Source of the DNA: Caldicellulosiruptor changbaiensis
Lineage (GTDB): Bacteria; Bacillota; Thermoanaerobacteria; Caldicellulosiruptorales; Caldicellulosiruptoraceae
Length of the DNA stretch: 64,000 nucleotides
Assembly: GCF_003999255.1 (NCBI RefSeq)
Contig: NZ_CP034791.1
Coordinates: 1,466,501 to 1,530,500 of the forward strand
Direction of reading: 5' to 3'
Shown: in pieces, positions 1-64,000 of the stretch
Position numbering within the stretch: position 1 is the first letter of the stretch
Layout of the letters: every line of letters begins with the position of its first letter
Translations under genes and position numbers: made by a program
Notes under the pieces: generated by a model
What the model was told of the DNA's origin: nothing
What the model saw: only the letters and a program-made list of their open reading frames with translations
The model's database searches: none

Positions 1-3000
1 TTAACACCCTCGTCCTCTCTAAATGTAGCTTTGGCTTCAATCAAGACAATCGCATTCTCTTTAATCAAATGCGAATACTTCTCATAAACACTTGGAAAGA
101 ACAAAACCTCTAAAGTATCTGTCAAATCCTCAATTTTAGCAAACGCCATTGTTTGATTATTTTTGGTCAGCTTAATTTTCACTTCTTTTAATATCCCACA
201 GACAAGTATTTGCTGGTACTTATATTCATCATCTTCTGTCATGTTAGAAAGTTCAGCTAAACTTACAACATTGTATTTTGAAATCAAATCTCCATACTTT
301 TCTAGTGGATGACCACTTATGTAAATTCCTATTGTGTCCTTTTCCATTTGCAAAAGTTCTTCAGCTGTCGGTTCAGGAAGGTTTTTATAAGAAAACATCT
401 CTGTTTTGTCCTCTGAAATCTCAAAAAACGTAACCTGATTTGCATTTTTCTTTTGAGATTGTTTAATTGTCAGAATATCTTCTACAGAAGCTAATAATGA
501 ATTTCTATTTATTTTAGTAAAATCGAAAGCACCACTTTTTATTAAGTTCTCAATAATTCTTTTGTTCACTGTATTATTATCTACCCTCATTACAAAATCA
601 TACAAATCTTTAAATTCTCCATTTTGTTCACGTTCTTTCAAAATATGAGAAATCACATTTTCACCCAAGCTTTTAATTGCCCTCAAGCCAAACCTGATAC
701 TATTTCCTTCAATTGTAAAATCATAACTACTTTTATTTATATCAGGTGGTAAAATTGAGATTCCAAACCTTCTGCACTCCTCAATATACATCCCAACCTT
801 TTCATTTGAGTTCATCACACTGGTTATTAAACTTGTCATAAACTCAATTGTAAAGTATTTTTTTAGGTAAGCTGTCTGATATGCTAAAATAGCATATGCT
901 GCTGCGTGAGATTTATTAAATGCATAGCTCGCGAAGTCTTCGATTATTTCAAATATCTTCTCAGCTGTCTGTCTATCAACACCATTTGCCACAGCTCCAT
1001 CAATAAACCTGTCCTTCTCCTCCATCAAAATGTCAGCCTTTTTCTTTGCCATTGCACGTCTTACCAAGTCAGCTCTCCCAAGTGAATAACCTGCAAGTTC
1101 TCTAAATATTTGCATAACCTGTTCTTGGTAAACGATACACCCATATGTGACATTCAAAATTGGCTCAAGTTTGGGATGTAAATATTCTATTTTCTCTTTA
1201 TTGTTTTTATTTTGGATATACACTGGGATCTGGTCCATGGGGCCCGGTCTAAAAAGGGATATACCTGCTATTACATCCTCTAAGTTCTCTGGTTTTAACT
1301 CTTTCATAAATTGTTTCATACCGCTGCTTTCAAGCTGGAACACTCCATTTGTATTTCCTTCAGAAATGAATTGGTAGACACTCCTGTCATTGTAGTCAAT
1401 CTTGTCTAAGTCAATTTCAATCTTGCGATGTTTTTTTATAAGCTCTAAGGTATTTTGAATAACAGTAAGAGTCCTCAAACCCAAAAAGTCCATCTTTAAA
1501 AGTCCAAGCTCTTCTAAAGTGGTCATTGGGAATTGAGTAACTACGGCATCTTCTGTCCTTGCCAAAGGTACTAAATCAGTTATAGGACAACTTGATATAA
1601 CAACTCCTGCTGCATGAACAGAAGTGTGGCGTGGCATTCCTTCAAGACTTCTTGCAGTGTCAATTATTCTTTTGACAGTCTCATTTTGCTCATAAATCTT
1701 TTTAAGGTCATGATTTACTTCAAGCGCCTTATCAATTGTCATACCTGGTGAAAAAGGTACCATCTTAGCAATTTCGTCCACTTGTGCATATGGTACACCA
1801 AGTACCCTTCCAACATCTCTTATTGAGGCTCTTGCCGCCATTGTACCAAATGTTATAATTTGGCTTACTCTGTCTTTTCCATACTTATTAGTGACATAGT
1901 CTATGACTTCTTGCCTTCGCTGATAACAAAAGTCAATGTCAATATCAGGCATAGACACTCTCTCGGGGTTTAAAAATCTTTCAAAAAGTAGGTTATACTT
2001 GATTGGGTCAACATTTGTGATTCCAAGGCAATACGCAACAATACTTCCTGCAGCAGACCCTCGCCCAGGCCCCACCATTATATTATTCTGCTTTGCATAG
2101 TTGATAAAATCATGAACAATCAAAAAGTACTCAGTAAAGCCCATATCTCTGATTACATTTAATTCCATTAAAAGCCTGTCATATGCAGCTTTGTTTTCTT
2201 TGGAATATCTTTTTTCAAACCCGGCAAATGCTAATTCCTTAAGATACTCAAATGCATCAGATTTTCCTTCTGGCAACTGAAATTTAGGAAGGTTAATCTT
2301 CCCAAATTCGAATTCAACATTACATTTCTCTGCAATTTCCAAAGTATTTTTAAGTGACTCAGGAATATATCCGAATACTTCTTCCATCTCTTGAGCAGAT
2401 TTGAGATAAAACTCACTTGTAGGAAACTCCATTCTGTTACTATCATGTATTGTTTTCCCTGTTTGAATGCAAAGTAATATGTCATGAATCTCTCTGTCTT
2501 CCCTTTTTAGATAATGCACATCATTTGTTGCAACAACAGGAATTTGATATTTCTTGGATAGTCTTATAAGTTCACTATTCACAAACCTTTGCTCGTCAAT
2601 CCCGTGATATTGAAGTTCAAAGTAAAAATTACAACCAAAGACATCCTTGTAAAAACCAATTGCATCCATTAGTTTTTCTTTTTGGTCTCTGAGAATAAAT
2701 TTCGGTATCTCCCCAGCAAGACAGCTTGTTAGCGCAATCAAGCCTTTTGAATACTTTGAAAGTATTTCCCTGTCAACTCTTGGCTTATAATAAAAGCCTT
2801 CCACAAATCCAATTGAGACAATTTTTGAAAGGTTTTTATACCCTTCATTGTCCATAGCAAGAAGCACAAGATGGTAAATATCATTGTCAATATTTGGTTC
2901 TTTATCAAAACGTGAACGTGGAGCAAGATATACCTCACAGCCAATAATAGGCTTTATCCCGTTTTCTTTTGCTGCCTTGTAAAAGTCGACAACACCATAC

Positions 3001-3131
3001 ATTGCACCATGGTCTGTTATCGCAATACTGTGCATATTGAGCTGTTTTACCCTTTCAAATAAACTCTCTATACGAACAGCCCCGTCAAGCAAACTATACT
3101 CTGTATGTACATGAAGATGGACAAAGCTCAT
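1..3131 (-). CDS. dnaE: DNA polymerase III alpha subunit, C-terminus cut by window edge
   Basis: Replicative DNA polymerase of the DnaE type. I translated it from the ATG at 3131, which follows an AAAGGTG Shine-Dalgarno 9 bases upstream. The N-terminal PHP domain starts MSFVHLHVHTEYSLLDG and contains ITDHGAMYG. The polymerase core follows, with GPGRGSAAGS, the catalytic MPDIDIDFC (Asp-x-Asp), and HAAGVVIS. Next come the finger region (FNKSHAAAYA) and the start of the OB-fold part. About 1,043 codons are visible; the family is about 1,150, so roughly the last 100 residues lie outside. It sits 23 bases downstream of the HD-GYP gene and is probably cotranscribed with it and the 5-formyl-THF cyclo-ligase gene. 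Identity is certain. Confidence 0.97.
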   Translation of the reverse strand, partial: MSFVHLHVHTEYSLLDGAVRIESLFERVKQLNMHSIAITDHGAMYGVVDFYKAAKENGIKPIIGCEVYLAPRSRFDKEPNIDNDIYHLVLLAMDNEGYKNLSKIVSIGFVEGFYYKPRVDREILSKYSKGLIALTSCLAGEIPKFILRDQKEKLMDAIGFYKDVFGCNFYFELQYHGIDEQRFVNSELIRLSKKYQIPVVATNDVHYLKREDREIHDILLCIQTGKTIHDSNRMEFPTSEFYLKSAQEMEEVFGYIPESLKNTLEIAEKCNVEFEFGKINLPKFQLPEGKSDAFEYLKELAFAGFEKRYSKENKAAYDRLLMELNVIRDMGFTEYFLIVHDFINYAKQNNIMVGPGRGSAAGSIVAYCLGITNVDPIKYNLLFERFLNPERVSMPDIDIDFCYQRRQEVIDYVTNKYGKDRVSQIITFGTMAARASIRDVGRVLGVPYAQVDEIAKMVPFSPGMTIDKALEVNHDLKKIYEQNETVKRIIDTARSLEGMPRHTSVHAAGVVISSCPITDLVPLARTEDAVVTQFPMTTLEELGLLKMDFLGLRTLTVIQNTLELIKKHRKIEIDLDKIDYNDRSVYQFISEGNTNGVFQLESSGMKQFMKELKPENLEDVIAGISLFRPGPMDQIPVYIQNKNNKEKIEYLHPKLEPILNVTYGCIVYQEQVMQIFRELAGYSLGRADLVRRAMAKKKADILMEEKDRFIDGAVANGVDRQTAEKIFEIIEDFASYAFNKSHAAAYAILAYQTAYLKKYFTIEFMTSLITSVMNSNEKVGMYIEECRRFGISILPPDINKSSYDFTIEGNSIRFGLRAIKSLGENVISHILKEREQNGEFKDLYDFVMRVDNNTVNKRIIENLIKSGAFDFTKINRNSLLASVEDILTIKQSQKKNANQVTFFEISEDKTEMFSYKNLPEPTAEELLQMEKDTIGIYISGHPLEKYGDLISKYNVVSLAELSNMTEDDEYKYQQILVCGILKEVKIKLTKNNQTMAFAKIEDLTDTLEVLFFPSVYEKYSHLIKENAIVLIEAKATFREDEGV

Positions 3132-3154
3132 CTTATATTACACCTTTCTTGCCT

Positions 3155-4228
3155 TTAAAGTTCTATATCTTCTAAAACATCCACTATATAATAGTGAAAA
3201 TTTAATGCCAAATCTATATCTTTTTTATACGGAAGTTTTCTACCTTCACTATCATAAAAGATTCTCACAATAGGGCGAGATGGAAATCTTGGATTGTTAT
3301 GTACTACAATCCCCTTTTCTCTTGTGTTCAAAATCACAGGTGTTCCAACTTGGAATAATGATATAAATGTAACAAATTTTGATACTATATAGCTGTCAAA
3401 GTGAGTCGAACATGAATTCAATAGGTATTCAATTGCCATATGAGGTTTTAATCGTTTTCTGAACTCCCTGTCACTTACCAGTGCATCAAATACATCCACA
3501 ACAGCAACAATTTTGGCCGTTTGTGGTATCTCATCCCTTGTCTTTCCAAATGGATAACCGCTTCCATCCAGTCTTTCATGATGATAAAGAGCAATTTCAG
3601 ATACATGCTGGTCAAATTTGTACTCAGAGTTTAAGATATCATACCCCATAATTGTGTGCATTTTAATCATTTCGTATTCCTTTTCCTGAAGTGGACCTCT
3701 CTTACTTAATATATTTCTTGGAATTTTTACTTTACCTATATCATGCAGTAATGTACCCATTCCAAGGGATAGCAGTTTGTCATAGTCATAATTCAGCTTT
3801 ATTCCAACAAGAAGGGCAAAGATGGTAGTGTTAAGTGAGTGAAAAAGGGTATAGTTTCCAACTGTCCTGATATCACAAAGGTTTAGTATAACTTCTTTTT
3901 GCTCAAGAAGCTGAGAAATTATCTTGCTAACAAGTACTTTTATCTCAGGGGTAATCTCTTGTGTATTGATATACTCTGCGCTGAAAGCAGAATTCACTAC
4001 CTTAAATGCTTCTTCTTTAATCTCCTTTGTAATAACATCCTCTATTTCAACTATGTCAATGTTGTCATCCACGATGTATATATCATACACACCAAAATCC
4101 TTTAGCCTCTTTATCATATTGTTTGTAAGCTTCTGACCTGAAGCCACTAAAACCTTTCCATCCTCACTATATATGTCTTTTGCAAGCACCATATTCTCCT
4201 TGGCATTTTTAAGTAGTATCCTTCTCAT
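3155..4228 (-). CDS. HD-GYP domain protein, probable cyclic-di-GMP phosphodiesterase
   Basis: A 357-residue cytoplasmic protein with no membrane segment. The N-terminal ~110 residues are a small beta-rich region that starts MRRILLKNAKENMVLAKDIY, as in many clostridial HD-GYP proteins. The catalytic domain follows, with H130, the HD pair 162-163 in LLHDIGKVKIP, H191, H216-H217 and the diagnostic GYP at 224-226 (HHERLDGSGYP). All metal-binding positions expected for cyclic-di-GMP hydrolysis appear present. The last ~100 residues are an extra domain. The ATG follows GGGGAG by 7 bases and overlaps the end of the upstream cyclo-ligase gene by 20 bases. The signal controlling it cannot be read from the sequence; no REC or sensor domain is fused. 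Confidence 0.85.
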   Translation of the reverse strand: MRRILLKNAKENMVLAKDIYSEDGKVLVASGQKLTNNMIKRLKDFGVYDIYIVDDNIDIVEIEDVITKEIKEEAFKVVNSAFSAEYINTQEITPEIKVLVSKIISQLLEQKEVILNLCDIRTVGNYTLFHSLNTTIFALLVGIKLNYDYDKLLSLGMGTLLHDIGKVKIPRNILSKRGPLQEKEYEMIKMHTIMGYDILNSEYKFDQHVSEIALYHHERLDGSGYPFGKTRDEIPQTAKIVAVVDVFDALVSDREFRKRLKPHMAIEYLLNSCSTHFDSYIVSKFVTFISLFQVGTPVILNTREKGIVVHNNPRFPSRPIVRIFYDSEGRKLPYKKDIDLALNFHYYIVDVLEDIEL

Positions 4229-4808
4229 TGTATTCTCCCCTATATTTGTTTTCTCTTGTCAAAATAAACCTATCTGTCACAATAACATCAAGCCTAACAT
4301 CATGTCTTTCAGAAAGAATTTTTGGTACTTTTTGAAAATGATACGCTACCCCAACCTTTAAACAAGAAGGCCCCACCTCTTTTAAGAACCTGTCATAATA
4401 CCCTTTGCCAAATCCTATTCTATTTAAACTTTTGTCAAAGGCTAATAGGGGAATTATACAAACGTCTATATCAGATGGATTTACCTCTATAGTTTCTTTT
4501 GGTTCAACAATCCCAAACCTGTTTCTTTTTAGTTTGCCATCTTTTCTATACTCTCCAGCAATCATTCTGATCCTGTCAACAATTTTGGGCACACAAATCC
4601 TTTTACCTTTTACAGAAAGGTAATTTATAATCCTGCTTGTATCAACTTCATATGGCAAGCTCATATATACAAACACTGTATTAAAGTTTAACTTTGAGAG
4701 AAATTTCTTTAAGTTTAAGTAGACTAATATATCAAGATGCAACTTTTGAAAATTACTTATCAGTCTTCTTCTAATTCCAATTATCTTTCTTATTTTTTTC
4801 TTTTGCAA
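4209..4808 (-). CDS. 5-formyltetrahydrofolate cyclo-ligase
   Basis: Converts 5-formyl-THF to 5,10-methenyl-THF with ATP, in one-carbon metabolism. The diagnostic C-terminal motif IGFGKGYYDRFL is present, as is the basic N-terminal stretch KKKIRKIIGIRRRL that binds ATP in this family. The frame opens at an ATG at 4829. The TTG at 4808 has a better-placed AAAGGGTGA, 8 bases upstream, and gives the usual family N-terminus, so I chose it (199 residues). It heads a unit with the HD-GYP gene and dnaE, and a terminator separates it from rpmF upstream. Confidence 0.88.
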   Translation of the reverse strand: MQKKKIRKIIGIRRRLISNFQKLHLDILVYLNLKKFLSKLNFNTVFVYMSLPYEVDTSRIINYLSVKGKRICVPKIVDRIRMIAGEYRKDGKLKRNRFGIVEPKETIEVNPSDIDVCIIPLLAFDKSLNRIGFGKGYYDRFLKEVGPSCLKVGVAYHFQKVPKILSERHDVRLDVIVTDRFILTRENKYRGEYNEKDTT

Positions 4809-4881
4809 GAGAAAATTCACCCTTTGCATTTTAATTTATCACATTTTTAATAAAAATTAAAATATCTTTTTTTCATAAGTA

Positions 4882-4915
4882 AAAATAGCCCTGAAAATTC
4901 AATCAGGGCTATTTT
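4882..4915 (-). terminator. Rho-independent terminator after rpmF
   Basis: A perfect 13-bp stem (AAAATAGCCCTGA at 4882-4894 with TCAGGGCTATTTT at 4903-4915) and an 8-base loop. It starts three bases past the rpmF stop and is followed on the minus strand by a short U-run. It separates the yceD-rpmF unit from the cyclo-ligase operon. Confidence 0.88.
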
Positions 4916-4917
4916 GA

Positions 4918-5103
4918 TTAGTCTTCATTTACTACTTTTCTGTTTTTATAATACCCACAACTTGGACAAACTCTATGTGGAAGTTTCATCTCGTGGCACT
5001 GTGGACACTCAACAAGATTTGGCGCCTCAATTTTCCAATTTGCTCTATGCTTATGCGTTCTTTGCTTTGACCATCTTCTTTTTGGTTGAGCCAACTTTTT
5101 CAC
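4918..5103 (-). CDS. rpmF: 50S ribosomal protein L32
   Basis: A 61-residue basic protein of the large ribosomal subunit. It has the typical N-terminus MKKLAQPKRRWSKQRTHKHR and a zinc-ribbon made of CPQC and CPSC pairs in the C-terminal half. All four cysteines are kept, so this is the zinc-binding (C+) form. The start is a GTG that overlaps the yceD stop (GTGA) and is preceded by AGGGAGG. The yceD-rpmF pair is widely conserved; the usual downstream fapR-plsX genes are absent here. Confidence 0.96.
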   Translation of the reverse strand: MKKLAQPKRRWSKQRTHKHRANWKIEAPNLVECPQCHEMKLPHRVCPSCGYYKNRKVVNED

Positions 5104-5621
5104 ACCTCCCTTTTTTCATCTGTGTCAAGTTCGTTTATGAGTGTTTTTAGAACGCTCAGTCTTGGATCAATCTCATTCTTTTCACATGAGCATGAATTGA
5201 AATTGAGATTGGTACCGCAAATAGGGCATAACCCCTTGCAGTCTTCTTTACATAAATACTTCATTGGAAGATATAATACAATGGTTGCAATGACATTTTC
5301 ATCAAATTCTATTACCTCATTTTCAAATTGAATTACATCATCATCTCGAACTTCTACTTTGTTCGAATATTCTTCATAAAATGGAACATCAACCTCAATG
5401 AAAGCATCCTCTGTACATCTGTAACAACTTGTCTTAAGTTTTGTTCTGATATTACCACTTACCTCAATTACATTTCCTTTCTTTGTTGCAATCCCATAAA
5501 AAATAACTGGTTCAACAAAGAATAAGGTATCACCCCTGAATTCTATCTTTTCCCATGTTTCACAAAATTCAAATTCTTCTGAATCACCATGTGATTTTAG
5601 TTTTGATACATCTAATCTCAT
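5100..5621 (-). CDS. yceD: YceD/DUF177 family protein
   Basis: A 173-residue cytoplasmic protein of the DUF177 (YceD, YlbN) family, known as the gene directly upstream of rpmF. In other bacteria the family is linked to 23S rRNA accumulation. Two cysteine pairs are visible: one in SCYRCTED, and CKEDCKGLCPICG followed by CSCEK near the C-terminus, the usual YceD metal-binding-like pattern. It overlaps rpmF by four bases, so translational coupling is likely. The molecular function is not established. Confidence 0.85.
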   Translation of the reverse strand: MRLDVSKLKSHGDSEEFEFCETWEKIEFRGDTLFFVEPVIFYGIATKKGNVIEVSGNIRTKLKTSCYRCTEDAFIEVDVPFYEEYSNKVEVRDDDVIQFENEVIEFDENVIATIVLYLPMKYLCKEDCKGLCPICGTNLNFNSCSCEKNEIDPRLSVLKTLINELDTDEKREV

Positions 5622-5684
5622 CTTTAAGTCACCTCATATCATAACGGTTGTATTATAAACTTTTATTTGAGTTTTGTCAATTCT

Positions 5685-6329
5685 TTATTGAACTGTGATA
5701 GAATCCTTAATAGCTTCAAATATCTTATCCCCTATGCCATTTACATTTTTTATTTCTTCTATACTCTTAAACGGACCATGTTTTTGTCTATATTCTATTA
5801 TCCTTTCTGCAAGTTTATCACCTATTCTATCAAGAGTCTTCAGCTCCTCTTTTGATGCGGTATTAATATTTATCTTACCACTTTGGCCTGACGAACTTGT
5901 ACTGTTTTGTGCTACCTCAGAAGCCAGATTGCTTTGAGTCTGCATCTCACCAATTTTGGGAATGTAAATCTTCTGTCCATCCTGGATCTTTTCAGCAAGG
6001 TTTAAGCTATTTATATCACTGTTTGGTAAAACGCCACCAGCTACCTCTATTGCATCGTTTACTCTGCTACCACTCAGAAGCTCATAAACCCCAGGCTTTT
6101 TTACGTTGCCACAGACATACACTACACACTTTTGTTGTTCATAGGGTTTGTCTGTTTGCACATCTACCTTTTCTTGACTCTGTTCATCTATTGTCTGAGT
6201 GTCAAGCTTTATCTGCTGACCAAGATTTTCACTTGTATTTGTGTGTGTTACATATTGAAATATATTCAGTAGAAGAAGTACTACAATTATGGCAATCATT
6301 ATCTTTTCTCTTTTTGAGAATGAAACCAC
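5685..6329 (-). CDS. comEA: ComEA-type DNA-binding competence protein
   Basis: Membrane-anchored receptor for DNA uptake. Residues 9-25 form one N-terminal transmembrane helix, followed by a polar linker. An SLBB domain covers about 68-130 (VVYVCGNVKKPGVYELL to GQKIYIPKIG). A helix-hairpin-helix DNA-binding domain covers about 150-214 (ININTASKEEL, IGDKLAERIIEYR, INGIGD-like NVNGIGDKIFEAI). The GTG start has an AAGGTG site 7 bases upstream. It is divergent from dacF. The order anchor-SLBB-HhH is that of Bacillus ComEA. No comEB or comEC lies beside it; a ComEC-like hydrolase lies at 31.7-32.6 kb. Confidence 0.9.
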   Translation of the reverse strand: MVSFSKREKIMIAIIVVLLLLNIFQYVTHTNTSENLGQQIKLDTQTIDEQSQEKVDVQTDKPYEQQKCVVYVCGNVKKPGVYELLSGSRVNDAIEVAGGVLPNSDINSLNLAEKIQDGQKIYIPKIGEMQTQSNLASEVAQNSTSSSGQSGKININTASKEELKTLDRIGDKLAERIIEYRQKHGPFKSIEEIKNVNGIGDKIFEAIKDSITVQ

Positions 6330-6377
6330 AATTTCACCTTCCTTCTTTAGTCAAATGCAAAATAATGCTTAGGAATG

Positions 6378-6407
6378 TTCACAATTGACTTAATTTGTCT
6401 GTATAAT
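6378..6407 (+). promoter_or_regulatory. Predicted SigA promoter of dacF
   Basis: A -35 of TTCACA (6378-6383), an 18-base spacer and a perfect -10 of TATAAT (6402-6407), 55 bases upstream of the dacF start region. Read by eye only. Confidence 0.6.
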
Positions 6408-6454
6408 ATATACTTATTTTATCATACATATCAAAGGCTTTTAAAGGAGGCAAC

Positions 6455-6463
6455 ATGTTTTAA
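6455..6463 (+). other. Two-codon upstream ORF coupled to dacF start
   Basis: AUG-UUU-UAA begins four bases after a perfect AAAGGAGG (6443-6450). Its stop overlaps the dacF start as UAAUG. The Shine-Dalgarno spacing suits this tiny ORF; the spacing to the dacF ATG is 12, which is long. This suggests termination-reinitiation, or simply a permissive dacF start. Not proven. Confidence 0.35.
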
Positions 6464-7827
6464 TGACACAAAAGTCTAAAAAGGTTCCTTTTAGTTGCTT
6501 GAGGATTGCTTTACTAATCTTCTTAATTTTACTTATGCCAGTACCGGTTTATTCAAAAGAAGAAAGTAATACTTTATTACCAGATATAAGTGCCAAGTCG
6601 GCAATTCTCATTGAGGCAAACATAGGACAAATACTTTTTCAAAAGAATCCAAACTTAAGGTGCTTTCCAGCAAGCACAACCAAAATCCTAACAGCCCTTG
6701 TTGCACTCTCGAAGGAAAAAGACCTTGGCAAATTGTTCAAAGTTTCTAAAAACGCCATCATGATAGAGCCTGGTAGCAGCAGTTATTACCTAAACGAAGG
6801 CGAAATAATATCTTTTCAAGACGCACTTTATGCAATGCTTTTAATTTCCGCAAACGACGCTGCTAATGTGATTGCTGAAAATATATCTGGCAGCATACAA
6901 GAGTTTGTTAAAGAAATGAACCAGTTTGCTCTAAATATTGGTGCAAAGGACTCACACTTTGTAAATCCAAACGGGCTTCACAATCCACAGCATTACACAA
7001 CAGCTTATGACCTGAGCTTAATTGCCCGGCAAGCTTATAAAAATGAAACTTTGCGAAGGATTGTATCAACAGTTGAATATAAAATTACAACAGCTTCTAT
7101 GCACAAAAAACCCGATTGGCAGATTATATACAACATCAATAAGCTTTTACGTAAAAATTCAAAATATTATTACCCATACGCAAATGGTATGAAAACAGGC
7201 TACACTGCTCAAGCAAAAAGGTGCTTGATTGCCTCTGCTAAAAAAGATGATATAGACCTTATTGCAGTTATTTTATCCTCAGACGACGCTTTTGCTGATG
7301 CAATCAAACTTTTTGACTATGGTTTTAACAATTTCAGAAAAGAAGAGCTGTTTAAACAAAATCAGATTATTGGAAAAGTAATGGTGGACAAAGTTAATAA
7401 AAAGTGGATTGATGGTTATATCAAATCTTCATTTTATGTGCTAAAAAATAAAAACACAAATTCAAAAACCCAAGATATTACTTACCATATAACCTTTTTA
7501 AAAGACATTAAACCGCCAATAAACAAAGATACAGTAATTGGAAATGTATATATTTACAGTGCTGGTAACTTGCTTTCTTCAATCCCTATACTCTCATATG
7601 AAAGTTACATTCCTCAGTCAAAAGTTACATCAGTCATACATACTGTAAAAAAAGGGTTTGTCAAAGGAATGAAGTTTTTATTTGATTTTCTCTTAGCTGT
7701 TGTAGGATTAATATTTATTTTCGCAATAGCAACTATAATAAGACTTAGAAGAAAAAGAGTAAAACTCAGATTAAGGTCAACAAAGACAATAGACTTTTCT
7801 TCATTTCCAAACAAAAAGCTAAAATAA
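6463..7827 (+). CDS. dacF: D-alanyl-D-alanine carboxypeptidase (DacF-type, PBP family S11)
   Basis: Removes the terminal D-Ala from peptidoglycan stem peptides outside the membrane. An N-terminal signal/anchor at about 14-30 ends near VYS. The three penicillin-binding motifs are visible: S71-T-T-K74, S129-A-N131 and K244-T-G246. The catalytic domain is followed by a beta domain, then an unusual C-terminal transmembrane helix (about 408-428) and a basic cytoplasmic tail. Length (454) is somewhat above the family's usual 380-430 because of the tail. The gene is monocistronic, with its own promoter and a shared terminator with leuS. Confidence 0.92.
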   Translation: MTQKSKKVPFSCLRIALLIFLILLMPVPVYSKEESNTLLPDISAKSAILIEANIGQILFQKNPNLRCFPASTTKILTALVALSKEKDLGKLFKVSKNAIMIEPGSSSYYLNEGEIISFQDALYAMLLISANDAANVIAENISGSIQEFVKEMNQFALNIGAKDSHFVNPNGLHNPQHYTTAYDLSLIARQAYKNETLRRIVSTVEYKITTASMHKKPDWQIIYNINKLLRKNSKYYYPYANGMKTGYTAQAKRCLIASAKKDDIDLIAVILSSDDAFADAIKLFDYGFNNFRKEELFKQNQIIGKVMVDKVNKKWIDGYIKSSFYVLKNKNTNSKTQDITYHITFLKDIKPPINKDTVIGNVYIYSAGNLLSSIPILSYESYIPQSKVTSVIHTVKKGFVKGMKFLFDFLLAVVGLIFIFAIATIIRLRRKRVKLRLRSTKTIDFSSFPNKKLK

Positions 7828-7857
7828 AAAGAGGGTCATCGATCTTGACCCTCTTTT
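7827..7857. terminator. Bidirectional terminator between dacF and leuS
   Basis: A 12-bp perfect stem (AAAAGAGGGTCA with TGACCCTCTTTT) and a 7-base loop lie between the convergent dacF and leuS stops. The flanking A- and T-runs allow termination in both directions. Confidence 0.88.
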
Positions 7858-7859
7858 CT

Positions 7860-10313
7860 TTATTTTATGACAATGTTAACAAGTCTATTTTTAACATATA
7901 TAAACTTCACAATCTCTTTTCCTTCTAAAAGAGTTTTAATTTTCTCATCATTCATGATCTTCTGTTTCAGTTCCTCTTCAGAGATATCAACAGGAATGTC
8001 AAATCTTGTTCTGACTTTACCGTTTATTTGAACAGCTATCTCAACATTCTTTCTAACAAGCGCACTTTCATCATATTCAGGCCATGAAACATCTTCGATG
8101 TCCCCTTCAAACCCCATAATCTCCCATAGTTCACATGCTATATGAGGCGTAAATGGGTATATTAAAATTAAAAGGTTCTTTAGTGTTTTCATAATTAGTT
8201 CTCTATTTAAACTGCCTTTCTCTTTATAGTCATACAAGAAGTTCAAAAGCTCCATTATACTACTAATTGCAGTATTGAAATTAAACCTCTCACCTATGTC
8301 CTCAGTAACCTTTTTAATAGTGTAATTTAGCCTATAATTAAGTTCCTCGTCAAGCTCAGACTGACCAGTTGAAATGCTTTCAGAAAGCTTATCTTTTAGT
8401 TCAATGTAAAGTCTCCAAAGCCTATTTAAGAATCTAAAACATCCTTCAACGCCCTGGTCTGACCACTCTAAGTCTCTTTCTGGTGGCGCTGCAAAAAGGA
8501 TAAATAACCTTGCCGTATCAGCTCCATACTTTTCAATTATATCTTCAGGGCTGACAATGTTACCAAGAGATTTTGACATCTTCGCACCATCTTTTAACAC
8601 CATACCTTGGGTCAAAAGATTCTTAAATGGCTCTTCAAATGACACATAGCCCAGGTCGTAAAGCACTTTTGTAAAGAACCTCGAATATAAAAGATGTAGT
8701 ATAGCATGCTCCACTCCACCAATGTATTGGTCAACAGGAAGCCAATAGTCTACAAGCGACTTTTCAAATGGTTTTTCACAATTTTGGGGGTCTGTATATC
8801 TAAAGTAGTACCAAGATGAACATATAAAGGTGTCCATTGTATCAGTTTCTCTTCTTGCAGGTTTTCCACATTTTGGACAGGTTGTTTTTACAAACTCCTC
8901 ACAATAAGCAAGCGGTGACTGGCCTGTTGGCTTGAACTCAACATTGTATGGCAAAAGTACTGGCAATTCCTCTTCTGGAACAGGTACAATTCCACAGTCA
9001 TCACAGTATATAATAGGAATTGGTGCACCCCAATAACGCTGACGAGAAATTAGCCAATCTCTTAGTTTATAAGTAACACAAGCCTTGCCATAACCCTTTT
9101 CTTCAAGGTATTCTGTAATCTTTTTCATAGCCTCTGTGTTCTTTAGTCCGTCAAACCTACCCGAATTAATTAAAATTCCTTCCCCTTCATAAGCGCTTTG
9201 AAGATTTTGTATGTCAACTTCATCACCTTTGATGACAACCTTTATGGGTAGGTTATATTTTTTTGCAAAGTCAAAGTCTCTTTGGTCATGAGCAGGAACA
9301 CCCATTACTGCACCTGTTCCATAGTCCACAAGTACATAATTTGCAATCCAAATAGGCACCTTTTCTCCTGTCAGCGGATGTATAGCATACCCACCTGTGA
9401 ACCTTCCTTCTTTTTCCGTCTCTGTTGATGTCCTCTCAATTTCGTTTAGATACTGCATCTTCTCAATAAATTCAAGACATTCCTTCTCTTGTGGTTTTCC
9501 TGCAATTATCTCTTTTGTTAGTGGATGTTCTGGTGCCAAAACCAAGTATGTCACACCAAAAAGTGTATCAGGTCTTGTTGTGAAAACCTTTATTCTCTTA
9601 CCAAGACCGTCTATTTCAAATTCAATCTCTGCGCCTTCACTTCTTCCAATCCAGTTTCTCTGCATAATCTTGACTTTCTCAGGCCAACCATCAAGTTTTT
9701 CTATATCGCGAAGAAGTCTTTCTGCATATTTGGTTATTCTAAAGAACCACTGTTCTAAGTCCTTTTTACCAACAAGAGATTTACACCTTTCGCACCTTCC
9801 GTTTACAACTTGTTCATTTGCCAGAACTGTTTCACAGGACGGACACCAGTTAACATACGACCTTTTTCTGTATGCAAGTCCGGCTTTGTAAAATTGCAAA
9901 AACATCCACTGTGTCCATTTGTAATAGTCAGGGTGGCATGTAGCAACCTCTCTGTCCCAGTCATAGCTTATGCCAAGCTCTTTTAGCTGTCTTTTCATGT
10001 TTTCAATGTTTGACCATGTCCAATCAGAAGGATGGATTCCATGTTTAATAGCAGCATTTTCTGCGGGCAGTCCAAAAGCATCCCAGCCCATTGGATGCAA
10101 TACATTATATCCTTTGAGCCTCATAAACCGTGCAAAAACATCCCCAATTGAATAATTTCTTACATGTCCCATATGGAGTTTCCCTGAAGGATATGGAAAC
10201 ATCTCAAGCACGTAATACTTTGGTTTTGGACTGTCTTCTGTAACTTTGTACTTGTTTTGTGAAAACCATTTTTGCTGCCATTTTTTTTCAATTTCTCTGA
10301 AATTGTATTCCAT
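7860..10313 (-). CDS. leuS: Leucyl-tRNA synthetase
   Basis: Class I aminoacyl-tRNA synthetase that charges tRNA-Leu. The HIGH-type motif appears as [10 protein letters not shown] near the N-terminus and the KMSKS motif as AKMSKSLGN in the C-terminal third. A zinc-like cysteine set (CPSCETV and CERCK) and the CP1 editing domain with TRPDTLFG and GVPAHDQRD are present. A frame start exists at 10328. The ATG at 10313 ([16 protein letters not shown]) has GGGGG at good spacing and matches the family N-terminus, giving 817 residues. It is last in the nadD-yqeK-LCP-rsfS-leuS unit. Confidence 0.97.
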
Positions 10314-10357
10314 AAAACATACCCCCATTAATCTTATCTTTTGAGTACTTTAAAAAA

Positions 10358-10684
10358 CTATATTGCTATTTCCACCTTCGGAGCATCTATCCATAGCCTT
10401 TCTAAATTATAAAATTCTCTTTCTTTTTCATGAAAAATATGAAGAATTACATCTCCATAATCAACAACAACCCATCTATAACTCTCTCTTCCTTCAATTC
10501 TGAGGATATCAGCAGGAGACTTTTCTTCTATCTCATCAACAAGTGCCTTGACATGCTGGATATTTGAAGCGCTGCATATTATGAAGTAGTCTGCTATTAT
10601 TGTAAGCTTTGATATATCCAAAACTACAATGTCTTGGGCCTTTTTTTGACTAAGAATCCTTACAATTTGAAGTATCTTTTCCAA
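10358..10684 (-). CDS. rsfS: Ribosomal silencing factor RsfS
   Basis: A 108-residue DUF143/Iojap protein that binds ribosomal protein L14 and blocks subunit joining when nutrients are scarce. Typical blocks are visible: DIVVLDISKLTIIADYFII, SASNIQHVKALVDEI, and YRWVVVDYGDVILHIF near the C-terminus. Its place between yqeK/LCP and leuS is the usual clostridial gene order. Confidence 0.93.
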   Translation of the reverse strand: MEKILQIVRILSQKKAQDIVVLDISKLTIIADYFIICSASNIQHVKALVDEIEEKSPADILRIEGRESYRWVVVDYGDVILHIFHEKEREFYNLERLWIDAPKVEIAI

Positions 10685-10710
10685 TTTAATTTTGTCACCC
10701 CTTTTTTAGT

Positions 10711-11922
10711 TTACTTAACTTTAATATACACATCAAATTTGTCACTGTAATCAGGAGAATATACAACTTGATAAGTGGAAAGGTCAATGTCATTTTTTAA
10801 TAACTCTAAGTATTTTCTATTTACTCTTTTTAACTCAACCTCGCTGCTTTCAAGCTTACTTACCCTTCCAAGATTAACATTTGAATATCCTTTTGACTCA
10901 AGGTCATTTTTAAGCTGGGTTGCTTTATCATCAAATGACCCTGATAAGATTTTTATCTTCATACTATCTTTTAACACCTCAGGTTCATTCAAATCATCAA
11001 TTAAAGCTTTACATTTTTCTTCATTTAAGATGTAATAAGAGACTCTGTCAATATACTTAGGATACCCTGGTAAGATTGTCATCATGATATTTTGTGTATT
11101 GAACTTTCCAACATTTTGTATAAACCACATTATTTCATTTTTCGTAAAATTATGGTCAGTATATTTAGAAACTGTCTGGACAATTAGTGGAAGTCTTACT
11201 ATGTTTTGTGGTTTTAACATCTTTTCAATGAGGGCATATAAAAGTTTTCTTTGCATCTCTATGCGTCCTAAATCGCCGCCTCTACCATATTCTTTGCCAT
11301 TTGAGTTGTGTCTCCAGCGCAAAAACTCCACAGCCTTTTTGCCATCAAGATGCTGAAGACCAGCAGGGATATTAATATAAAGCTCTTTGCCAGGTGTTGT
11401 GTCAACATAATAAAGGTGGAATGGTACCTCAACATCAACACCGCCAACCAAATCCACTATCTTTTCAACAGCCTCATAGTTTACAACCACGTACTTGTCA
11501 ATCTTTATACCAAGAACATCCTCTACTGTTTTTACAGCAAGCTTTGATTTCCCATAGGCATAAGCAGCATTTATCTTTGAATACCCTTTTATCCCCTCAA
11601 CTTTTACTCTTGTATCTCTTGGTATTGAAATTACAATTGGTTGAAAGTCTTTTTGTATATGAACAAGCATTATTGTATCTGACCTTCCACCCTGCTTTTC
11701 ATCACATCCCAGAACAAGAATATTCATAGGAAGCTTGTCTTCTATATCAGCAGGCTCAGTGTTTGTTACCTTTTCAATAATGTTGCTCAAAATTGGAGGT
11801 AATGTCTTTGTTTGTTTAATATATAATGCAGTTGCTAAGATACCTATAAGCACAATAGCAACTGTTATCAGAAAAGAACTTAAAAATATCTTTGCCTGTT
11901 TTTTAAGTCGTATCCTCTTCAA
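10711..11922 (-). CDS. LytR-CpsA-Psr family glycopolymer transferase
   Basis: A 403-residue membrane-anchored enzyme of the LCP family, which transfers lipid-linked cell-wall polymers to peptidoglycan. A basic N-terminus and one transmembrane helix at about 13-33 place the rest outside. LCP blocks are visible: NILVLGCDEKQGGRSDTIML, VISIPRDTRVKV, GYSKINAAYAYG, and DGKKAVEFLRWRHNS with the conserved Arg residues. A C-terminal LytR_C-like domain occupies the last ~90 residues. It overlaps yqeK by four bases. This copy is intact, unlike the second LCP gene at 21.7-23.0 kb. Confidence 0.9.
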   Translation of the reverse strand: MKRIRLKKQAKIFLSSFLITVAIVLIGILATALYIKQTKTLPPILSNIIEKVTNTEPADIEDKLPMNILVLGCDEKQGGRSDTIMLVHIQKDFQPIVISIPRDTRVKVEGIKGYSKINAAYAYGKSKLAVKTVEDVLGIKIDKYVVVNYEAVEKIVDLVGGVDVEVPFHLYYVDTTPGKELYINIPAGLQHLDGKKAVEFLRWRHNSNGKEYGRGGDLGRIEMQRKLLYALIEKMLKPQNIVRLPLIVQTVSKYTDHNFTKNEIMWFIQNVGKFNTQNIMMTILPGYPKYIDRVSYYILNEEKCKALIDDLNEPEVLKDSMKIKILSGSFDDKATQLKNDLESKGYSNVNLGRVSKLESSEVELKRVNRKYLELLKNDIDLSTYQVVYSPDYSDKFDVYIKVK

Positions 11923-12497
11923 CTGTCTTCCCCGCTTTCTTTGAGAATTAACTGATTTCTTGCAAAAATAGTAGAAGGATGTATAAGTCCGCCTTTTTCA
12001 ATTACATACTTGATAGTGTTGTCCATGGCCATAACTACTGCCTTGTCAAGATTCTCAAATGATTTCTTTCTAATAAGCTCGACCGATTTGAATTTTCTTG
12101 ATGGTTCAATTAAATCAGCAACATAGATGATTTTTTCTAATTTTGTCATATTCTCTCTTCCTGTCGTATGATATGCTATAGAGTTCAATATATCACTATC
12201 ATAAATTCCAAAAAGTTCCTTTGCAAGATAACATCCTGCCGGGCCGTGTAAAAGCTCTGGCTGACTTATCATTATGTTATCTATAACTATACCAGATTTG
12301 AAAGCACAATTCAACAACTCTTCTTTTTTGAGGCACTTTGCACAGTCATGAACAAGCCCTGCAATCATCGCCTTTTGAACATCTTCATCAAATCTTTTGG
12401 CTAACATCATTGCACAGTCCATTGTCCCAAGTGAATGGACAAACCTTTGCTCATCCAAAAGTTCTTTCAGTTTCTCTTTGATTGTATCAATATTCAC
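11919..12497 (-). CDS. yqeK: YqeK family HD-domain phosphohydrolase
   Basis: A 192-residue HD-domain protein next to nadD. The family hydrolyses diadenosine tetraphosphate symmetrically. Metal-binding residues are visible: H in FVHSLGTMDCA, the HD pair in GLVHDCAKCL, and later histidines in ELLHGPAGCYLA and IAYHTTGRENM. It overlaps nadD and the LCP gene by four bases each, which points to a translationally coupled operon. Confidence 0.92.
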   Translation of the reverse strand: MNIDTIKEKLKELLDEQRFVHSLGTMDCAMMLAKRFDEDVQKAMIAGLVHDCAKCLKKEELLNCAFKSGIVIDNIMISQPELLHGPAGCYLAKELFGIYDSDILNSIAYHTTGRENMTKLEKIIYVADLIEPSRKFKSVELIRKKSFENLDKAVVMAMDNTIKYVIEKGGLIHPSTIFARNQLILKESGEDS

Positions 12498-13084
12498 TCT
12501 TTATAAAGCCCCTTTCTTATTATATATTCTTCCACTTTTGGATGCACCATATATCTTATGCTTTTATTCTCTCTTATCAGTCTTCTAATCTCTGTCGAAG
12601 AAATGTCAATAATAGGCATATCTATCAGAACCATTTTTGCACTAAACTGTATACCAAGCTCTTCAATTTGTCTTCTTATCAAAGTTGTATCCCTTTCTCT
12701 TGGCAAAACAATAATAGGAAATTTTTTTAAAATCTCTTCTGCCCTGTACCATTTAATAATTTCAAAAAGATTGTCGCTTCCTAGTATGAAATACACTTTC
12801 TCATAAGAGGTGGCAAAGTAGTTTAAGGTATTTATAGTCCAGCTCGGCTCTTTATTCTTTATTTCAAAATCGCTTATTTCAAAGTCTGGATTATCTTCAA
12901 TTGAAAGTTTTACCATTTCAAATCTGTCTTCAGGCAATGCGATATCAACATTTTTATGCGGTGGTACACCATTGGGTACAAAAATAACCCTGTCAACCTC
13001 AGAAAAATTTTTAACATACTGTGCCATAATCAAATGTCCTATATGAATAGGATTAAATGTTCCACCAAAGATAGCTACTTTCAT
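12494..13084 (-). CDS. nadD: Nicotinate-mononucleotide adenylyltransferase
   Basis: Makes deamido-NAD from nicotinate mononucleotide and ATP. The nucleotidyltransferase signature GGTFNPIHIGHL and the C-terminal ISSTEIRRLI block are clear. Length (196 residues) is normal. It is the first gene of the leftward unit nadD-yqeK-LCP-rsfS-leuS. With nadABC at 51.9-55.2 kb, the window encodes most of de novo NAD synthesis. Confidence 0.95.
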   Translation of the reverse strand: MKVAIFGGTFNPIHIGHLIMAQYVKNFSEVDRVIFVPNGVPPHKNVDIALPEDRFEMVKLSIEDNPDFEISDFEIKNKEPSWTINTLNYFATSYEKVYFILGSDNLFEIIKWYRAEEILKKFPIIVLPRERDTTLIRRQIEELGIQFSAKMVLIDMPIIDISSTEIRRLIRENKSIRYMVHPKVEEYIIRKGLYKE

Positions 13085-13120
13085 TTAAAAGCTCCTTGAA
13101 TTTATAAGCATATCTAAGAT

Positions 13121-13152
13121 ATTATAATAAAATAAATCCTTTTAAATCTCAA
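13121..13152 (-). promoter_or_regulatory. Predicted promoter of the nadD operon
   Basis: On the minus strand a -35 of TTGAGA (13147-13152) is followed at 17 bases by TATTAT (13124-13129). A perfect TATAAT overlaps at a 20-base spacing. Read by eye. Confidence 0.45.
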
Positions 13153-13172
13153 GAAAATTAAAGAAAGAACTG

Positions 13173-13201
13173 TTGAATAATTATTCATTTGGGTGTATAA
13201 T
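13173..13201 (+). promoter_or_regulatory. Predicted SigA promoter of argGH
   Basis: A -35 of TTGAAT (13173-13178), a 17-base spacer and a perfect -10 of TATAAT (13196-13201). The start site would fall about 28 bases before the argG start codon. The ArgR-type palindrome sits inside it. Confidence 0.75.
13174..13187. promoter_or_regulatory. ARG box (predicted ArgR/AhrC operator)
   Basis: TGAATAATTATTCA is a perfect 14-base palindrome. It matches the known ArgR half-site pattern TGAAT plus WWWW plus ATTCA. It overlaps the -35 and the spacer of the argGH promoter, a position suited to repression by arginine-bound ArgR. No second box was found by eye. The argR gene is not in the window. Confidence 0.75.
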
Positions 13202-13235
13202 TTTATAAAAATCTATAAAGTGAGGGGAATTGAAG

Positions 13236-14447
13236 ATGCAACTTAACAAAGTAGTGCTCGCCTATTCAGGTGGGCTTGATACATCTGTTATAATACCATG
13301 GCTAAAAGAAAACTTCAGCTGTGAGGTTATTGCAGTTGTAGTGGATGTTGACCAAGAAGATGACTTTGAGGCCATAAAAGAAAGAGCCTATAAAACTGGT
13401 GCATCAAAGGTTTATATTGAAGATGCCAAAGAGGAATTTGTAAAGGAATATATATTCCCTACTCTAAAAGCTGGTGCAGTTTATGAAGGAAAATATCTTC
13501 TTGGCACGTCAATGGCAAGACCACTAATTGCAAAAAAGCTTGTTGAGATTGCTAAAAAGGAAAATGCTGATGCAATAGCTCACGGTGCCACAGGCAAAGG
13601 TAATGACCAGGTAAGATTTGAGGTGACAATAAAGGCACTTATGCCAAATATAAAAATAATTGCTCCTTGGAGAATGTGGAACTTAAAATCACGTGAAGAC
13701 GAGCTAAATTACCTTGCTCAAAAGGGTATAGACATTCCTTTTAAAAAGGAAGAAAGCTATAGTATGGACGGGAATATATGGCATCTTTCACATGAAGGAC
13801 TCGATTTAGAAGATCCTTGGAATATGCCCAATTTTGATAAAGTGCTAAAGATTACTAAAAATCCTATTTCATTAAACGACCAGCCAGAGATTATAGAAAT
13901 AGAATTTGAAAAAGGTGTTCCTGTAAAGGTAAATGGCAAAGAAATGAATTGTGTTGAGCTTTTAAAGTATTTAAACAAAATAGCTGCAAATCATGGAATT
14001 GGCATTGCTGACATAGTTGAAAACAGGCTTGTTGGAATGAAATCGCGCGGCGTGTATGAAACACCTGGCGGGACAATCTTGCACTATGCTCATAGAGAAT
14101 TAGAATATCTTTGCCTTGACAGAGCTACTTTGCATTTTAAAGAGATGGTAGCTATCAGATTTGCTGAACTTGTTTATGATGGGCTTTGGTTCTCACCTTT
14201 AAGAGAAGCACTTTCAGCATTTGTTGACAAAACCCAAGAAGTTGTAAATGGTACAGTAAAACTTGTGTTGTACAGAGGTAATATTTACTCTGCTGGTTCA
14301 AAATCACCAAATTCACTGTACATCAAAGACCTTGCAACATTTGAAGAAGACCAGATGTACAACCAAAAAGATGCAGAAGGCTTTATAAATCTTTTTGGCC
14401 TACCTTTGAGAGTATATGGTATGGTAAACAAAAAGGAGGATGAGTAA
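13236..14447 (+). CDS. argG: Argininosuccinate synthase
   Basis: Joins citrulline and aspartate with ATP in arginine synthesis. The PP-loop motif [11 protein letters not shown] is at the N-terminus, and [25 protein letters not shown] and [10 protein letters not shown] follow. A TTG at 13230 is in frame, but AGGGG at 13223-13227 is spaced correctly only for the ATG at 13236, giving 403 residues. It overlaps argH by eight bases. Confidence 0.97.
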
Positions 14448-15828
14448 AATTAAGCTTTGGGAAGGAAGATTCTCAAAATCTACATCAGAGATCTTTGATC
14501 AGTTTAACGCTTCTATTTTTACTGATATAAAGCTTTTTGAATATGATATAATTGGTTCTATAGCTCATGTTAAAATGCTTGCAAAATGTAATATCATCAG
14601 TAAAGATGAGGCAAAATTAATTGAAACAACTTTACATCAAATATTAGAAGATTTTAAATCAGGAATAATAGAATATAAAGTTTCTGATGAAGATGTTCAT
14701 ATGTTAATTGAAAAAGAGCTAATAAAAAGAATAGGAGAAGTTGGTAAAAAGGTTCATACAGCAAGAAGCAGAAATGACCAAGTTACACTTGATGAAAGGT
14801 TATTTTGTCGTGAAAAGAACTTATATCTTCAAGAGCTGGTAAAAAGGTTGATAAATACTATCATAAAATTGGCTGAAGAAAATATAGATGTAATTATGCC
14901 AGGATATACACACCTTCAAAAGGCACAGCCAATACTTTTTTCTCACTACATTCTCGCATATGCACAGATGCTGAAAAGAGATTTGTTAAGATTAAAACAG
15001 AATTTTAATATAACAAATCAAAATCCCCTTGGAGTTGCTGCTTTGGCAGGAACAACATTTGACATAGATAGGTTTTTTGTAGCAAACCAGCTTGGCTTTG
15101 AAAGTATAACAGAAAATAGCATTGATACTGTATCTGATAGAGATTTTATTCTTGAAATGTTATTCATTTGTGCTATGATTCAGATGCATCTTTCTCGACT
15201 TGCAGAAGATTTTATTATATTTAATACCGATGAATTCAAATTTATTGAACTTGATGATAGTTTCTGTTCAGGCAGTAGCATAATGCCTCAAAAGAAAAAT
15301 CCCGACGCTCTGGAGCTTATCCGTGGCAAGACAGGAAGAGTATACGCAAACTTGATTGGACTATTGACAGTACTAAAAGGTCTTCCACTTTCATATAATA
15401 AGGATTTGCAGGAAGATAAGGAATTTTTATTTGATTCTATTGAAACAGTAGAAATGAGTTTAATAGTAATAAATGAAATACTTAAAACTCTTAAAATTAA
15501 CAAAGAAAATATGGTTAATTCCTGCAAATCTGGATTTATAAATGCAACAGACCTTGCAGATTATTTGGTAACAAAAGGCATTCCTTTTAGAGATGCACAT
15601 TTTATTGTAGGAAACATTGTAAAGTACTGCATTGAAAGCGGCAAAACATTGGAAGACTTATCGTTAGAGGAATATAAAAGATTTTGTGAGAAGATTCAAG
15701 AGGATGTATATCAATTTATAAAGATTGAAACCTGCGTAAATCGCAGAAAAAGCTATGGCGGAACTTCGCTGGAGAGTGTAAGAAAGCAAATTGATAATAT
15801 AAAGGAATTTTTGAAAAACTTAGAATAA
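14440..15828 (+). CDS. argH: Argininosuccinate lyase
   Basis: Splits argininosuccinate into arginine and fumarate. It belongs to the fumarase/aspartase superfamily. The signature [12 protein letters not shown] is present, as are [10 protein letters not shown] and [10 protein letters not shown]. At 462 residues it has normal length. Its ATG lies inside the end of argG and the two form one ArgR-controlled unit that ends at the terminator at 15865. Confidence 0.97.
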
Positions 15829-15864
15829 TACATTGAAAATGAATTAGATTTAAGGTGGGTGTTC

Positions 15865-15896
15865 AAGGTGGATGTTGGACATTCACCTTTTTTTTG
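15865..15896 (+). terminator. Terminator after argH
   Basis: The stem AAGGTGGATGT pairs with ACATTCACCTT (one G-U pair, 3-base loop) and is followed by a run of eight T. It marks the end of argGH and the left edge of the accessory island. Confidence 0.85.
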
Positions 15897-15934
15897 CTTT
15901 TTGTAGCCAGAATCTATTTAGATTTTCAAGAAAG

Positions 15935-15980
15935 ACTATACAAAAGTATAGTTGACAAAATATTAATAGTGGTATATAGT
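15935..15980 (+). promoter_or_regulatory. Island promoter 1 with inverted-repeat operator
   Basis: A perfect inverted repeat, ACTATACAAAAGTATAGT (15935-15952; seven-base arms, AAAA centre), abuts and overlaps by one base the -35 box TTGACA (15952-15957). A 17-base spacer and TATAGT (15975-15980) follow. The same arrangement occurs at 18004-18048, so the repeat is probably a regulator's operator. The regulator is unknown. Confidence 0.65.
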
Positions 15981-16029
15981 TATAGTAAGAAAATCCAAAT
16001 ATTTGATAGTATAAAGGAGGCGTTTTGCC

Positions 16030-16062
16030 ATGTTGTTTAGTACTTTCATTAATAGTTCTTAG
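16030..16062 (+). other. Tiny ORF 1 (10 codons) with strong Shine-Dalgarno
   Basis: ATG at 16030 follows AAAGGAGG by nine bases and encodes MLFSTFINSS. A near-identical start, MLFYTFIR, occurs in the second promoter copy at 18098. It may be a leader peptide, a small signalling or toxic peptide, or the surviving N-terminus of a lost gene. Beyond it, up to 16237, I see only a weak 35-codon open frame from a GTG at 16125, without a clear ribosome site. Confidence 0.35.
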
Positions 16063-16237
16063 GTATTAATAATGCCCTCCAGTTTATTTGTACAAATGTA
16101 TGTTAAATAGCCGTTTACAAAAAGGTGGGAAGAGAAGAGGCGAGTCAAAACAATCTCAAACTATCCATGGAATACAATGTCCGATTTCATATATATAAAG
16201 TAAAACTATCAATAATTTATTTAGGGAAGTGATAGAA

Positions 16238-16678
16238 ATGATGATAATGCCTTTATGTTATCAACAGTACATGCTACATTACTCTAAAATTACTAAACAT
16301 GATAAAAGACAAGAAATTTCTAATACATTTGTGATAAGAAATAATGATAAAACAAATAATTCTTCAGATATCTGGAATGAATTGTCAAGCAAATATAACA
16401 TCAGAAATGCTTCTTTTAGTGATATTAAAAATATTTCTTATCAGCTGTATAAAGCAGGACAGATTTCTCTATTGAATCACGGAATTTTAACTTTTGATCC
16501 AAGTGAGTCACCTCAAAGAATAAAACCAAATATTTTCCTGACACAACCCGATAGGGATGGTAGAATGGATTGGATTGCTGAATATGAGGCAAGAGTAAAT
16601 AGAGATTTAAAAATAGGAAATACAACTGGTTATTTAAATAATATGTGCATACTAAATATTTTAAAACAGCTTTTATGA
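16238..16678 (+). CDS. Hypothetical protein with DWIAEYEA/GYLNN C-terminal motif
   Basis: A 146-residue soluble protein that I cannot name. There is no signal peptide or membrane helix. The N-terminal 40 residues look unstructured. The middle (SSKYNIRNASFSDIKNISYQ, LYKAGQISLLNHGILTFDPS) and the end (DGRMDWIAEYEARVNRDL, TGYLNNMCILNIL) are regular and look like a conserved helical domain. AGGGAAG at 16223 is spaced for the ATG at 16238 rather than the GTG at 16229. Base use resembles the AT-rich island. Whether it is still expressed is unclear: the nearest good promoter is at 15935, beyond the tiny ORF. Confidence 0.5.
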   Translation: MMIMPLCYQQYMLHYSKITKHDKRQEISNTFVIRNNDKTNNSSDIWNELSSKYNIRNASFSDIKNISYQLYKAGQISLLNHGILTFDPSESPQRIKPNIFLTQPDRDGRMDWIAEYEARVNRDLKIGNTTGYLNNMCILNILKQLL

Positions 16679-17066
16679 AGACTATCTTTTATTAACTAAA
16701 AGAATTTTTGGGATATATATAGAGAGATATCATCTTTTGAAATTAAAGAGTTTTCTAAATCTTGAGAAAGTAGAGATAGAAAGCACTTTTTTGAAATTAC
16801 AGAAGGTGCAAAGTTCATGTGATTTAAAGAAGATGGCGAAAAGCTTAAGTGATGGTATTGAGTTTAAGGATTTTTTGGATGAAGAAAGCAGATAGCAATA
16901 GACTCTAAAGAGAAAACTCTGTGTTTACCTAAGTATTTTTAGTAAGCTTTGCTTTGTAGAAAGATTCAGGGATGAATTAAGACAGGTCGATGAATTTTTC
17001 GCACAAGCCCAGGAGGCTCTCTGGCAAGTAAAGAGCCGAGGCCTTTATATGGGAATAGAGGTCTAA
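16665..17066 (+). pseudogene. Stop-interrupted coding relic
   Basis: One frame stays open from 16665 to 17066 except for two stops close together (TAG at 16893 and TAG at 16899). The first part ends KMAKSLSDGIEFKDFLDEES and the second ends EALWQVKSRGLYMGIEV before TAA. Both look like protein sequence, and the second (from about 16950) is richer in G and C than its surroundings. There is no convincing start or ribosome site. I read this as a decayed gene, or two gene ends in chance register. No family was recognised. Confidence 0.35.
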
Positions 17067-17095
17067 GAAAGAAAGTTGTTTAGGTTTGTTGTTAA

Positions 17096-17545
17096 ATATT
17101 TGCATTTCCTTTTTATAGTAGCATATTTGTTTTAAATGAACAAGAACTATTTAATCAAAATCTCATTAAAGGATTAAAAGCAATATGGGCTGGATATAAA
17201 GCTGATACTGAAGATAGAGAAAAATATAATGATTCAGTATTACACAATGGCAATGGCGATGCATTTAGACATGCATATTGGAATGCATTAATGGTTAAGT
17301 ATATTGATTATAGCTGGGCTTATGATTGGGCAACAGCTCATGAAGAAGGCGCTACTGGACAGCCTGCTATAGAAAAAGAAATGGATTTATATAATAATAT
17401 GATGGGTCGAACGTTAGTGCTCGGTAATGAATCAAAATCTGATGAAGAAATTGCCGATATAATACAAAATGCAGTTAGAAACGGAAAGATGAAAAGAATT
17501 GTAGATAATAAATTAGTTCCAACTAACTCTGAAGGAGAGAAGTAA
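17096..17545 (+). pseudogene. DUF6973-type domain gene, 5' end missing or frameshifted
   Basis: The frame is open from 17096 to the TAA at 17545, but has no ATG, GTG or TTG before the ATG at 17291, which lies inside the domain. The domain shows NGNGDAFRHAYWNALMVKY, AYDWATAHEEGATGQP and EKEMDLYNNMMGRTL. I recognise these as the DUF6973 pattern (conserved His and Glu residues), seen in secreted or toxin-like proteins of Firmicutes. Just upstream, a hydrophobic stretch (LFRFVVKYLHFLFIVAYLF) lies in another frame and ends next to a T-run. That fits a lost signal peptide joined by a frameshift. The last ~30 codons are duplicated at 18128-18214. A two-helix membrane protein follows after two bases. 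Function unknown. Confidence 0.6.
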
Positions 17546-17547
17546 TC

Positions 17548-17811
17548 ATGAAAAAAGTTGCATTAATAAATCTAATAATTATGATTTTAATTCTTCTGTC
17601 GCTCATGTTTTTTTTGTTTGAATTTAATGGAAAATATAGTTTAGTTGCTCACAGTGAAGGATTAAAATATATTGATATAAACTGGTTTAGAATAAAAATT
17701 GTTGGTACGTCTGCTCAGGTTGTCATTAACTATCCTTTTTATGTAACTTGTGTAGCTATCCTAATAAATTTAGGTATTCTTATCTATTGTTTTGTAAAAA
17801 ATAAAAATTGA
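17548..17811 (+). CDS. Small membrane protein with two transmembrane helices
   Basis: An 87-residue protein, not recognised. One helix spans about residues 5-25 (LINLIIMILILLSLMFFLF). A second spans about 62-82 (FYVTCVAILINLGILIYCFV). The ~35 residues between them would face outside. The ATG follows GGAGAG by 8 bases, and the gene begins two bases after the DUF6973 stop. Tight linkage and the membrane location would suit an immunity or partner protein for the DUF6973 product, but this is inference only. A strong terminator follows at 17880. Confidence 0.55.
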   Translation: MKKVALINLIIMILILLSLMFFLFEFNGKYSLVAHSEGLKYIDINWFRIKIVGTSAQVVINYPFYVTCVAILINLGILIYCFVKNKN

Positions 17812-17879
17812 TTTTGTTAATTCTTTTATCAAATGTTTTGTATCAAGATAACTTAAAGTTTCTAAACTCATAAAAATGA

Positions 17880-17919
17880 GAAAGGTGGCAGTTCGGAATT
17901 TGCAACTGTCACCTTTTTT
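17880..17919 (+). terminator. Terminator after the DUF6973 pair
   Basis: The stem AAAGGTGGCAGTT pairs with AACTGTCACCTTT with one G-U pair and is followed by a T-run. Its outer stem resembles those at 15865 and 19461. Confidence 0.85.
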
Positions 17920-18003
17920 CATCATCTTTACTTTTAATACTTATGCAAATCCTTCAACTTCAACAGCTTTCTCGTAAGTAAATGGAAAAGTTGATCCGAA
18001 TCC

Positions 18004-18048
18004 CTATACAAAAGTATAGTTAACAAAATATTAATGATAATACATAGT
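18004..18048 (+). promoter_or_regulatory. Island promoter 2 with inverted-repeat operator
   Basis: The inverted repeat CTATACAAAAGTATAG (18004-18019) is followed directly by TTAACA (18020-18025), a 17-base spacer and CATAGT (18043-18048). Operator, spacing and the following Shine-Dalgarno match copy 1, but both hexamers are one base weaker. The 80 bases before it (17920-18003) hold nothing I can assign. Confidence 0.55.
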
Positions 18049-18097
18049 CATGGTTAGATATCTAAATATTTGTATAGTAGAAAGGAGACTTTTTGTC

Positions 18098-18124
18098 ATG
18101 TTGTTTTATACTTTCATTAGATGA
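18098..18124 (+). other. Tiny ORF 2 (8 codons), copy of tiny ORF 1
   Basis: ATG at 18098, 10 bases after AAAGGAG, encodes MLFYTFIR. It matches the first copy at the codons for MLF, TFI and most third positions. Its stop lies at the junction with the DUF6973 tail relic, so the end differs from copy 1. Confidence 0.35.
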
Positions 18125-18127
18125 GAT

Positions 18128-18214
18128 ATTGCTGATATTATTCAAAACGCAGTAAGAAGTGAGCAGATGAAAAGAATTGTAGATAATAAATTAGTACCTA
18201 CAAATTCTGAATGA
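18128..18214 (+). pseudogene. Deleted second copy of the DUF6973 gene (C-terminal tail only)
   Basis: Codons for IADIIQNAVRSEQMKRIVDN plus KLVPTNSE and a TGA parallel the end of the intact-frame copy (IADIIQNAVRNGKMKRIVDN plus KLVPTNSEGEK). The stop arose where copy 1 has GGA. Immediately upstream the homology continues out of frame and then joins the tiny ORF. A deletion has therefore fused the promoter region to the tail of a duplicated cassette. Confidence 0.75.
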
Positions 18215-18254
18215 GAGAAGTTAATTAAATAATGTTTAGAAGGTGAGCATTTTT

Positions 18255-18815
18255 ATGAAAATCTCTCTTAGAAAATTTTTAAAATATTGCTTGATTTTAA
18301 TTTTAATTGGAAGCTTAACTCTAACTGTATTGTCACTTTGGTTTTTAAATTACACCATAAAAGGAGTAATGTTGAAAAATGGCATAAAAGAAAATAATAT
18401 AATTTTTAGTATTGAAAGAAATCAATGGAGGATATTTTTATTTGAACAACGTACAAATAATACAAGATATGTAGGGTTTCTTAGTATAGTAAAACAAGGT
18501 AACAGACGATATAACGCAACTAAGATCTTGTTGCCTGTAATTTCAGAGAAAACAATTGTTTGTGCTAATTATAGTGATATCAAAAATGGCCTTCCGGAAA
18601 TAGCCACAGTAGTAGGAGGAGTTGTCAAAATAAATAGAAATAAAGATACAAACGTAAATATTCTTATAACCTACCCTGATAACACTAAAAAAATTAAAAA
18701 AGTGGATAAACAAAAGAAAGTGGAAGATCATCTTTACTTTATTTGTGACACTGGATATCAAACAACGCTTTCCTCATATGGTGTTATAATTAATGAAGGA
18801 GATAAGCAACAATGA
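18255..18815 (+). CDS. Hypothetical membrane-anchored extracytoplasmic protein
   Basis: A 186-residue protein, not recognised. A basic N-terminus (KISLRKFLKY) precedes one strong helix at about 11-31. The remaining ~150 residues are polar and beta-rich and would lie outside the membrane. The ATG at 18255 has AGAAGGTGA eight bases upstream; the GTG at 18243 lies inside that site, so it is not the start. It is encoded in the second cassette copy, where copy 1 carries the two-helix protein. It overlaps the next, broken gene by ATGA. Probably still a functional frame. Confidence 0.5.
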   Translation: MKISLRKFLKYCLILILIGSLTLTVLSLWFLNYTIKGVMLKNGIKENNIIFSIERNQWRIFLFEQRTNNTRYVGFLSIVKQGNRRYNATKILLPVISEKTIVCANYSDIKNGLPEIATVVGGVVKINRNKDTNVNILITYPDNTKKIKKVDKQKKVEDHLYFICDTGYQTTLSSYGVIINEGDKQQ

Positions 18816-19446
18816 ATAATAAAAAAGTTAGTAAACCTAAGATATTCATTTTTTAACAATCATTATTTGTCTTGTGTCTCTTTTTTATCCCCAACAAAGA
18901 AGTACTTTCAAGCCTGAAATCAGCTACAGCTCAAAGCAAAGAGATGTTTGAATACTTTCCCAAAAAAGAAAGAAGATTTAGTGATATTCTTCTTAAAACC
19001 TTTAAAAGAAATAAGGACGAAAATCTAATTATTGCTATCGATTCAAACAGATTTATTGGGCTTTCAAAAGAAGAAGATGCATATTTTGTCAAAGACATGA
19101 GAAGTGGTAAGAAGAATATAATACACAAATCGAAACAACCATATAAATGGAAAATTATTGAAACCCTTCCCTATACTCTACAAAAAACAGCGCAATCTTT
19201 ACCTTCACCGACCCATACATTTCTGGTGGACTTCTTTCATGGTATGGTAACTATTTAAAGGATGGTATTTATATCTTTTCGCTAAAAGACTTAAAATATT
19301 ACAAAATTCCATACCTGAAAGTCCAGAAAGAATATTCAAACAACATCATGCTGTACTCAGAATCATCTGTTACTCCCCTGTTCTTAAGAAGTTATGAAAA
19401 GGATAATTCATCAAATTCTTATAGCGAATATCTGATTTTGAAATAG
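18812..19446 (+). pseudogene. Secreted or membrane protein gene broken by frameshifts
   Basis: Starts ATG at 18812, overlapping the previous stop. The coding trace then changes frame at least three times. It runs MNNKKVSKPKIFIF and stops. A hydrophobic segment follows (TIIICLVSLFYPQQ). Next comes a longer stretch (DENLIIAIDSNRFIGLSKEE, DAYFVKDMRSGKKNI). The last stretch, in another frame, includes LLSWYGNYLKDGIYIFSLKD and ends SYSEYLILK at TAG 19446. Together this would be about 210 residues with one N-terminal helix and a beta-strand-rich outside part. No family recognised. It was presumably cotranscribed with the preceding gene. Confidence 0.7.
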
Positions 19447-19460
19447 ACAATCATGGAAAA

Positions 19461-19500
19461 AGAAAGGTGGCATATTTGTTTGTTGTTGCCACCTTTCTTT
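19461..19500. terminator. Terminator closing the island and the rplY unit
   Basis: The perfect 12-bp stem AGAAAGGTGGCA / TGCCACCTTTCT has T-rich flanks on both sides, so it can serve both the island and the convergent rplY gene. Confidence 0.82.
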
Positions 19501-19546
19501 ATTCGCAATTTTATATTAGTCACATTTTTTAATCTTTTCTGTGTTA

Positions 19547-20149
19547 TTATGCATTTGAAGAAGTGTCTTCTTTCTTCTCCTCTGCCTCTGGCTCTTCTGT
19601 AACCTCGCTTACATCAATTACTGCAACAACCTCATCCAAGTCCTCTGTTATCTTAATACCCTCTGGAAGCTTTATATCTCTTAACTTTATAGCTGTTGGT
19701 TTTTCATACTCCATAAGGTCAATTACTAAGTGTTCAGGAATATCCTTCGGAAGTCCTTCTATCTCTACTGTGTCTATCTGTCTTTGCAACACAAGTCCTC
19801 TTGACTTTAATATCTCTGCATTTTCAAATATTATTGGCACTTCAACATATATAGGTTTGTTCTCAGACAATATCTGAAAATCTACATGAATAATATTGCC
19901 CTTTACATAGTGAGTCTGTACTTCTTTTATAAGAGCAACCCTCTCTTTTCCGTCAATAGATATCTTTATCTTTCCAGCCAAGCCTTTTTGTTGATATAAC
20001 TTTTCAAACTCCTTTTTAGAAACATAACCAGGAAGGCTCTTTATGTCATCACCATATGCAACAGCAGGGATATATCCTTCTTTTCTGAGCCTGTTCAAAT
20101 TACTTTTGGTGAAGGTATCCCGTTTATTGTAGACAAGTACTGGTTCCAT
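19547..20149 (-). CDS. rplY: 50S ribosomal protein L25/Ctc
   Basis: Binds 5S rRNA; the long (Ctc/TL5) form often acts as a general-stress ribosomal protein. At 200 residues it has both the N-terminal L25 domain (MEPVLVYNKRDTFTKSNLNR, EGYIPAVAYG) and the C-terminal TL5 beta domain (VEIEGLPKDIPEHLVIDL). It ends in an acidic tail. It has its own promoter inside the end of the DUF624 gene. Confidence 0.94.
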   Translation of the reverse strand: MEPVLVYNKRDTFTKSNLNRLRKEGYIPAVAYGDDIKSLPGYVSKKEFEKLYQQKGLAGKIKISIDGKERVALIKEVQTHYVKGNIIHVDFQILSENKPIYVEVPIIFENAEILKSRGLVLQRQIDTVEIEGLPKDIPEHLVIDLMEYEKPTAIKLRDIKLPEGIKITEDLDEVVAVIDVSEVTEEPEAEEKKEDTSSNA

Positions 20150-20174
20150 AAAGATGTACCTCCCCTCTTTTGAT

Positions 20175-20194
20175 ATACGTGTAATTTAACGTAT
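20175..20194. repeat. Inverted repeat in the rplY leader
   Basis: ATACGT and ACGTAT, separated by eight bases, lie just downstream of the predicted rplY -10, at the expected start of the transcript. This is a possible operator or weak hairpin. No known regulator matches. Confidence 0.35.
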
Positions 20195-20197
20195 TTT

Positions 20198-20227
20198 ATT
20201 ATAGCTAATTATCCTCGTGTTTGTCAT
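20198..20227 (-). promoter_or_regulatory. Predicted SigA promoter of rplY
   Basis: Minus strand: ATGACA (20222-20227), an 18-base spacer and TATAAT (20198-20203). The -35 lies within the last codons of the DUF624 gene. Confidence 0.6.
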
Positions 20228-21107
20228 CACTTTTATTTTCAGTTTGCTCTTCTTGTTTTTGAGGATTCAAATATATTCCAAATACGTAATTTGTATAAAA
20301 GTTTTGCATAAGACCCAAGATGCTTACCCAAATGAGAGGATAGAGTAGTAAAACAAGAAGGAATTTTGTCACAAACAGTAGCAAAAATGGTATTACCCAT
20401 ACTCCGACCATCAATAAAAACATACCTATTGTATGAGGAAGCTTTAATATTGTAAAGATAAATGCGTTTTTGTATATATGCCTTACCTTGAGATTATATG
20501 TCACCATCATCGGATAGATGTAAATATGCATCATGAGATAAACTAAAAAGGTAAATATTAAGAAGTATTTTATAATGCCAACGCTTGGGTACTTTATACT
20601 CTGATATGAGTAAAATCTTATACTAACAGAAAACACAAATATGACTAATATATCAACAATAAAGCTTATAAAGCCCTCTTTTATATTTTTTCTCAAATGC
20701 TCAAAAAAGTCACTTGTAACCCATGCATGCTCTTCCCTTGCAAAATTTCTAACAATATAGGTAAAACCAGCAGTTGTCGGTCCTATTCCAAAAACCATAA
20801 AACCACTTAGAAGTAGAAGACTCAAAGCTGTCATCAAAAAAGACTGCAATGTCTGGACATCCTTTGCGCCTTGGACACCTTTTGTAACTGACTCTATTAT
20901 AGACAACAAATAATTTCCAATTATAAAATATAAGATTATTAATATTGGAAGCGATACAAGAAAATAGAGAATGTTTAACCAACAAAGCTTCCAGAACTTA
21001 CGTGCAAGTACTTCAAAAAACACTATAAACTTTGACTTTGGTGGAAGATCTTCTGGCACTCCTGGCCCAGGCTTTGTATAATCAAAAAATCCAAAAAATC
21101 CAGCCAC
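20205..21107 (-). CDS. DUF624 (YesL-like) membrane protein
   Basis: A 300-residue polytopic membrane protein with about six helices. The N-terminal GFFGFFDYTKPGPGVPED and the LNILYFLVSLPI block match the DUF624 family, often found near sugar-uptake genes but of unknown function. The C-terminus is a charged tail (EEQTENKSDDKHEDN). I chose the GTG at 21107 because AGGGGG lies seven bases upstream; the longer frame from 21143 would overlap the CarD-like gene. Probably cotranscribed with that gene. Confidence 0.65.
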   Translation of the reverse strand: MAGFFGFFDYTKPGPGVPEDLPPKSKFIVFFEVLARKFWKLCWLNILYFLVSLPILIILYFIIGNYLLSIIESVTKGVQGAKDVQTLQSFLMTALSLLLLSGFMVFGIGPTTAGFTYIVRNFAREEHAWVTSDFFEHLRKNIKEGFISFIVDILVIFVFSVSIRFYSYQSIKYPSVGIIKYFLIFTFLVYLMMHIYIYPMMVTYNLKVRHIYKNAFIFTILKLPHTIGMFLLMVGVWVIPFLLLFVTKFLLVLLLYPLIWVSILGLMQNFYTNYVFGIYLNPQKQEEQTENKSDDKHEDN

Positions 21108-21120
21108 ATAAATAGCCCCC

Positions 21121-21627
21121 TTATTCTGCTGTCTCAAGCTCAAAAAGAATGCTATCTACCATCTTTTCAACCTCTTCAATATCAAGTCCTTTTGCAAGTC
21201 CAAGCTCACTTACCAAAATCTGTTTTGCATTGTTGAACATCATCTTTTCGTTGGTTGATAAACCCTTAACCTTTTCTCTTGCTGCAAGCATCTTCAAAAC
21301 TTCAACAACACAATAAATATTCCCACTCTTTAGCTTTTGCTGGTTTTCTCTGATTCGTTTGTTGTAATTGCCACAACTATTTATGTCAACCTTCAAATTG
21401 TTGTCTTTTAAAAGCTCAAACACCTTGTTTGCCTCTTCTTCAGAAATGACATTGCGAATACCAATCTCAGCAGCACTATTGACAGGTACTAAGACCTTCA
21501 TACCGTTATATAAAATCCTCACAACATAGTATTTTTGAACATTGTCAAATACCTTTTCCTCCACTATCTCAACTATCTCTCCTGCTCCATGCAAAGGGTG
21601 TATTATGGTATCTCCCACTTTGTACAT
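21121..21627 (-). CDS. CarD/CdnL-type RNA polymerase-binding regulator
   Basis: A 168-residue protein with an N-terminal CarD/TRCF-type RNA polymerase interaction domain (MYKVGDTIIHPLHGAGEIVE, YYVVRILYNGMKVLVPV). The helical C-terminal domain is typical of CdnL and binds upstream promoter DNA (ELLKDNNLKVD, LAAREKVKGLSTNEKMM, ILVSELGLA). CdnL proteins stabilise open complexes, notably at rRNA promoters. The ATG at 21627 follows GGGGTGG; a TTG start at 21654 is possible. It has a strong promoter at 21671-21699. Confidence 0.9.
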   Translation of the reverse strand: MYKVGDTIIHPLHGAGEIVEIVEEKVFDNVQKYYVVRILYNGMKVLVPVNSAAEIGIRNVISEEEANKVFELLKDNNLKVDINSCGNYNKRIRENQQKLKSGNIYCVVEVLKMLAAREKVKGLSTNEKMMFNNAKQILVSELGLAKGLDIEEVEKMVDSILFELETAE

Positions 21628-21670
21628 TCTTTGCCACCCCATGACATCCCTCAATAACTTTACATAATAA

Positions 21671-21699
21671 AGTATATCTAATTAAAAAGTTTTTGTCAA
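21671..21699 (-). promoter_or_regulatory. Predicted SigA promoter of the CarD-like gene
   Basis: Minus strand: perfect TTGACA (21694-21699), a 17-base spacer and TATACT (21671-21676), close upstream of the gene. Confidence 0.78.
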
Positions 21700-21712
21700 A
21701 AATATCTTTTTT

Positions 21713-23054
21713 CTACCTTCCACCATATACATTTGAAACTACATCTGAAGAAGTAGACGGTGTATTGACTTGAATTTCAGATTCAGTTGTAGCTTGTTGC
21801 TGCTGAGCGCTTTGAGTAGTTTGGCTGTCATTTTCAGGTGGCAAAGTTTGAGTGCTCTCACTACTATTTCTCCACTGTGCATCAAATGGACTTGAGCTTT
21901 GCGTGCTGTTTTCTATAGTTTCAGTCTGCTTCTGTACTAAATTTACTTCCGAATTACTTTGACTGTTCTGATTTTGGCTACTTTCAGTACTATAAGACTT
22001 ATTTGTATGGCTATAACTTATATTATTCTCCTTTTTGGCCTTTACAATAATTCTTCTTGCGTATTTATATTTCTCTGGCATCTTAAGGTCAATTTCTATA
22101 TCATATCCAAATAAATCCTTAACGAGCTTCTTTATTCCTTCATAATCAGGCTTCCAGTAACTTACTCCCATGTAGTTAAAATAATCGCCAGGAATACTTT
22201 CAAATACAATGTCCTCTTTTTTCATATTCTGTGCAAAATAGGCCAAAGATGTTATCTGTTGAAGAGATAAATTTGTATAAAAATGTCGTCTTATTTTCCA
22301 GTATATCTCTGGAAGAGTTATTATTTTGTTACTTTCTTTTAACTGTTCAAAAACCGAAAGAATAAGTTCTTTGTCTCTTTTAATACGGTCAATATCACCA
22401 CCTGGGGTTTTTCTCCAAAGAGCGTAGTAAAGCGTTTCAATACCATTTAATTTCTGATACCCAGGCTTTAAATCTATGTTAACCCATTTTGTCTTCACTT
22501 TTACTGGAACCTCAACATTTACATAGACCCCACCTAAGATATTTACAACTTTTCTTACTGCATCAAGGTCAAAGCCTACATAGTACTCAATTGGCATACC
22601 ACCTAATAGCTTGCTAACAGTCTCCATTGTGTAAAAAAAACCTTCTTCCTTCTCTCCTCCCCCATAGCCAAATGCACTATTTATCTTGTCCCACTTACCA
22701 ACCTTGTATATTTCAGTCAAGGTGTCTCGTGGGATAGAAATACCTTTTACCTTCTTGTCTTTAAAGTTTATGTTTAAAAATAAGATTGTATCCGTTCTGT
22801 GCAAATCATATGTACTGCGATTACTTGCCTTGTCAAGTCCAATAATTAATATATTGACACTATTTTCGTCAAAATGGGTACTTAACTTGTGCTTTATTAC
22901 TTTTTGCCGGCACTTTTTTAACAAAAACCTTTTCAATGTGTTTTGCATCAATTACAAATATCTTGTACAAATACCCTAATATGCCCCCAAGAACCACAAC
23001 TGCACTTATTAAAATGATTAATAGTTTGTTTTTTAGTATTTTCCCCATACCCAA
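21713..23054 (-). pseudogene. LytR-CpsA-Psr transferase, frameshifted after the membrane anchor
   Basis: The last gene of the polysaccharide locus. The N-terminal frame starts at a TTG at 23054, with AAGGAG seven bases upstream. It encodes a transmembrane anchor (LLIILISAVVVLGGILGYLY) and stops at 22869. The catalytic frame, displaced by one base, is open from about 22951 to 21713. It carries the LCP blocks VNILIIGLDK, GISIPRDTLTEIY, DKINSAFGYGGG, and DIDRIKRDKELIL with the conserved Arg residues. It then has a C-terminal domain and a Ser/Thr/Gln-rich tail of about 100 residues. Removing one A from the six-A or five-A run at 22900-22925 would restore a single ~445-residue protein. This is a mutation, a sequencing error or recoding. 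Confidence 0.8.
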
Positions 23055-23086
23055 AACTTATCTCCTTCCCCGCCATTTTAAATGTT

Positions 23087-24184
23087 TTAACCTACAATCC
23101 TTTTGTAAAAATCGAATAGTTTTTCTTCTTCTTTTGACCAATTGTACATCTCAATAAAAGCCCTATATCCATTTTGTCCTTTATTTATAATCTCTTGACG
23201 ATTGTTATAAAAATACAAAATAGCACTTTTAATCTGCTCAATGTCCGTAGGATCAACAATAACCCCACAGTTGCTACTTTCAATTATACCTTTCCACAGC
23301 TCAAAGTTCGAAGCAATTATAGGCACACCTGCTGCCATGTATTCAAAAAGTTTGAGTGGAAGTGATGTCAAATACCGTTTCAATGGCAAAAGAGTGACAA
23401 ACCCAATATGTGCATTCTTCAAAATATCAGGAACACGGCTTTTGGGCACTCTTCCCCAAATTTTTATCTTTTCATTTTCAAATTTCTTTATTTCTTCGAA
23501 ATAATCACTGCTTTCGGCAGGTCCTATAATATCTAACTTTATATTAAGATTTTGCAAATCTTTTACCGCTAAAATTAAATTTGTAATTCCCCTATGATAT
23601 GATACACTTCCAATATAAACAAGATTTATTGTGCCATCTAAGTTATACTCCTGCCTTTTTTCGTACATATCAATAGTTGGGAAATTCTTTAATATAACCT
23701 TATTTTTGCAATTGAATTTATTAAAAATGTCTTCGGTGACAACAACCACACCATCAAATAATTTACTCACATTTTTTTCAAAGAGATTAAAAGTAGAAGA
23801 AAAAAGGCTTCTTAAAAGTTTTGGTAAATACTCGCGGTCCTTAAATGCTAAAGAGTAATCTTCATGAACATCGTAGATAACTTTTTTCTTGAGTATCAAT
23901 TTAAAATACAAGGCCAGAAGCAAAAGGTCTGGATCGTGAAAATGAATTATGTCTGGCTTTTCTTCTTTTACTATCCTTATAATCTTTGAATAATTTTTAT
24001 ACCTCTTTGCTCTCGATAGCTTTTTTAATCCATAGATTTTTATACCGTCTACAACCTGCAAATCATTCTCTGCTACGGCACATAAAACAGTCTCATACCT
24101 TTTTTTTAAACTTTTTGTAATTTTATTAAACACTCTTTCATCGTCCCAAGGATGTGCAGATGACAAAACTAATACTTTTTTCAA
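23087..24184 (-). CDS. Family 4 (GT-B) glycosyltransferase
   Basis: A 365-residue cytoplasmic glycosyltransferase that adds a sugar to a lipid-linked or growing glycan. The N-terminal half has VLVLSSAHPWDDERVF and KPDIIHFHDPDLLLL. The C-terminal donor-binding half has LVYIGSVSYHRGI and the FEYMAAGVPIIAS block with the conserved Glu. The TTG at 24184 overlaps the upstream stop and has AAGGAGAG eight bases upstream. The longer frame from 24253 lies inside the neighbouring gene. The sugar specificity cannot be read. Confidence 0.85.
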   Translation of the reverse strand: MKKVLVLSSAHPWDDERVFNKITKSLKKRYETVLCAVAENDLQVVDGIKIYGLKKLSRAKRYKNYSKIIRIVKEEKPDIIHFHDPDLLLLALYFKLILKKKVIYDVHEDYSLAFKDREYLPKLLRSLFSSTFNLFEKNVSKLFDGVVVVTEDIFNKFNCKNKVILKNFPTIDMYEKRQEYNLDGTINLVYIGSVSYHRGITNLILAVKDLQNLNIKLDIIGPAESSDYFEEIKKFENEKIKIWGRVPKSRVPDILKNAHIGFVTLLPLKRYLTSLPLKLFEYMAAGVPIIASNFELWKGIIESSNCGVIVDPTDIEQIKSAILYFYNNRQEIINKGQNGYRAFIEMYNWSKEEEKLFDFYKRIVG

Positions 24185-25467
24185 TTTTCTGGCTCTCCTT
24201 TGTCCTCTTGTGGACTTGTTATTATAAAAAGTGCAAGTGCAAACAAAAACCACATGATCCTCATCTCTATCATCTTTGACGAACTTATGCTTGAGATACC
24301 AAATGCAGCAAGTGAAGCTATTGTTGAAACTGCTGGCAATTTTAATTTATTGTTTGAATCTTTAACGTGTAGTAGTTTGTATATTATATAAAAAATCCAA
24401 ATTATATAGAACGCAAAAACAATTAAACCATAACATACGAGCACATCTAAAAACCAATTATGAAGTTCCACGTTTATAGTATACTGTCTTACCTTTTCCA
24501 TCAAAACTCTGCTGTTTCCTGCTCCAACACCCAAGAAAAGATAGTCATACAAAAATGAAAGACCATACACAATCAAAAGTTCTCTTCTCACATTTGATGT
24601 AAGTGAGCTTGTTGAAAAATCAGAAAGCGAGGATAGTTGAGTTGTAATCACCCCTCCTATTTTACTCAAAAAACCAAAGTCTAACCTAAAACCAATGAGA
24701 ACTATTAAAAATAAGAAAATGACAAACGCATACTTCAAATATTCTCTTTTTTCTGAGCTATCAATTAACAAAAAGTATACTAGTAAAGCTAAAACAAAAC
24801 CTATATAATTTGCTCTGCTTGTGGTAAGTATTAAAAGAGGCACTGACAACAAAGCTACAGTTAAAGCTACTATTTTCTTAAGAGTTAGTAGCTTTTCACG
24901 TACAATAAAATTCAAAATAAACGGTAGATACAACACCAAATAAGTAGCAAAATCGTTTGGGTTTGCAAAAAAGGTTGATGGTGTTCTGTGTAAGTTATAT
25001 AGAGGAATCTTGGATGTCCAAAGATGTCTATCTGTTATAATCTCCCAGTATCCAACAAGGATGTTTACTACATACGAGAACAAAATAATGTTTTCTAAAA
25101 CATTCCATTTTATGTAGTTCGAGTAATACATAAAAATTAAAATAACTACGATATTTACCGTTAAAAATACCTGGTCGCGAATAGCACTTTTAATATCCTG
25201 TGCCCACAAAAAGCTAAGGAGAGAATACGTACTCCATCCAACTAAAAAATACGAAGAAAAATTCAAAAACCTCTTTATCTCAACCCCATTTAAGATTATA
25301 TCTATGCAAATCAGTACAAATAAAAATCCTAAAAATATCCTATATAAAAAAAGGTAACTCAAACGAGGATACGCAAGTGTACTGCCAAAAAAACTGGCCA
25401 AAAAAGTGAGGTATATAAAAAGCGGCAGATACTCTTGTTTCAATCTAAGATGAAAAGGCTTTCTCAT
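24181..25467 (-). CDS. O-antigen ligase/polymerase-like membrane protein (second)
   Basis: A 428-residue protein with 10-12 predicted helices and the Wzy_C/O-antigen ligase layout. It has a large loop with HLWTSKIPLYNLHRTPSTFF and the block GAGNSRVLMEKV followed by VELHNWFLDVLVCYG, with the conserved His of the family. It overlaps the glycosyltransferase and the first ligase-like gene by 4 and 23 bases. It is probably a polymerase or ligase for the polysaccharide made by this locus. Confidence 0.75.
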   Translation of the reverse strand: MRKPFHLRLKQEYLPLFIYLTFLASFFGSTLAYPRLSYLFLYRIFLGFLFVLICIDIILNGVEIKRFLNFSSYFLVGWSTYSLLSFLWAQDIKSAIRDQVFLTVNIVVILIFMYYSNYIKWNVLENIILFSYVVNILVGYWEIITDRHLWTSKIPLYNLHRTPSTFFANPNDFATYLVLYLPFILNFIVREKLLTLKKIVALTVALLSVPLLILTTSRANYIGFVLALLVYFLLIDSSEKREYLKYAFVIFLFLIVLIGFRLDFGFLSKIGGVITTQLSSLSDFSTSSLTSNVRRELLIVYGLSFLYDYLFLGVGAGNSRVLMEKVRQYTINVELHNWFLDVLVCYGLIVFAFYIIWIFYIIYKLLHVKDSNNKLKLPAVSTIASLAAFGISSISSSKMIEMRIMWFLFALALFIITSPQEDKGEPEN

Positions 25468-26641
25468 CCTTTTGTCTCCACCTTCTAAATTTTCGTAAAA
25501 TCAAGGCTATATAATAGACATAAATCAAGTTTACAACCATCATTCTCACGTTTGTTATCTCAGCCATGTCAAACATTTGAAATATCGTGATACAAACCAG
25601 GCCAACAAATACCATCCAATCAGAACTTTCGTTTGACCTCGCAATATTAAACGTAGAAACAAAGACAAGAAAATATACTAAAAAAATAAACATCCCATAT
25701 CCTATTATACCATATTCAATAAGAGCATTTAAAAATAAATTATGGGCTGAGTGAAGCAAGACAATCCCAGGTGGTTTTAAACTTCTAAACAGGCTTTCAA
25801 ATTGCCCTGCTCCAATTCCTTCAAATAGATTTTTATGCTTAAAGTAATTTAGAACAAACTCTATTGCAAAGATTCTCTGTCCCACCGCATTTTTTGTATT
25901 GTATATATCAGAAACTCTCGGAATTCTATAAATAATCTTAGGTAAGAACAAACACAAAATCAAACTCAAACCCATAAAAAACTTTCCTATATTTTTGCGA
26001 ACAAGTTTTATGTTTATAAGGACCGCCTCAAAGAGATAGACCAAAAAGCCCGTCCTTGATCCAGAGAGCAAAATCTCTAAAAATATAACGAGGGTCCCTC
26101 CTATCTTCAGCCTATCGCTCTTTAAAAAGCTCAATACAAAGGGATAAACCATTACTAAAAAGAACGCAAAGATGTTAGGATTGAAAAAAATCGAAATTGT
26201 CCTTTCCTTATAAGATTTGAACAGCAAATAATATAAATATTCAAATATACAAACTAATGAAGCTATCACAAACGTGAAAAGCCAAACTTTTTTAATTCGA
26301 TATAAAAGATTGTTGTCGGCCAGAGTAAACAGGACATAGAACAAAGCTGGAATGACAAAAGCATTTACCATACCTAAAGTAGCTTTGTTCTTGTCCATGG
26401 CATTTTTGAAGAATAAAGTCGCAAGTAGAAGCATTGCAATATAAAAAAACAGAGGAATAAGTTCAATAGCCTCAAATTTCAACTTTGGTTTATAATAGTA
26501 GATTACCAAAGCAATAATAAATAGCAGAAAAAGATAAAAAGGTATATAAGAAAACCTTACAATCTGAAATAAAACTATCCCTATTATACTCAAAACAATT
26601 TCAGTTTTACTGGTTTTCAAGAAGCTGATCACTTGGTACAT
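25445..26641 (-). CDS. O-antigen ligase/polymerase-like membrane protein (first)
   Basis: A 398-residue polytopic membrane protein of the same superfamily as its neighbour. It shows GTLVIFLEILLSGSRTGFLV and the late block IGAGQFESLF followed by HSAHNLFLNALIEYG, with the conserved His. The ATG at 26641 has GGGAG seven bases upstream; the frame extends to 26671 inside the acetyltransferase gene. Two adjacent members suggest that one polymerises and the other ligates, but which is which is unknown. Confidence 0.72.
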   Translation of the reverse strand: MYQVISFLKTSKTEIVLSIIGIVLFQIVRFSYIPFYLFLLFIIALVIYYYKPKLKFEAIELIPLFFYIAMLLLATLFFKNAMDKNKATLGMVNAFVIPALFYVLFTLADNNLLYRIKKVWLFTFVIASLVCIFEYLYYLLFKSYKERTISIFFNPNIFAFFLVMVYPFVLSFLKSDRLKIGGTLVIFLEILLSGSRTGFLVYLFEAVLINIKLVRKNIGKFFMGLSLILCLFLPKIIYRIPRVSDIYNTKNAVGQRIFAIEFVLNYFKHKNLFEGIGAGQFESLFRSLKPPGIVLLHSAHNLFLNALIEYGIIGYGMFIFLVYFLVFVSTFNIARSNESSDWMVFVGLVCITIFQMFDMAEITNVRMMVVNLIYVYYIALILRKFRRWRQKDEKAFSS

Positions 26642-27347
26642 CTCTAAGCTCCCTTGCAGGATTTCCAACAACTATCTTGCGTGGCCTTACATCTTTTGTC
26701 ACAACACTACCAGCACCCACAAATCCTTCTTCGCCAATCACTTTGCCAGGCAAAATTGTTGCATTTGCGCCAATTCTCCCGCCACGCTTTATTGTTACAC
26801 CTTTGAAATACTTTACTCTGTCCTTGCCTCTTCCTGCAAAGTTGTCATTTGATGTGACAACACAAGGCGCAATAAAAGCCCAATCCTCAATCTCCGAAAT
26901 TGCTGTGATATATGCGTTTGTCTCTATTTTGCAATAGCTTCCTATGTTAGTTTTATTCTCAATACTAACTCCTCTTCCAATAATCGTATACTCACCTATC
27001 TTTACATTTTCTCTTATTGTCACAAGGTCTGCAATATAGACATTTTGGCAAATGTGAGCACCTCTGTAGACAATAGAGTTTGCACCAATCTTTACACCAT
27101 CTTCTATAAAAGTTGGTGGCAGTGTCACATCCTCAGTTGTCTTGCTTGCCAAAGCCCTTTGAGGAAACTTTCCTATAATTGTTCCATCCGATATCTCTAC
27201 GTTGTTTCCTATTATACTTCCAGTTTTTATAACAACATTGTGGCCAATCTTACAGTTGTCTCCAATGACAACATCATCTTCTATTACAACAAAATACCCA
27301 AACTCAACATTACTGCCTATCTTAGCACTATCACTTATATACCTCAT
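26607..27347 (-). CDS. Hexapeptide-repeat N-acetyltransferase (WbpD-like)
   Basis: A 246-residue left-handed beta-helix protein, with repeats such as IGDNCKIGHNVVIKTGSIIG and IGANSIVYRGAHIC through most of its length. Its C-terminus IVVGNPARELRDVPSD is typical of nucleotide-sugar acetyltransferases. In the neighbourhood of the other three enzymes it would acetylate the 3-amino group of UDP-2-acetamido-3-amino-glucuronate with acetyl-CoA. It overlaps the oxidoreductase gene by four bases. WbpD is the closest functional analogue by context; sequence identity was not measured. Confidence 0.75.
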   Translation of the reverse strand: MRYISDSAKIGSNVEFGYFVVIEDDVVIGDNCKIGHNVVIKTGSIIGNNVEISDGTIIGKFPQRALASKTTEDVTLPPTFIEDGVKIGANSIVYRGAHICQNVYIADLVTIRENVKIGEYTIIGRGVSIENKTNIGSYCKIETNAYITAISEIEDWAFIAPCVVTSNDNFAGRGKDRVKYFKGVTIKRGGRIGANATILPGKVIGEEGFVGAGSVVTKDVRPRKIVVGNPARELRDVPSDQLLENQ

Positions 27348-28468
27348 TTTCTGACTCTCTGCCTTTCATATTCTTTTTTTACATCAAGCGCCGAGAAGTT
27401 GCCAAGTGGAAATTTCACAGGCCTTTTTTCAATAGCAGATTTATATGTTCCTAAGATTATCTCAAGCGACCTTTTTCCCTGCTCACCTGTCACAAGCGGG
27501 TCATGTCCATTTTTTATTGCTTCAATTACATCTCTAAAAAGAGGTGTATGTCCAAATCCATACACATTATCAGGATTTTCAGCAAACTTCTCTATTACCT
27601 CTTTTTCATCTTCCTCTGGGACACGCCACACAACAATCCTGTTGACAGAGGTGCCCCCAAGAACAGCTGTACCTGTTTCACCAAAAATACTAAGCGTCTC
27701 TTCTAAATTAGATGGCCATACACATGTTGTACCCTCTATAATACCGCGCGCACCATTTTTAAATTTCAACAAAGCAAAACCTGTGTCTTCTGCTTCAATT
27801 GGACGCAAAAATGTTTCGATATCTCCATAAATTTCGTCAACATCACAATCTATAATCCATTGTAAAAGATCTATGTTATGTGTACACTGGTTCATAAGCG
27901 CACCGCCATCTTGTTCCCATGTGCCACGCCAAGCACCTTGTTTATAATATTCATTGTTTCTGTTCCATCTTATGTTTGCAACACCGTAAAGGATTTTGCC
28001 AAACTTGCCACTTTCTACTGTTGCTTTTAACTTCTGTACACTTTTGTTGAATCTATTTTGTAAGCATACCGCCAAAACTTTTTTCTTTTCCCTTGCCTTT
28101 TGAATCATTTTATCTGCATCCTCAATAGAAAGTGCCATAGGCTTTTCAACAATCACATGCTTACCAAAATCCAGTGCTACAAGCGTCTGCTGGGCATGAC
28201 AGCCACTGAATGTAGCAATATCAACTATATCAGTGTCTTGTTCTTTCAACATCTTGATATAATCAGTATATATTGGAATTTCCCTTTTTATTTCAATTCC
28301 CTTGCTTTTTAAAAGCTCATAATACTTTTGTCTTGTCTTTTGAGCTCTTTCTTCGATCAAATCACAAAACCCGACAACTTCTAAGCTATCGAAGTTGTTG
28401 GCATAAGCTTCTGCATGCTTGAATGATATTCGACCACATCCAATCAAGCAAACCCTTAGTTTGTCCAT
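27344..28468 (-). CDS. Gfo/Idh/MocA oxidoreductase (WbpB-like UDP-sugar 3-dehydrogenase)
   Basis: A 374-residue NAD(P)-dependent dehydrogenase. The Rossmann motif is VCLIGCGRISFKHAEAY, the family EKP motif is in HVIVEKPMALS, and the catalytic-region His is in LMNQCTHNIDLLQW. Placed between a UDP-sugar 6-dehydrogenase and an acetyltransferase, it fits oxidation of C3 of UDP-GlcNAcA to the 3-keto sugar, the substrate of the aminotransferase upstream. Specificity is inferred from context. Confidence 0.78.
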   Translation of the reverse strand: MDKLRVCLIGCGRISFKHAEAYANNFDSLEVVGFCDLIEERAQKTRQKYYELLKSKGIEIKREIPIYTDYIKMLKEQDTDIVDIATFSGCHAQQTLVALDFGKHVIVEKPMALSIEDADKMIQKAREKKKVLAVCLQNRFNKSVQKLKATVESGKFGKILYGVANIRWNRNNEYYKQGAWRGTWEQDGGALMNQCTHNIDLLQWIIDCDVDEIYGDIETFLRPIEAEDTGFALLKFKNGARGIIEGTTCVWPSNLEETLSIFGETGTAVLGGTSVNRIVVWRVPEEDEKEVIEKFAENPDNVYGFGHTPLFRDVIEAIKNGHDPLVTGEQGKRSLEIILGTYKSAIEKRPVKFPLGNFSALDVKKEYERQRVRK

Positions 28469-28486
28469 ATTTCACCCTCCAAAAAC

Positions 28487-29800
28487 TTATAGTTTGTATA
28501 TCTTTTCAGATTTTATCCCTTTTGTTGCATTCCTCGTATCGAATATGAGCTTTGCATTCTCCACTATAAATTGATAGTCGTATTTGGAATGATCAGTTGT
28601 AATTACAACAATGTCATATTGACCAAGAGTCTCAGCTGTAAAATCCACTGATGTATATTGTTTCCCTTTATAAGTAAAACCCGGCACATATGGATCATTG
28701 TATTCAACAATCGCATTTTCCTTTTCAAAGTTTTCAATTACCTTTAAAGCAGGTGACTCTCTTATATCATCAATGTCTTTTTTATACGCAACACCTAACA
28801 CCAGTATTTTTGAGCCATTCAGGGGTTTTTTGAATTTGTTCAGTATTTTCATAACCCTTTCAACAACATATTCTGGCATGTAGTTATTTATCTCGCCAGC
28901 AATTTCAATAAGCCTTGTATGATAGTCATACTCACGTGCCTTCCAAGTAAGATAAAACGGGTCAATTGGTATACAATGACCACCAAGGCCAGGTCCGGGA
29001 TAAAACGCCATAAAACCATACGGCTTTGTCTTAGCTGCTTCAATTACTTCCCAAATGTCAATGTTCATTCTCTCACATAAAATAGCCATTTCATTTACAA
29101 GTGCAATATTTATGTTTCTGAATGTATTTTCTAAAATCTTTTCCATCTCTGCAACCTTTGGTGAACTTACCCTAAAAACTTCGCCTTCTAAGACATTTTC
29201 ATATAGCCTTGCAGCAATTTCTGTACATGTTGGAGTAACTCCACCCACAACCTTAGGTGTATTTTTAGTATTATACACTTTATTTCCTGGGTCAACACGC
29301 TCAGGAGAAAAGGCTAAGAAAAAGTCCTGACCACACACAAGCCCACTTTCTTCTAAGATTGGTTTTACAACCTCTTCTGTTGTCCCAGGATATGTTGTGC
29401 TTTCTAAAACTACAAGCATACCTTTGTGAAGGTATTTTGCAATCTCTTTTGTTGAGTTTACAACATACGAGATGTCTGGTTGTTTATATTTGTCAAGCGG
29501 AGTTGGAACACAAATAGCCACTGCATCAACCTCTGCAATCTTGCTATAATCAGTGGTTGCAAAAATTCTTCCTTCTTTGACAAGCTGTTCAAGCTCTTTG
29601 TCAACGACATCTCCGATGTAATTTTGTCCTTTATTTACCATGTCAACTCTCTTTTGCTGTATATCAAATCCAATTACCTTATACCCTGCCTTTGCTTTCT
29701 CAACAGCCAAAGGTAATCCAACATATCCAAGCCCAACAACACCAATCACTGCTGTCTTTTCTTCAATCTTTTTTAAAAGCTGCTTTGCAATTTCATTCAT
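28487..29800 (-). CDS. UDP-sugar 6-dehydrogenase (WbpA-like)
   Basis: A 437-residue NAD-dependent dehydrogenase that oxidises C6 of a UDP-hexose to the uronic acid. The N-terminal GVVGLGYVGLPLAVEKAKAG Rossmann motif, STTYPGTTEEV, the catalytic Cys in GLGGHCIPIDPFYL and the C-terminal VLGVAYKKDIDDIRESPAL are all present. This set is typical of the UDP-GlcNAc/ManNAc type. It shares one base with the aminotransferase stop. With its three neighbours it suggests UDP-GlcNAc as substrate. Confidence 0.88.
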   Translation of the reverse strand: MNEIAKQLLKKIEEKTAVIGVVGLGYVGLPLAVEKAKAGYKVIGFDIQQKRVDMVNKGQNYIGDVVDKELEQLVKEGRIFATTDYSKIAEVDAVAICVPTPLDKYKQPDISYVVNSTKEIAKYLHKGMLVVLESTTYPGTTEEVVKPILEESGLVCGQDFFLAFSPERVDPGNKVYNTKNTPKVVGGVTPTCTEIAARLYENVLEGEVFRVSSPKVAEMEKILENTFRNINIALVNEMAILCERMNIDIWEVIEAAKTKPYGFMAFYPGPGLGGHCIPIDPFYLTWKAREYDYHTRLIEIAGEINNYMPEYVVERVMKILNKFKKPLNGSKILVLGVAYKKDIDDIRESPALKVIENFEKENAIVEYNDPYVPGFTYKGKQYTSVDFTAETLGQYDIVVITTDHSKYDYQFIVENAKLIFDTRNATKGIKSEKIYKL

Positions 29801-30909
29801 TATACATTCCCTCCAAATTCATTTATTGATGAGATGATAAACTCCATCTCCTCCTCTGTAAGTTCCGGAAACATTGGAATAGCAAATGACTTTCTACAGA
29901 CTTCTTCTGCCACCTTAAAGTCTCCTTCTTTATACCCTAAAAACTGTAGTGCCTTTGTCAAATGTAGCGGTACAGGATAATATATGCCTGTTGCAATTCC
30001 TTTTTGTGATAAGTACTTAATAAGATCATCACGCTTTTCATGCTGCAAGACATATAAATGGTAAATATGTCCTCTTTCACAATTATTTGTCTTTGCAGGC
30101 GTGATCAAGCCATTAAGTTTTAAGCCTTGATCGTACCTTTGTGCAATCTGAGATCTTCTTTTGTTCCAATCATCTATGTATTTCAATTTTACGAGCAAGA
30201 TAGCAGCTTGAATTTCATCAAGCCTACTGTTAAACCCAATAAGTTCATTGTAGTATTTCTTCTTTGACCCGTGCTGGCGAAGCATTCTTGCTTTTTCTGC
30301 AACCTTATCATCATTGGTCACAATTAAACCACCATCTCCAAAACCACCCAAGTTCTTTGTTGGAAAGAACGAGAAACATCCAACATCACCAATTGTCCCT
30401 GCTTTTTTGCCATTGTATTCTGCTCCAAAAGCCTGGCACGCATCTTCTATGACATATAAGTTGTATTTTTTTGCTATTTCTAATATTCTGTCCATATCAC
30501 ATACCTGGCCGAATATATGCACAGGGATGATTGCTTTGGTTTTTGGTGTAATTTTCTCTTCAATCTCCTCAGGGTTTATATTATAAGAAAGGCGATCAAT
30601 ATCAACGAAAACTGGTTTTGCACCAACTCTTACAATAGCTTCTGCTGTTGCAAAAAAAGTAAATGGCGTTGTGATTACCTCATCACCATTTCCCACACCT
30701 ACACTCTCGAGTGCTATTACTAAAGCATCTGTACCATTACCAACGCCTATGCAGTGCTTAACATTTAAATATTCACTGCACCTTTTTTCAAATTCTGAAA
30801 CCTTTGGTCCCAGTATGTACTGGCCACTTTGCAAAACCTCGGTTATAGCCTCCCTTATCTCATTTGACAACATTGTATACTGTCGTTTTAGGTCAATTAG
30901 AGATATCAT
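29800..30909 (-). CDS. DegT/DnrJ/EryC1 aminotransferase (WbpE-like)
   Basis: A 369-residue PLP-dependent sugar aminotransferase. The PLP-binding Lys lies in FSFFPTKNLGGFGDGG, with IEDACQAFGAEYNG and GVGNGTDALVIAL before it. In this locus it would aminate the 3-keto group of the UDP-uronic acid using glutamate. The start is the ATG at 30909, with GGAG about eight bases upstream; a longer frame begins at 30924. WbpE assignment is by context. Confidence 0.85.
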   Translation of the reverse strand: MISLIDLKRQYTMLSNEIREAITEVLQSGQYILGPKVSEFEKRCSEYLNVKHCIGVGNGTDALVIALESVGVGNGDEVITTPFTFFATAEAIVRVGAKPVFVDIDRLSYNINPEEIEEKITPKTKAIIPVHIFGQVCDMDRILEIAKKYNLYVIEDACQAFGAEYNGKKAGTIGDVGCFSFFPTKNLGGFGDGGLIVTNDDKVAEKARMLRQHGSKKKYYNELIGFNSRLDEIQAAILLVKLKYIDDWNKRRSQIAQRYDQGLKLNGLITPAKTNNCERGHIYHLYVLQHEKRDDLIKYLSQKGIATGIYYPVPLHLTKALQFLGYKEGDFKVAEEVCRKSFAIPMFPELTEEEMEFIISSINEFGGNV

Positions 30910-30945
30910 TTTTTTCATCTCCATTCGTAAAATGTTATTTTTTTA

Positions 30946-31731
30946 TTACAGCTTAGAAAGTATATATCTTCTTTCTCTAAAAATGACATACAAAATTGCT
31001 ATTATAACTCCTGCAAAGGTTCCAGCGACAACTCTTACAGCCTTTTCAAACTTGCTACCTGCTGACTCATATATCTTGAGTTTGCCATATTCATCTATGG
31101 CACTTTTTAAATCAATCACTTTATTATAATTCTCATTGAACCATTTTATTAGGTTTATAGCAGATGAAATTTGACTATACTGCTCCTGTTCAGCTGTAGT
31201 CAATTTTAACTTGTCATACTTTTGTTTTTCCTTTAAAAGTTCATTTAAGAGCTTTTGAGCAGCATCAGACCTATTTTTTAAGTCTGCTAAAACTTTCTTG
31301 TTTAGGCTATCCATGTACCTATTTAGCATCTTCTCTGCTTCAGCAGAAGAATCAGCAACCGCTTTAACAACAACATAATTTACTCCACTTTTAGACGCCT
31401 TTGGCTCGACAAACACACCAAATCTCTCATCTTCTCCATATTTGCTCGTTACATAGTCTATAAAAGGCGGATTTAACGCAACCATCTCTAAATATTCTTT
31501 ATTTAAATCAATAGAGGTAATATTGGAATACAAACCTTGTACAATGTTTGAAATAGATGGAGAAGCCATATTAAAACTCAGTGGATTTAGAAGGTTATTA
31601 TCAAGCCTGAGATTTATCTCAGCAGTCCAAAGAGTTTTGGTGAAAAACTGCACAACAACAAGCGATAGTATCATGAAAATAAGTACAATTGCCACAAGCT
31701 CTTTTATTCTCTTTTTAAAAATCTCATTCAT
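30946..31731 (-). CDS. Wzz-like chain-length/polysaccharide co-polymerase
   Basis: A 261-residue membrane protein with two helices, at about 12-33 and 232-252. Between them is a large extracellular part that is coiled-coil-like in its second half. This is the layout of the Wzz/YveK family that sets polysaccharide chain length. The N-terminal part (AEINLRLDNNLLNPLSFN) and the late RVVAGTFAGVIIAILYVIF are in the expected places. It is first in the sugar operon. No tyrosine kinase domain is fused or adjacent. Confidence 0.72.
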   Translation of the reverse strand: MNEIFKKRIKELVAIVLIFMILSLVVVQFFTKTLWTAEINLRLDNNLLNPLSFNMASPSISNIVQGLYSNITSIDLNKEYLEMVALNPPFIDYVTSKYGEDERFGVFVEPKASKSGVNYVVVKAVADSSAEAEKMLNRYMDSLNKKVLADLKNRSDAAQKLLNELLKEKQKYDKLKLTTAEQEQYSQISSAINLIKWFNENYNKVIDLKSAIDEYGKLKIYESAGSKFEKAVRVVAGTFAGVIIAILYVIFRERRYILSKL

Positions 31732-31748
31732 TCGTCTTTTTCTCCTTT

Positions 31749-32630
31749 CTACCTTTCTGTTAAGACTTTTACACTTCCATCTGGTGAGATTATAACTGCA
31801 ATATTACCATTGTCCATTGTTGTTAAAACCTTTATGCGATAATTTTTCAATCTCTTCAACGTGGAGTCATGAGGATGACCATATGGATTATCTTTCCCAA
31901 CACTTATGACCGCAAGCTTGGGATTTACTTGCTTAAGAAAACTATTGCTTGTTGCAGCATAGCTTCCATGATGAGAAACTTTTAAAACATCAGCCCTAAC
32001 ATCTTCATTTGCTCTTATCATATCATATTCTACATCTTTTGAAATATCACCTGTGAGCAGTACTCTTCTTTTTGCAAACTCTACCATTGTCACAGCACTC
32101 GAATCGTTTAAATCTTCATAATCTTTTAACGGAGATAAAAATGTAAGCAAAACACCGTTTATTGAGATTCTGTCATATGATCTTACGATATTTATCTTTA
32201 GACCTTTTTCTTTTAAAGCTTTTAGCATATCTTCAAATGTTTGAGTATTTGTGGTCTTATCTATGGTATAAAACTTTTTAACATCAAAGTTTGATATTAC
32301 TTTGTCCATGTTTCCAATATGGTCTTCATGCGGATGTGTAGCAATTATCATGTCAAAGGTCTTTATATTTAAGATATTAAAAATTTTTAAAATCCTCTCT
32401 TCAGCAGTGTTTGGTCCTGAGTCTACTAAAATAAATCTATTTTCTGGAGATTTTATTAATATGCTGTCGCCTTGCCCAACATCTAAAAAGAATAAGGTGC
32501 AAACATCCTTAGCCAAAAATTCTTTCAGATTGTTTTGCCAAAAACTTTCTTGTGTATTTATCAAAGAATAATAAGCCGAAAACAATAAAATAAAAATCAA
32601 TAATAAAACCAAAAGTGCCCTTTTTTTCAT
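31749..32630 (-). CDS. ComEC-like secreted metallo-beta-lactamase-fold hydrolase
   Basis: A 293-residue protein with one N-terminal signal/anchor (about 4-20) and a metallo-beta-lactamase domain. Metal-binding motifs are LFFLDVGQGDSILI, ATHPHEDHIGNM, LLTGDISKDVE and KVSHHGSYAATS, the set of ComEC C-terminal domains. It has no ComEC channel part, so it is a free-standing homologue, possibly an extracellular nuclease or phosphodiesterase. It lies 17 bases upstream of the Wzz-like gene. A role in the polysaccharide locus is not evident. Confidence 0.82.
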   Translation of the reverse strand: MKKRALLVLLLIFILLFSAYYSLINTQESFWQNNLKEFLAKDVCTLFFLDVGQGDSILIKSPENRFILVDSGPNTAEERILKIFNILNIKTFDMIIATHPHEDHIGNMDKVISNFDVKKFYTIDKTTNTQTFEDMLKALKEKGLKINIVRSYDRISINGVLLTFLSPLKDYEDLNDSSAVTMVEFAKRRVLLTGDISKDVEYDMIRANEDVRADVLKVSHHGSYAATSNSFLKQVNPKLAVISVGKDNPYGHPHDSTLKRLKNYRIKVLTTMDNGNIAVIISPDGSVKVLTER

Positions 32631-32656
32631 CGTATTCCTCCACTATTTCACTTGCT

Positions 32657-33652
32657 TTAGCACTTTTCCAACCTTTCTTTAAACACTCTGATAAAAGACT
32701 TCATAGTCTGCGTCGCATCTGCTACAATCCCATAGTTTGCAATTTTAAATATCTCTGCATCTTTGTTTTTATTTACTGCAATCAAGAGCTTTGGCTTTCC
32801 AATTCCACAGATGTGGTGAGCAGCACCTGATATACCAAATGCAAAATAAACATCAGGAGAGATAATCTTGCCGCTCTGTCCAATCTGAAGCTCTTTGTCA
32901 GCCCATCCCAAATCAACAAGAGGTCGTGTAACACCAACTGCACCACCTAAAAGATCTGCAAGCTCAAAAGCATACTTTAGATTATCTTTGTCTTTAATTC
33001 CTCTCCCGACACCAATAACTATTTTAGCACTTTCAAGTTTGTTATCAATAGTTTCAATCACAATTTTTTCTATAAAGCTAATCTGACCAGCTTTATTTTC
33101 AATTTCTATTTGCTTTCTGGAAATTTCAACATTTTTTGGTCTCTTATATAAGCATTCAATACCACTTTTGGACTTTATAGTAACGAATGTAATAGGAGAA
33201 TCCTTTATAGAGATTTTGGCATTTATATTTGATCCATATGCAGGCTTTAAAAAGATAAACTTTTCAGATGATTCGTCAAACTGTATGTCAAAGCAATCAA
33301 CTGCAAAGCCTGCTGAAAACCTTGCTGCAACCCTTGCCAAAACTGACTTCATAAACTCATCCGAAAGTGCTACCACCATCTGAGGTTTGAACTCTTCTAT
33401 ACTTTTTGTAACTGCCTCAATGTATGGACCTTCATAAAAACTTAAGTTACTATTTGGATATATAAAAACCTGACAGTCATCAAAAAGTTTTAACTGATTT
33501 ATCAAAACCTCATCCAAAAATGTATTTGTATATATCCCTACTATTATTTTCTTCTGTTTACTAACCTTGCTCTTAATAAGAGATAAAAGTGAATTGACCT
33601 TTTGAAGTTTATCCCCATTGAAAATAACAGGTACAAATATTGTATATTCCAT
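32657..33652 (-). CDS. etfA: Electron transfer flavoprotein alpha subunit
   Basis: A 331-residue FAD-binding subunit. The C-terminal FAD domain is clear: IVIGVGRGIKD, GAVGVTRPLVDLGW, QIGQSGKIISPDVYFAFGIS and GAAHHICGIG. No N-terminal ferredoxin extension is present. With EtfB it passes electrons from the acyl-CoA dehydrogenase encoded just upstream. Gene order is acyl-CoA dehydrogenase, etfB, etfA. Confidence 0.92.
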   Translation of the reverse strand: MEYTIFVPVIFNGDKLQKVNSLLSLIKSKVSKQKKIIVGIYTNTFLDEVLINQLKLFDDCQVFIYPNSNLSFYEGPYIEAVTKSIEEFKPQMVVALSDEFMKSVLARVAARFSAGFAVDCFDIQFDESSEKFIFLKPAYGSNINAKISIKDSPITFVTIKSKSGIECLYKRPKNVEISRKQIEIENKAGQISFIEKIVIETIDNKLESAKIVIGVGRGIKDKDNLKYAFELADLLGGAVGVTRPLVDLGWADKELQIGQSGKIISPDVYFAFGISGAAHHICGIGKPKLLIAVNKNKDAEIFKIANYGIVADATQTMKSFIRVFKERLEKC

Positions 33653-33694
33653 TTACTTCTTATAACCCCCTTGACGTATTTAATTTTATAAACA

Positions 33695-34483
33695 TTAGAT
33701 ATATTTCAATACTGCATCAACTATACACTCAATCTCTTTGAAACTACCTTGTTCAAAAATCTCACAGCTAAAGTTTTCTATTTTTTCTTCTTTAAACTCA
33801 TCTACAGTTGTCTTTGAACCCTCAAGCCCTATTCTTTTAACATCAATATCTTTTAAGCTATCTAAGCTTAGAATCATAGGCTCATATAAAAGTGCTCTTA
33901 TCATGAAACTTAGTTTTGGAAATCTAACAGAATTACTATCTTTTTTAACTGAGAGCAATACAGGAAGTTTTACCTCAAACCTTGCCAAGGCATTTTCAAT
34001 TTTCTTTACAACTTCAAGTGTATTTTGATCCTTAGGTTTTATATCAACTATAGATGTCAGATGACAGATTCCTAAATACTCAGCAAGTTGGGGTGGAACA
34101 ATAGATGTCTCACCGTCAAGCGAATGCTCACCACAAAGTATCAAATCAAACTTTCCTAAACTTTCAATTGCACAAGAGAGTGCATAGGATGTAGCTGACG
34201 CATCAGATCCTGCAAGCCTTTTGTCACTTAAAAGAATTGCTTCATCAACGCCAAGCTCAACAAGTTCTTTAATTCTTTCCTTGCATTCTAAAGCACCCAT
34301 GCTAAGTGTATACACTCGAGAATCAGGAAATGTATCTTTTATCCTCAAGGCAAACTCAAGTGCATTCAAATCAGCTGGATTGTTCATCAAATGTTGAGGA
34401 TTTCTCTTTACTGTTTTCGTAGCGGGACTATATTCTATTTTATCCGGGTCTATTACCTGCTTAACACAAACAAGAATATTCAT
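33695..34483 (-). CDS. etfB: Electron transfer flavoprotein beta subunit
   Basis: A 262-residue partner of EtfA that binds AMP or a second FAD. The N-terminal MNILVCVKQVIDPDKIE and the later CGEHSLDGETSIVPPQLAEY block are typical. The ATG at 34483 gives the family N-terminus; a longer frame starts at 34495. Whether this Etf bifurcates electrons (two FADs and NADH) cannot be settled by eye. Confidence 0.92.
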   Translation of the reverse strand: MNILVCVKQVIDPDKIEYSPATKTVKRNPQHLMNNPADLNALEFALRIKDTFPDSRVYTLSMGALECKERIKELVELGVDEAILLSDKRLAGSDASATSYALSCAIESLGKFDLILCGEHSLDGETSIVPPQLAEYLGICHLTSIVDIKPKDQNTLEVVKKIENALARFEVKLPVLLSVKKDSNSVRFPKLSFMIRALLYEPMILSLDSLKDIDVKRIGLEGSKTTVDEFKEEKIENFSCEIFEQGSFKEIECIVDAVLKYI

Positions 34484-34501
34484 ACCTTTTTCCACCTCTT
34501 C

Positions 34502-35647
34502 TTATAATTCTTTTACAATCTCAGATGCAATAATATTTCTTTGAATCTGATTAGCACCTTCAAATATCTGAGTCACCTTTGCATCTCTCATCATCTTCTC
34601 AACAGGATAATCCTTTACATACCCGTTTCCACCCATGATTTGAACGGCATCAATTGTGACCTTCATAGCTACATCTGATGCAAATACCTTGCATGCAGAA
34701 GACTCTTTTGTATAGTCCTTTGCACCACTGTCAATCATCTTACATGTAGAGTACAAAAGGGCCCTTGCAGCTTCAATATTTATGTACATATCAGCAAGCA
34801 TGTGCTGAATTGCCTGGAATGACGAAAGAGGCTGACCAAATTGCACCCTCTCTTTTGCATACTTTAATGCATGTTCATATGCACCCTGTGCAATTCCAAC
34901 CGCCATCGCAGCAACACCCGGTCTTGTTCTGTCAAATGTTTTCATTGCAATAATAAATCCCGTGCCTTCTCTTCCCAAGAGGTTCTCTTTTGGTACTTTG
35001 CAATTTTCAAACACAAGTTCTGTAGTAGAAGATGCCCTGATCCCCATCTTGTCTTCTTTTTTCCCAAAGTAAAAACCCTCATATCCTTTTTCCACAATAA
35101 ACGCAGAAATACCTCGTGGTCCTTTTGATTTATCTGTTACTGCAAACACAACATAGATATCAGCTTCACCACCGTTTGTTATCCAGTGTTTGTTTCCGTT
35201 TAAGATATAAAAATCCCCATTTTTTTCGGCCACTGTCTTAATATTGCTGACATCACTTCCTGCATCAGCCTCTGTTAAAGCAAATGCAGCAATTGCCTCT
35301 CCTTTTGCAATCTTTGTGAGGTACTTCTCCTTCTGCTCCTGTGTTCCATAGAGCATTATTGGATATGCACCCAAAGCAGTTGCTGCGTATGACACAGCTA
35401 TCCCTGCACAGTTTCTTGAAAGTTCTTCAACAACAAGACACATCTCCATCACACCGCCACCAAAGCCACCGTACTCTTTTGGAATGTAAACACCTGTTAG
35501 CTCAGTGTATGCTAACAAATCTAATATATCTCTTGGAAATATTCCTTCTTTATCGTATTTGCCTGCTACCTTTGATATGACCTCATCAGAAATCCTCTTT
35601 GCCAATCTTTTTATAACCTTTTGCTCTTCACTTAAGAAGTAATCCAC
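34502..35647 (-). CDS. Acyl-CoA dehydrogenase (butyryl-CoA dehydrogenase type)
   Basis: A 381-residue FAD enzyme that interconverts acyl-CoA and enoyl-CoA. Family signatures [12 protein letters not shown] and [20 protein letters not shown] are present, with the catalytic-base region in [12 protein letters not shown]. It resembles clostridial short-chain (Bcd) enzymes. No thiolase, crotonase or 3-hydroxyacyl-CoA dehydrogenase lies nearby, so the substrate is open. It heads the operon and has a promoter at 35688-35717. Confidence 0.9.
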
Positions 35648-35687
35648 TTAAACTTTCGCCCCCTATTTTTAAATAGCTTTTTTTGAT

Positions 35688-35717
35688 AGTTTATCAGATG
35701 AAAATCTTTATTGTCAA
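35688..35717 (-). promoter_or_regulatory. Predicted promoter of the acyl-CoA dehydrogenase/etf operon
   Basis: Minus strand: perfect TTGACA (35712-35717), an 18-base spacer and TAAACT (35688-35693). It lies between the divergent acyl-CoA dehydrogenase and tmcAL genes. Confidence 0.55.
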
Positions 35718-35829
35718 ACTCAAACCATTTTCTATATTTAAAATTATACTCTTAAAATCTTTCTTGTTTGTAAAAAATTTTTCTGATATTATCTTTTTAA
35801 GACTTTACCTCAAAGGAAAAGGAGTGTTT

Positions 35830-37041
35830 TTGCATAAATTGAAGGTTGCTGGAATAGTTGTGGAATACAACCCCTTTCATAACGGACATTTGTACCATTT
35901 GCAAAAAACAAAAGAAATAACAGGGGCAGATGTTGTTGTTGCCGTGATGAGCGGAAACTTTATACAAAGAGGAGAACCTGCAATTGTCAATAAATGGGCA
36001 CGAACTAAAATGGCACTTTTAAATGGTGTAGATGTGGTTTTTGAACTTCCATTCGCGTATGCATGTAACAGTGCTGAAGTCTTTGCGTATGGAGCAATTT
36101 CTATCTTAAATAGTTTAGGCGTAGACTGGTTGGTATTTGGTTCAGAAGCGGGAGATATAAGTCTTTTAAAAAAGATAGCAATGCATTTGGCCTTTGAAGA
36201 AGATGAATTTAAAAAGTATTTGAAAATTTATTTAAAAGAAGGACATTCATTCCCAAAAGCCCGTGAACTTGCATTAAAAAGGGTAAGCAAAGAAGATATT
36301 GAATTTTTACCAAATAATATACTTGGTGTTGAGTATATTAAATGGATTTTGAGAACAAATTCAAAGATAGAACCACTGACAATAAAAAGAGTTGGAAGCC
36401 TTTATAATGACCCAAACTTAGGAAGTGGCAGTTTTTGCTCAGCAACAGCAATCAGGCAAAATATAAATAATTTAGAGCTCATCAAGGATAAAATGCCTCC
36501 ATTTTCCTATCAAGTTTTGATGGAAGAGATCGAAAGTGGAAGAGGACCTGTTAGCCTCAATGACTTTTTTGAGTTTTTTCTCTATCGAGCAATAGTTTAT
36601 AAGGATTTTCTAAAAGAGCAGTTTGATGTAAAAGAAGGTCTTGAAAATAGGTTTTATAAACACATTTTTAGTTCAAGCAGTCTCGAAGACCTTCTTTCAA
36701 AAGTAAAGACAAAAAGATACACACTTACTCGACTTCAGAGAATATTCATTCACTGTCTTGTAGATAGCAAAGTAAATCAGAAAACGCTTCTTTCTACAAA
36801 GCCATATATACGAGTTTTAGGGTTCAACAGTAGAGGTAAAGGGTATTTAAATAGTATCAAGGAAAAACTAAAGTACATTACAAAGCTTGACAGTTACATC
36901 ATGAAAAATCCTGAGTACAATAGCCTTCTTGAATTAGAGATAAGGGCCTCTCAAATTCACGCGTTAAAATACAAAGAGTTTCATAAATACCTCCAGTTAG
37001 AATTTAAGCAGCACCCAATATATATTCCTTCAAGAGAGTAG
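35830..37041 (+). CDS. tmcAL: tRNA(Met) cytidine acetate ligase (YlbM)
   Basis: Makes N4-acetylcytidine at the wobble position of elongator tRNA-Met, using acetate and ATP. The nucleotidyltransferase-like N-terminus VAGIVVEYNPFHNGHLYHL is diagnostic, followed by MSGNFIQRGEPAIVNKWAR and GSGSFCSATAIR. The open frame runs from 35683, but AAAAGGAG at 35817-35824 suits the TTG at 35830 (403 residues); the GTG at 35824 is an alternative. Its 3' end overlaps the convergent patatin-like gene by 12 bases. Confidence 0.9.
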   Translation: MHKLKVAGIVVEYNPFHNGHLYHLQKTKEITGADVVVAVMSGNFIQRGEPAIVNKWARTKMALLNGVDVVFELPFAYACNSAEVFAYGAISILNSLGVDWLVFGSEAGDISLLKKIAMHLAFEEDEFKKYLKIYLKEGHSFPKARELALKRVSKEDIEFLPNNILGVEYIKWILRTNSKIEPLTIKRVGSLYNDPNLGSGSFCSATAIRQNINNLELIKDKMPPFSYQVLMEEIESGRGPVSLNDFFEFFLYRAIVYKDFLKEQFDVKEGLENRFYKHIFSSSSLEDLLSKVKTKRYTLTRLQRIFIHCLVDSKVNQKTLLSTKPYIRVLGFNSRGKGYLNSIKEKLKYITKLDSYIMKNPEYNSLLELEIRASQIHALKYKEFHKYLQLEFKQHPIYIPSRE

Positions 37042-37788
37042 TTTTTTTATGTGATCAACTGCCTCTTTTGCTCTTTCTTTCCCTCTTTTGTATGCTTTAT
37101 CTATGTCAACAAGTGTATAAGGATTAATATCGTCAAGCTCAATTTTTATAAGATAGTCAATATAACTTTGCTTTAGCTTAAAAATTTCCTCACCCATGAT
37201 ATCTATTGTTGTCATTATCATTTCAAAAATATTTTTTGGCTCTTTTTTGGTACTTTTGCCAGAAACGTCAACACCAATTATAAACCCATGTCCGTTTTCT
37301 TTTAAGACCTTTGCTGGCACCTTGTCGACAACCGCACCGTCTACTAAAACTATATCATTAAATTTGACAGGCGGAAGAATCCCTGGAATTGATATACTTG
37401 CCCTGACTGCATCATACAGACTCCCTTCTTTAAAAACAACCTGTTCGCCTTGCAATAGGTCTGTTGCTACAACATAAAATGGATATTTTAAGTCGCTGAA
37501 TTTTTTGTCCCTTAAGAAAATCTTCAGTATCTCCTCTATATTTTTGCCAGAGATAAGAGCATTTTTTTTGATTTTGAAGTCTATCAATATATCATTTCTC
37601 ATCTCCCTCGCAATCTTATAAATCAATTTCAGATCATACCCTAAACAGTAAAAAGCACCTATTACAGCGCCAATACTACAACCTGAAAATGCTTCAAACT
37701 CAAACTCCTTTTCCAAAATCTCTATTACCCCAATATGAGCAAATCCTCTCATTGCTCCAGATCCAAGAGCAACTGATACTTTTTTCAT
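37030..37788 (-). CDS. Patatin-like phospholipase/esterase (YlbK/RssA type)
   Basis: A 252-residue serine hydrolase. The oxyanion loop is GSGAMRGFAHIG, the nucleophile elbow is GCSIG, and the catalytic Asp lies in LVDGAVVDKVP, so the Ser-Asp dyad is complete. The ATG at 37788 follows GGAGG. It occupies the place of ylbK between ylbM and ylbJ in Bacillus. The substrate is unknown. Confidence 0.87.
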   Translation of the reverse strand: MKKVSVALGSGAMRGFAHIGVIEILEKEFEFEAFSGCSIGAVIGAFYCLGYDLKLIYKIAREMRNDILIDFKIKKNALISGKNIEEILKIFLRDKKFSDLKYPFYVVATDLLQGEQVVFKEGSLYDAVRASISIPGILPPVKFNDIVLVDGAVVDKVPAKVLKENGHGFIIGVDVSGKSTKKEPKNIFEMIMTTIDIMGEEIFKLKQSYIDYLIKIELDDINPYTLVDIDKAYKRGKERAKEAVDHIKKLLS

Positions 37789-37851
37789 CTTTACCTCCAA
37801 AAAATAATAGAATTTTTAATAGACATTTATTAACTTCTGAGGTCATTTATT

Positions 37852-38829
37852 TTGAAAAACATATATAACTTTACCATAATTATTTTATGTCTACTTTACT
37901 TTGTATGTATATTCTTAAATCCTCATGCAATCATTGAAACAACCAAAACATCTATACTCTTGTGGGCACAAAAGATTGTGACATCACTTTTCCCTTATTT
38001 TCTCATCATCAATGTGTTTGTAAATTCAAGAATAATAAGCTATGTTTCGTACATATTCTTACCTGTAGCAAAGAACATCTTTAAAATCTCTTCCCAAGGT
38101 CTCTTTGCCTTCATAATTGGGCTTCTGTCTGGATATCCAGTAGGCATTAAAACAGTATGCAGTTTATATAAAGAAAACCTCATAACTAAAAAAGAGGCAA
38201 CTAAGCTTTTACACTATGTCAATAATTCAGGTCCACTTTTTATAATTGGTACTGTGGGAATTAACCTCTTAAATTCAAAAACCCAAGGATATATCCTTTT
38301 TTTTGCCCATACCTTGGCAAGCATAATCATTGCTCTATTCGTTTCTGTTTTTTCTAAAATAGAATGGGTTTCATATAAAAACTACAACGTCAATATAAAC
38401 TTCGACCTTGGAAATCTTCTGTCACGGTCAGTAAAAGACTCCATTGAAGCAATATTGCTGATTGGTGGGTTTATAACACTGTTTTTCAATCTAAATTTTG
38501 TCTTTGAATACTTTAAGATATACCCATTTTTTTATAATACCTCACATGAACTTTTTGTGATAAATAAGGACCTAATACAAGGACTTTTATATGGATTTTT
38601 TGAGATTACAAGCGGCACAATTTTAATTAGCAAATCTCAAACCCTTTCAGCCTTTTATAAACTTTTAGCATGCGTACTTATTATTTCTTGGGGCGGAATG
38701 AGCGTCCATTTTCAAGCTATTTCGTTTTTGAAAGAAGCTGAGTTGCCTATTAAAACATATCTTATTGGAAAATGCATCCATGCAATACTGTCAGTTGTAA
38801 TCCTTTTGATAATATTTGTAGTCATATAG
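37852..38829 (+). CDS. ylbJ: YlbJ-type integral membrane protein (sporulation-associated)
   Basis: A 325-residue membrane protein with about eight helices and nucleoside-recognition (Gate) blocks such as LLSGYPVGIKTVCSLY and NNSGPLFIIGTVG. In Bacillus, YlbJ is needed for normal spore formation. The start is a TTG with GAGGT nine bases upstream. It converges with the coiled-coil gene next to coaD and has no obvious terminator between them. Confidence 0.82.
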   Translation: MKNIYNFTIIILCLLYFVCIFLNPHAIIETTKTSILLWAQKIVTSLFPYFLIINVFVNSRIISYVSYIFLPVAKNIFKISSQGLFAFIIGLLSGYPVGIKTVCSLYKENLITKKEATKLLHYVNNSGPLFIIGTVGINLLNSKTQGYILFFAHTLASIIIALFVSVFSKIEWVSYKNYNVNINFDLGNLLSRSVKDSIEAILLIGGFITLFFNLNFVFEYFKIYPFFYNTSHELFVINKDLIQGLLYGFFEITSGTILISKSQTLSAFYKLLACVLIISWGGMSVHFQAISFLKEAELPIKTYLIGKCIHAILSVVILLIIFVVI

Positions 38830-38830
38830 T

Positions 38831-39289
38831 CTATGTATTTTTCTGTTTTATCTGGTCAATATTATCATTCAGTTCTTTTACTATGTTTTCAATAGTCTTC
38901 TTGGTTTGTTCTAAAAGCTCTATTGTATACGTCTGTGCCATAATCCTGTACTCTTTTGCATGTTCTTTAGCCTTTTGGATAATTTCCTCAGCTCTTTTTT
39001 CTGCCATCTTTACAATCTCAGTTTCATCAACTAATCCCTTAACTTTGTTCTCAGCATCGCTTATAATAGCCTCTGCCTCTTTTTGTGCCCTTTCTAAAAT
39101 CTTCTTTCTCTCTTCCTTTGCCCACTTGACCTGCGACAGCTCCTGTGGAAGAAGAAGTCTTATCTCTTTGATAATCTCAAGGAGTTCATCTTTTTCTACC
39201 ATCACCTTTGATGTAAATGGTATAGACTTACTACTTTCTAATATCTCTTCCATTCTTTCTAAAAGTTCCAAAATGCTGAGTTCACTCAT
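38831..39289 (-). CDS. Coiled-coil protein of unknown function next to coaD
   Basis: A 152-residue, highly charged, almost wholly helical protein. A long coiled coil covers about residues 55-150 (WAKEERKKILERAQKEAEAI, MAEKRAEEIIQKAKEHAKEY). It resembles ATP-synthase b/E-type stalks and DivIVA-like proteins in composition only. It shares one base with the coaD stop. Genes like this are common beside coaD in clostridia. No function assigned. Confidence 0.65.
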   Translation of the reverse strand: MSELSILELLERMEEILESSKSIPFTSKVMVEKDELLEIIKEIRLLLPQELSQVKWAKEERKKILERAQKEAEAIISDAENKVKGLVDETEIVKMAEKRAEEIIQKAKEHAKEYRIMAQTYTIELLEQTKKTIENIVKELNDNIDQIKQKNT

Positions 39290-39795
39290 TACTTATTTTC
39301 CTCCATTTCAGCATATTTCTTATTCAATTTTTTCATAACCTTTTTAGCAATCTTTTCAGGCACTAAGTCTTCAATACACCCGCCAAACCTTGCAACTTCT
39401 TTAACCATACTTGAGCTCAAATATGAATACTTGCTATTGGTCATCATGAAGATTGTCTCAATTGACGGCTCTAATTTTTTGTTCAAAAGTGCCATTTGAA
39501 ATTCATACTCAAAGTCTGACACTGCTCTCAAGCCTTTGACTATAACCTTTGCATTCTCCTGTTTCATAAAATCAATTAGAAGACCTTTGAACGCTTTTAC
39601 CTCAACATTTGGCAGATGTTCTGTTGTCTCTTTCAAAAGTTCTACTCTTTCATCTATATCAAAAACAGGCGTTTTGTTAGGATTCACCAACACTGCAACA
39701 ATCAATTTGTCAAAAATCTTAGAAGCTCTTTCAATGATATCAAGATGACCATTTGTAACCGGGTCAAAACTTCCTGGATATACTCCTATCTTCAA
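39289..39795 (-). CDS. coaD: Phosphopantetheine adenylyltransferase
   Basis: Makes dephospho-CoA from 4'-phosphopantetheine and ATP. The N-terminal [20 protein letters not shown] holds the nucleotidyltransferase motif, and [15 protein letters not shown] the C-terminal one. At 168 residues its length is normal. It overlaps rsmD by four bases, the conserved rsmD-coaD pairing. Confidence 0.96.
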
Positions 39796-40346
39796 AATTG
39801 TCTACCCCCAAAGCTAAATATTGTGATTTTTGTATCCCCATATTCTCTTTGTCTCAAGATGGTAAGCTTTGCACTCTCAAAATTAAAATCTAAATTTGAT
39901 TCAATAACTATAAGTCCATTTTGAGAGATTTTATTATTCTTAAGTATCTCCTCTATACATTCTGCAGCATAGGTAGATTTATAAGGAGGGTCCAAAAATA
40001 TAATGTCAAAAATGGGACAATGTTTTGATCTCAAAAATCTCAATACATCAGTTTTAAATACTTTTGCTCTTTCCGACAAACCTAAATCTTTGAGATTTTC
40101 CTTTATAAGATGCACACACCTTTCATCCTTTTCAACAAATACAACTTCTTTTACACCACGAGACAAAAACTCTATACCAACATTTCCTGTCCCAGCAAAA
40201 AAGTCAGCAACAACAACTTCTTCATTTAAAAAAGGAGATAGCATATTAAAAAGAGCTTCTTTTACCCTGTCAGAGGTTGGTCGCAAACCTTGAATATTCG
40301 CACTTTTTAGCCTTCTTCCTTTGTTTTGCCCACTAATTACTCTCAT
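39792..40346 (-). CDS. rsmD: 16S rRNA (guanine966-N2)-methyltransferase
   Basis: A 184-residue SAM-dependent enzyme. The N-terminal [15 protein letters not shown] and [16 protein letters not shown], the SAM-binding [17 protein letters not shown] and the catalytic DPPY ([10 protein letters not shown]) are all present. Upstream neighbours are the spore protein gene and recG. Confidence 0.94.
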
Positions 40347-40404
40347 TTTAGATATTGCCTACAATTTGTTTATATATTGATTATATAAAAATCCCTCTAA
40401 AAAA

Positions 40405-40443
40405 ACAACAACGAAGAGACCTCAAAAGTCCCTTCGTTGTTGT
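40405..40443 (-). terminator. Terminator after the spore protein gene
   Basis: The 12-bp arm ACAACAACGAAG and its complement, plus an inner GAC/GTC, form a long hairpin. On the minus strand it is followed by seven T. It separates the spore protein gene from rsmD. Confidence 0.9.
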
Positions 40444-40470
40444 GTATCTTTAAAACCCCTGTCAGTTCTA

Positions 40471-40668
40471 TTACTTGCCAGCAGCCCTGTTTTCATAGTC
40501 CTGAATCATTCTCTTCACCATATATCCACCAATTGAACCTGCTTGCTTTGCTGTCAAATCACCATTGTAACCAGGTTTGAGTTGAACACCAATTGAGCTT
40601 GCAACCTCTGTTTTTAACTGGTCCAATGCCTTTGTTGCTTCTGGAACTAATTTTCTGTTTCTTGCCAT
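40471..40668 (-). CDS. Alpha/beta-type small acid-soluble spore protein
   Basis: A 65-residue DNA-binding spore protein. It has the family pattern PEATKALDQLKTEVASSIGV, holding the germination-protease site region, and NGDLTAKQAGSIGGYMVKRM. The ATG at 40668 gives the usual MARNRKLVPEA start; an upstream in-frame extension lacks family character. A CATATTA box at 40718-40724 resembles a SigG -10, but a matching -35 is weak. It stands alone between two terminating regions. Confidence 0.92.
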   Translation of the reverse strand: MARNRKLVPEATKALDQLKTEVASSIGVQLKPGYNGDLTAKQAGSIGGYMVKRMIQDYENRAAGK

Positions 40669-40766
40669 GACCTTTAAACCCCCTTTTTTATCCGCTTTAT
40701 TTTCTGTTTTCACTATTTAATATGTGCAGTTTTCAAACTATTATAACAAGAAATTTTTGAAAGGGT

Positions 40767-42806
40767 TTAAAGACCAATATTTTCAATATTATTGTAAAAT
40801 TGTTTATTAATTCTTTCCATTAAAGTCTTATCAACAAGCTTTAACTTAATGGTCTCTTCAGCCGCCTTCCGTGCTTCTTTTAAAATTTCCATGTCACTTA
40901 CTATATCTGCAATTTTAAAGTTCATAAGACCGTGTTGTTTGGTTCCAAACAAATCACCAGGTCCTCTCAGTTTCAAATCCATCTCGGCAATCTCAAATCC
41001 ATTTTGACTTTTTGTTATTGCAATCATTCTTTTTTTGGATATCTCAGAATCACTTTGATTAAACAGTATACAGTATGACTGATGCTCTCCTCTGCCAACT
41101 CTACCACGAAGCTGGTGAAGTTGTGCAAGGCCGAATCTCTCTGCGTTTTCAATCACCATCACAGTCGCATTTGGAACGTTTATACCAACCTCAACCACTG
41201 TTGTTGACACTAATATATGAATCAAGCCTTCTTTAAACTCTTGCAATACCTTGTCTCTTTCTTTTGAAGAGAGTTTTCCATGCAGACAACCTATATTGTA
41301 ATCTTTAAAAAACCCTTCTTTTAACGATTTTGCAAACTCCACAGCAGACTTTGCATTTAAAGTCTCAGATTCCTCAATCAAAGGACAAATCCAGTAAACT
41401 TGTCTTCCTTCGTCAAGCTGTTTTTTAATGAAGTTGTAAACGCGCTGGCGAAAACTCTCATCAACTGCATATGTCAAAATCTTCTTTCTCCCTGGTGGCA
41501 TCTCATCTATTATAGATATATCAAGGTCGCCATATAATACAAGACTTAATGTTCTTGGAATAGGAGTTGCCGTCATAACAAGTATGTTTGGAGAATTTCC
41601 TTTTTTTGTAAGCTCTACTCTTTGTATTACACCAAATCTGTGCTGTTCATCAGTAATCGCCAGGCCCAAATTTTTGAATTTGACATCTTCTTGAATTAAG
41701 GCGTGAGTGCCTATCACCATAGGACAAAGCCCATATTCAATCTCTTTTAGAATTACCTCTTTTTCTCTTTTAGGTGTTGAGCCAATGAGAAGCCGTACAT
41801 TTATTCCATTTTTAAAATACTTCTTACTCTCATTGTAGTGCTGGATAGCCAAAACCTCAGTTGGCGCCATTAGTGCAACCTGATAGCCACCTTTGATTGT
41901 AGCGTATGCAGCAGCTAAAGCAACAACCGTCTTTCCACAGCCAACATCACCTTGTATGAGCCTGTTCATCTGTTTTGAGCTTTCTAAATCATCTGCTATT
42001 TCATCCAAAACACGTTTTTGGGCATTTGTTAGCTCAAACGGCAAAAGCCTTTTAAACTCTTCTATATTTTCTTTTGCATTTTGTACCTTTACTCCTTCAT
42101 TTTTTTCAATGCTCTCTTTAAGTAGTAAAAGAGAAAGCTGCAAAAGATAAAACTCTTCAAACACAAGCCTTCTTCGCGCAAGGCTAAGACTTAGCATGTT
42201 ATCTGGAAAATGAATATTTCTCATCGCAAAGTTTATTTCACTCAAATGATACTTCTGTCTTATGTACGGTGGAATGACATCTTCAAGCTGTCCTTCAACC
42301 TGTTCTAATAGATTGTTTACAATGTTTCTCATCACCTTTTGAGATAGCCCTTCTGTTGAGTTATAAACAGGGACAATTCTTCCTGTGTGAAGAAGGTTTT
42401 GGTCATATTTTTCAAATTCAGGATTTTTCACTTCAATATAAAAACCTCTTCTCTCTATTTTGCCCGAAAAACAAAATACCTCTCCTTCTTTTAAAACACT
42501 CTTTATATAATCCTGGTTAAACCAAACGGTTGTAACAACACCTGTACCATCTTCAACAGGTATTTTTATTATCTTAACACTTTTTGTCTCTATCTCAGTT
42601 GGCTTTCCGCAAACAGTTCCCACAAATGACTCTATCTCGCCATCTGAAAGCTCTTTTATCTTCTTTAGTTTACTATAATCGAGGTATTTTCTTGGAATGT
42701 GCCAGAGCAAATCTTCAACTTTTTTAATACCAAGCTTTCTAAAAAGTTTTTCTCTACTTTCTCCGACCCCTTTTAGGTACCTTATCTCCTTTTCAAGTAA
42801 CTTCAT
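40767..42806 (-). CDS. recG: ATP-dependent DNA helicase RecG
   Basis: A 679-residue branch-migrating helicase that rescues stalled forks. The wedge OB domain comes first, then Walker A in LIQGDVGCGKTVVALA, the DEQH box in ITDEQHRFGV, VMTATPIPRTL, and the RecG C-terminal block AERFGLAQLHQLRGRVGRG. The ATG at 42806 follows GAGGGG. It is downstream of yloU-fakA, as in many Firmicutes. Confidence 0.97.
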   Translation of the reverse strand: MKLLEKEIRYLKGVGESREKLFRKLGIKKVEDLLWHIPRKYLDYSKLKKIKELSDGEIESFVGTVCGKPTEIETKSVKIIKIPVEDGTGVVTTVWFNQDYIKSVLKEGEVFCFSGKIERRGFYIEVKNPEFEKYDQNLLHTGRIVPVYNSTEGLSQKVMRNIVNNLLEQVEGQLEDVIPPYIRQKYHLSEINFAMRNIHFPDNMLSLSLARRRLVFEEFYLLQLSLLLLKESIEKNEGVKVQNAKENIEEFKRLLPFELTNAQKRVLDEIADDLESSKQMNRLIQGDVGCGKTVVALAAAYATIKGGYQVALMAPTEVLAIQHYNESKKYFKNGINVRLLIGSTPKREKEVILKEIEYGLCPMVIGTHALIQEDVKFKNLGLAITDEQHRFGVIQRVELTKKGNSPNILVMTATPIPRTLSLVLYGDLDISIIDEMPPGRKKILTYAVDESFRQRVYNFIKKQLDEGRQVYWICPLIEESETLNAKSAVEFAKSLKEGFFKDYNIGCLHGKLSSKERDKVLQEFKEGLIHILVSTTVVEVGINVPNATVMVIENAERFGLAQLHQLRGRVGRGEHQSYCILFNQSDSEISKKRMIAITKSQNGFEIAEMDLKLRGPGDLFGTKQHGLMNFKIADIVSDMEILKEARKAAEETIKLKLVDKTLMERINKQFYNNIENIGL

Positions 42807-42813
42807 TTTCCCC

Positions 42814-44454
42814 TCACATCTCAGCAACAATTATAAAGTGATAAATGTCATTCCCACTTTCATAGCTTTCTATGTCAATTTGAGGATATTCAATCTTGAG
42901 ACTTTCTACCAATTTTTCAACATCATCTAAACTAACATTTTTACCATAGTAGATGCTTAAAATTTGAGTGCTGTCATCAACAATCTTCTTTACACAAGAT
43001 ATTGCAACCTCTATAAGGTCTTTGCCAGATTGTATTATCTCTTTTTTAGATATTCCTATGAAATCACCTTCTTTTATCTCAAAACCATTAATCTTTGTAC
43101 CTCTTACAGCCTGAGTAACCTCAGCAACTTTTATAGAATTTATCGCTTCTTGCATGCGCTTGATATTTGTTTCAACATCTGAGTTTATGTCAAACCGTAT
43201 AAGAGCTGCAATGCATTCTGGAATGTTATTAGTTTTTACTACTTTTATGTTCTTTTTTGTATTGATTAGCTGAAGAGACAGTTCAGCTGACATTATAACG
43301 TTTTTGTTGTTTGGAAACACAAATATATTTTTAGCCGGGACATTTTTTATGGCACTTATAAAATCATCTGCGCTGGGGTTCATTGTCTGTCCGCCTTCTA
43401 TAATATAGTCAACACCCATACCTTTTAAGATCTCGTTAAAACCTTCACCCTGAGATACAGCAACAAACCCATATTCCTTGGTAATTATTTCATCCTCAAT
43501 ATTCTCATTATTTCTTTGTTCTGTCTCAGCCTTCACAAACTCTTGGTGCTGATATTTCATATTGTCAATTTTTACATTTATAAGCTCCCCATATTTTAAA
43601 GCCCTTTCTATTACCTTGCCAGGTGAGTTTGTGTGAACATGGGTTTTTAAAATCTCACCATCTTGGATTACTATAATTGAATCACCTACAGTCTGAAGAT
43701 ATTCTTTAAACTCATCCTCTATATTTTTTTTCAGTCCTGCTATAAAAAACTCTGTACAATAAGTAAATTTTATATCATCAGTTTTAACAAAAGCTATTTC
43801 ATAAGCTTCTTCCTCTTGTACATCTTCAAAACTAATCCCTTCTTTCAAAAATTTATACATCCCTTCAAAAATTACAACAAGCCCCATACCACCACTGTCA
43901 ACAACATTTGCTTCTTTTAAGATAGGTAACATCTCAGGAGTTTTGTTGAGCCATTTTCTTCCACTTAATACGCATACCTCAAGAAGGTCTTCTATTTCAC
44001 TTATTGAATTTGACAAAGCTTCCTTTTCAACATCCTCGGCTATTCCTCTGGCAACGGTAAGCATTGTACCTTCTGTTGGTTTCATTACTGCTCTATAAGC
44101 ACTTGCAGCGGCCGATTTAAGACAGGCAACAAACGTTGGAATGTCCAATACATCCTTTCCTTTTAGCTCTTTTGCGAAGCCTCTTAAAAGCTGTGAAAGT
44201 ATAACCCCAGAGTTTCCTCTAGCACCTTTTAGGCTGCCAAAAGCAACAGTATTCATAAGCTCATCAACAGTTTCAAATACTTTGCCATTAATTTCTTTAA
44301 TGCTACTATCAAGTGTTGCAGACATGTTTGTGCCTGTATCTCCATCTGGTACAGGAAAGACATTCAGAGCATTAATTTTTTTTATGTTCAATTTTAAATA
44401 GTTGTTAGCTGCCCTTAGCATATCCTTTAATACATCTGCTGTTAAAAATTTCAT
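42814..44454 (-). CDS. fakA: Fatty acid kinase catalytic subunit FakA (YloV, DAK2 domain)
   Basis: A 546-residue protein that phosphorylates FakB-bound fatty acids. The N-terminal DhaL domain has NVFPVPDGDTGTNMSATL, GARGNSGVILSQLLRGF and the later DSGGMGLVVI. A middle domain (about 220-310) and a C-terminal DegV-like domain follow. Length is standard. FakB is not in the window. It lies 20 bases after yloU and directly before recG. Confidence 0.93.
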   Translation of the reverse strand: MKFLTADVLKDMLRAANNYLKLNIKKINALNVFPVPDGDTGTNMSATLDSSIKEINGKVFETVDELMNTVAFGSLKGARGNSGVILSQLLRGFAKELKGKDVLDIPTFVACLKSAAASAYRAVMKPTEGTMLTVARGIAEDVEKEALSNSISEIEDLLEVCVLSGRKWLNKTPEMLPILKEANVVDSGGMGLVVIFEGMYKFLKEGISFEDVQEEEAYEIAFVKTDDIKFTYCTEFFIAGLKKNIEDEFKEYLQTVGDSIIVIQDGEILKTHVHTNSPGKVIERALKYGELINVKIDNMKYQHQEFVKAETEQRNNENIEDEIITKEYGFVAVSQGEGFNEILKGMGVDYIIEGGQTMNPSADDFISAIKNVPAKNIFVFPNNKNVIMSAELSLQLINTKKNIKVVKTNNIPECIAALIRFDINSDVETNIKRMQEAINSIKVAEVTQAVRGTKINGFEIKEGDFIGISKKEIIQSGKDLIEVAISCVKKIVDDSTQILSIYYGKNVSLDDVEKLVESLKIEYPQIDIESYESGNDIYHFIIVAEM

Positions 44455-44474
44455 AATACATCCTCCTCAGCTTC

Positions 44475-44825
44475 TTACAAGCGAATACCATCCACATAAA
44501 TATTAATATTACCTGGTTTTAAGCCAGTGTATTTTTCAATTGCATACGATACCCTCTCCTTGATATTTTCAGCAATTACAGGAATTCTTGTACCATATTC
44601 CACAATTATATGGATATCAGCATTAACAACTCCATTTTCTGCTATGACTTTTATCCCTTTTTGAAGGTTTTCTCTGCCAAGTAAATTTACAATCCCATCT
44701 GTAACACTCTTTGATGCCATCCCAACAACGCCATAGCTCTCCATACTGCTCAACCCTATAATTGTTGCAATACAATCATTTGTTATCTCTATCTTACCAA
44801 ACTCATTTTCAAAATACACACCCAT
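44475..44825 (-). CDS. Asp23/Gls24 family protein (YloU)
   Basis: A 116-residue DUF322 protein, found at the membrane and linked to envelope stress. The N-terminus GKIEITNDCIATIIGLSSME and the late TGLKPGNINIYVDGIRL are typical. The yloU-fakA gene pair is conserved in Firmicutes. Confidence 0.92.
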   Translation of the reverse strand: MGVYFENEFGKIEITNDCIATIIGLSSMESYGVVGMASKSVTDGIVNLLGRENLQKGIKVIAENGVVNADIHIIVEYGTRIPVIAENIKERVSYAIEKYTGLKPGNINIYVDGIRL

Positions 44826-44838
44826 ATTTTTTCATCTC

Positions 44839-45423
44839 CTATCTTTTTACAATCTTTGAAAGTCGCTTATAAAGCACAAATGTTACAATAGATATTATCG
44901 CTCCTTTAATGAGGTTAAACGGTATAATTGAAAACAATACCAGAGTGAACTTATCAGTAATGAGACTATTGAACTTTGCAGCAAGTTTTACTATCTCTGT
45001 TATAGGAAATTTTAAAGCCTTTTCATACAAAGGAAGAAGTACAAAATAGTTCAAAATTCCTGCCCAGATTGAAAAAACTAAGGTAGATAGTGCTAAAGCT
45101 AATATAGCTCCCTTTTTTGTTCTATTCTTATTGTATATGTATCCAGCAACAAATACGAAACAACCACCTATCATAAAGTTTGCAAGCTCACCTATTCCAG
45201 CTGTTTTTGTAACAAAAAGATGAAGTACATTTTTCAAGAATTCAACTGCAACTCCTGACAAAGGCCCTAATGCAAATGACAAAATAAGTGCTATTGAGTC
45301 ACTGAAATCAAGTTTCAAAAAATCTGGAAATATCCCCAGGGGAAACTCAATAAGCATTACAACAAAAGCAAGTGCACCAAATATAGAAATCTTAACAAGA
45401 TTTTTTATCCCTGCCTGGTTCAT
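44839..45423 (-). CDS. ECF transporter substrate-binding subunit (RibU-like)
   Basis: A 194-residue S component with about six helices. It has the Ala-rich first helix (ISIFGALAFVVMLIEFPLG) used to bind EcfT, and the loop LKLDFSDSIALILSFALG typical of the riboflavin type. No FMN riboswitch is present: the gap upstream is only 32 bases. The energising module encoded at 62.3-64 kb probably powers it. Confidence 0.8.
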   Translation of the reverse strand: MNQAGIKNLVKISIFGALAFVVMLIEFPLGIFPDFLKLDFSDSIALILSFALGPLSGVAVEFLKNVLHLFVTKTAGIGELANFMIGGCFVFVAGYIYNKNRTKKGAILALALSTLVFSIWAGILNYFVLLPLYEKALKFPITEIVKLAAKFNSLITDKFTLVLFSIIPFNLIKGAIISIVTFVLYKRLSKIVKR

Positions 45424-45455
45424 TTTTTTGTTCTCCTCCTTTACTAAGGCGCTTG

Positions 45456-46154
45456 TTACTCAAATACTGAAAAAGCATCAAGCTCGTCTAACACTTTATA
45501 TTCGCCGGGATTCAAATTTTCATCTAACTTTAACCTACCTATTCTGATACGTTTTAAATACACAACCTTATTCCCAATCGATTCAAACATTCTCTTTATT
45601 TGATGGTATTTTCCTTCATAAATTGTAAGGCTAACTGTGAAATCGTCTAATATAGTATATTTTGCTGGCAAGGTTTTATAACCATCATCTAAAACAACAC
45701 CATCTTCAAATACCTTTATCTTTTCTCTATTAAGCTCTTTCTCAAGCTTAACAATGTATTCCTTCTCTATGTGTTTTTTGGGTGATATAACTTTGTGCGT
45801 ATACTCTCCATTGTTTGTAATTATCAAAAGACCCTCAGCGTCTTTATCAAGCCTACCAACCGTGTGCAAATTTCTATATTTTAGGTTTTCCGGAATAAGC
45901 GAGAAAATAGTGGGTGAAAATGGGTCATCATTTGAACAAACATACCCTTGAGGTTTGTTCATCATAATGTAAACCCACTTTTGAAGCTCTACTATTTCCT
46001 CTCCCACCTGTACAACATCTTTTTCTTCATCAACTTTCAAATCTGGGCTGTTAACTTTTCTGCCATTTACTTTTACAAGGCCCTTCTTTATCAACCTTTT
46101 TACCTCGCTCCTTGTTCCAAAACCACTGTGTGCTAAAAACCTGTCAAGCCTCAT
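45456..46154 (-). CDS. RsuA/RluB family rRNA pseudouridine synthase
   Basis: A 232-residue enzyme with an N-terminal S4 RNA-binding domain (MRLDRFLAHSGFGTRSEV, VKVNGRKVNSPDLKV) and a catalytic domain with the Asp in TVGRLDKDAEGLLIITNNG. The C-terminal EGKYHQIKRMFESIGNKV is typical. The small size is closer to RsuA (16S U516) than to the longer RluB, but the target is not certain. Confidence 0.9.
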   Translation of the reverse strand: MRLDRFLAHSGFGTRSEVKRLIKKGLVKVNGRKVNSPDLKVDEEKDVVQVGEEIVELQKWVYIMMNKPQGYVCSNDDPFSPTIFSLIPENLKYRNLHTVGRLDKDAEGLLIITNNGEYTHKVISPKKHIEKEYIVKLEKELNREKIKVFEDGVVLDDGYKTLPAKYTILDDFTVSLTIYEGKYHQIKRMFESIGNKVVYLKRIRIGRLKLDENLNPGEYKVLDELDAFSVFE

Positions 46155-46155
46155 A

Positions 46156-47523
46156 TTACTCTAATCTCCACCCTCTTGGAAAATAGTTTTTTATTATATG
46201 CCCTTCTGCCTTACCCCAGCCAAGTGTAAAACCATCTACACACACAGCAACAAAACCATTCAAATTTTCAACATTTTCAATAGTCTCGCCCTTGAGGTAC
46301 CTAATTAGCCTTTCATCATCTACAGAAAAGTTGATAACCTTTTTTAGGTCTTCGAACTTGAGACTGGAAATAAGGTGCGCTGAAGGATAAAACCTCCCTT
46401 TGTAAACCTCTCCAAGCAAAAGCCCATTTCTTATAGGAGTAATTTTGTCAAACGGTCCTTCATATCCTAAATAAAGCTTGTCAGCCTTTTTATAAAATAC
46501 CCTGTTTTCGAACATTTTAAAATCTATATTCAAATGTTTATGGCAAAATCTTTCAAAAATTTCTAAATCGCTTTTGTCTACTTGATGCCTTTGCGGTTCA
46601 AAAACCCATTCATTGCCACTTTCTTTTACCTTTTTCAACTTGCAGACAAAATGCCCTTCACCTTTAACTTTGTGTGGATAGATTCTAACAGTTTTTTTAA
46701 GCTCCAGATTTCCATTTATCTCAAGCCCATCAGAAAATCCAGGATATTTTTCTATTTCAATGACCTCATAGTTTTTGTGTTTTTTCAAGAACCAGTCGAT
46801 TATCCCTTCATTTTCTTCGGGCTCAAATGTACAAGTAGAATAGACTATCTCACCACCTACTTTTAAAAGCTCATCCACTTCTGTCATAATACTTCTTTGC
46901 AAGTTGACATACTTTTGTGGATGATTTAAAGTCCATTTTTTAGCAGCTGCTGGGTCCTTGCGAAACATCCCTTCACCTGAGCAAGGTGCATCAACTAAAA
47001 TCTTGTCAAAGTATGCACCATAGCTTTCAGCTATTTCTTTTGGCTTGTTATTCAAAATTACAACATTTGTAAGTCCAAGATTTTCTACATTCTTAACAAG
47101 TGCCTTTATCCTACTTGGTTTGACATCGTTTGATACAAGCATACCGCTTGGTCCAATCTTTGCTGCTATCTGGATAGTCTTTCCACCCGGTGCTGCACAC
47201 AAATCTAAAACCTTTTCTCCCTCTTTCACATCCAAAGCCTCAACAGGAAACATTGCTGAAGGTTCTTGGATATATATAAGCCCTGCAAAATAGTATGGAT
47301 GCTTGCTCAGTCTTATTTCATCGTTTATATAAAACCCGTCTTCACACCATGGGACTTTTTCAAATTCTATACCAATTCGCTTCATGAATTCATCAACCGA
47401 GACCTTTGCAGTATTTACCCTAAATCCCTTGTAGCTATCAAAATCATACACCTTTACAAAATCTTCAAACTCATCTTTCAAAATCTCTTTCATCTTTGAC
47501 AAAAACTCTTCTGGTAAGTTCAA
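46156..47523 (-). CDS. RsmF-type rRNA (cytosine-C5) methyltransferase (NOL1/NOP2/Sun family)
   Basis: A 455-residue SAM-dependent methyltransferase. SAM-binding VLDLCAAPGGKTIQIA and the two catalytic cysteines, in DAPCSGEGMFRKDP and STCTFEPEENE, are present. An RNA-binding C-terminal domain (about 310-455) follows. It ends one base before the RsuA-like gene starts. Length and C-terminal domain fit RsmF; the exact target base is inferred. Confidence 0.9.
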   Translation of the reverse strand: MNLPEEFLSKMKEILKDEFEDFVKVYDFDSYKGFRVNTAKVSVDEFMKRIGIEFEKVPWCEDGFYINDEIRLSKHPYYFAGLIYIQEPSAMFPVEALDVKEGEKVLDLCAAPGGKTIQIAAKIGPSGMLVSNDVKPSRIKALVKNVENLGLTNVVILNNKPKEIAESYGAYFDKILVDAPCSGEGMFRKDPAAAKKWTLNHPQKYVNLQRSIMTEVDELLKVGGEIVYSTCTFEPEENEGIIDWFLKKHKNYEVIEIEKYPGFSDGLEINGNLELKKTVRIYPHKVKGEGHFVCKLKKVKESGNEWVFEPQRHQVDKSDLEIFERFCHKHLNIDFKMFENRVFYKKADKLYLGYEGPFDKITPIRNGLLLGEVYKGRFYPSAHLISSLKFEDLKKVINFSVDDERLIRYLKGETIENVENLNGFVAVCVDGFTLGWGKAEGHIIKNYFPRGWRLE

Positions 47524-47550
47524 TTTTAAAATTTACCTCCTCTTCAAGCC

Positions 47551-48720
47551 CTATAAAACTTGGAATATAAAGCACTTTAGGTACAAAGATTCTTCATAAT
47601 TTATAAGATACGGGTGGTCTTTTGCCTGTGTTCTATACTCAATCATTCTCAAGGTCTTTTTTGCATCCTTTGCTGCATCTTTTATTACCTCAAAGAACAA
47701 ATCTGGTTTCATATAATGTGAGCATGAACATGTGACGAGAATTCCACCTTTTTTGAGTATCTTCATTGCTCTTAAGTTAATCTCTTTGTACCCTCTCTTT
47801 GCATTCTCAATTGTATGAATGCTTTTAGCAAACGCTGGCGGGTCTAAAATCACAACATCGTACTTTTCCTTTTTGTCATCAAGCTCATTTAAATAGTCAA
47901 AGACATTCGCAACCACAAACTCACATTTGTTTTCAACACCGTTTAATTTTGCATTTCTCATTGCATGCTCAATTGCTGTGTCTGAAATATCAACTCCAAT
48001 GACCTTAGATGCACCAAACTTTGCAGCATTTATTGTAAAACCACCTGTATGGCAAAAACAGTCAAGAACAGTCTTGCCACTTACAAAATTTCTTATTGCA
48101 ACCCTATTTTCCTTTTGGTCTAAAAAATACCCTGTCTTTTGTCCATTTTCTATATCAACAATCATCTTTATACCATTTTCTTCTATCTCAACCTCTGTAG
48201 AAGACTTTCCATATAAAAAGCCTTTCTTCAGCTCAAGTCCTTCAATCTCTCTTACCTTTGCATCATTTCTCTCATAGATTGCTTTTGGACTCACCACATC
48301 AACTAATATATCTACCAGCTTATCTTTGTATCTGTCAACACCTTTTGAAAGTGTTTGCATAACCAAAACATCATTGAACTTGTCAACAATAAGCCCCGGC
48401 AGAAAATCAGCTTCTGCAAAGATAAGTCTACAGTTATCAAGATACCCTATACTTTTCCTATACTCCCAGGCATCTTGAACTCTTTTTTTGAAAAAATCTA
48501 TGTTAATCTCTTCATTTTTTCTTGTAAGAATTCTTACCAAAATCTGGGATTTTGAGTTTATAAAACCTTTCCCTACAAACTTGTTTTTGAAGTTGTAAAC
48601 TTCCACAATATCGCCATCTTCAAACTCACCATCTATCCTCTCAACCTCGTGTCTAAACACCCAAGGATGTCCACTTTCAACCCTCAACCCTTTCCCTTTT
48701 GCCAAGAATACCTTTGCCAT
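47551..48720 (-). CDS. RlmI-type 23S rRNA (cytosine-C5) methyltransferase
   Basis: A 389-residue enzyme with an N-terminal PUA domain (KVFLAKGKGLRVESGHPWVF) and a SAM domain (DCFCHTGGFTINAAKFGAS, VILDPPAFAKS, CSCSHYM with catalytic Cys). The ATG at 48720 (AAGAGGTG 10 bases upstream) gives MAKVFLAKGKG; an in-frame TTG at 48741 overlaps the NUDIX stop. Target C1962 is inferred from the family. Confidence 0.88.
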   Translation of the reverse strand: MAKVFLAKGKGLRVESGHPWVFRHEVERIDGEFEDGDIVEVYNFKNKFVGKGFINSKSQILVRILTRKNEEINIDFFKKRVQDAWEYRKSIGYLDNCRLIFAEADFLPGLIVDKFNDVLVMQTLSKGVDRYKDKLVDILVDVVSPKAIYERNDAKVREIEGLELKKGFLYGKSSTEVEIEENGIKMIVDIENGQKTGYFLDQKENRVAIRNFVSGKTVLDCFCHTGGFTINAAKFGASKVIGVDISDTAIEHAMRNAKLNGVENKCEFVVANVFDYLNELDDKKEKYDVVILDPPAFAKSIHTIENAKRGYKEINLRAMKILKKGGILVTCSCSHYMKPDLFFEVIKDAAKDAKKTLRMIEYRTQAKDHPYLINYEESLYLKCFIFQVL

Positions 48721-48737
48721 ATGATAAAAACACCTCT

Positions 48738-49334
48738 TCAATCTATTCTCTTTTGTGTTAGGTATTCATATACAAGATAAGTAGAATGGTAGCGTAAATT
48801 CCCCCAGTCCTTCCAAAAACCGCTCTGCTGCTCAATAATATCGCAATAGTCTTTTATCCTTGGTACTTCAACAAACAAAACCTCAGAAATCTCTCCATCA
48901 GTTTCTGCAAAGCTGTCATTTTTGTAATCATCTATTAAGAAGACGAAAGAGAAAAACTTATATGATTTGTGTTTATAACAAAGATTGTACTCGATAACAC
49001 CTATCAAAGAAAACTTTTGAACATCAATCCCGAGCTCCTCTTTTACTTCTCTTTTCAAGGCATCAACCACTTTTTCACCAATTCCAATCCCACCTGATGG
49101 TACTCTGTACAAACCTTGAGGGTACTCATCCTGCCTTACAAGCAAAATAAAATCACCATTTTTGACAGCAAATACAACCTCACCAATTCTGTCAACGTTT
49201 ATCTTAGAGTTTACATATTCAAAAAATTCTTGAGTTTCAATCTCTATATCAATTTTTTTCTCTATCAAATCCCTTGATACATCTATCTCACTCAAATCAA
49301 ACATGCTCGGCAAACGCACTTTTAAATTGCTCAT
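48738..49334 (-). CDS. NUDIX hydrolase
   Basis: A 198-residue protein with an intact Nudix box: GGIGIGEKVVDALKREVKEE then LGI. The N-terminal ~50 residues are not part of the Nudix fold and are unassigned. The start overlaps mobA by 38 bases but has a very good GGAGGAGG site. Substrate unknown; the family cleaves nucleoside diphosphate derivatives. Confidence 0.85.
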   Translation of the reverse strand: MSNLKVRLPSMFDLSEIDVSRDLIEKKIDIEIETQEFFEYVNSKINVDRIGEVVFAVKNGDFILLVRQDEYPQGLYRVPSGGIGIGEKVVDALKREVKEELGIDVQKFSLIGVIEYNLCYKHKSYKFFSFVFLIDDYKNDSFAETDGEISEVLFVEVPRIKDYCDIIEQQSGFWKDWGNLRYHSTYLVYEYLTQKRID

Positions 49335-49896
49335 TTGCCTCCTCCAAATCTTGTATAGTGTTTATATTCTTAAAGCTCATTAACATGCTATCAAATTGTA
49401 GTATTTCATTTAGCTCTATCTTTTTTATATTTGAATTTTTTAGTGCAAAGTTAAGCGATAGTATCCCTTTGCTAACACATTCAAGTGCACTTTTTAAAAA
49501 TGTTTTACTATACACACAGCATAAAGGTTCAAAATAGCCATTGTAAAATGGCACAACTGCATCATATCCTTCAAACTGTAGCATATACCTTACCAATTCT
49601 CTATTTATAAACGGCATGTCACATGCACAAATAAAATTTTTATCGCTTTGAGAATATATCAAACTTGTAATAACTCCTGCCACAGGTGCATCAATTTTAA
49701 GTGCATCTTTTATCACTTTAAAATTTTTTAACTTTAAGACTTTTTCTTCTTTCACAACAATAAACTTTTGATCAAATAAATCTCCTATGTTTTGGTCTAT
49801 TATCTCAACAACGTTCTTCCCACAAATAGTTATGTTTAGCTTGTCAAAGCCAAGTCGGCTTGATTTTCCACCTGCAAGTATAAATAGATTTTTCAT
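49297..49896 (-). CDS. mobA: Molybdenum cofactor guanylyltransferase
   Basis: A 199-residue enzyme that attaches GMP to molybdopterin. The N-terminal FILAGGKSSRLGFDKL and ACDMPFINRELV are characteristic. It overlaps the molybdopterin oxidoreductase gene by four bases, so the two are coupled: one makes bis-MGD and the other uses it. No other molybdenum cofactor genes are in the window. Confidence 0.88.
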   Translation of the reverse strand: MKNLFILAGGKSSRLGFDKLNITICGKNVVEIIDQNIGDLFDQKFIVVKEEKVLKLKNFKVIKDALKIDAPVAGVITSLIYSQSDKNFICACDMPFINRELVRYMLQFEGYDAVVPFYNGYFEPLCCVYSKTFLKSALECVSKGILSLNFALKNSNIKKIELNEILQFDSMLMSFKNINTIQDLEEANEQFKSAFAEHV

Positions 49897-51827
49897 GTTG
49901 CCACCTTTTTGACAAACACAAAATTAGAATTAAAAGCAGCCTGAGAGTCTTTTTCAGCTGTAAAACCAAAAAGACAAGAGTTTATTGTCTCAATCTTTTC
50001 ATTTTGAAATCCCTCTTCAACAATTATAAATCCTCTGCCAACATTTTCGCTTATACAAGCCTCCAAAATAAAACCTCCACATCCATTGTATATTAAAATT
50101 CTATCCCTGTCTGAGATGTTTAACCTCTTTGCATCAAGAGGATTGATATAAGCAAGCTTTTTTCTTTCAAAAAACTCTTGAGAGTGCAGCGTCTTGTCAG
50201 AGTGAATTGTAACAAGTCTTAGCTGATTTTTCAAAGGTTTTTGAGTATGATCCAAAGCTGGTACAGCTACTCCTAATTCTTCACTCTTAAACTCAAATTT
50301 CTTGCTCTTTGTCAAAAATACTCTGTCTTCCCATGGCACATCGATTGCACAGCCTCTTGTAAAATGGCCTTCAAGTTTTATATTCAGGTTTTTCTCAAGG
50401 TGCTGTTTTACAACATCTACCCACTCTTTTTCGGATTTTATAGGAAAATCAAGATTTAGCCTTTTTGCAAGCTCATTTATTATCTCAACCTCTGACTTGG
50501 CTTCACCTATCTTCTCAATAGCCTTTTCTGAAATGCCTATATAGTCATGCCACATATTCGGGATGAATATATCTTCCTTTTCCAGAAAACTTGCTGCAGG
50601 CAAAATTAAGGTAGAGGCATAAGAAGTTGCTGTCAAGAACATATCTACATTGACCACAAACCTTTTTTGAAGTTCCCTGAACACCAAGTCAGAATCAGGA
50701 CATTGCGAAACAGGATTTCCTGCTGAGATATAAACAAATTCAATTGGCGGATCTGATAAACTCTTGAGATACTCTCCAAGTTTTGCTCTATTATAAAAAC
50801 GCTTATTCACAGCCCTCTTGTCATCTTTGAAAACAGGCTCGAGATTTTGAGTAAACCTGTGAGCAAAATTCGCACCGCCACCTTTTATCCCTACATTCCC
50901 AGAAATTGCAACAAGATAGTCAATTGTCCTGACTGTATTAACACCATTTGTATATCTCTGTGGTCCATAGCCAATAAAGGTTGAAACAGGCTTTTGCAAA
51001 AAAACCTGTGCAACTTGTTCAATTACTGCTTTCGATATCCCACACTTTTCTTCAACCTCTTTATATGAAAGACTTTCGGCAATTTTCTTTACTTCTTCAA
51101 ACCCAATAGAATGATTATCAATAAAATTTCTATCTTCTTTGCCATTTTCAATTATATACTTAATTGCTCCATACGCAAGATAAGAGTCAGAAGATGGTTT
51201 TATCACAATTCCTATATCAGCTATCTTAAAAGTAGGAGATTTATATATATCAATCACCATTACTTTTTTGCCCTGCTTCTTAGCCTCTAAAATAAGATAA
51301 TAAAGGTGAATGTTCGTCCAAAGCGCATTTCTCCCCCATAGCACAATCCAGTTAGAATTGAATAAATCAAAAGGTGAATGAGAAAGAGAGTTTCCAAAAT
51401 CTGTTTTCTGAGCAAGAAGACCCGCACCCCAACAAAGGCTACCTTCAGAATATGTAGCTCCGCCCAAGTAATCAAAAAATAGCCTCTCTATATTTTTTAA
51501 ATATCCTTCGTATCCATCGCCACTGTAGTACAAGATAGCACTTGAATTGTATCTTTTCAAAATTTCTTCTATTCTCTCTGCTATCAGATCAAGTGCAGTA
51601 TTCCAGTCAACCTCGTGAAAATCGTTTTTCACTCTCAAGAGGGGTTTTTTTATTCTCTCCTCAGAGTAAACTTTGTCAAGTAGTCTATAGCCTTTTTTGC
51701 ACAAAAAACCCCGAGTAATGGGATGGTCTTTGCTACCCGAAAGTTTTAAAGCCTTGCCATCTTGTACTTCTGCCAAAATTGCACAGCTGTCAAAACAATC
51801 AAGCGGGCAGAAAACTTTTTTAATCAT
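49893..51827 (-). CDS. Molybdopterin oxidoreductase of the DMSO-reductase family
   Basis: A 644-residue bis-MGD enzyme. The N-terminal [4Fe-4S] motif is C7-PLD-C11-FDS-C15 with C43 in ITRGFLCKKGY. ERIKKPLLRVK, DWNTALDLIAERIEEIL and the C-terminal dinucleotide-binding domain (RLVTIHSDKTLHSQEFF) follow. There is no twin-arginine signal, so it is cytoplasmic. A Cys in SEGSLCWGAG lies where a metal ligand could be, but this is uncertain. No partner iron-sulfur or membrane subunits are adjacent. The substrate cannot be inferred. The ATG at 51827 follows GGGGG. Confidence 0.8.
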   Translation of the reverse strand: MIKKVFCPLDCFDSCAILAEVQDGKALKLSGSKDHPITRGFLCKKGYRLLDKVYSEERIKKPLLRVKNDFHEVDWNTALDLIAERIEEILKRYNSSAILYYSGDGYEGYLKNIERLFFDYLGGATYSEGSLCWGAGLLAQKTDFGNSLSHSPFDLFNSNWIVLWGRNALWTNIHLYYLILEAKKQGKKVMVIDIYKSPTFKIADIGIVIKPSSDSYLAYGAIKYIIENGKEDRNFIDNHSIGFEEVKKIAESLSYKEVEEKCGISKAVIEQVAQVFLQKPVSTFIGYGPQRYTNGVNTVRTIDYLVAISGNVGIKGGGANFAHRFTQNLEPVFKDDKRAVNKRFYNRAKLGEYLKSLSDPPIEFVYISAGNPVSQCPDSDLVFRELQKRFVVNVDMFLTATSYASTLILPAASFLEKEDIFIPNMWHDYIGISEKAIEKIGEAKSEVEIINELAKRLNLDFPIKSEKEWVDVVKQHLEKNLNIKLEGHFTRGCAIDVPWEDRVFLTKSKKFEFKSEELGVAVPALDHTQKPLKNQLRLVTIHSDKTLHSQEFFERKKLAYINPLDAKRLNISDRDRILIYNGCGGFILEACISENVGRGFIIVEEGFQNEKIETINSCLFGFTAEKDSQAAFNSNFVFVKKVAT

Positions 51828-51850
51828 TATATAGCCCCCAAAAATTTTTT

Positions 51851-52690
51851 TCACATTTCTACAAAGTCAAGACTAATATCAAGACTTTTTACAGAATGAG
51901 TAATACTACCGACTGATATAATGTCAACCCCTGTTTTTGCAATCTCCTCGATATTCTCCAATGTTATATTGCCAGATGCCTCAATCAAAGCCTTCCCTGA
52001 TGCTGCTTCTACAGCTTTTTTCATATCATCAAGCCCAAAGTGGTCAAGCATGATAATATCAGCACCTGCTTCAAGTGCTTCTTCAAATTCATTCATTGTC
52101 CTCACTTCAACCTCTATCTTCATTGTGTGAGGTATGTTTTCTCTTGCTCTTTTTATTGCCTCTTTTATACTTCCTACAGCTTTGATATGGTTGTCTTTTA
52201 TCAAAACTGCATCAGACAAGGAATACCTATGGTTTTTCCCACCACCAACAAAAACTCCGTACTTGTCAAGCATCCGCAAAAGAGGAACAGTCTTTCTTGT
52301 GTCTGTCACAATTGCCCTGTAACCTTTTATCTTTTGAGAAAGTCTATTTGTAACAGTTGCAACCCCGCTCATCCTCTGAAGCAGATTCAGGGCTAACCTT
52401 TCACCTTTTAAAATTGCTCGAGTATTTCCTTTAATCTTTGCTAATATATCTCCCTTTTTAATAGGTTCTCCATCTGATTTTATCTTTTCAAATTCTATAT
52501 TTTCATCCAGTATCTCAAATACCCTTTTCGCAACATCTATACCACATAAAATTCCATCTTCTTTCGCAATTAAAATGGCCGAAGATATACTGTCTTGAGG
52601 TATCAACAGGTCTGTTGTTATATCTCCATATGGCATATCTTCTATCAATGCTTCCTTGATAAGCTTATCGACTATTAAAAAATTCAACAT
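51851..52690 (-). CDS. nadC: Nicotinate-nucleotide pyrophosphorylase
   Basis: Makes nicotinate mononucleotide from quinolinate and PRPP. Signatures YGDITTDLLI, NLLQRMSGVAT, TDTRKTVPLLRMLDKYGV and GGGKNHRYSLSDAVLIKDNH are present, and ASGNITLENIEEIAKTGVD lies near the end. Last of nadA-nadB-nadC. Confidence 0.96.
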   Translation of the reverse strand: MLNFLIVDKLIKEALIEDMPYGDITTDLLIPQDSISSAILIAKEDGILCGIDVAKRVFEILDENIEFEKIKSDGEPIKKGDILAKIKGNTRAILKGERLALNLLQRMSGVATVTNRLSQKIKGYRAIVTDTRKTVPLLRMLDKYGVFVGGGKNHRYSLSDAVLIKDNHIKAVGSIKEAIKRARENIPHTMKIEVEVRTMNEFEEALEAGADIIMLDHFGLDDMKKAVEAASGKALIEASGNITLENIEEIAKTGVDIISVGSITHSVKSLDISLDFVEM

Positions 52691-54316
52691 CTATTCTAAT
52701 ACCTCCCATCCATTCAGAGAGAACACGAGATGCTTTTTCCAATTAACATCGTCCTGGTAAGGAAAATCCTCTCTGTAATGAGATCCCCTGCTTTCTTTTC
52801 TCATCAAAGCAGCAGATGCAATTGTATACCCAATCATAAGCATATTATAGTACTCAATCTGCTTTATAGTTTGGAGTTTAACTTTTGTAAGGCTATATAA
52901 CTTATCTAAAATATAGCTAATCAAACATTCAAGTCCTTCTTTGTTTCGAACAATTCCAGCAAACTCATTCATCTTTGACCTTAAAGTCTCAATCTCCACC
53001 ATTACATCTCCTTCAAACTCCTTAACTTCTTTGCAGTTATAAAGTACATTCACTTCTTTTACCTCTCCAATGTTACTGCCATTGATATACTCTGCTATCC
53101 TTCTTCCAAAAACAAGCCCTTCTAAAAGCGAGTTAGATGCAAGCCTGTTTGCACCGTGTACGCGTGTCCCTGCCGCCTCACCACAGACAAATAAGTTCTC
53201 GACTGTAGTTTTTCCAAACTCATCAGCCAACACCCCACCCATGCTATAATGCTGGGCAGGCGCAACAGGAATCCTTTCCTTTGTTATATCCAAGCCAAGT
53301 TCTAAGCATGTTTTGTATATATTTGGAAACCTTTTTTTAATAAACTGGCTATCAAGATGAGTTATGTCAAGAAAAACATTGTGTGAGTTTGTTCTTTTCA
53401 TCTCAAAATATATCGACCTTGAAACAATATCGCGCGGTGCAAGCTCTGCTTGAGGATGATACATTGGCATAAACCTTTCATTGTTTATATTATAAAGGAT
53501 TCCACCTTCGCCTCTTACAGCCTCTGATATCAAAAAGCTCTTGTTCTTTTCATGATATAATACTGTTGGATGAAACTGCACAAGCTCCATATCAACTAAC
53601 TTTGTACCACACCTCAGGGCTGCTGCGCAACCATCTCCAGTTGTTACTTCAGGGTTGGTAGTGTACTTGTATAAATACCCATAACCACCAGATGCAAGCA
53701 CGATATATCTTGCAAATATTATCAGATTTTTATCTTTTCTTTTAAGTACAACTCCAATTGCTTTATCATCATCAGTCAATATATCAACAAGAAAGGTATT
53801 TTCAAATACCGTCACGTTATTATATGATTTCAATTTCAGCCCAAGATGTTCTGAAATTATCCTTCCTGTTGCATCACCACTTGCATGGACAATTCTACGC
53901 CTGCTATGCGCACCTTCTTGACCTAATACAATCTCTCCTTCGTCGTCCAAATCAAACGGTATGTTCATCTTGAGCAAAATGTTTATATTCTCAATTGCTT
54001 CATCAACTAAGATTCTTACCATATGAGTATCACAAAGCCCTGCACCAGCTTTAATTGTATCCATGTAGTGAATGTCAGGACTGTCATCTTGGCTAAGTGG
54101 CGCGGCAATTCCACCTTGAGCCAAGGTTGTGTTGCTAATCTGAATACTCTCTTTTGTTATAAGAGCAATTTTTAATGACCTATCAAGATTAATTGTTGTA
54201 TAAAGCCCTGCAACACCTGTTCCCACGATAACAACATCAAACTTTAACACATCATCACTTTTCGTATCAAAATCAACACAGTATCTTTTAAACTCAACCA
54301 AATTAACCATCCCCAA
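52691..54316 (-). CDS. nadB: L-aspartate oxidase
   Basis: A 541-residue FAD enzyme that oxidises aspartate to iminoaspartate. The FAD-binding VVIVGTGVAGLYTTINLD, TLAQGGIAAPLS, HYSMGGVLADEFG and RVHGANRLASNSLLEGLVFG are all there. The annotated start is the frame's first TTG at 54316; an ATG six bases in, or a TTG after GGGGATGG, are alternatives. It starts eight bases after nadA. Confidence 0.95.
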   Translation of the reverse strand: MGMVNLVEFKRYCVDFDTKSDDVLKFDVVIVGTGVAGLYTTINLDRSLKIALITKESIQISNTTLAQGGIAAPLSQDDSPDIHYMDTIKAGAGLCDTHMVRILVDEAIENINILLKMNIPFDLDDEGEIVLGQEGAHSRRRIVHASGDATGRIISEHLGLKLKSYNNVTVFENTFLVDILTDDDKAIGVVLKRKDKNLIIFARYIVLASGGYGYLYKYTTNPEVTTGDGCAAALRCGTKLVDMELVQFHPTVLYHEKNKSFLISEAVRGEGGILYNINNERFMPMYHPQAELAPRDIVSRSIYFEMKRTNSHNVFLDITHLDSQFIKKRFPNIYKTCLELGLDITKERIPVAPAQHYSMGGVLADEFGKTTVENLFVCGEAAGTRVHGANRLASNSLLEGLVFGRRIAEYINGSNIGEVKEVNVLYNCKEVKEFEGDVMVEIETLRSKMNEFAGIVRNKEGLECLISYILDKLYSLTKVKLQTIKQIEYYNMLMIGYTIASAALMRKESRGSHYREDFPYQDDVNWKKHLVFSLNGWEVLE

Positions 54317-54323
54317 TTTCTAT

Positions 54324-55244
54324 TTAGCTGAGCTCAAGCATTTTCAAAAGTGCCTTTCTTGCTCCTTCTACAACATTTTCTTCAATATTAATTTCATATC
54401 TATCATACAAAAGAGCATTTCTCACAGACTCTAAAGTATTTTTCTTCATATTAGGACATATCATTCCTGGATGGAGAATATAAAACTTTTTATCAGGATT
54501 TCGTTTTTTCAAACTGTATAATATTCCCATCTCAGTTCCGATTATGAACTCCTTTGCTTTTGATGAAGTTGCAAAGTCAATAATCTGTTTTGTGCTGCCA
54601 ACAAAATCAGCAAGCTCAACAACTTCAGGTCTGCATTCAGGATGAACCAAAAGCAATGCCTCTGGATGAGCTTCTTTGGCCTTTAGCACATCCTCTTTTT
54701 TTATCTTGTAATGAGTAATACAGAAACCTTCCCACAATATTATGTCTTTTTCGGGTACCTGTTTCTTTACAAAGCTACCTAAATTTTTGTCTGGCAAAAA
54801 GATAATTTTATCATTCGGAAAATTTTTTACAATTTTTACCGCATTTGATGAGGTACAAATGACATCAGACTTTGCTTTGACAGCCGCTGGTGAATTTATA
54901 TAACACACAATTGAATAGTCCGGATATTTTCCTTTCAAGCTATCAATATCTTCCTCAGTTATCATATCAGCAAGTGGACAGCCAGCATCTATCTCTGGAA
55001 AGAGTACTTTCTTTTGCGGAGACAAAATTTTGGCACTTTCTGCCATGAAATGAACACCACAAAACACTATTACATTTTCTGTGCGCTCTGCGCACACCTT
55101 GCTCAGATAAAATGAGTCACCCACAAAATCTGCTATCTCCTGAATCTCATCAATCTGATAGTTGTGAGCAACAATTATTGCATTTTTTTGCCTTTTTAAC
55201 TCCTCTATTTCTCTTTTAATCTTTTCAATATCCAAGAAAATCAC
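54324..55244 (-). CDS. nadA: Quinolinate synthase
   Basis: Condenses iminoaspartate with dihydroxyacetone phosphate. It is a [4Fe-4S] enzyme; the three likely cluster cysteines lie in [23 protein letters not shown] and [33 protein letters not shown] is the family N-terminus. The first start is a GTG with a weak ribosome site; a TTG nine bases on is possible. First gene of nadABC, with a good promoter at 55272. Confidence 0.95.
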
Positions 55245-55271
55245 TCGCTTTTCTACTTAGGTTTTATTACT

Positions 55272-55300
55272 AATATAGCATTTAAAACTTAGAAAATCAA
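55272..55300 (-). promoter_or_regulatory. Predicted SigA promoter of nadABC
   Basis: Minus strand: TTGATT (55295-55300), a 17-base spacer and TATATT (55272-55277), about 30 bases upstream of nadA. Confidence 0.65.
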
Positions 55301-55315
55301 CATTTCAAAGGCATC

Positions 55316-55738
55316 TTAAGAATTTATAAAGTCAAGATAGCCTTGAAGGATATAAACAGCTGCAAGCTTGTCGATGACCTTTTTCTTCTTTTGCCATGAT
55401 ATATTGTCTTCCTTAAACACCCTCTCAACAGCTTTTGTAGAAAATCTCTCATCCCACTTGACAACTTCCACTTTATACCTTCTTTCAAGCTCACTGCAAA
55501 TCTCGTCAATTTTTTGGAGTTTCTCTGTAGTCTTATCTGGATGAAACTTGTTCACTGGATACCCAACTACAATCCTTTCTATCTGATGCTCATTAAAAAT
55601 CTTGTCAAGGCAAGAGTATAAATCCTCTTTCTGAAGGTCAAGCACGCAAAAAGGCTGGGCAGTTATCTTAAGTGGGTCAGAGATTGCAACCCCAATCCTT
55701 CTACTTCCTATGTCAAGACATAAAATCCTCAATGTCAA
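55316..55738 (-). CDS. ruvX: Holliday junction resolvase-like protein RuvX (YqgF)
   Basis: A 140-residue RNase H-fold nuclease, linked to pre-16S rRNA processing and recombination. Catalytic Asp residues sit in ILCLDIGSRRIGVAIS and VVKWDERFSTKAVE, with VVGYPVNK between. In Firmicutes it usually follows ireB; here two extra genes separate them. Confidence 0.92.
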   Translation of the reverse strand: MTLRILCLDIGSRRIGVAISDPLKITAQPFCVLDLQKEDLYSCLDKIFNEHQIERIVVGYPVNKFHPDKTTEKLQKIDEICSELERRYKVEVVKWDERFSTKAVERVFKEDNISWQKKKKVIDKLAAVYILQGYLDFINS

Positions 55739-55757
55739 ATCACCTGCACAAACTTTT

Positions 55758-56705
55758 TTAAATTATCTTGAGCGCAAATACACTACAGTATCTACTGCAA
55801 TATCCACAGCATAAGCACTTTGTATAATCCACAATCACCTTTCCATCTTTTATTCTAAGCGCCTTTTGATGACAATGTTCAACACATCTTCCACATCCTT
55901 CACACCAGCTTTCCACGTGAAGCCTTTTTGTTTTTATATTCTCAAACAGCCTATCATCTAAATATACCTTCTTTTCTTCAAAACACCTTATATTGTAATC
56001 AATTTCAAATCTACTTTGCATTCCGATTGCAACTGAATGAAGATATGGAAAGCCAAATACAAATTCAAGAGCTTTTTTGAAATCTGAAAGAAGATTTCCC
56101 CCACCAAATATCTTCATTGCAAAGATTCCTTTGCCCCTTTGGTATGCTTCTTTTACTGCCTCAATCATCTGGTCAATTGTGCCATCAACAATTCCAACAC
56201 CTTTGAAATTGAATATGGGATGTATTACCTCAATCTCAGGATACTTTAGAGAATCTTTCACTGCTTTTACATAGTGGGTTGATATTCCAAAATGCTTTAT
56301 ATATCCTTTCTCCTTTGCCTTTAAAAAATACTCTATCGCCTCGAAGTGTCCTTTGAATGTGTGCTCACCTTCTTGCTCATGTAGCATAAACAAATCTATA
56401 TAATCTACATTTAGCTCTAACACGGCCTTTCTCAAAGAGGCCTCAGCAGTCTTTTTATCATAAGCATATGATTTTGTTGATATCACTGGTCTTTTCCCAC
56501 TTATCTCAATAGACCTTTTGATGTATTTATATGTATCATACAGTTCTGCAGTATCGACAAAGTTAATTCCTCGCTGATAGCCATATGCTAAAAGCTCTGC
56601 CCCCTCTTCAATTGGAAGATTTTTCTGAAGAGGTCCAATTGTAAGTGTCCCAAAACAGAGCTTGCTCACAACAAGGGATGTATTGCCTAATTTAACGTAT
56701 TGCAT
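55758..56705 (-). CDS. Aldo/keto reductase with C-terminal 2x[4Fe-4S] ferredoxin domain
   Basis: A 315-residue fusion. The aldo/keto barrel has the catalytic Asp-Tyr-Lys-His set in FVDTAELYDTY, VISTKSY and FMLHEQEGEH. The last ~50 residues hold two cluster motifs: CEGCGRCVEHC and CLCCGYCSRYC. So the electrons may come from ferredoxin-type centres rather than only from NADPH. The ATG at 56705 follows GGTGA by six bases; a start six bases earlier is possible. Its 5' end overlaps the membrane protein gene. Confidence 0.87.
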   Translation of the reverse strand: MQYVKLGNTSLVVSKLCFGTLTIGPLQKNLPIEEGAELLAYGYQRGINFVDTAELYDTYKYIKRSIEISGKRPVISTKSYAYDKKTAEASLRKAVLELNVDYIDLFMLHEQEGEHTFKGHFEAIEYFLKAKEKGYIKHFGISTHYVKAVKDSLKYPEIEVIHPIFNFKGVGIVDGTIDQMIEAVKEAYQRGKGIFAMKIFGGGNLLSDFKKALEFVFGFPYLHSVAIGMQSRFEIDYNIRCFEEKKVYLDDRLFENIKTKRLHVESWCEGCGRCVEHCHQKALRIKDGKVIVDYTKCLCCGYCSRYCSVFALKII

Positions 56706-58194
56706 ACTCATTCACCATCTTTGCATAGTATATTCCAAGGTCAAGAAAACCCATGAGCAAAGCTATAATTATTGTGCCAGAGTCGTTAAGCAAATACGCA
56801 AACAGACCAATTATAAAAAACACCACAAATTTGTCCTTATGACCTTCTACTGAAGGCAGTATATTAAATCTTTTTTGAACAATGATCAAGAACAATATCA
56901 CAAAAGCCAAAAGCACCAATATTGTTGCAGGGTACTGAAAAAGATAGGAAAGATTCATAAGCATTTTTCTTTTTGCAATAGAAACAAAAGTATCAAAACT
57001 TGCAAATGCTTTATATACATAGCTATTTTTCAAAATTAAAATCAAAGCAAGTGGCACAAAAACAAATAGCGTTGCTAACATTTTGATTTTATGTCTTGTT
57101 TTGAAAAGCAAAAATATTATAATGCCAGCTACAATAGATAAAAATCCTCCGAAATTCACACCATAATATGGAATTATCAAAACAAAGGTAGTCAAGAATA
57201 AAATTATAAATAGATTCCTGAGAGACATATTGCTAACAATTGATAATATAAATATGAAACCCATTAAATACGAAAAAAACTCATTTCCAATCCCATAGAA
57301 TCTATTTGCAAACGAAGGATGATATCCTGCTGTTGATAAAAGCTGTAGAATATTGTCGAATAAAAACGCCTGACCCAAGATTGAAAATATTCCAAAAAGA
57401 GAACATATAAGCTGTGAAGTTTTTAAACTAAGAGAAGAAGTGATAAGTGTTATTAAAAAGAATACTGCTAAAAATAAAAAAATGTTGTTTATCTTCAAAA
57501 TAAGCAAGGGGGAATAGATAACAAATATATACCCTACCATTACAGTTGTTGGTATAAATTTCAAAAAGAATTTATTGTATTTTTCATTTGGTTTTGAGAG
57601 AAAAATTATTGCACCCAGCACCGAAAAGATGATTATAATAGCAAATAAGGGTATCAAAAAGTTATTTAAATGTTGCAGCTGATAATTCAAAATCCAAAAA
57701 TGTCGCCACAATTTTACAACAAAGTCTTTTGAAATAGGAACGTTGTTGCTTTCATTGTAATTATCTTTTATTAGCTCTAAAAACTCTCTATCTAATATAA
57801 GTCCTTTTCTTTTTGTGTCAGCTGACTTTTTTGTCCAAAACCCGTTTTTTAAATAGCTGCTAAAAACAAATGCAAGCCTGTCATCACCACTGTATAAAAA
57901 AAATAAACCTTTGTTTTGAGTGTAAATCGCCTCTTTATTGTTTTCCAAATTTATTCCGTTTTTCTCAAGATAATCTCTGACATTCAAAGAATCTTTTTGG
58001 TTTTTTAACACAACGATTACTGCAAATCCGCCTTTTTTGTTCTCCAGAGCTTTTTTTATATCCTCATAAAAATTTGTATCGCCAAAGACCCTGCTTTCAA
58101 ACTTGAAAAAATTCATCGAAAAACAAGTACTAAAAAAAGCGCTACTCAATATTATGGTCAATATAAAACTTAACAATCTCTTCCAATATCTCAT
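56692..58194 (-). CDS. Large integral membrane protein with [10 protein letters not shown] motif
   Basis: A 500-residue protein. An N-terminal signal helix is followed by about 150 extracellular residues, then 11-12 transmembrane helices. The block [18 protein letters not shown] is a motif I recognise from uncharacterised bacterial membrane proteins. I cannot assign a function. The ATG at 58194 has AAGGAG about ten bases upstream. Its start overlaps the end of ireB by 53 bases and its end overlaps the aldo/keto gene by 14. Confidence 0.7.
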
Positions 58195-58396
58195 CTCTTT
58201 CAATTCTCCTTATGATTGAACGAGCATTCTTGTGGTTAGTAATATAGGTAGGGTCACCAGATATCAAATAACCAACAAGCTGAGCAATCGGATTGTAACC
58301 TTTTTCTTTCAAAGCACTGTAGACCTCACTTAAAATCTCTTTTACCTTTTTTTCCATAGCATCGTCAAACGAAAAATGTTGAGTTTTGTCATTCAT
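58142..58396 (-). CDS. ireB: IreB family regulatory phosphoprotein (UPF0297)
   Basis: An 84-residue protein with the family core [20 protein letters not shown] and [19 protein letters not shown]. IreB is a substrate of the IreK Ser/Thr kinase in enterococci. The ATG at 58396 gives [12 protein letters not shown]; another ATG lies six bases upstream. The ireB-ruvX pair is conserved; here the order is ireB, membrane protein, aldo/keto reductase, ruvX. Confidence 0.93.
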
Positions 58397-58425
58397 CTTC
58401 AAACTACCACCTTTAATTAATTTTT

Positions 58426-58464
58426 AAGCCCTCATCCATCTTTGAAAATCTTGGATGAAGGCTT
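58426..58464 (-). terminator. Hairpin downstream of trmH-family gene
   Basis: A 13-bp stem (AAGCCTTCATCCA with TGGATGAGGGCTT, one G-U pair) lies 8 bases after the methyltransferase stop. The minus-strand sequence after it is A-rich, not T-rich, so termination may be weak. Confidence 0.5.
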
Positions 58465-58471
58465 TAAAGTT

Positions 58472-59287
58472 CTATTTCTTTCTAAGCTCATAAAGCACAA
58501 TTGCAGCTGCCACCGCACTATTGAGTGACTCTGCCTTCCCAGGCATAGAGATTTTAACCTTCTTTGTCGCATTTTCCAAAAAAGCTACATCAACACCTCT
58601 TGATTCGTTGCCAATTACTATTGCAAACCTATCATCAATAGAGAGTTTTGATATATCAACATCTCCATATGGAGTTGTCACATACAAGGCAAAGCCTCTT
58701 TTCTTTAAAGTCCCCACCAGCTCCTCTTTCTTTTTTTCTCTAACAACGTCCACATGAAACATAGAACCCATTGCTGAGCGAACTACCTTTGGATTGTACA
58801 CATCTACTGTGCCATTCACAGTAATAACACATTCAAACCCAAACGCATCAGCACACCTTATAATTGTTCCCAAATTGCCAGGGTCTTGGACAGAATCAAT
58901 AACAACAACTCTATTATGTTTTTTTAAAACATCTAACTCTTTGTCAAAGAAAGAGCACTCTGCCAATACCCCTTGCGGTGTTGTAGTTGTGCTGATATGT
59001 TCAAAAATCTTTTCTGGCACTTGTACAATCCTCTTTAGTTTACCAGAATTCAAAAGGCTTATGCACCTGCTGAAAAACTCCTCATACTTTTTGGATGCTT
59101 CTTGTGAAAATATTAAAAGGTTTATGTCTTCTATTGCATAATCTAAGGCTTCTTTGACTGCTTTAACACCCTCTACTAAAAAAGCTTTGAGCTCTTCTCT
59201 GTGTTTTTTATCATGAAGTTTTTTTAATCTTTTTATACATTCATTTTCTTTACTTGTGATAAGCTCAATTTTCCTATTCGTAGACAT
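58472..59287 (-). CDS. TrmH/SpoU family RNA 2'-O-methyltransferase
   Basis: A 271-residue SPOUT-class enzyme. The three knot motifs are visible: VIDSVQDPGNLGTIIRCAD, FAIVIGNESRGVD and ISMPGKAESLNSAVAAAIVL. The N-terminal substrate-binding domain (about 1-100) fits rRNA enzymes such as RlmB or TsnR. It follows rplT by 36 bases, an arrangement common in Firmicutes. The target base is unknown. Confidence 0.9.
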   Translation of the reverse strand: MSTNRKIELITSKENECIKRLKKLHDKKHREELKAFLVEGVKAVKEALDYAIEDINLLIFSQEASKKYEEFFSRCISLLNSGKLKRIVQVPEKIFEHISTTTTPQGVLAECSFFDKELDVLKKHNRVVVIDSVQDPGNLGTIIRCADAFGFECVITVNGTVDVYNPKVVRSAMGSMFHVDVVREKKKEELVGTLKKRGFALYVTTPYGDVDISKLSIDDRFAIVIGNESRGVDVAFLENATKKVKISMPGKAESLNSAVAAAIVLYELRKK

Positions 59288-59323
59288 TTTTTCAACTTTT
59301 ACACCTTTACTTTAAAGGTTATC

Positions 59324-59680
59324 TTAACCATTTATCTGCTTTTTAGCTATTTCAACAAGTTCAGCAAAAGCTTTCTGATCATTTACAGCCATGTCAGCCA
59401 ATACCTTTCTGTTAAGGCTAATTCCCGCCTTCTTAAGACCATTTATGAATTTGCTGTATGAAAGCCCATTTTGTCTTGCAGCAGCATTGATTCTTGTTAT
59501 CCATAGTCTTCTAAAGTCTCTCTTTTTGAGCCTTCTACCAATATATGCATATCTTAATGACCTCATAACAGCAATATGAGCTTGTTTAAATATCTTGCTC
59601 TTTGCACCCCAATAACCTTTTGCAAGCTTTAACCATTTTTTGTGTCTCTTTCTTGCCCAAACACCATTCTTTATTCTCAT
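59324..59680 (-). CDS. rplT: 50S ribosomal protein L20
   Basis: A 118-residue basic protein that binds 23S rRNA and represses its own operon by binding the infC leader. Its N-terminus ([20 protein letters not shown]) and [20 protein letters not shown] are typical. Confidence 0.97.
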
Positions 59681-59714
59681 TTGTCAGTTACCTCCCATTC
59701 ACTTTGTGTAGTTT

Positions 59715-59912
59715 TTATAGATATGGCAAAAGCTTCTTTACAGCTTTTACGTTTGTTGAATCAACAACAACTGTCTTTTTCAAATTTCTCTTTCTCTTTC
59801 TTGACTTGCCACTCAAAAGATGGCTTTTACCTGCTTTTTTTCTAAGGTATTTTCCACTTCCGCTAATTTTGATTCTCTTAGCAAGACCTCTGTGTGTTTT
59901 TAACTTTGGCAT
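59715..59912 (-). CDS. rpmI: 50S ribosomal protein L35
   Basis: A 65-residue basic protein, MPKLKTHRGLAKRIKISGSG onward, ending with the usual VKKLLPYL. Middle gene of infC-rpmI-rplT. Confidence 0.97.
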   Translation of the reverse strand: MPKLKTHRGLAKRIKISGSGKYLRKKAGKSHLLSGKSRKRKRNLKKTVVVDSTNVKAVKKLLPYL

Positions 59913-59941
59913 TCTGTTTACTCCTCCCTATTTGAAAATTT

Positions 59942-60457
59942 TTATTGTTGTTTGGGCGCTATAACCGCTGTAAGGTTTTTACCATCAAGCTTTGGTTTTT
60001 TCTCAACAATTCCATAGTCTTTTACCATTTCAATGAACTTATTTATTATCTCTTCCCCAATCTCAGGATGCAAAACCTCTCTTCCCCTGAAACGAATAGA
60101 AACCTTTACCTTATCGCCATCCTGCAAAAACCTGATAGCATTTTTTACTTTAACGTTAAAGTCATGGTCTTCAATCGTGGTTGTAAGCCTTACCTCTTTT
60201 ACATTGATAACCTTTTGATTCTTCTTTGCCTCTTTTTCTTTTTTGGCAAGTTCAAACTTGTACTTGCCATAATCCATTATCTTGCACACAGGCGGGTTTG
60301 CATGAGGAGCAATCTTAACTAAGTCAAGCTTTTTCTCCTCAGCAATCCTCAGTGCCTCTTTGACACTCATAATTCCGAGCTGGACCCCATTTTCATCAAT
60401 AACCCTTACCTCTTTGTCTCTTATCTGCTCATTGATGAGCAAATCTTTATTATTTAT
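59942..60457 (-). CDS. infC: Translation initiation factor IF-3, predicted AUA start
   Basis: A 171-residue factor that binds the 30S subunit and checks the start codon. The N-domain is NEQIRDKEVRVIDENGVQLG, the linker EKEAKKNQKVINVKEVRL, and the C-domain has IRFRGREVLHPEIGEEI. No ATG, GTG or TTG in frame suits the family N-terminus. A perfect AGGAGGTG (60465-60472) lies exactly seven bases before an ATA codon at 60457, followed by NNKDLLINEQIR. A rare start is expected for infC, which uses AUU in E. coli for autoregulation. The frame also runs open to 60544 through the attenuator, but that part is leader. Confidence 0.93.
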   Translation of the reverse strand: MNNKDLLINEQIRDKEVRVIDENGVQLGIMSVKEALRIAEEKKLDLVKIAPHANPPVCKIMDYGKYKFELAKKEKEAKKNQKVINVKEVRLTTTIEDHDFNVKVKNAIRFLQDGDKVKVSIRFRGREVLHPEIGEEIINKFIEMVKDYGIVEKKPKLDGKNLTAVIAPKQQ

Positions 60458-60642
60458 ATCAAAACACCTCCTGGGAAAATAAATAATACATTCTGATTTA
60501 AACAAAAAGTGGATAGAAGCATAGTCTATCCACTCCATAGGCATACTTTGAGCCTTCTTTTTTGGCTCAAACTCCCTATTGACCTTCCGACTCTTCTTTG
60601 TCGGATAGGTGAGAAGCGATAGACTTCTACTTCTTTTTTACC
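60458..60642 (-). promoter_or_regulatory. infC-rpmI-rplT leader (L20-leader-like attenuator)
   Basis: A ~185-base structured leader. In transcript order it has: an AAGTCTATC strand (60618-60626); a six-bp hairpin (60586-60605); an eight-bp hairpin TTTGAGCC/GGCTCAAA (60547-60571); and the terminator (60503-60534). The first strand can pair with GATAGACT in the terminator's 5' arm, giving an antiterminator. This matches the logic of the known Firmicutes L20 leader, where L20 binding favours termination. Confidence 0.78.
60503..60534 (-). terminator. Attenuator terminator in the infC leader
   Basis: A ten-bp perfect stem (AGTGGATAGA/TCTATCCACT) with a seven-base loop, followed on the minus strand by five T. 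It ends 45 bases before the infC start. Confidence 0.83.
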
Positions 60643-60648
60643 TTTATA

Positions 60649-60678
60649 AGAATATCATAAGTGGTAGGATGATGTCAA
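60649..60678 (-). promoter_or_regulatory. Predicted promoter of infC-rpmI-rplT
   Basis: Minus strand: perfect TTGACA (60673-60678), an 18-base spacer and TATTCT (60649-60654). It overlaps no coding region. Confidence 0.6.
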
Positions 60679-60702
60679 TATGCCCTCACTTTTATAAAGC
60701 GC

Positions 60703-61287
60703 TCATTGCCTTAAGTGTATGAGATATGTATACAAAACTGCTGGCACTTCTCGCAGAAAGCCATGGACTTCTTCATAAAGGTATTGACCAACATAAACTC
60801 CAGAAAAACTTGCTTCTATTCCAACTCTTTTTGCAATTATACTTGCTCTTTTTAAGTGAAATCTATTTGATACAATCACTGCACTTTTTAAAGAGTACTT
60901 ATTCATAAGTTTTTTGGAAAATAACAAATTTTCATAAGTAGAGAAAGATTTATTTTCAATGAGAATAAACTCAGATGGCACTCCCCTTGCCACAAGGTAT
61001 TCTTTGCCTGCCTCTGCCTCCGAAATATTCTCTCCCGGTCCTTTTCCACCAGAGACTATTATGTATCTGCCATATCCTTTATTGTAAAGTCTTAGAGCTT
61101 CATCCAGCCTTGCTCTAAAAAAAGGACTTGGGAAGCTTCCATACACAGCACAGCCTAACACAATAATAGCATCAGATTTTTTAGGTTTGCTATTTACACC
61201 AAAAGAGATAATTATTAACTCTAATATAATAAATGCGATAATTACACTTCCAATCAAAATCCCTAAGAGCTTAAAAATTCGTTTCAT
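60703..61287 (-). CDS. DUF218 (SanA/YdcF-like) membrane-anchored protein
   Basis: A 194-residue protein with one N-terminal helix (about 7-27) and an extracytoplasmic DUF218 domain. It has AIIVLGCAVYG, YIIVSGGKGPGENISEAEAG, SFSTYENLLFSK and AVIVSNRFHLKRA. The family is linked to envelope integrity and vancomycin sensitivity in E. coli (SanA), but its reaction is unknown. The ATG at 61287 follows GGAGAGG. Confidence 0.82.
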   Translation of the reverse strand: MKRIFKLLGILIGSVIIAFIILELIIISFGVNSKPKKSDAIIVLGCAVYGSFPSPFFRARLDEALRLYNKGYGRYIIVSGGKGPGENISEAEAGKEYLVARGVPSEFILIENKSFSTYENLLFSKKLMNKYSLKSAVIVSNRFHLKRASIIAKRVGIEASFSGVYVGQYLYEEVHGFLREVPAVLYTYLIHLRQ

Positions 61288-61392
61288 TCTCAACCTCTCC
61301 ATCTGTATTGTTTGTCAAACGATAGAAACCTTGTTTTAAGAATTCTATTGATTATACAGCTAAAATTAAGCATTTCAGCTATATTATTCTAT

Positions 61393-61421
61393 TTGCAAAT
61401 TTTAAAAATCTATGCTATAAT
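61393..61421 (+). promoter_or_regulatory. Predicted promoter of tRNA-Val
   Basis: TTGCAA (61393-61398), a 17-base spacer and a perfect TATAAT (61416-61421), 30 bases before the tRNA. Confidence 0.78.
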
Positions 61422-61451
61422 ACATACTGCAAAAATTAAATAATGACTGGT

Positions 61452-61528
61452 GGGGATATAGCTCAGTTGGTTAGAGCACTTGCTTGACATGCAAGAGGTC
61501 ATAGGTTCGAGTCCTATTATCCCCACCA
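61452..61528 (+). tRNA. tRNA-Val (anticodon GAC)
   Basis: A complete 77-base cloverleaf including encoded CCA. Acceptor GGGGATA/TATCCCC, anticodon stem CTTGC/GCAAG with loop TTGACAT, T stem ATAGG/CCTAT with TTCGAGT loop. The GAC anticodon reads GUC and GUU valine codons. It is a single plus-strand gene between minus-strand genes. Confidence 0.97.
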
Positions 61529-61558
61529 TTTTATTTTTCGCTTTGTTTAAAAAAATGT

Positions 61559-62293
61559 TCAGTAAACAACATCCACAAGATAGAGTCCCCAAGGCGGAAG
61601 ACTTTTGCCAGCTTTGGTTCTGTCTTTGCTCTCTATTATAAGAGGAATGTCTGTTGGTTTGATTCTGCCAACACCCACATCTAAGATTGTTCCTGCTATT
61701 ATTCTTGCCATATTGTAAAGAAATCCATTTGCAGTAATGTATATGGCAATACAGTCATTTTCAAATGTTAAATAGCAGTCAAAAATACGACGTACCTTTG
61801 AATTTGTTTCACTGCCACTTGAACAAAAGCTGCTAAAGTCATACTCTCCTATGAAATACTCACAAGATTTTTGCATTGAAGCTATATCAAGATCATATGG
61901 GAAGTAATAGACATAATTGCGCAAAATGGCAGGTCTTGTCTTGTGATTATAAATTAGATACTTGTATGTCTTTTGTTTCGCATTGTAGCGTGCTGAAAAA
62001 TCAAGAGAAACCTCAGCAGCGTCTTTTATTGAAATATCACTCGGAAGGACTGAATTAAGAGCAAGTGGAAACTTTTCTGTTGGAATTTTGCTTTCTGTTT
62101 TGAAATTTGCCTTTTGACCCAAAGCATGTACTCCTCTATCTGTACGACCTGATCCAACAAGATTTACATCTTCCCCTGTAATTTTCTTTATTGCATCTTC
62201 AATAACACCCTGAATTGTTTTTTTATTTGGCTGCTTTTGCCAGCCAAAATAGTTTGTCCCGTCATACTCAATTGTTAGAAGAATGTTTCTCAA
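61559..62293 (-). CDS. truA: tRNA pseudouridine(38-40) synthase
   Basis: A 244-residue enzyme that modifies the anticodon arm. The catalytic Asp lies in GSGRTDRGVHALGQ; IEYDGTNYFGWQKQPNKKTI is the N-terminus. It is downstream of ecfT, as in many Firmicutes. Confidence 0.96.
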   Translation of the reverse strand: MRNILLTIEYDGTNYFGWQKQPNKKTIQGVIEDAIKKITGEDVNLVGSGRTDRGVHALGQKANFKTESKIPTEKFPLALNSVLPSDISIKDAAEVSLDFSARYNAKQKTYKYLIYNHKTRPAILRNYVYYFPYDLDIASMQKSCEYFIGEYDFSSFCSSGSETNSKVRRIFDCYLTFENDCIAIYITANGFLYNMARIIAGTILDVGVGRIKPTDIPLIIESKDRTKAGKSLPPWGLYLVDVVY

Positions 62294-62300
62294 AGAAATC

Positions 62301-63089
62301 TCACCTCACCATTATAGCTAAAACCATTAAAATTGCTGCTATTAAAAAGGAAATATAGTCGTTTTTTGAGTATTGAAGCTTTTTTAGCTTGGTTCTTCCT
62401 TCTGACCCTCTATAACAACGGGCTTCCATGGCAATTGCAAGCTCATCTGCTCTTTTAAATGCTGATATAAAAAGTGGAATCAAAAGCGGCAAAAGTGACC
62501 TTGCCTTCTTCACAAGTCCTCCACTTTCGAAATCAGCACCTCTTGACATTTGAGCCTTCATAATCTTGTCTGTCTCTTCATAGATTGTAGGGATAAATCT
62601 CAGTGCAATTGACATCATCATCGAAATCTCATGTACAGGAAATTTGAGTTTTTTCAAAGGCCTTAATAGCTCTTCTAAAGCATCTGTTATTTCAATTGGA
62701 GAGGTTGAAAGTGTGAGCAAGCTGGTAGAAAATACAAGCAGTAAAAGTCTTATCACTAAAAACAATGAAAGAATTATCCCTTTGTCTGTAATTGTCAAAC
62801 CTAAAAACCTTACCACTGGCCTTCCTTGAGTCAAAAAAAGGTTAAAAATTACAGTTATCAAAATCAGGATAAATACCGGTTTTGTACCGCGCAGAAGTAA
62901 CACTGGACTTGTCTTTGAAAAGACGGTCCATAAAAGTATTAAAGCAAATAAAAATATATATCCATAAAAATTATTCACTACAAATATAGAGATACAGAAA
63001 AATACCAAAATTATTATCTTTGTCCGTGGGTCAAGCTTGTGTACAAATGAATCTCTTTTGACATACTGACCAATTACAAAGTCAACCAT
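62301..63089 (-). CDS. ecfT: ECF transporter transmembrane subunit EcfT
   Basis: A 262-residue membrane protein of the CbiQ family that couples ATP hydrolysis to vitamin uptake by S components. About five to six helices are visible, with the two coupling motifs in QMSRGADFE and EARCYRGSEG. It shares one base with ecfA2. Confidence 0.93.
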   Translation of the reverse strand: MVDFVIGQYVKRDSFVHKLDPRTKIIILVFFCISIFVVNNFYGYIFLFALILLWTVFSKTSPVLLLRGTKPVFILILITVIFNLFLTQGRPVVRFLGLTITDKGIILSLFLVIRLLLLVFSTSLLTLSTSPIEITDALEELLRPLKKLKFPVHEISMMMSIALRFIPTIYEETDKIMKAQMSRGADFESGGLVKKARSLLPLLIPLFISAFKRADELAIAMEARCYRGSEGRTKLKKLQYSKNDYISFLIAAILMVLAIMVR

Positions 63090-63961
63090 TATTCTTTGCC
63101 ACCTTCTTTTGTAATATTTCCTGCTATATTTTGCACAATCATGTCAGCAACATTTTCTATTCTGTACTCAAACCTTTCAATTTTAAATCCTCTCATTTTA
63201 AGCCTGTGCTGAAGATACAATATATCTGGCGCAATCAAACCGCTTTTTTCTAAAAGGTGAATATTTTCAAATATTTCTTGTTTTGGTCCATCAAAATAGA
63301 TTTCTCCTTTGTTCAGAACAATTACTCTTTCACACATTGATGCAACATCTTCTAAATTGTGTGAAATAAGAATTATAGTCTTTTTCACTTCACGATGAAG
63401 TCTTTCTATGATATTGAATATTCTTTTTCTTCCCCTCATATCAAGCCCAGCAGTAGGTTCATCTAAAATCAAACACTCAGGGTCCATTGCCAAAATTCCG
63501 GCAATTGCAACCCTTCGCTTTTGTCCGCCCGATAGCTCAAACGGTGATTTTTCCAAGATAGCCCTCGGTATTTCTAAAAGTTCACATACCTCTTTTACTC
63601 TCTTTTCAATCTCCTCATCAGAAAACCCTAAATTCTTTGGTCCAAATGCAATGTCTCTATATACCGTCTCTTCAAAAAGCTGATATTCAGGGTATTGGAA
63701 AACAAGTCCGACTCTTTTTCGAATCTCTTTTACCTTCTTTTTTTCCTTGGTATTTATTCCATCAACAATGACATCACCGCGTTGAGGAATAAGAAGTCCA
63801 TTCATAAGCTGAACAAGAGTTGATTTCCCCGAACCTGTTTTTCCTATTATTCCAATAAACTCACCTTTTGAGATTGTGAGGTTCATATTAGATAGTACCT
63901 TTTTTTCAAATGGTGTTTTGTAGCCGTATACAAACTCAACATCCCTCATCTCAATGAACAT
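63089..63961 (-). CDS. ecfA2: ECF transporter ATPase EcfA2
   Basis: A 290-residue ABC ATPase. Walker A is in GKTGSGKSTLVQLMNGL, the Q-loop in VGLVFQYPEYQLFEETV, the signature is LSGGQKRRVAIAG, and Walker B is in CLILDEPTAGLD. The start ATG follows GGAGAG and overlaps the upstream ATPase gene by 16 bases. Confidence 0.95.
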   Translation of the reverse strand: MFIEMRDVEFVYGYKTPFEKKVLSNMNLTISKGEFIGIIGKTGSGKSTLVQLMNGLLIPQRGDVIVDGINTKEKKKVKEIRKRVGLVFQYPEYQLFEETVYRDIAFGPKNLGFSDEEIEKRVKEVCELLEIPRAILEKSPFELSGGQKRRVAIAGILAMDPECLILDEPTAGLDMRGRKRIFNIIERLHREVKKTIILISHNLEDVASMCERVIVLNKGEIYFDGPKQEIFENIHLLEKSGLIAPDILYLQHRLKMRGFKIERFEYRIENVADMIVQNIAGNITKEGGKE

Positions 63962-64000
63962 AAAAATCTCTCCATTTCATCAACTGTCCAGATTTCACCA
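63946..64000 (-). CDS. ecfA1: ECF transporter ATPase EcfA1, C-terminal fragment
   Basis: Only the last 17 codons are in the window, ending TVDEMERFLCSLR before a TGA. The TVEEL-like plus LC pattern and the position directly before ecfA2 and ecfT fit the C-terminus of EcfA1. The rest lies beyond the edge. Confidence 0.65.
   Translation of the reverse strand, partial: GEIWTVDEMERFLCSLR

Follow-up and report, generated by a model that had tools for sequence, protein, structure and literature searches.

The Caldicellulosiruptor changbaiensis DNA analysed here, a stretch of 64,000 nucleotides referred to below as the window, carries a LytR-CpsA-Psr (LCP) gene on its minus strand (23054 to 21713) that is split by a frame change of one base. 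The break consists of a single added T, and it is best explained, with fair assurance, as a recent and real one-base insertion into an otherwise normal LCP gene, which would make the gene a fresh pseudogene or a strongly reduced allele. The original prediction described a membrane anchor and a catalytic domain lying one base out of frame with each other, and the 61 aa and 412 aa open reading frames bear this out (Table 1). The region proposed for the junction, 22860–22960, contains the true site, but the narrower interval suggested for inspection, 22900–22925, misses it by a few dozen bases.

Table 1. Coordinates in the window of the split LCP gene, its parts and related features
Feature	Position	Strand	Description
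LCP gene, 5′ part	22869..23054	-	61 aa ORF; short N-terminal cytoplasmic segment, a single transmembrane anchor and a linker that ends in ...KYPF before the TGA
LCP gene, 3′ part	21713..22870	-	catalytic LCP domain and Ser/Thr/Gln-rich tail, in a frame one base away
Mechanical ORF holding the LCP catalytic part	21713–22951	-	412 aa; upstream limit 22951
Break	22871..22874	-	four T versus three in the closest relative (G008); gives CCA TTT TGA C
Second LCP gene, intact	10711..11922	-	PF03816, E 3.2e-43; 428 aa open frame without stops
Glycan-type genes adjoining the LCP gene	23087..30924	-	assigned by Pfam scans

That the gene belongs to the LCP family, as was first suggested, is well supported. 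The 412 aa frame matches the Pfam family LytR_cpsA_psr (PF03816) with an E value of 1.7e-36 and 126 bits (cut-off 24.6), and the catalytic part matches 17 distinct sequences of the PDB (E up to 0.001), with MsrR, TagT, TagU, TagV and Cps2A among them. The 61 aa frame has a hydropathy maximum of 2.73 over 19 residues, LLIILISAVVVLGGILGYL. In G008 and every other congener one continuous frame joins this anchor part to the catalytic domain, and a hydrophobic N-terminal stretch in frame with the LCP domain can be recognized by eye in all 11 of them; in C. changbaiensis the anchor and the domain lie in different frames and are not part of the same polypeptide. Export of the catalytic part as a separate protein via an internal start is ruled out by a hydropathy scan, which finds no hydrophobic segment in the first 60 residues of the catalytic frame. 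The broken gene descends from LCP genes, yet its standard product here is no anchored LCP enzyme.

When the catalytic part was used as a query in whole-genome searches of C. changbaiensis and 40 relatives, a match was found in all 41 genomes. The comparison with close relatives, which had been put forward as a check, is clear-cut. The gene is one open frame of 440–485 aa, measured from stop to stop, in 11 of 11 genomes of the genus and in the one genome from elsewhere in the family, and the longest frame left of this gene in C. changbaiensis is 412 aa. Since all 12 are intact, the break is limited to the window assembly, and on this comparison of frames the split exceeds chance. The alignment with G008 spans 1341 bases and has 12 substitutions and a single gap, apart from which the two genes are 99.0% identical. 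The gap is an extra T in the window, in the minus-strand sequence CCATTTTGAC (AAAA on the plus strand), and it turns the in-frame CCA TTT GAC into CCA TTT TGA C. The 11 congeners have CCN TTT GAY in frame at this place; nine of them carry a longer T-run (CCT TTT) and are unbroken, and the run of G008 is only three bases long. The runs of six and five A that had been associated with the frameshift are present on the minus strand near 22900–22919, but both are identical in G008 and the only gap lies elsewhere, so that they are ruled out as its cause; the break is to be placed at 22871–22874. C. changbaiensis is represented by one contig of 2,905,633 bp and G008 by 2,970,275 bases. PMC10434631 gives an ANI of 95% for C. 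saccharolyticus and C. changbaiensis.

The same alignment bears on the age of the insertion. Eleven of the 12 substitutions fall after the break, four of them silent and seven amino-acid changing, and except for those of codon 68 they are found at codon 367 or later, that is, in the tail. Positions 21954–22849, most of the catalytic domain, form an uninterrupted stretch of 896 bases identical to G008. Against this, the alignment of the whole window with G008, 60,292 columns, has 4.6% mismatches, so that the break must be younger than the shared sequence. Judged from the alignment the insertion is young. The identical run is the second longest between the window and G008; others are at 51757–52662 (906 bases), 57129–57908 (780 bases) and 44533–45156 (624 bases). 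Because long identical runs occur elsewhere in the window, the low divergence of the LCP gene is no special evidence of selection. The pattern suggests a likely mosaic exchange, or recombination, between the lineages of the window and G008.

Translation from the normal start would yield the membrane anchor and then stop at the TGA. The catalytic domain would be made without an anchor or an export signal and would be unable to reach a lipid-linked substrate outside the membrane; it is because the domain is left unanchored and unexported that the gene is regarded as a fresh pseudogene or a strongly reduced allele. We infer that the extra base is genuinely present in cells and that LCP function of this gene is lost. 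The suggestion that such a loss would matter is weakened by the second, intact LCP gene of the window. Its product has an N-terminal transmembrane segment of its own (hydropathy 2.77), and the two proteins share 30% identity across 270 aligned positions; these are the only two LCP matches in the whole genome. Loss of the first enzyme could be tolerated through the second, encoded 10 kb away, and this paralogue probably does make the loss tolerable. LCP proteins are described as typically present in several partly redundant copies (PMC7831098).

The genes that adjoin the broken LCP gene encode a group 1 glycosyltransferase, two O-antigen ligase/polymerase-like (Wzy_C) proteins, a hexapeptide transferase, a Gfo/Idh/MocA oxidoreductase, a UDP-sugar dehydrogenase and a DegT aminotransferase. 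From its position, it is plausible that the LCP gene attaches the glycan of this neighbouring locus, as had been proposed. The two Wzy_C genes beside it are tandem and overlapping (24181–26671). Elsewhere in the window, region 15830–19540 matches nothing in the G008 sequence compared and by eye has a decayed look, with short ORFs and partial duplications (approximately 15940–16060 resembles 18005–18125, and 17440–17545 resembles 18120–18215). At 5685–5699 and at 60683–60697 G008 is longer by approximately 1.26 kb, and the flanking matches overlap by 15 bases at each place, as an insertion-sequence copy with target duplication would leave.

The main rival explanation is an error of assembly or base-calling, in which case the cells carry an intact LCP gene and the extra base exists in the deposited sequence alone. 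Nanopore R9.4.1 reads processed with Albacore are liable to run-length errors, although the usual Nanopore error shortens long runs, and an insertion that turns three T into four is atypical. The genome of strain CBS-Z (CP034791) is described as a Unicycler assembly with long reads of this type, but it is a hybrid assembly in which Illumina reads were used too (PMC6395861). The same source gives 2,532 of 2,779 genes as protein-coding, which leaves room for a good number of annotated pseudogenes, real or artefactual. In favour of an error are also the confinement of the extra base to one assembly, the perfect preservation of the LCP domain itself, and other flagged breaks in the assembly that include extra bases in A-runs, a common type of error. 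One such added base relative to G008, from A7 to A8, breaks an ORF at contig positions 1,797,992–1,798,784, and another in an A-run breaks an ORF at 1366274–1367802. However, in a survey of 1.2 Mb each of C. changbaiensis (approximately 41% of its genome) and G008, broken genes were not in excess over G008. The survey units were ORFs called mechanically, each 120 aa or longer, and not annotated genes, with true start codons checked for part of the flagged rows, and these rows include copies of repeated genes and compensated indel pairs. By a strict test, in which a gene counts as broken when the longest remaining frame is under 80% of the match, the 731 matched G008 ORFs include eight that are broken in C. 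changbaiensis, and the 742 matched C. changbaiensis ORFs include 25 that are broken in G008, a number inflated by repeated gene families. The LCP gene retains a frame above the 80% limit and is therefore absent from the eight. When the test is confined to syntenic pairs and internal breaks, 12 of 633 are flagged in C. changbaiensis and 20 of 629 in G008; the LCP gene figures on both lists, since its one indel is registered in either direction. A third genome (G011) was compared over 400 kb only; a match in it spans three of the 12 flagged breaks, the LCP gene among them, and it bears on these three alone. The second spanned break consists of two nearby opposite indels, and in the third case the longer ORF of C. 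changbaiensis matches G011 over its full length and G008 has the shortened one. An assembly full of run-length errors is rejected on the strength of both surveys. They argue against a generally indel-ridden sequence, though not against a single wrong base at the LCP site. All in all, a sequencing error at this site is considered unlikely, though it deserves to be taken seriously.

The extra base could alternatively be real and functional, with ribosomes slipping by +1 on TTT TGA C, as they do in prfB, and providing a useful level of full-length LCP protein. The geometry of the prfB site is indeed present, i.e. a codon able to re-pair after a +1 slip, followed by TGA and C (22868–22874, minus strand). 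The prfB gene of C. changbaiensis itself has a stop-interrupted frame with AGGG and then CTT TGA C (contig 788275–788290), and T-run variants of prfB in which tRNA-Phe reads the run are reported from 21 genomes surveyed (PMC12421855). According to the same report, the T-run sites of prfB keep an internal Shine–Dalgarno-like element. However, none of the Shine–Dalgarno-like tetramers sought is found upstream of the LCP site, against three overlapping ones in prfB, and because this element is missing at most a leak is expected. The predicted RNA fold around the site is no better than that of shuffled sequences (z -0.05), which rules out a structured recoding stimulator. The interrupted arrangement is present in none of the 11 congeners nor in the same-family genome, all of which are in frame. 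Moreover, a T added to any CTT GAC or TTT GAC pair yields the prfB geometry automatically, and the coincidence is cheap because there are 811 such places in 1,055 G008 ORFs (approximately 1% as many as there are runs of at least three). A literature search returned nothing on UUU UGA. A weak leak at the LCP site is possible; programmed recoding is unlikely, and recoding that is functional is very doubtful. It would be more far-fetched still to see here a newborn recoding site, in which a chance insertion gives a low level of full-length LCP protein, higher whenever release factor 2 runs short. Both sequencing error and +1 recoding were named from the outset as alternatives, and neither is favoured over a real mutation.

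It follows for the annotation that the LCP gene of the window assembly is not to be called intact, and the finding has little significance beyond the strain. If the mutation is real, CBS-Z would be a naturally occurring Caldicellulosiruptor that lives with a single anchored LCP enzyme. Should the site leak, it would illustrate in a simple way how +1 slippage can soften an accidental insertion.

A literature search on Caldicellulosiruptor together with LytR-CpsA-Psr proteins returned nothing. The gene shares the PF03816 domain with the LCP glycopolymer transferases, a family that moves lipid-linked glycopolymer onto peptidoglycan, such as TagT, TagU and TagV of Bacillus subtilis and LcpA (MsrR) of Staphylococcus aureus, and its best PDB matches extend over about 200–250 residues of solved LCP domains. 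In LCP proteins, as described in PMC7831098, the membrane anchor is N-terminal and the catalytic domain behind it is predicted to be extracellular, and a transmembrane anchor preceding the domain is likewise encoded here. The gene differs from the known transferases in that a frame change separates its anchor from its domain and in having a long C-terminal tail of low complexity. With the programmed +1 frameshift of prfB (CTT TGA C) the LCP site has in common a slip-capable codon before TGA C and a gain of +1 in frame. The differences are TTT in place of CTT, an upstream region devoid of a Shine–Dalgarno-like element, and conservation in no relative. No feature was found that sets the gene apart from single-strain frameshift pseudogenes. 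As in these, a one-base change in a short run affects a gene that is otherwise intact, the orthologues are intact in all of the genus and family relatives examined, and a paralogue is present. The split gene is thus an ordinary LCP frameshift of a single assembly, most likely a real and recent mutation, with sequencing error as its main rival.
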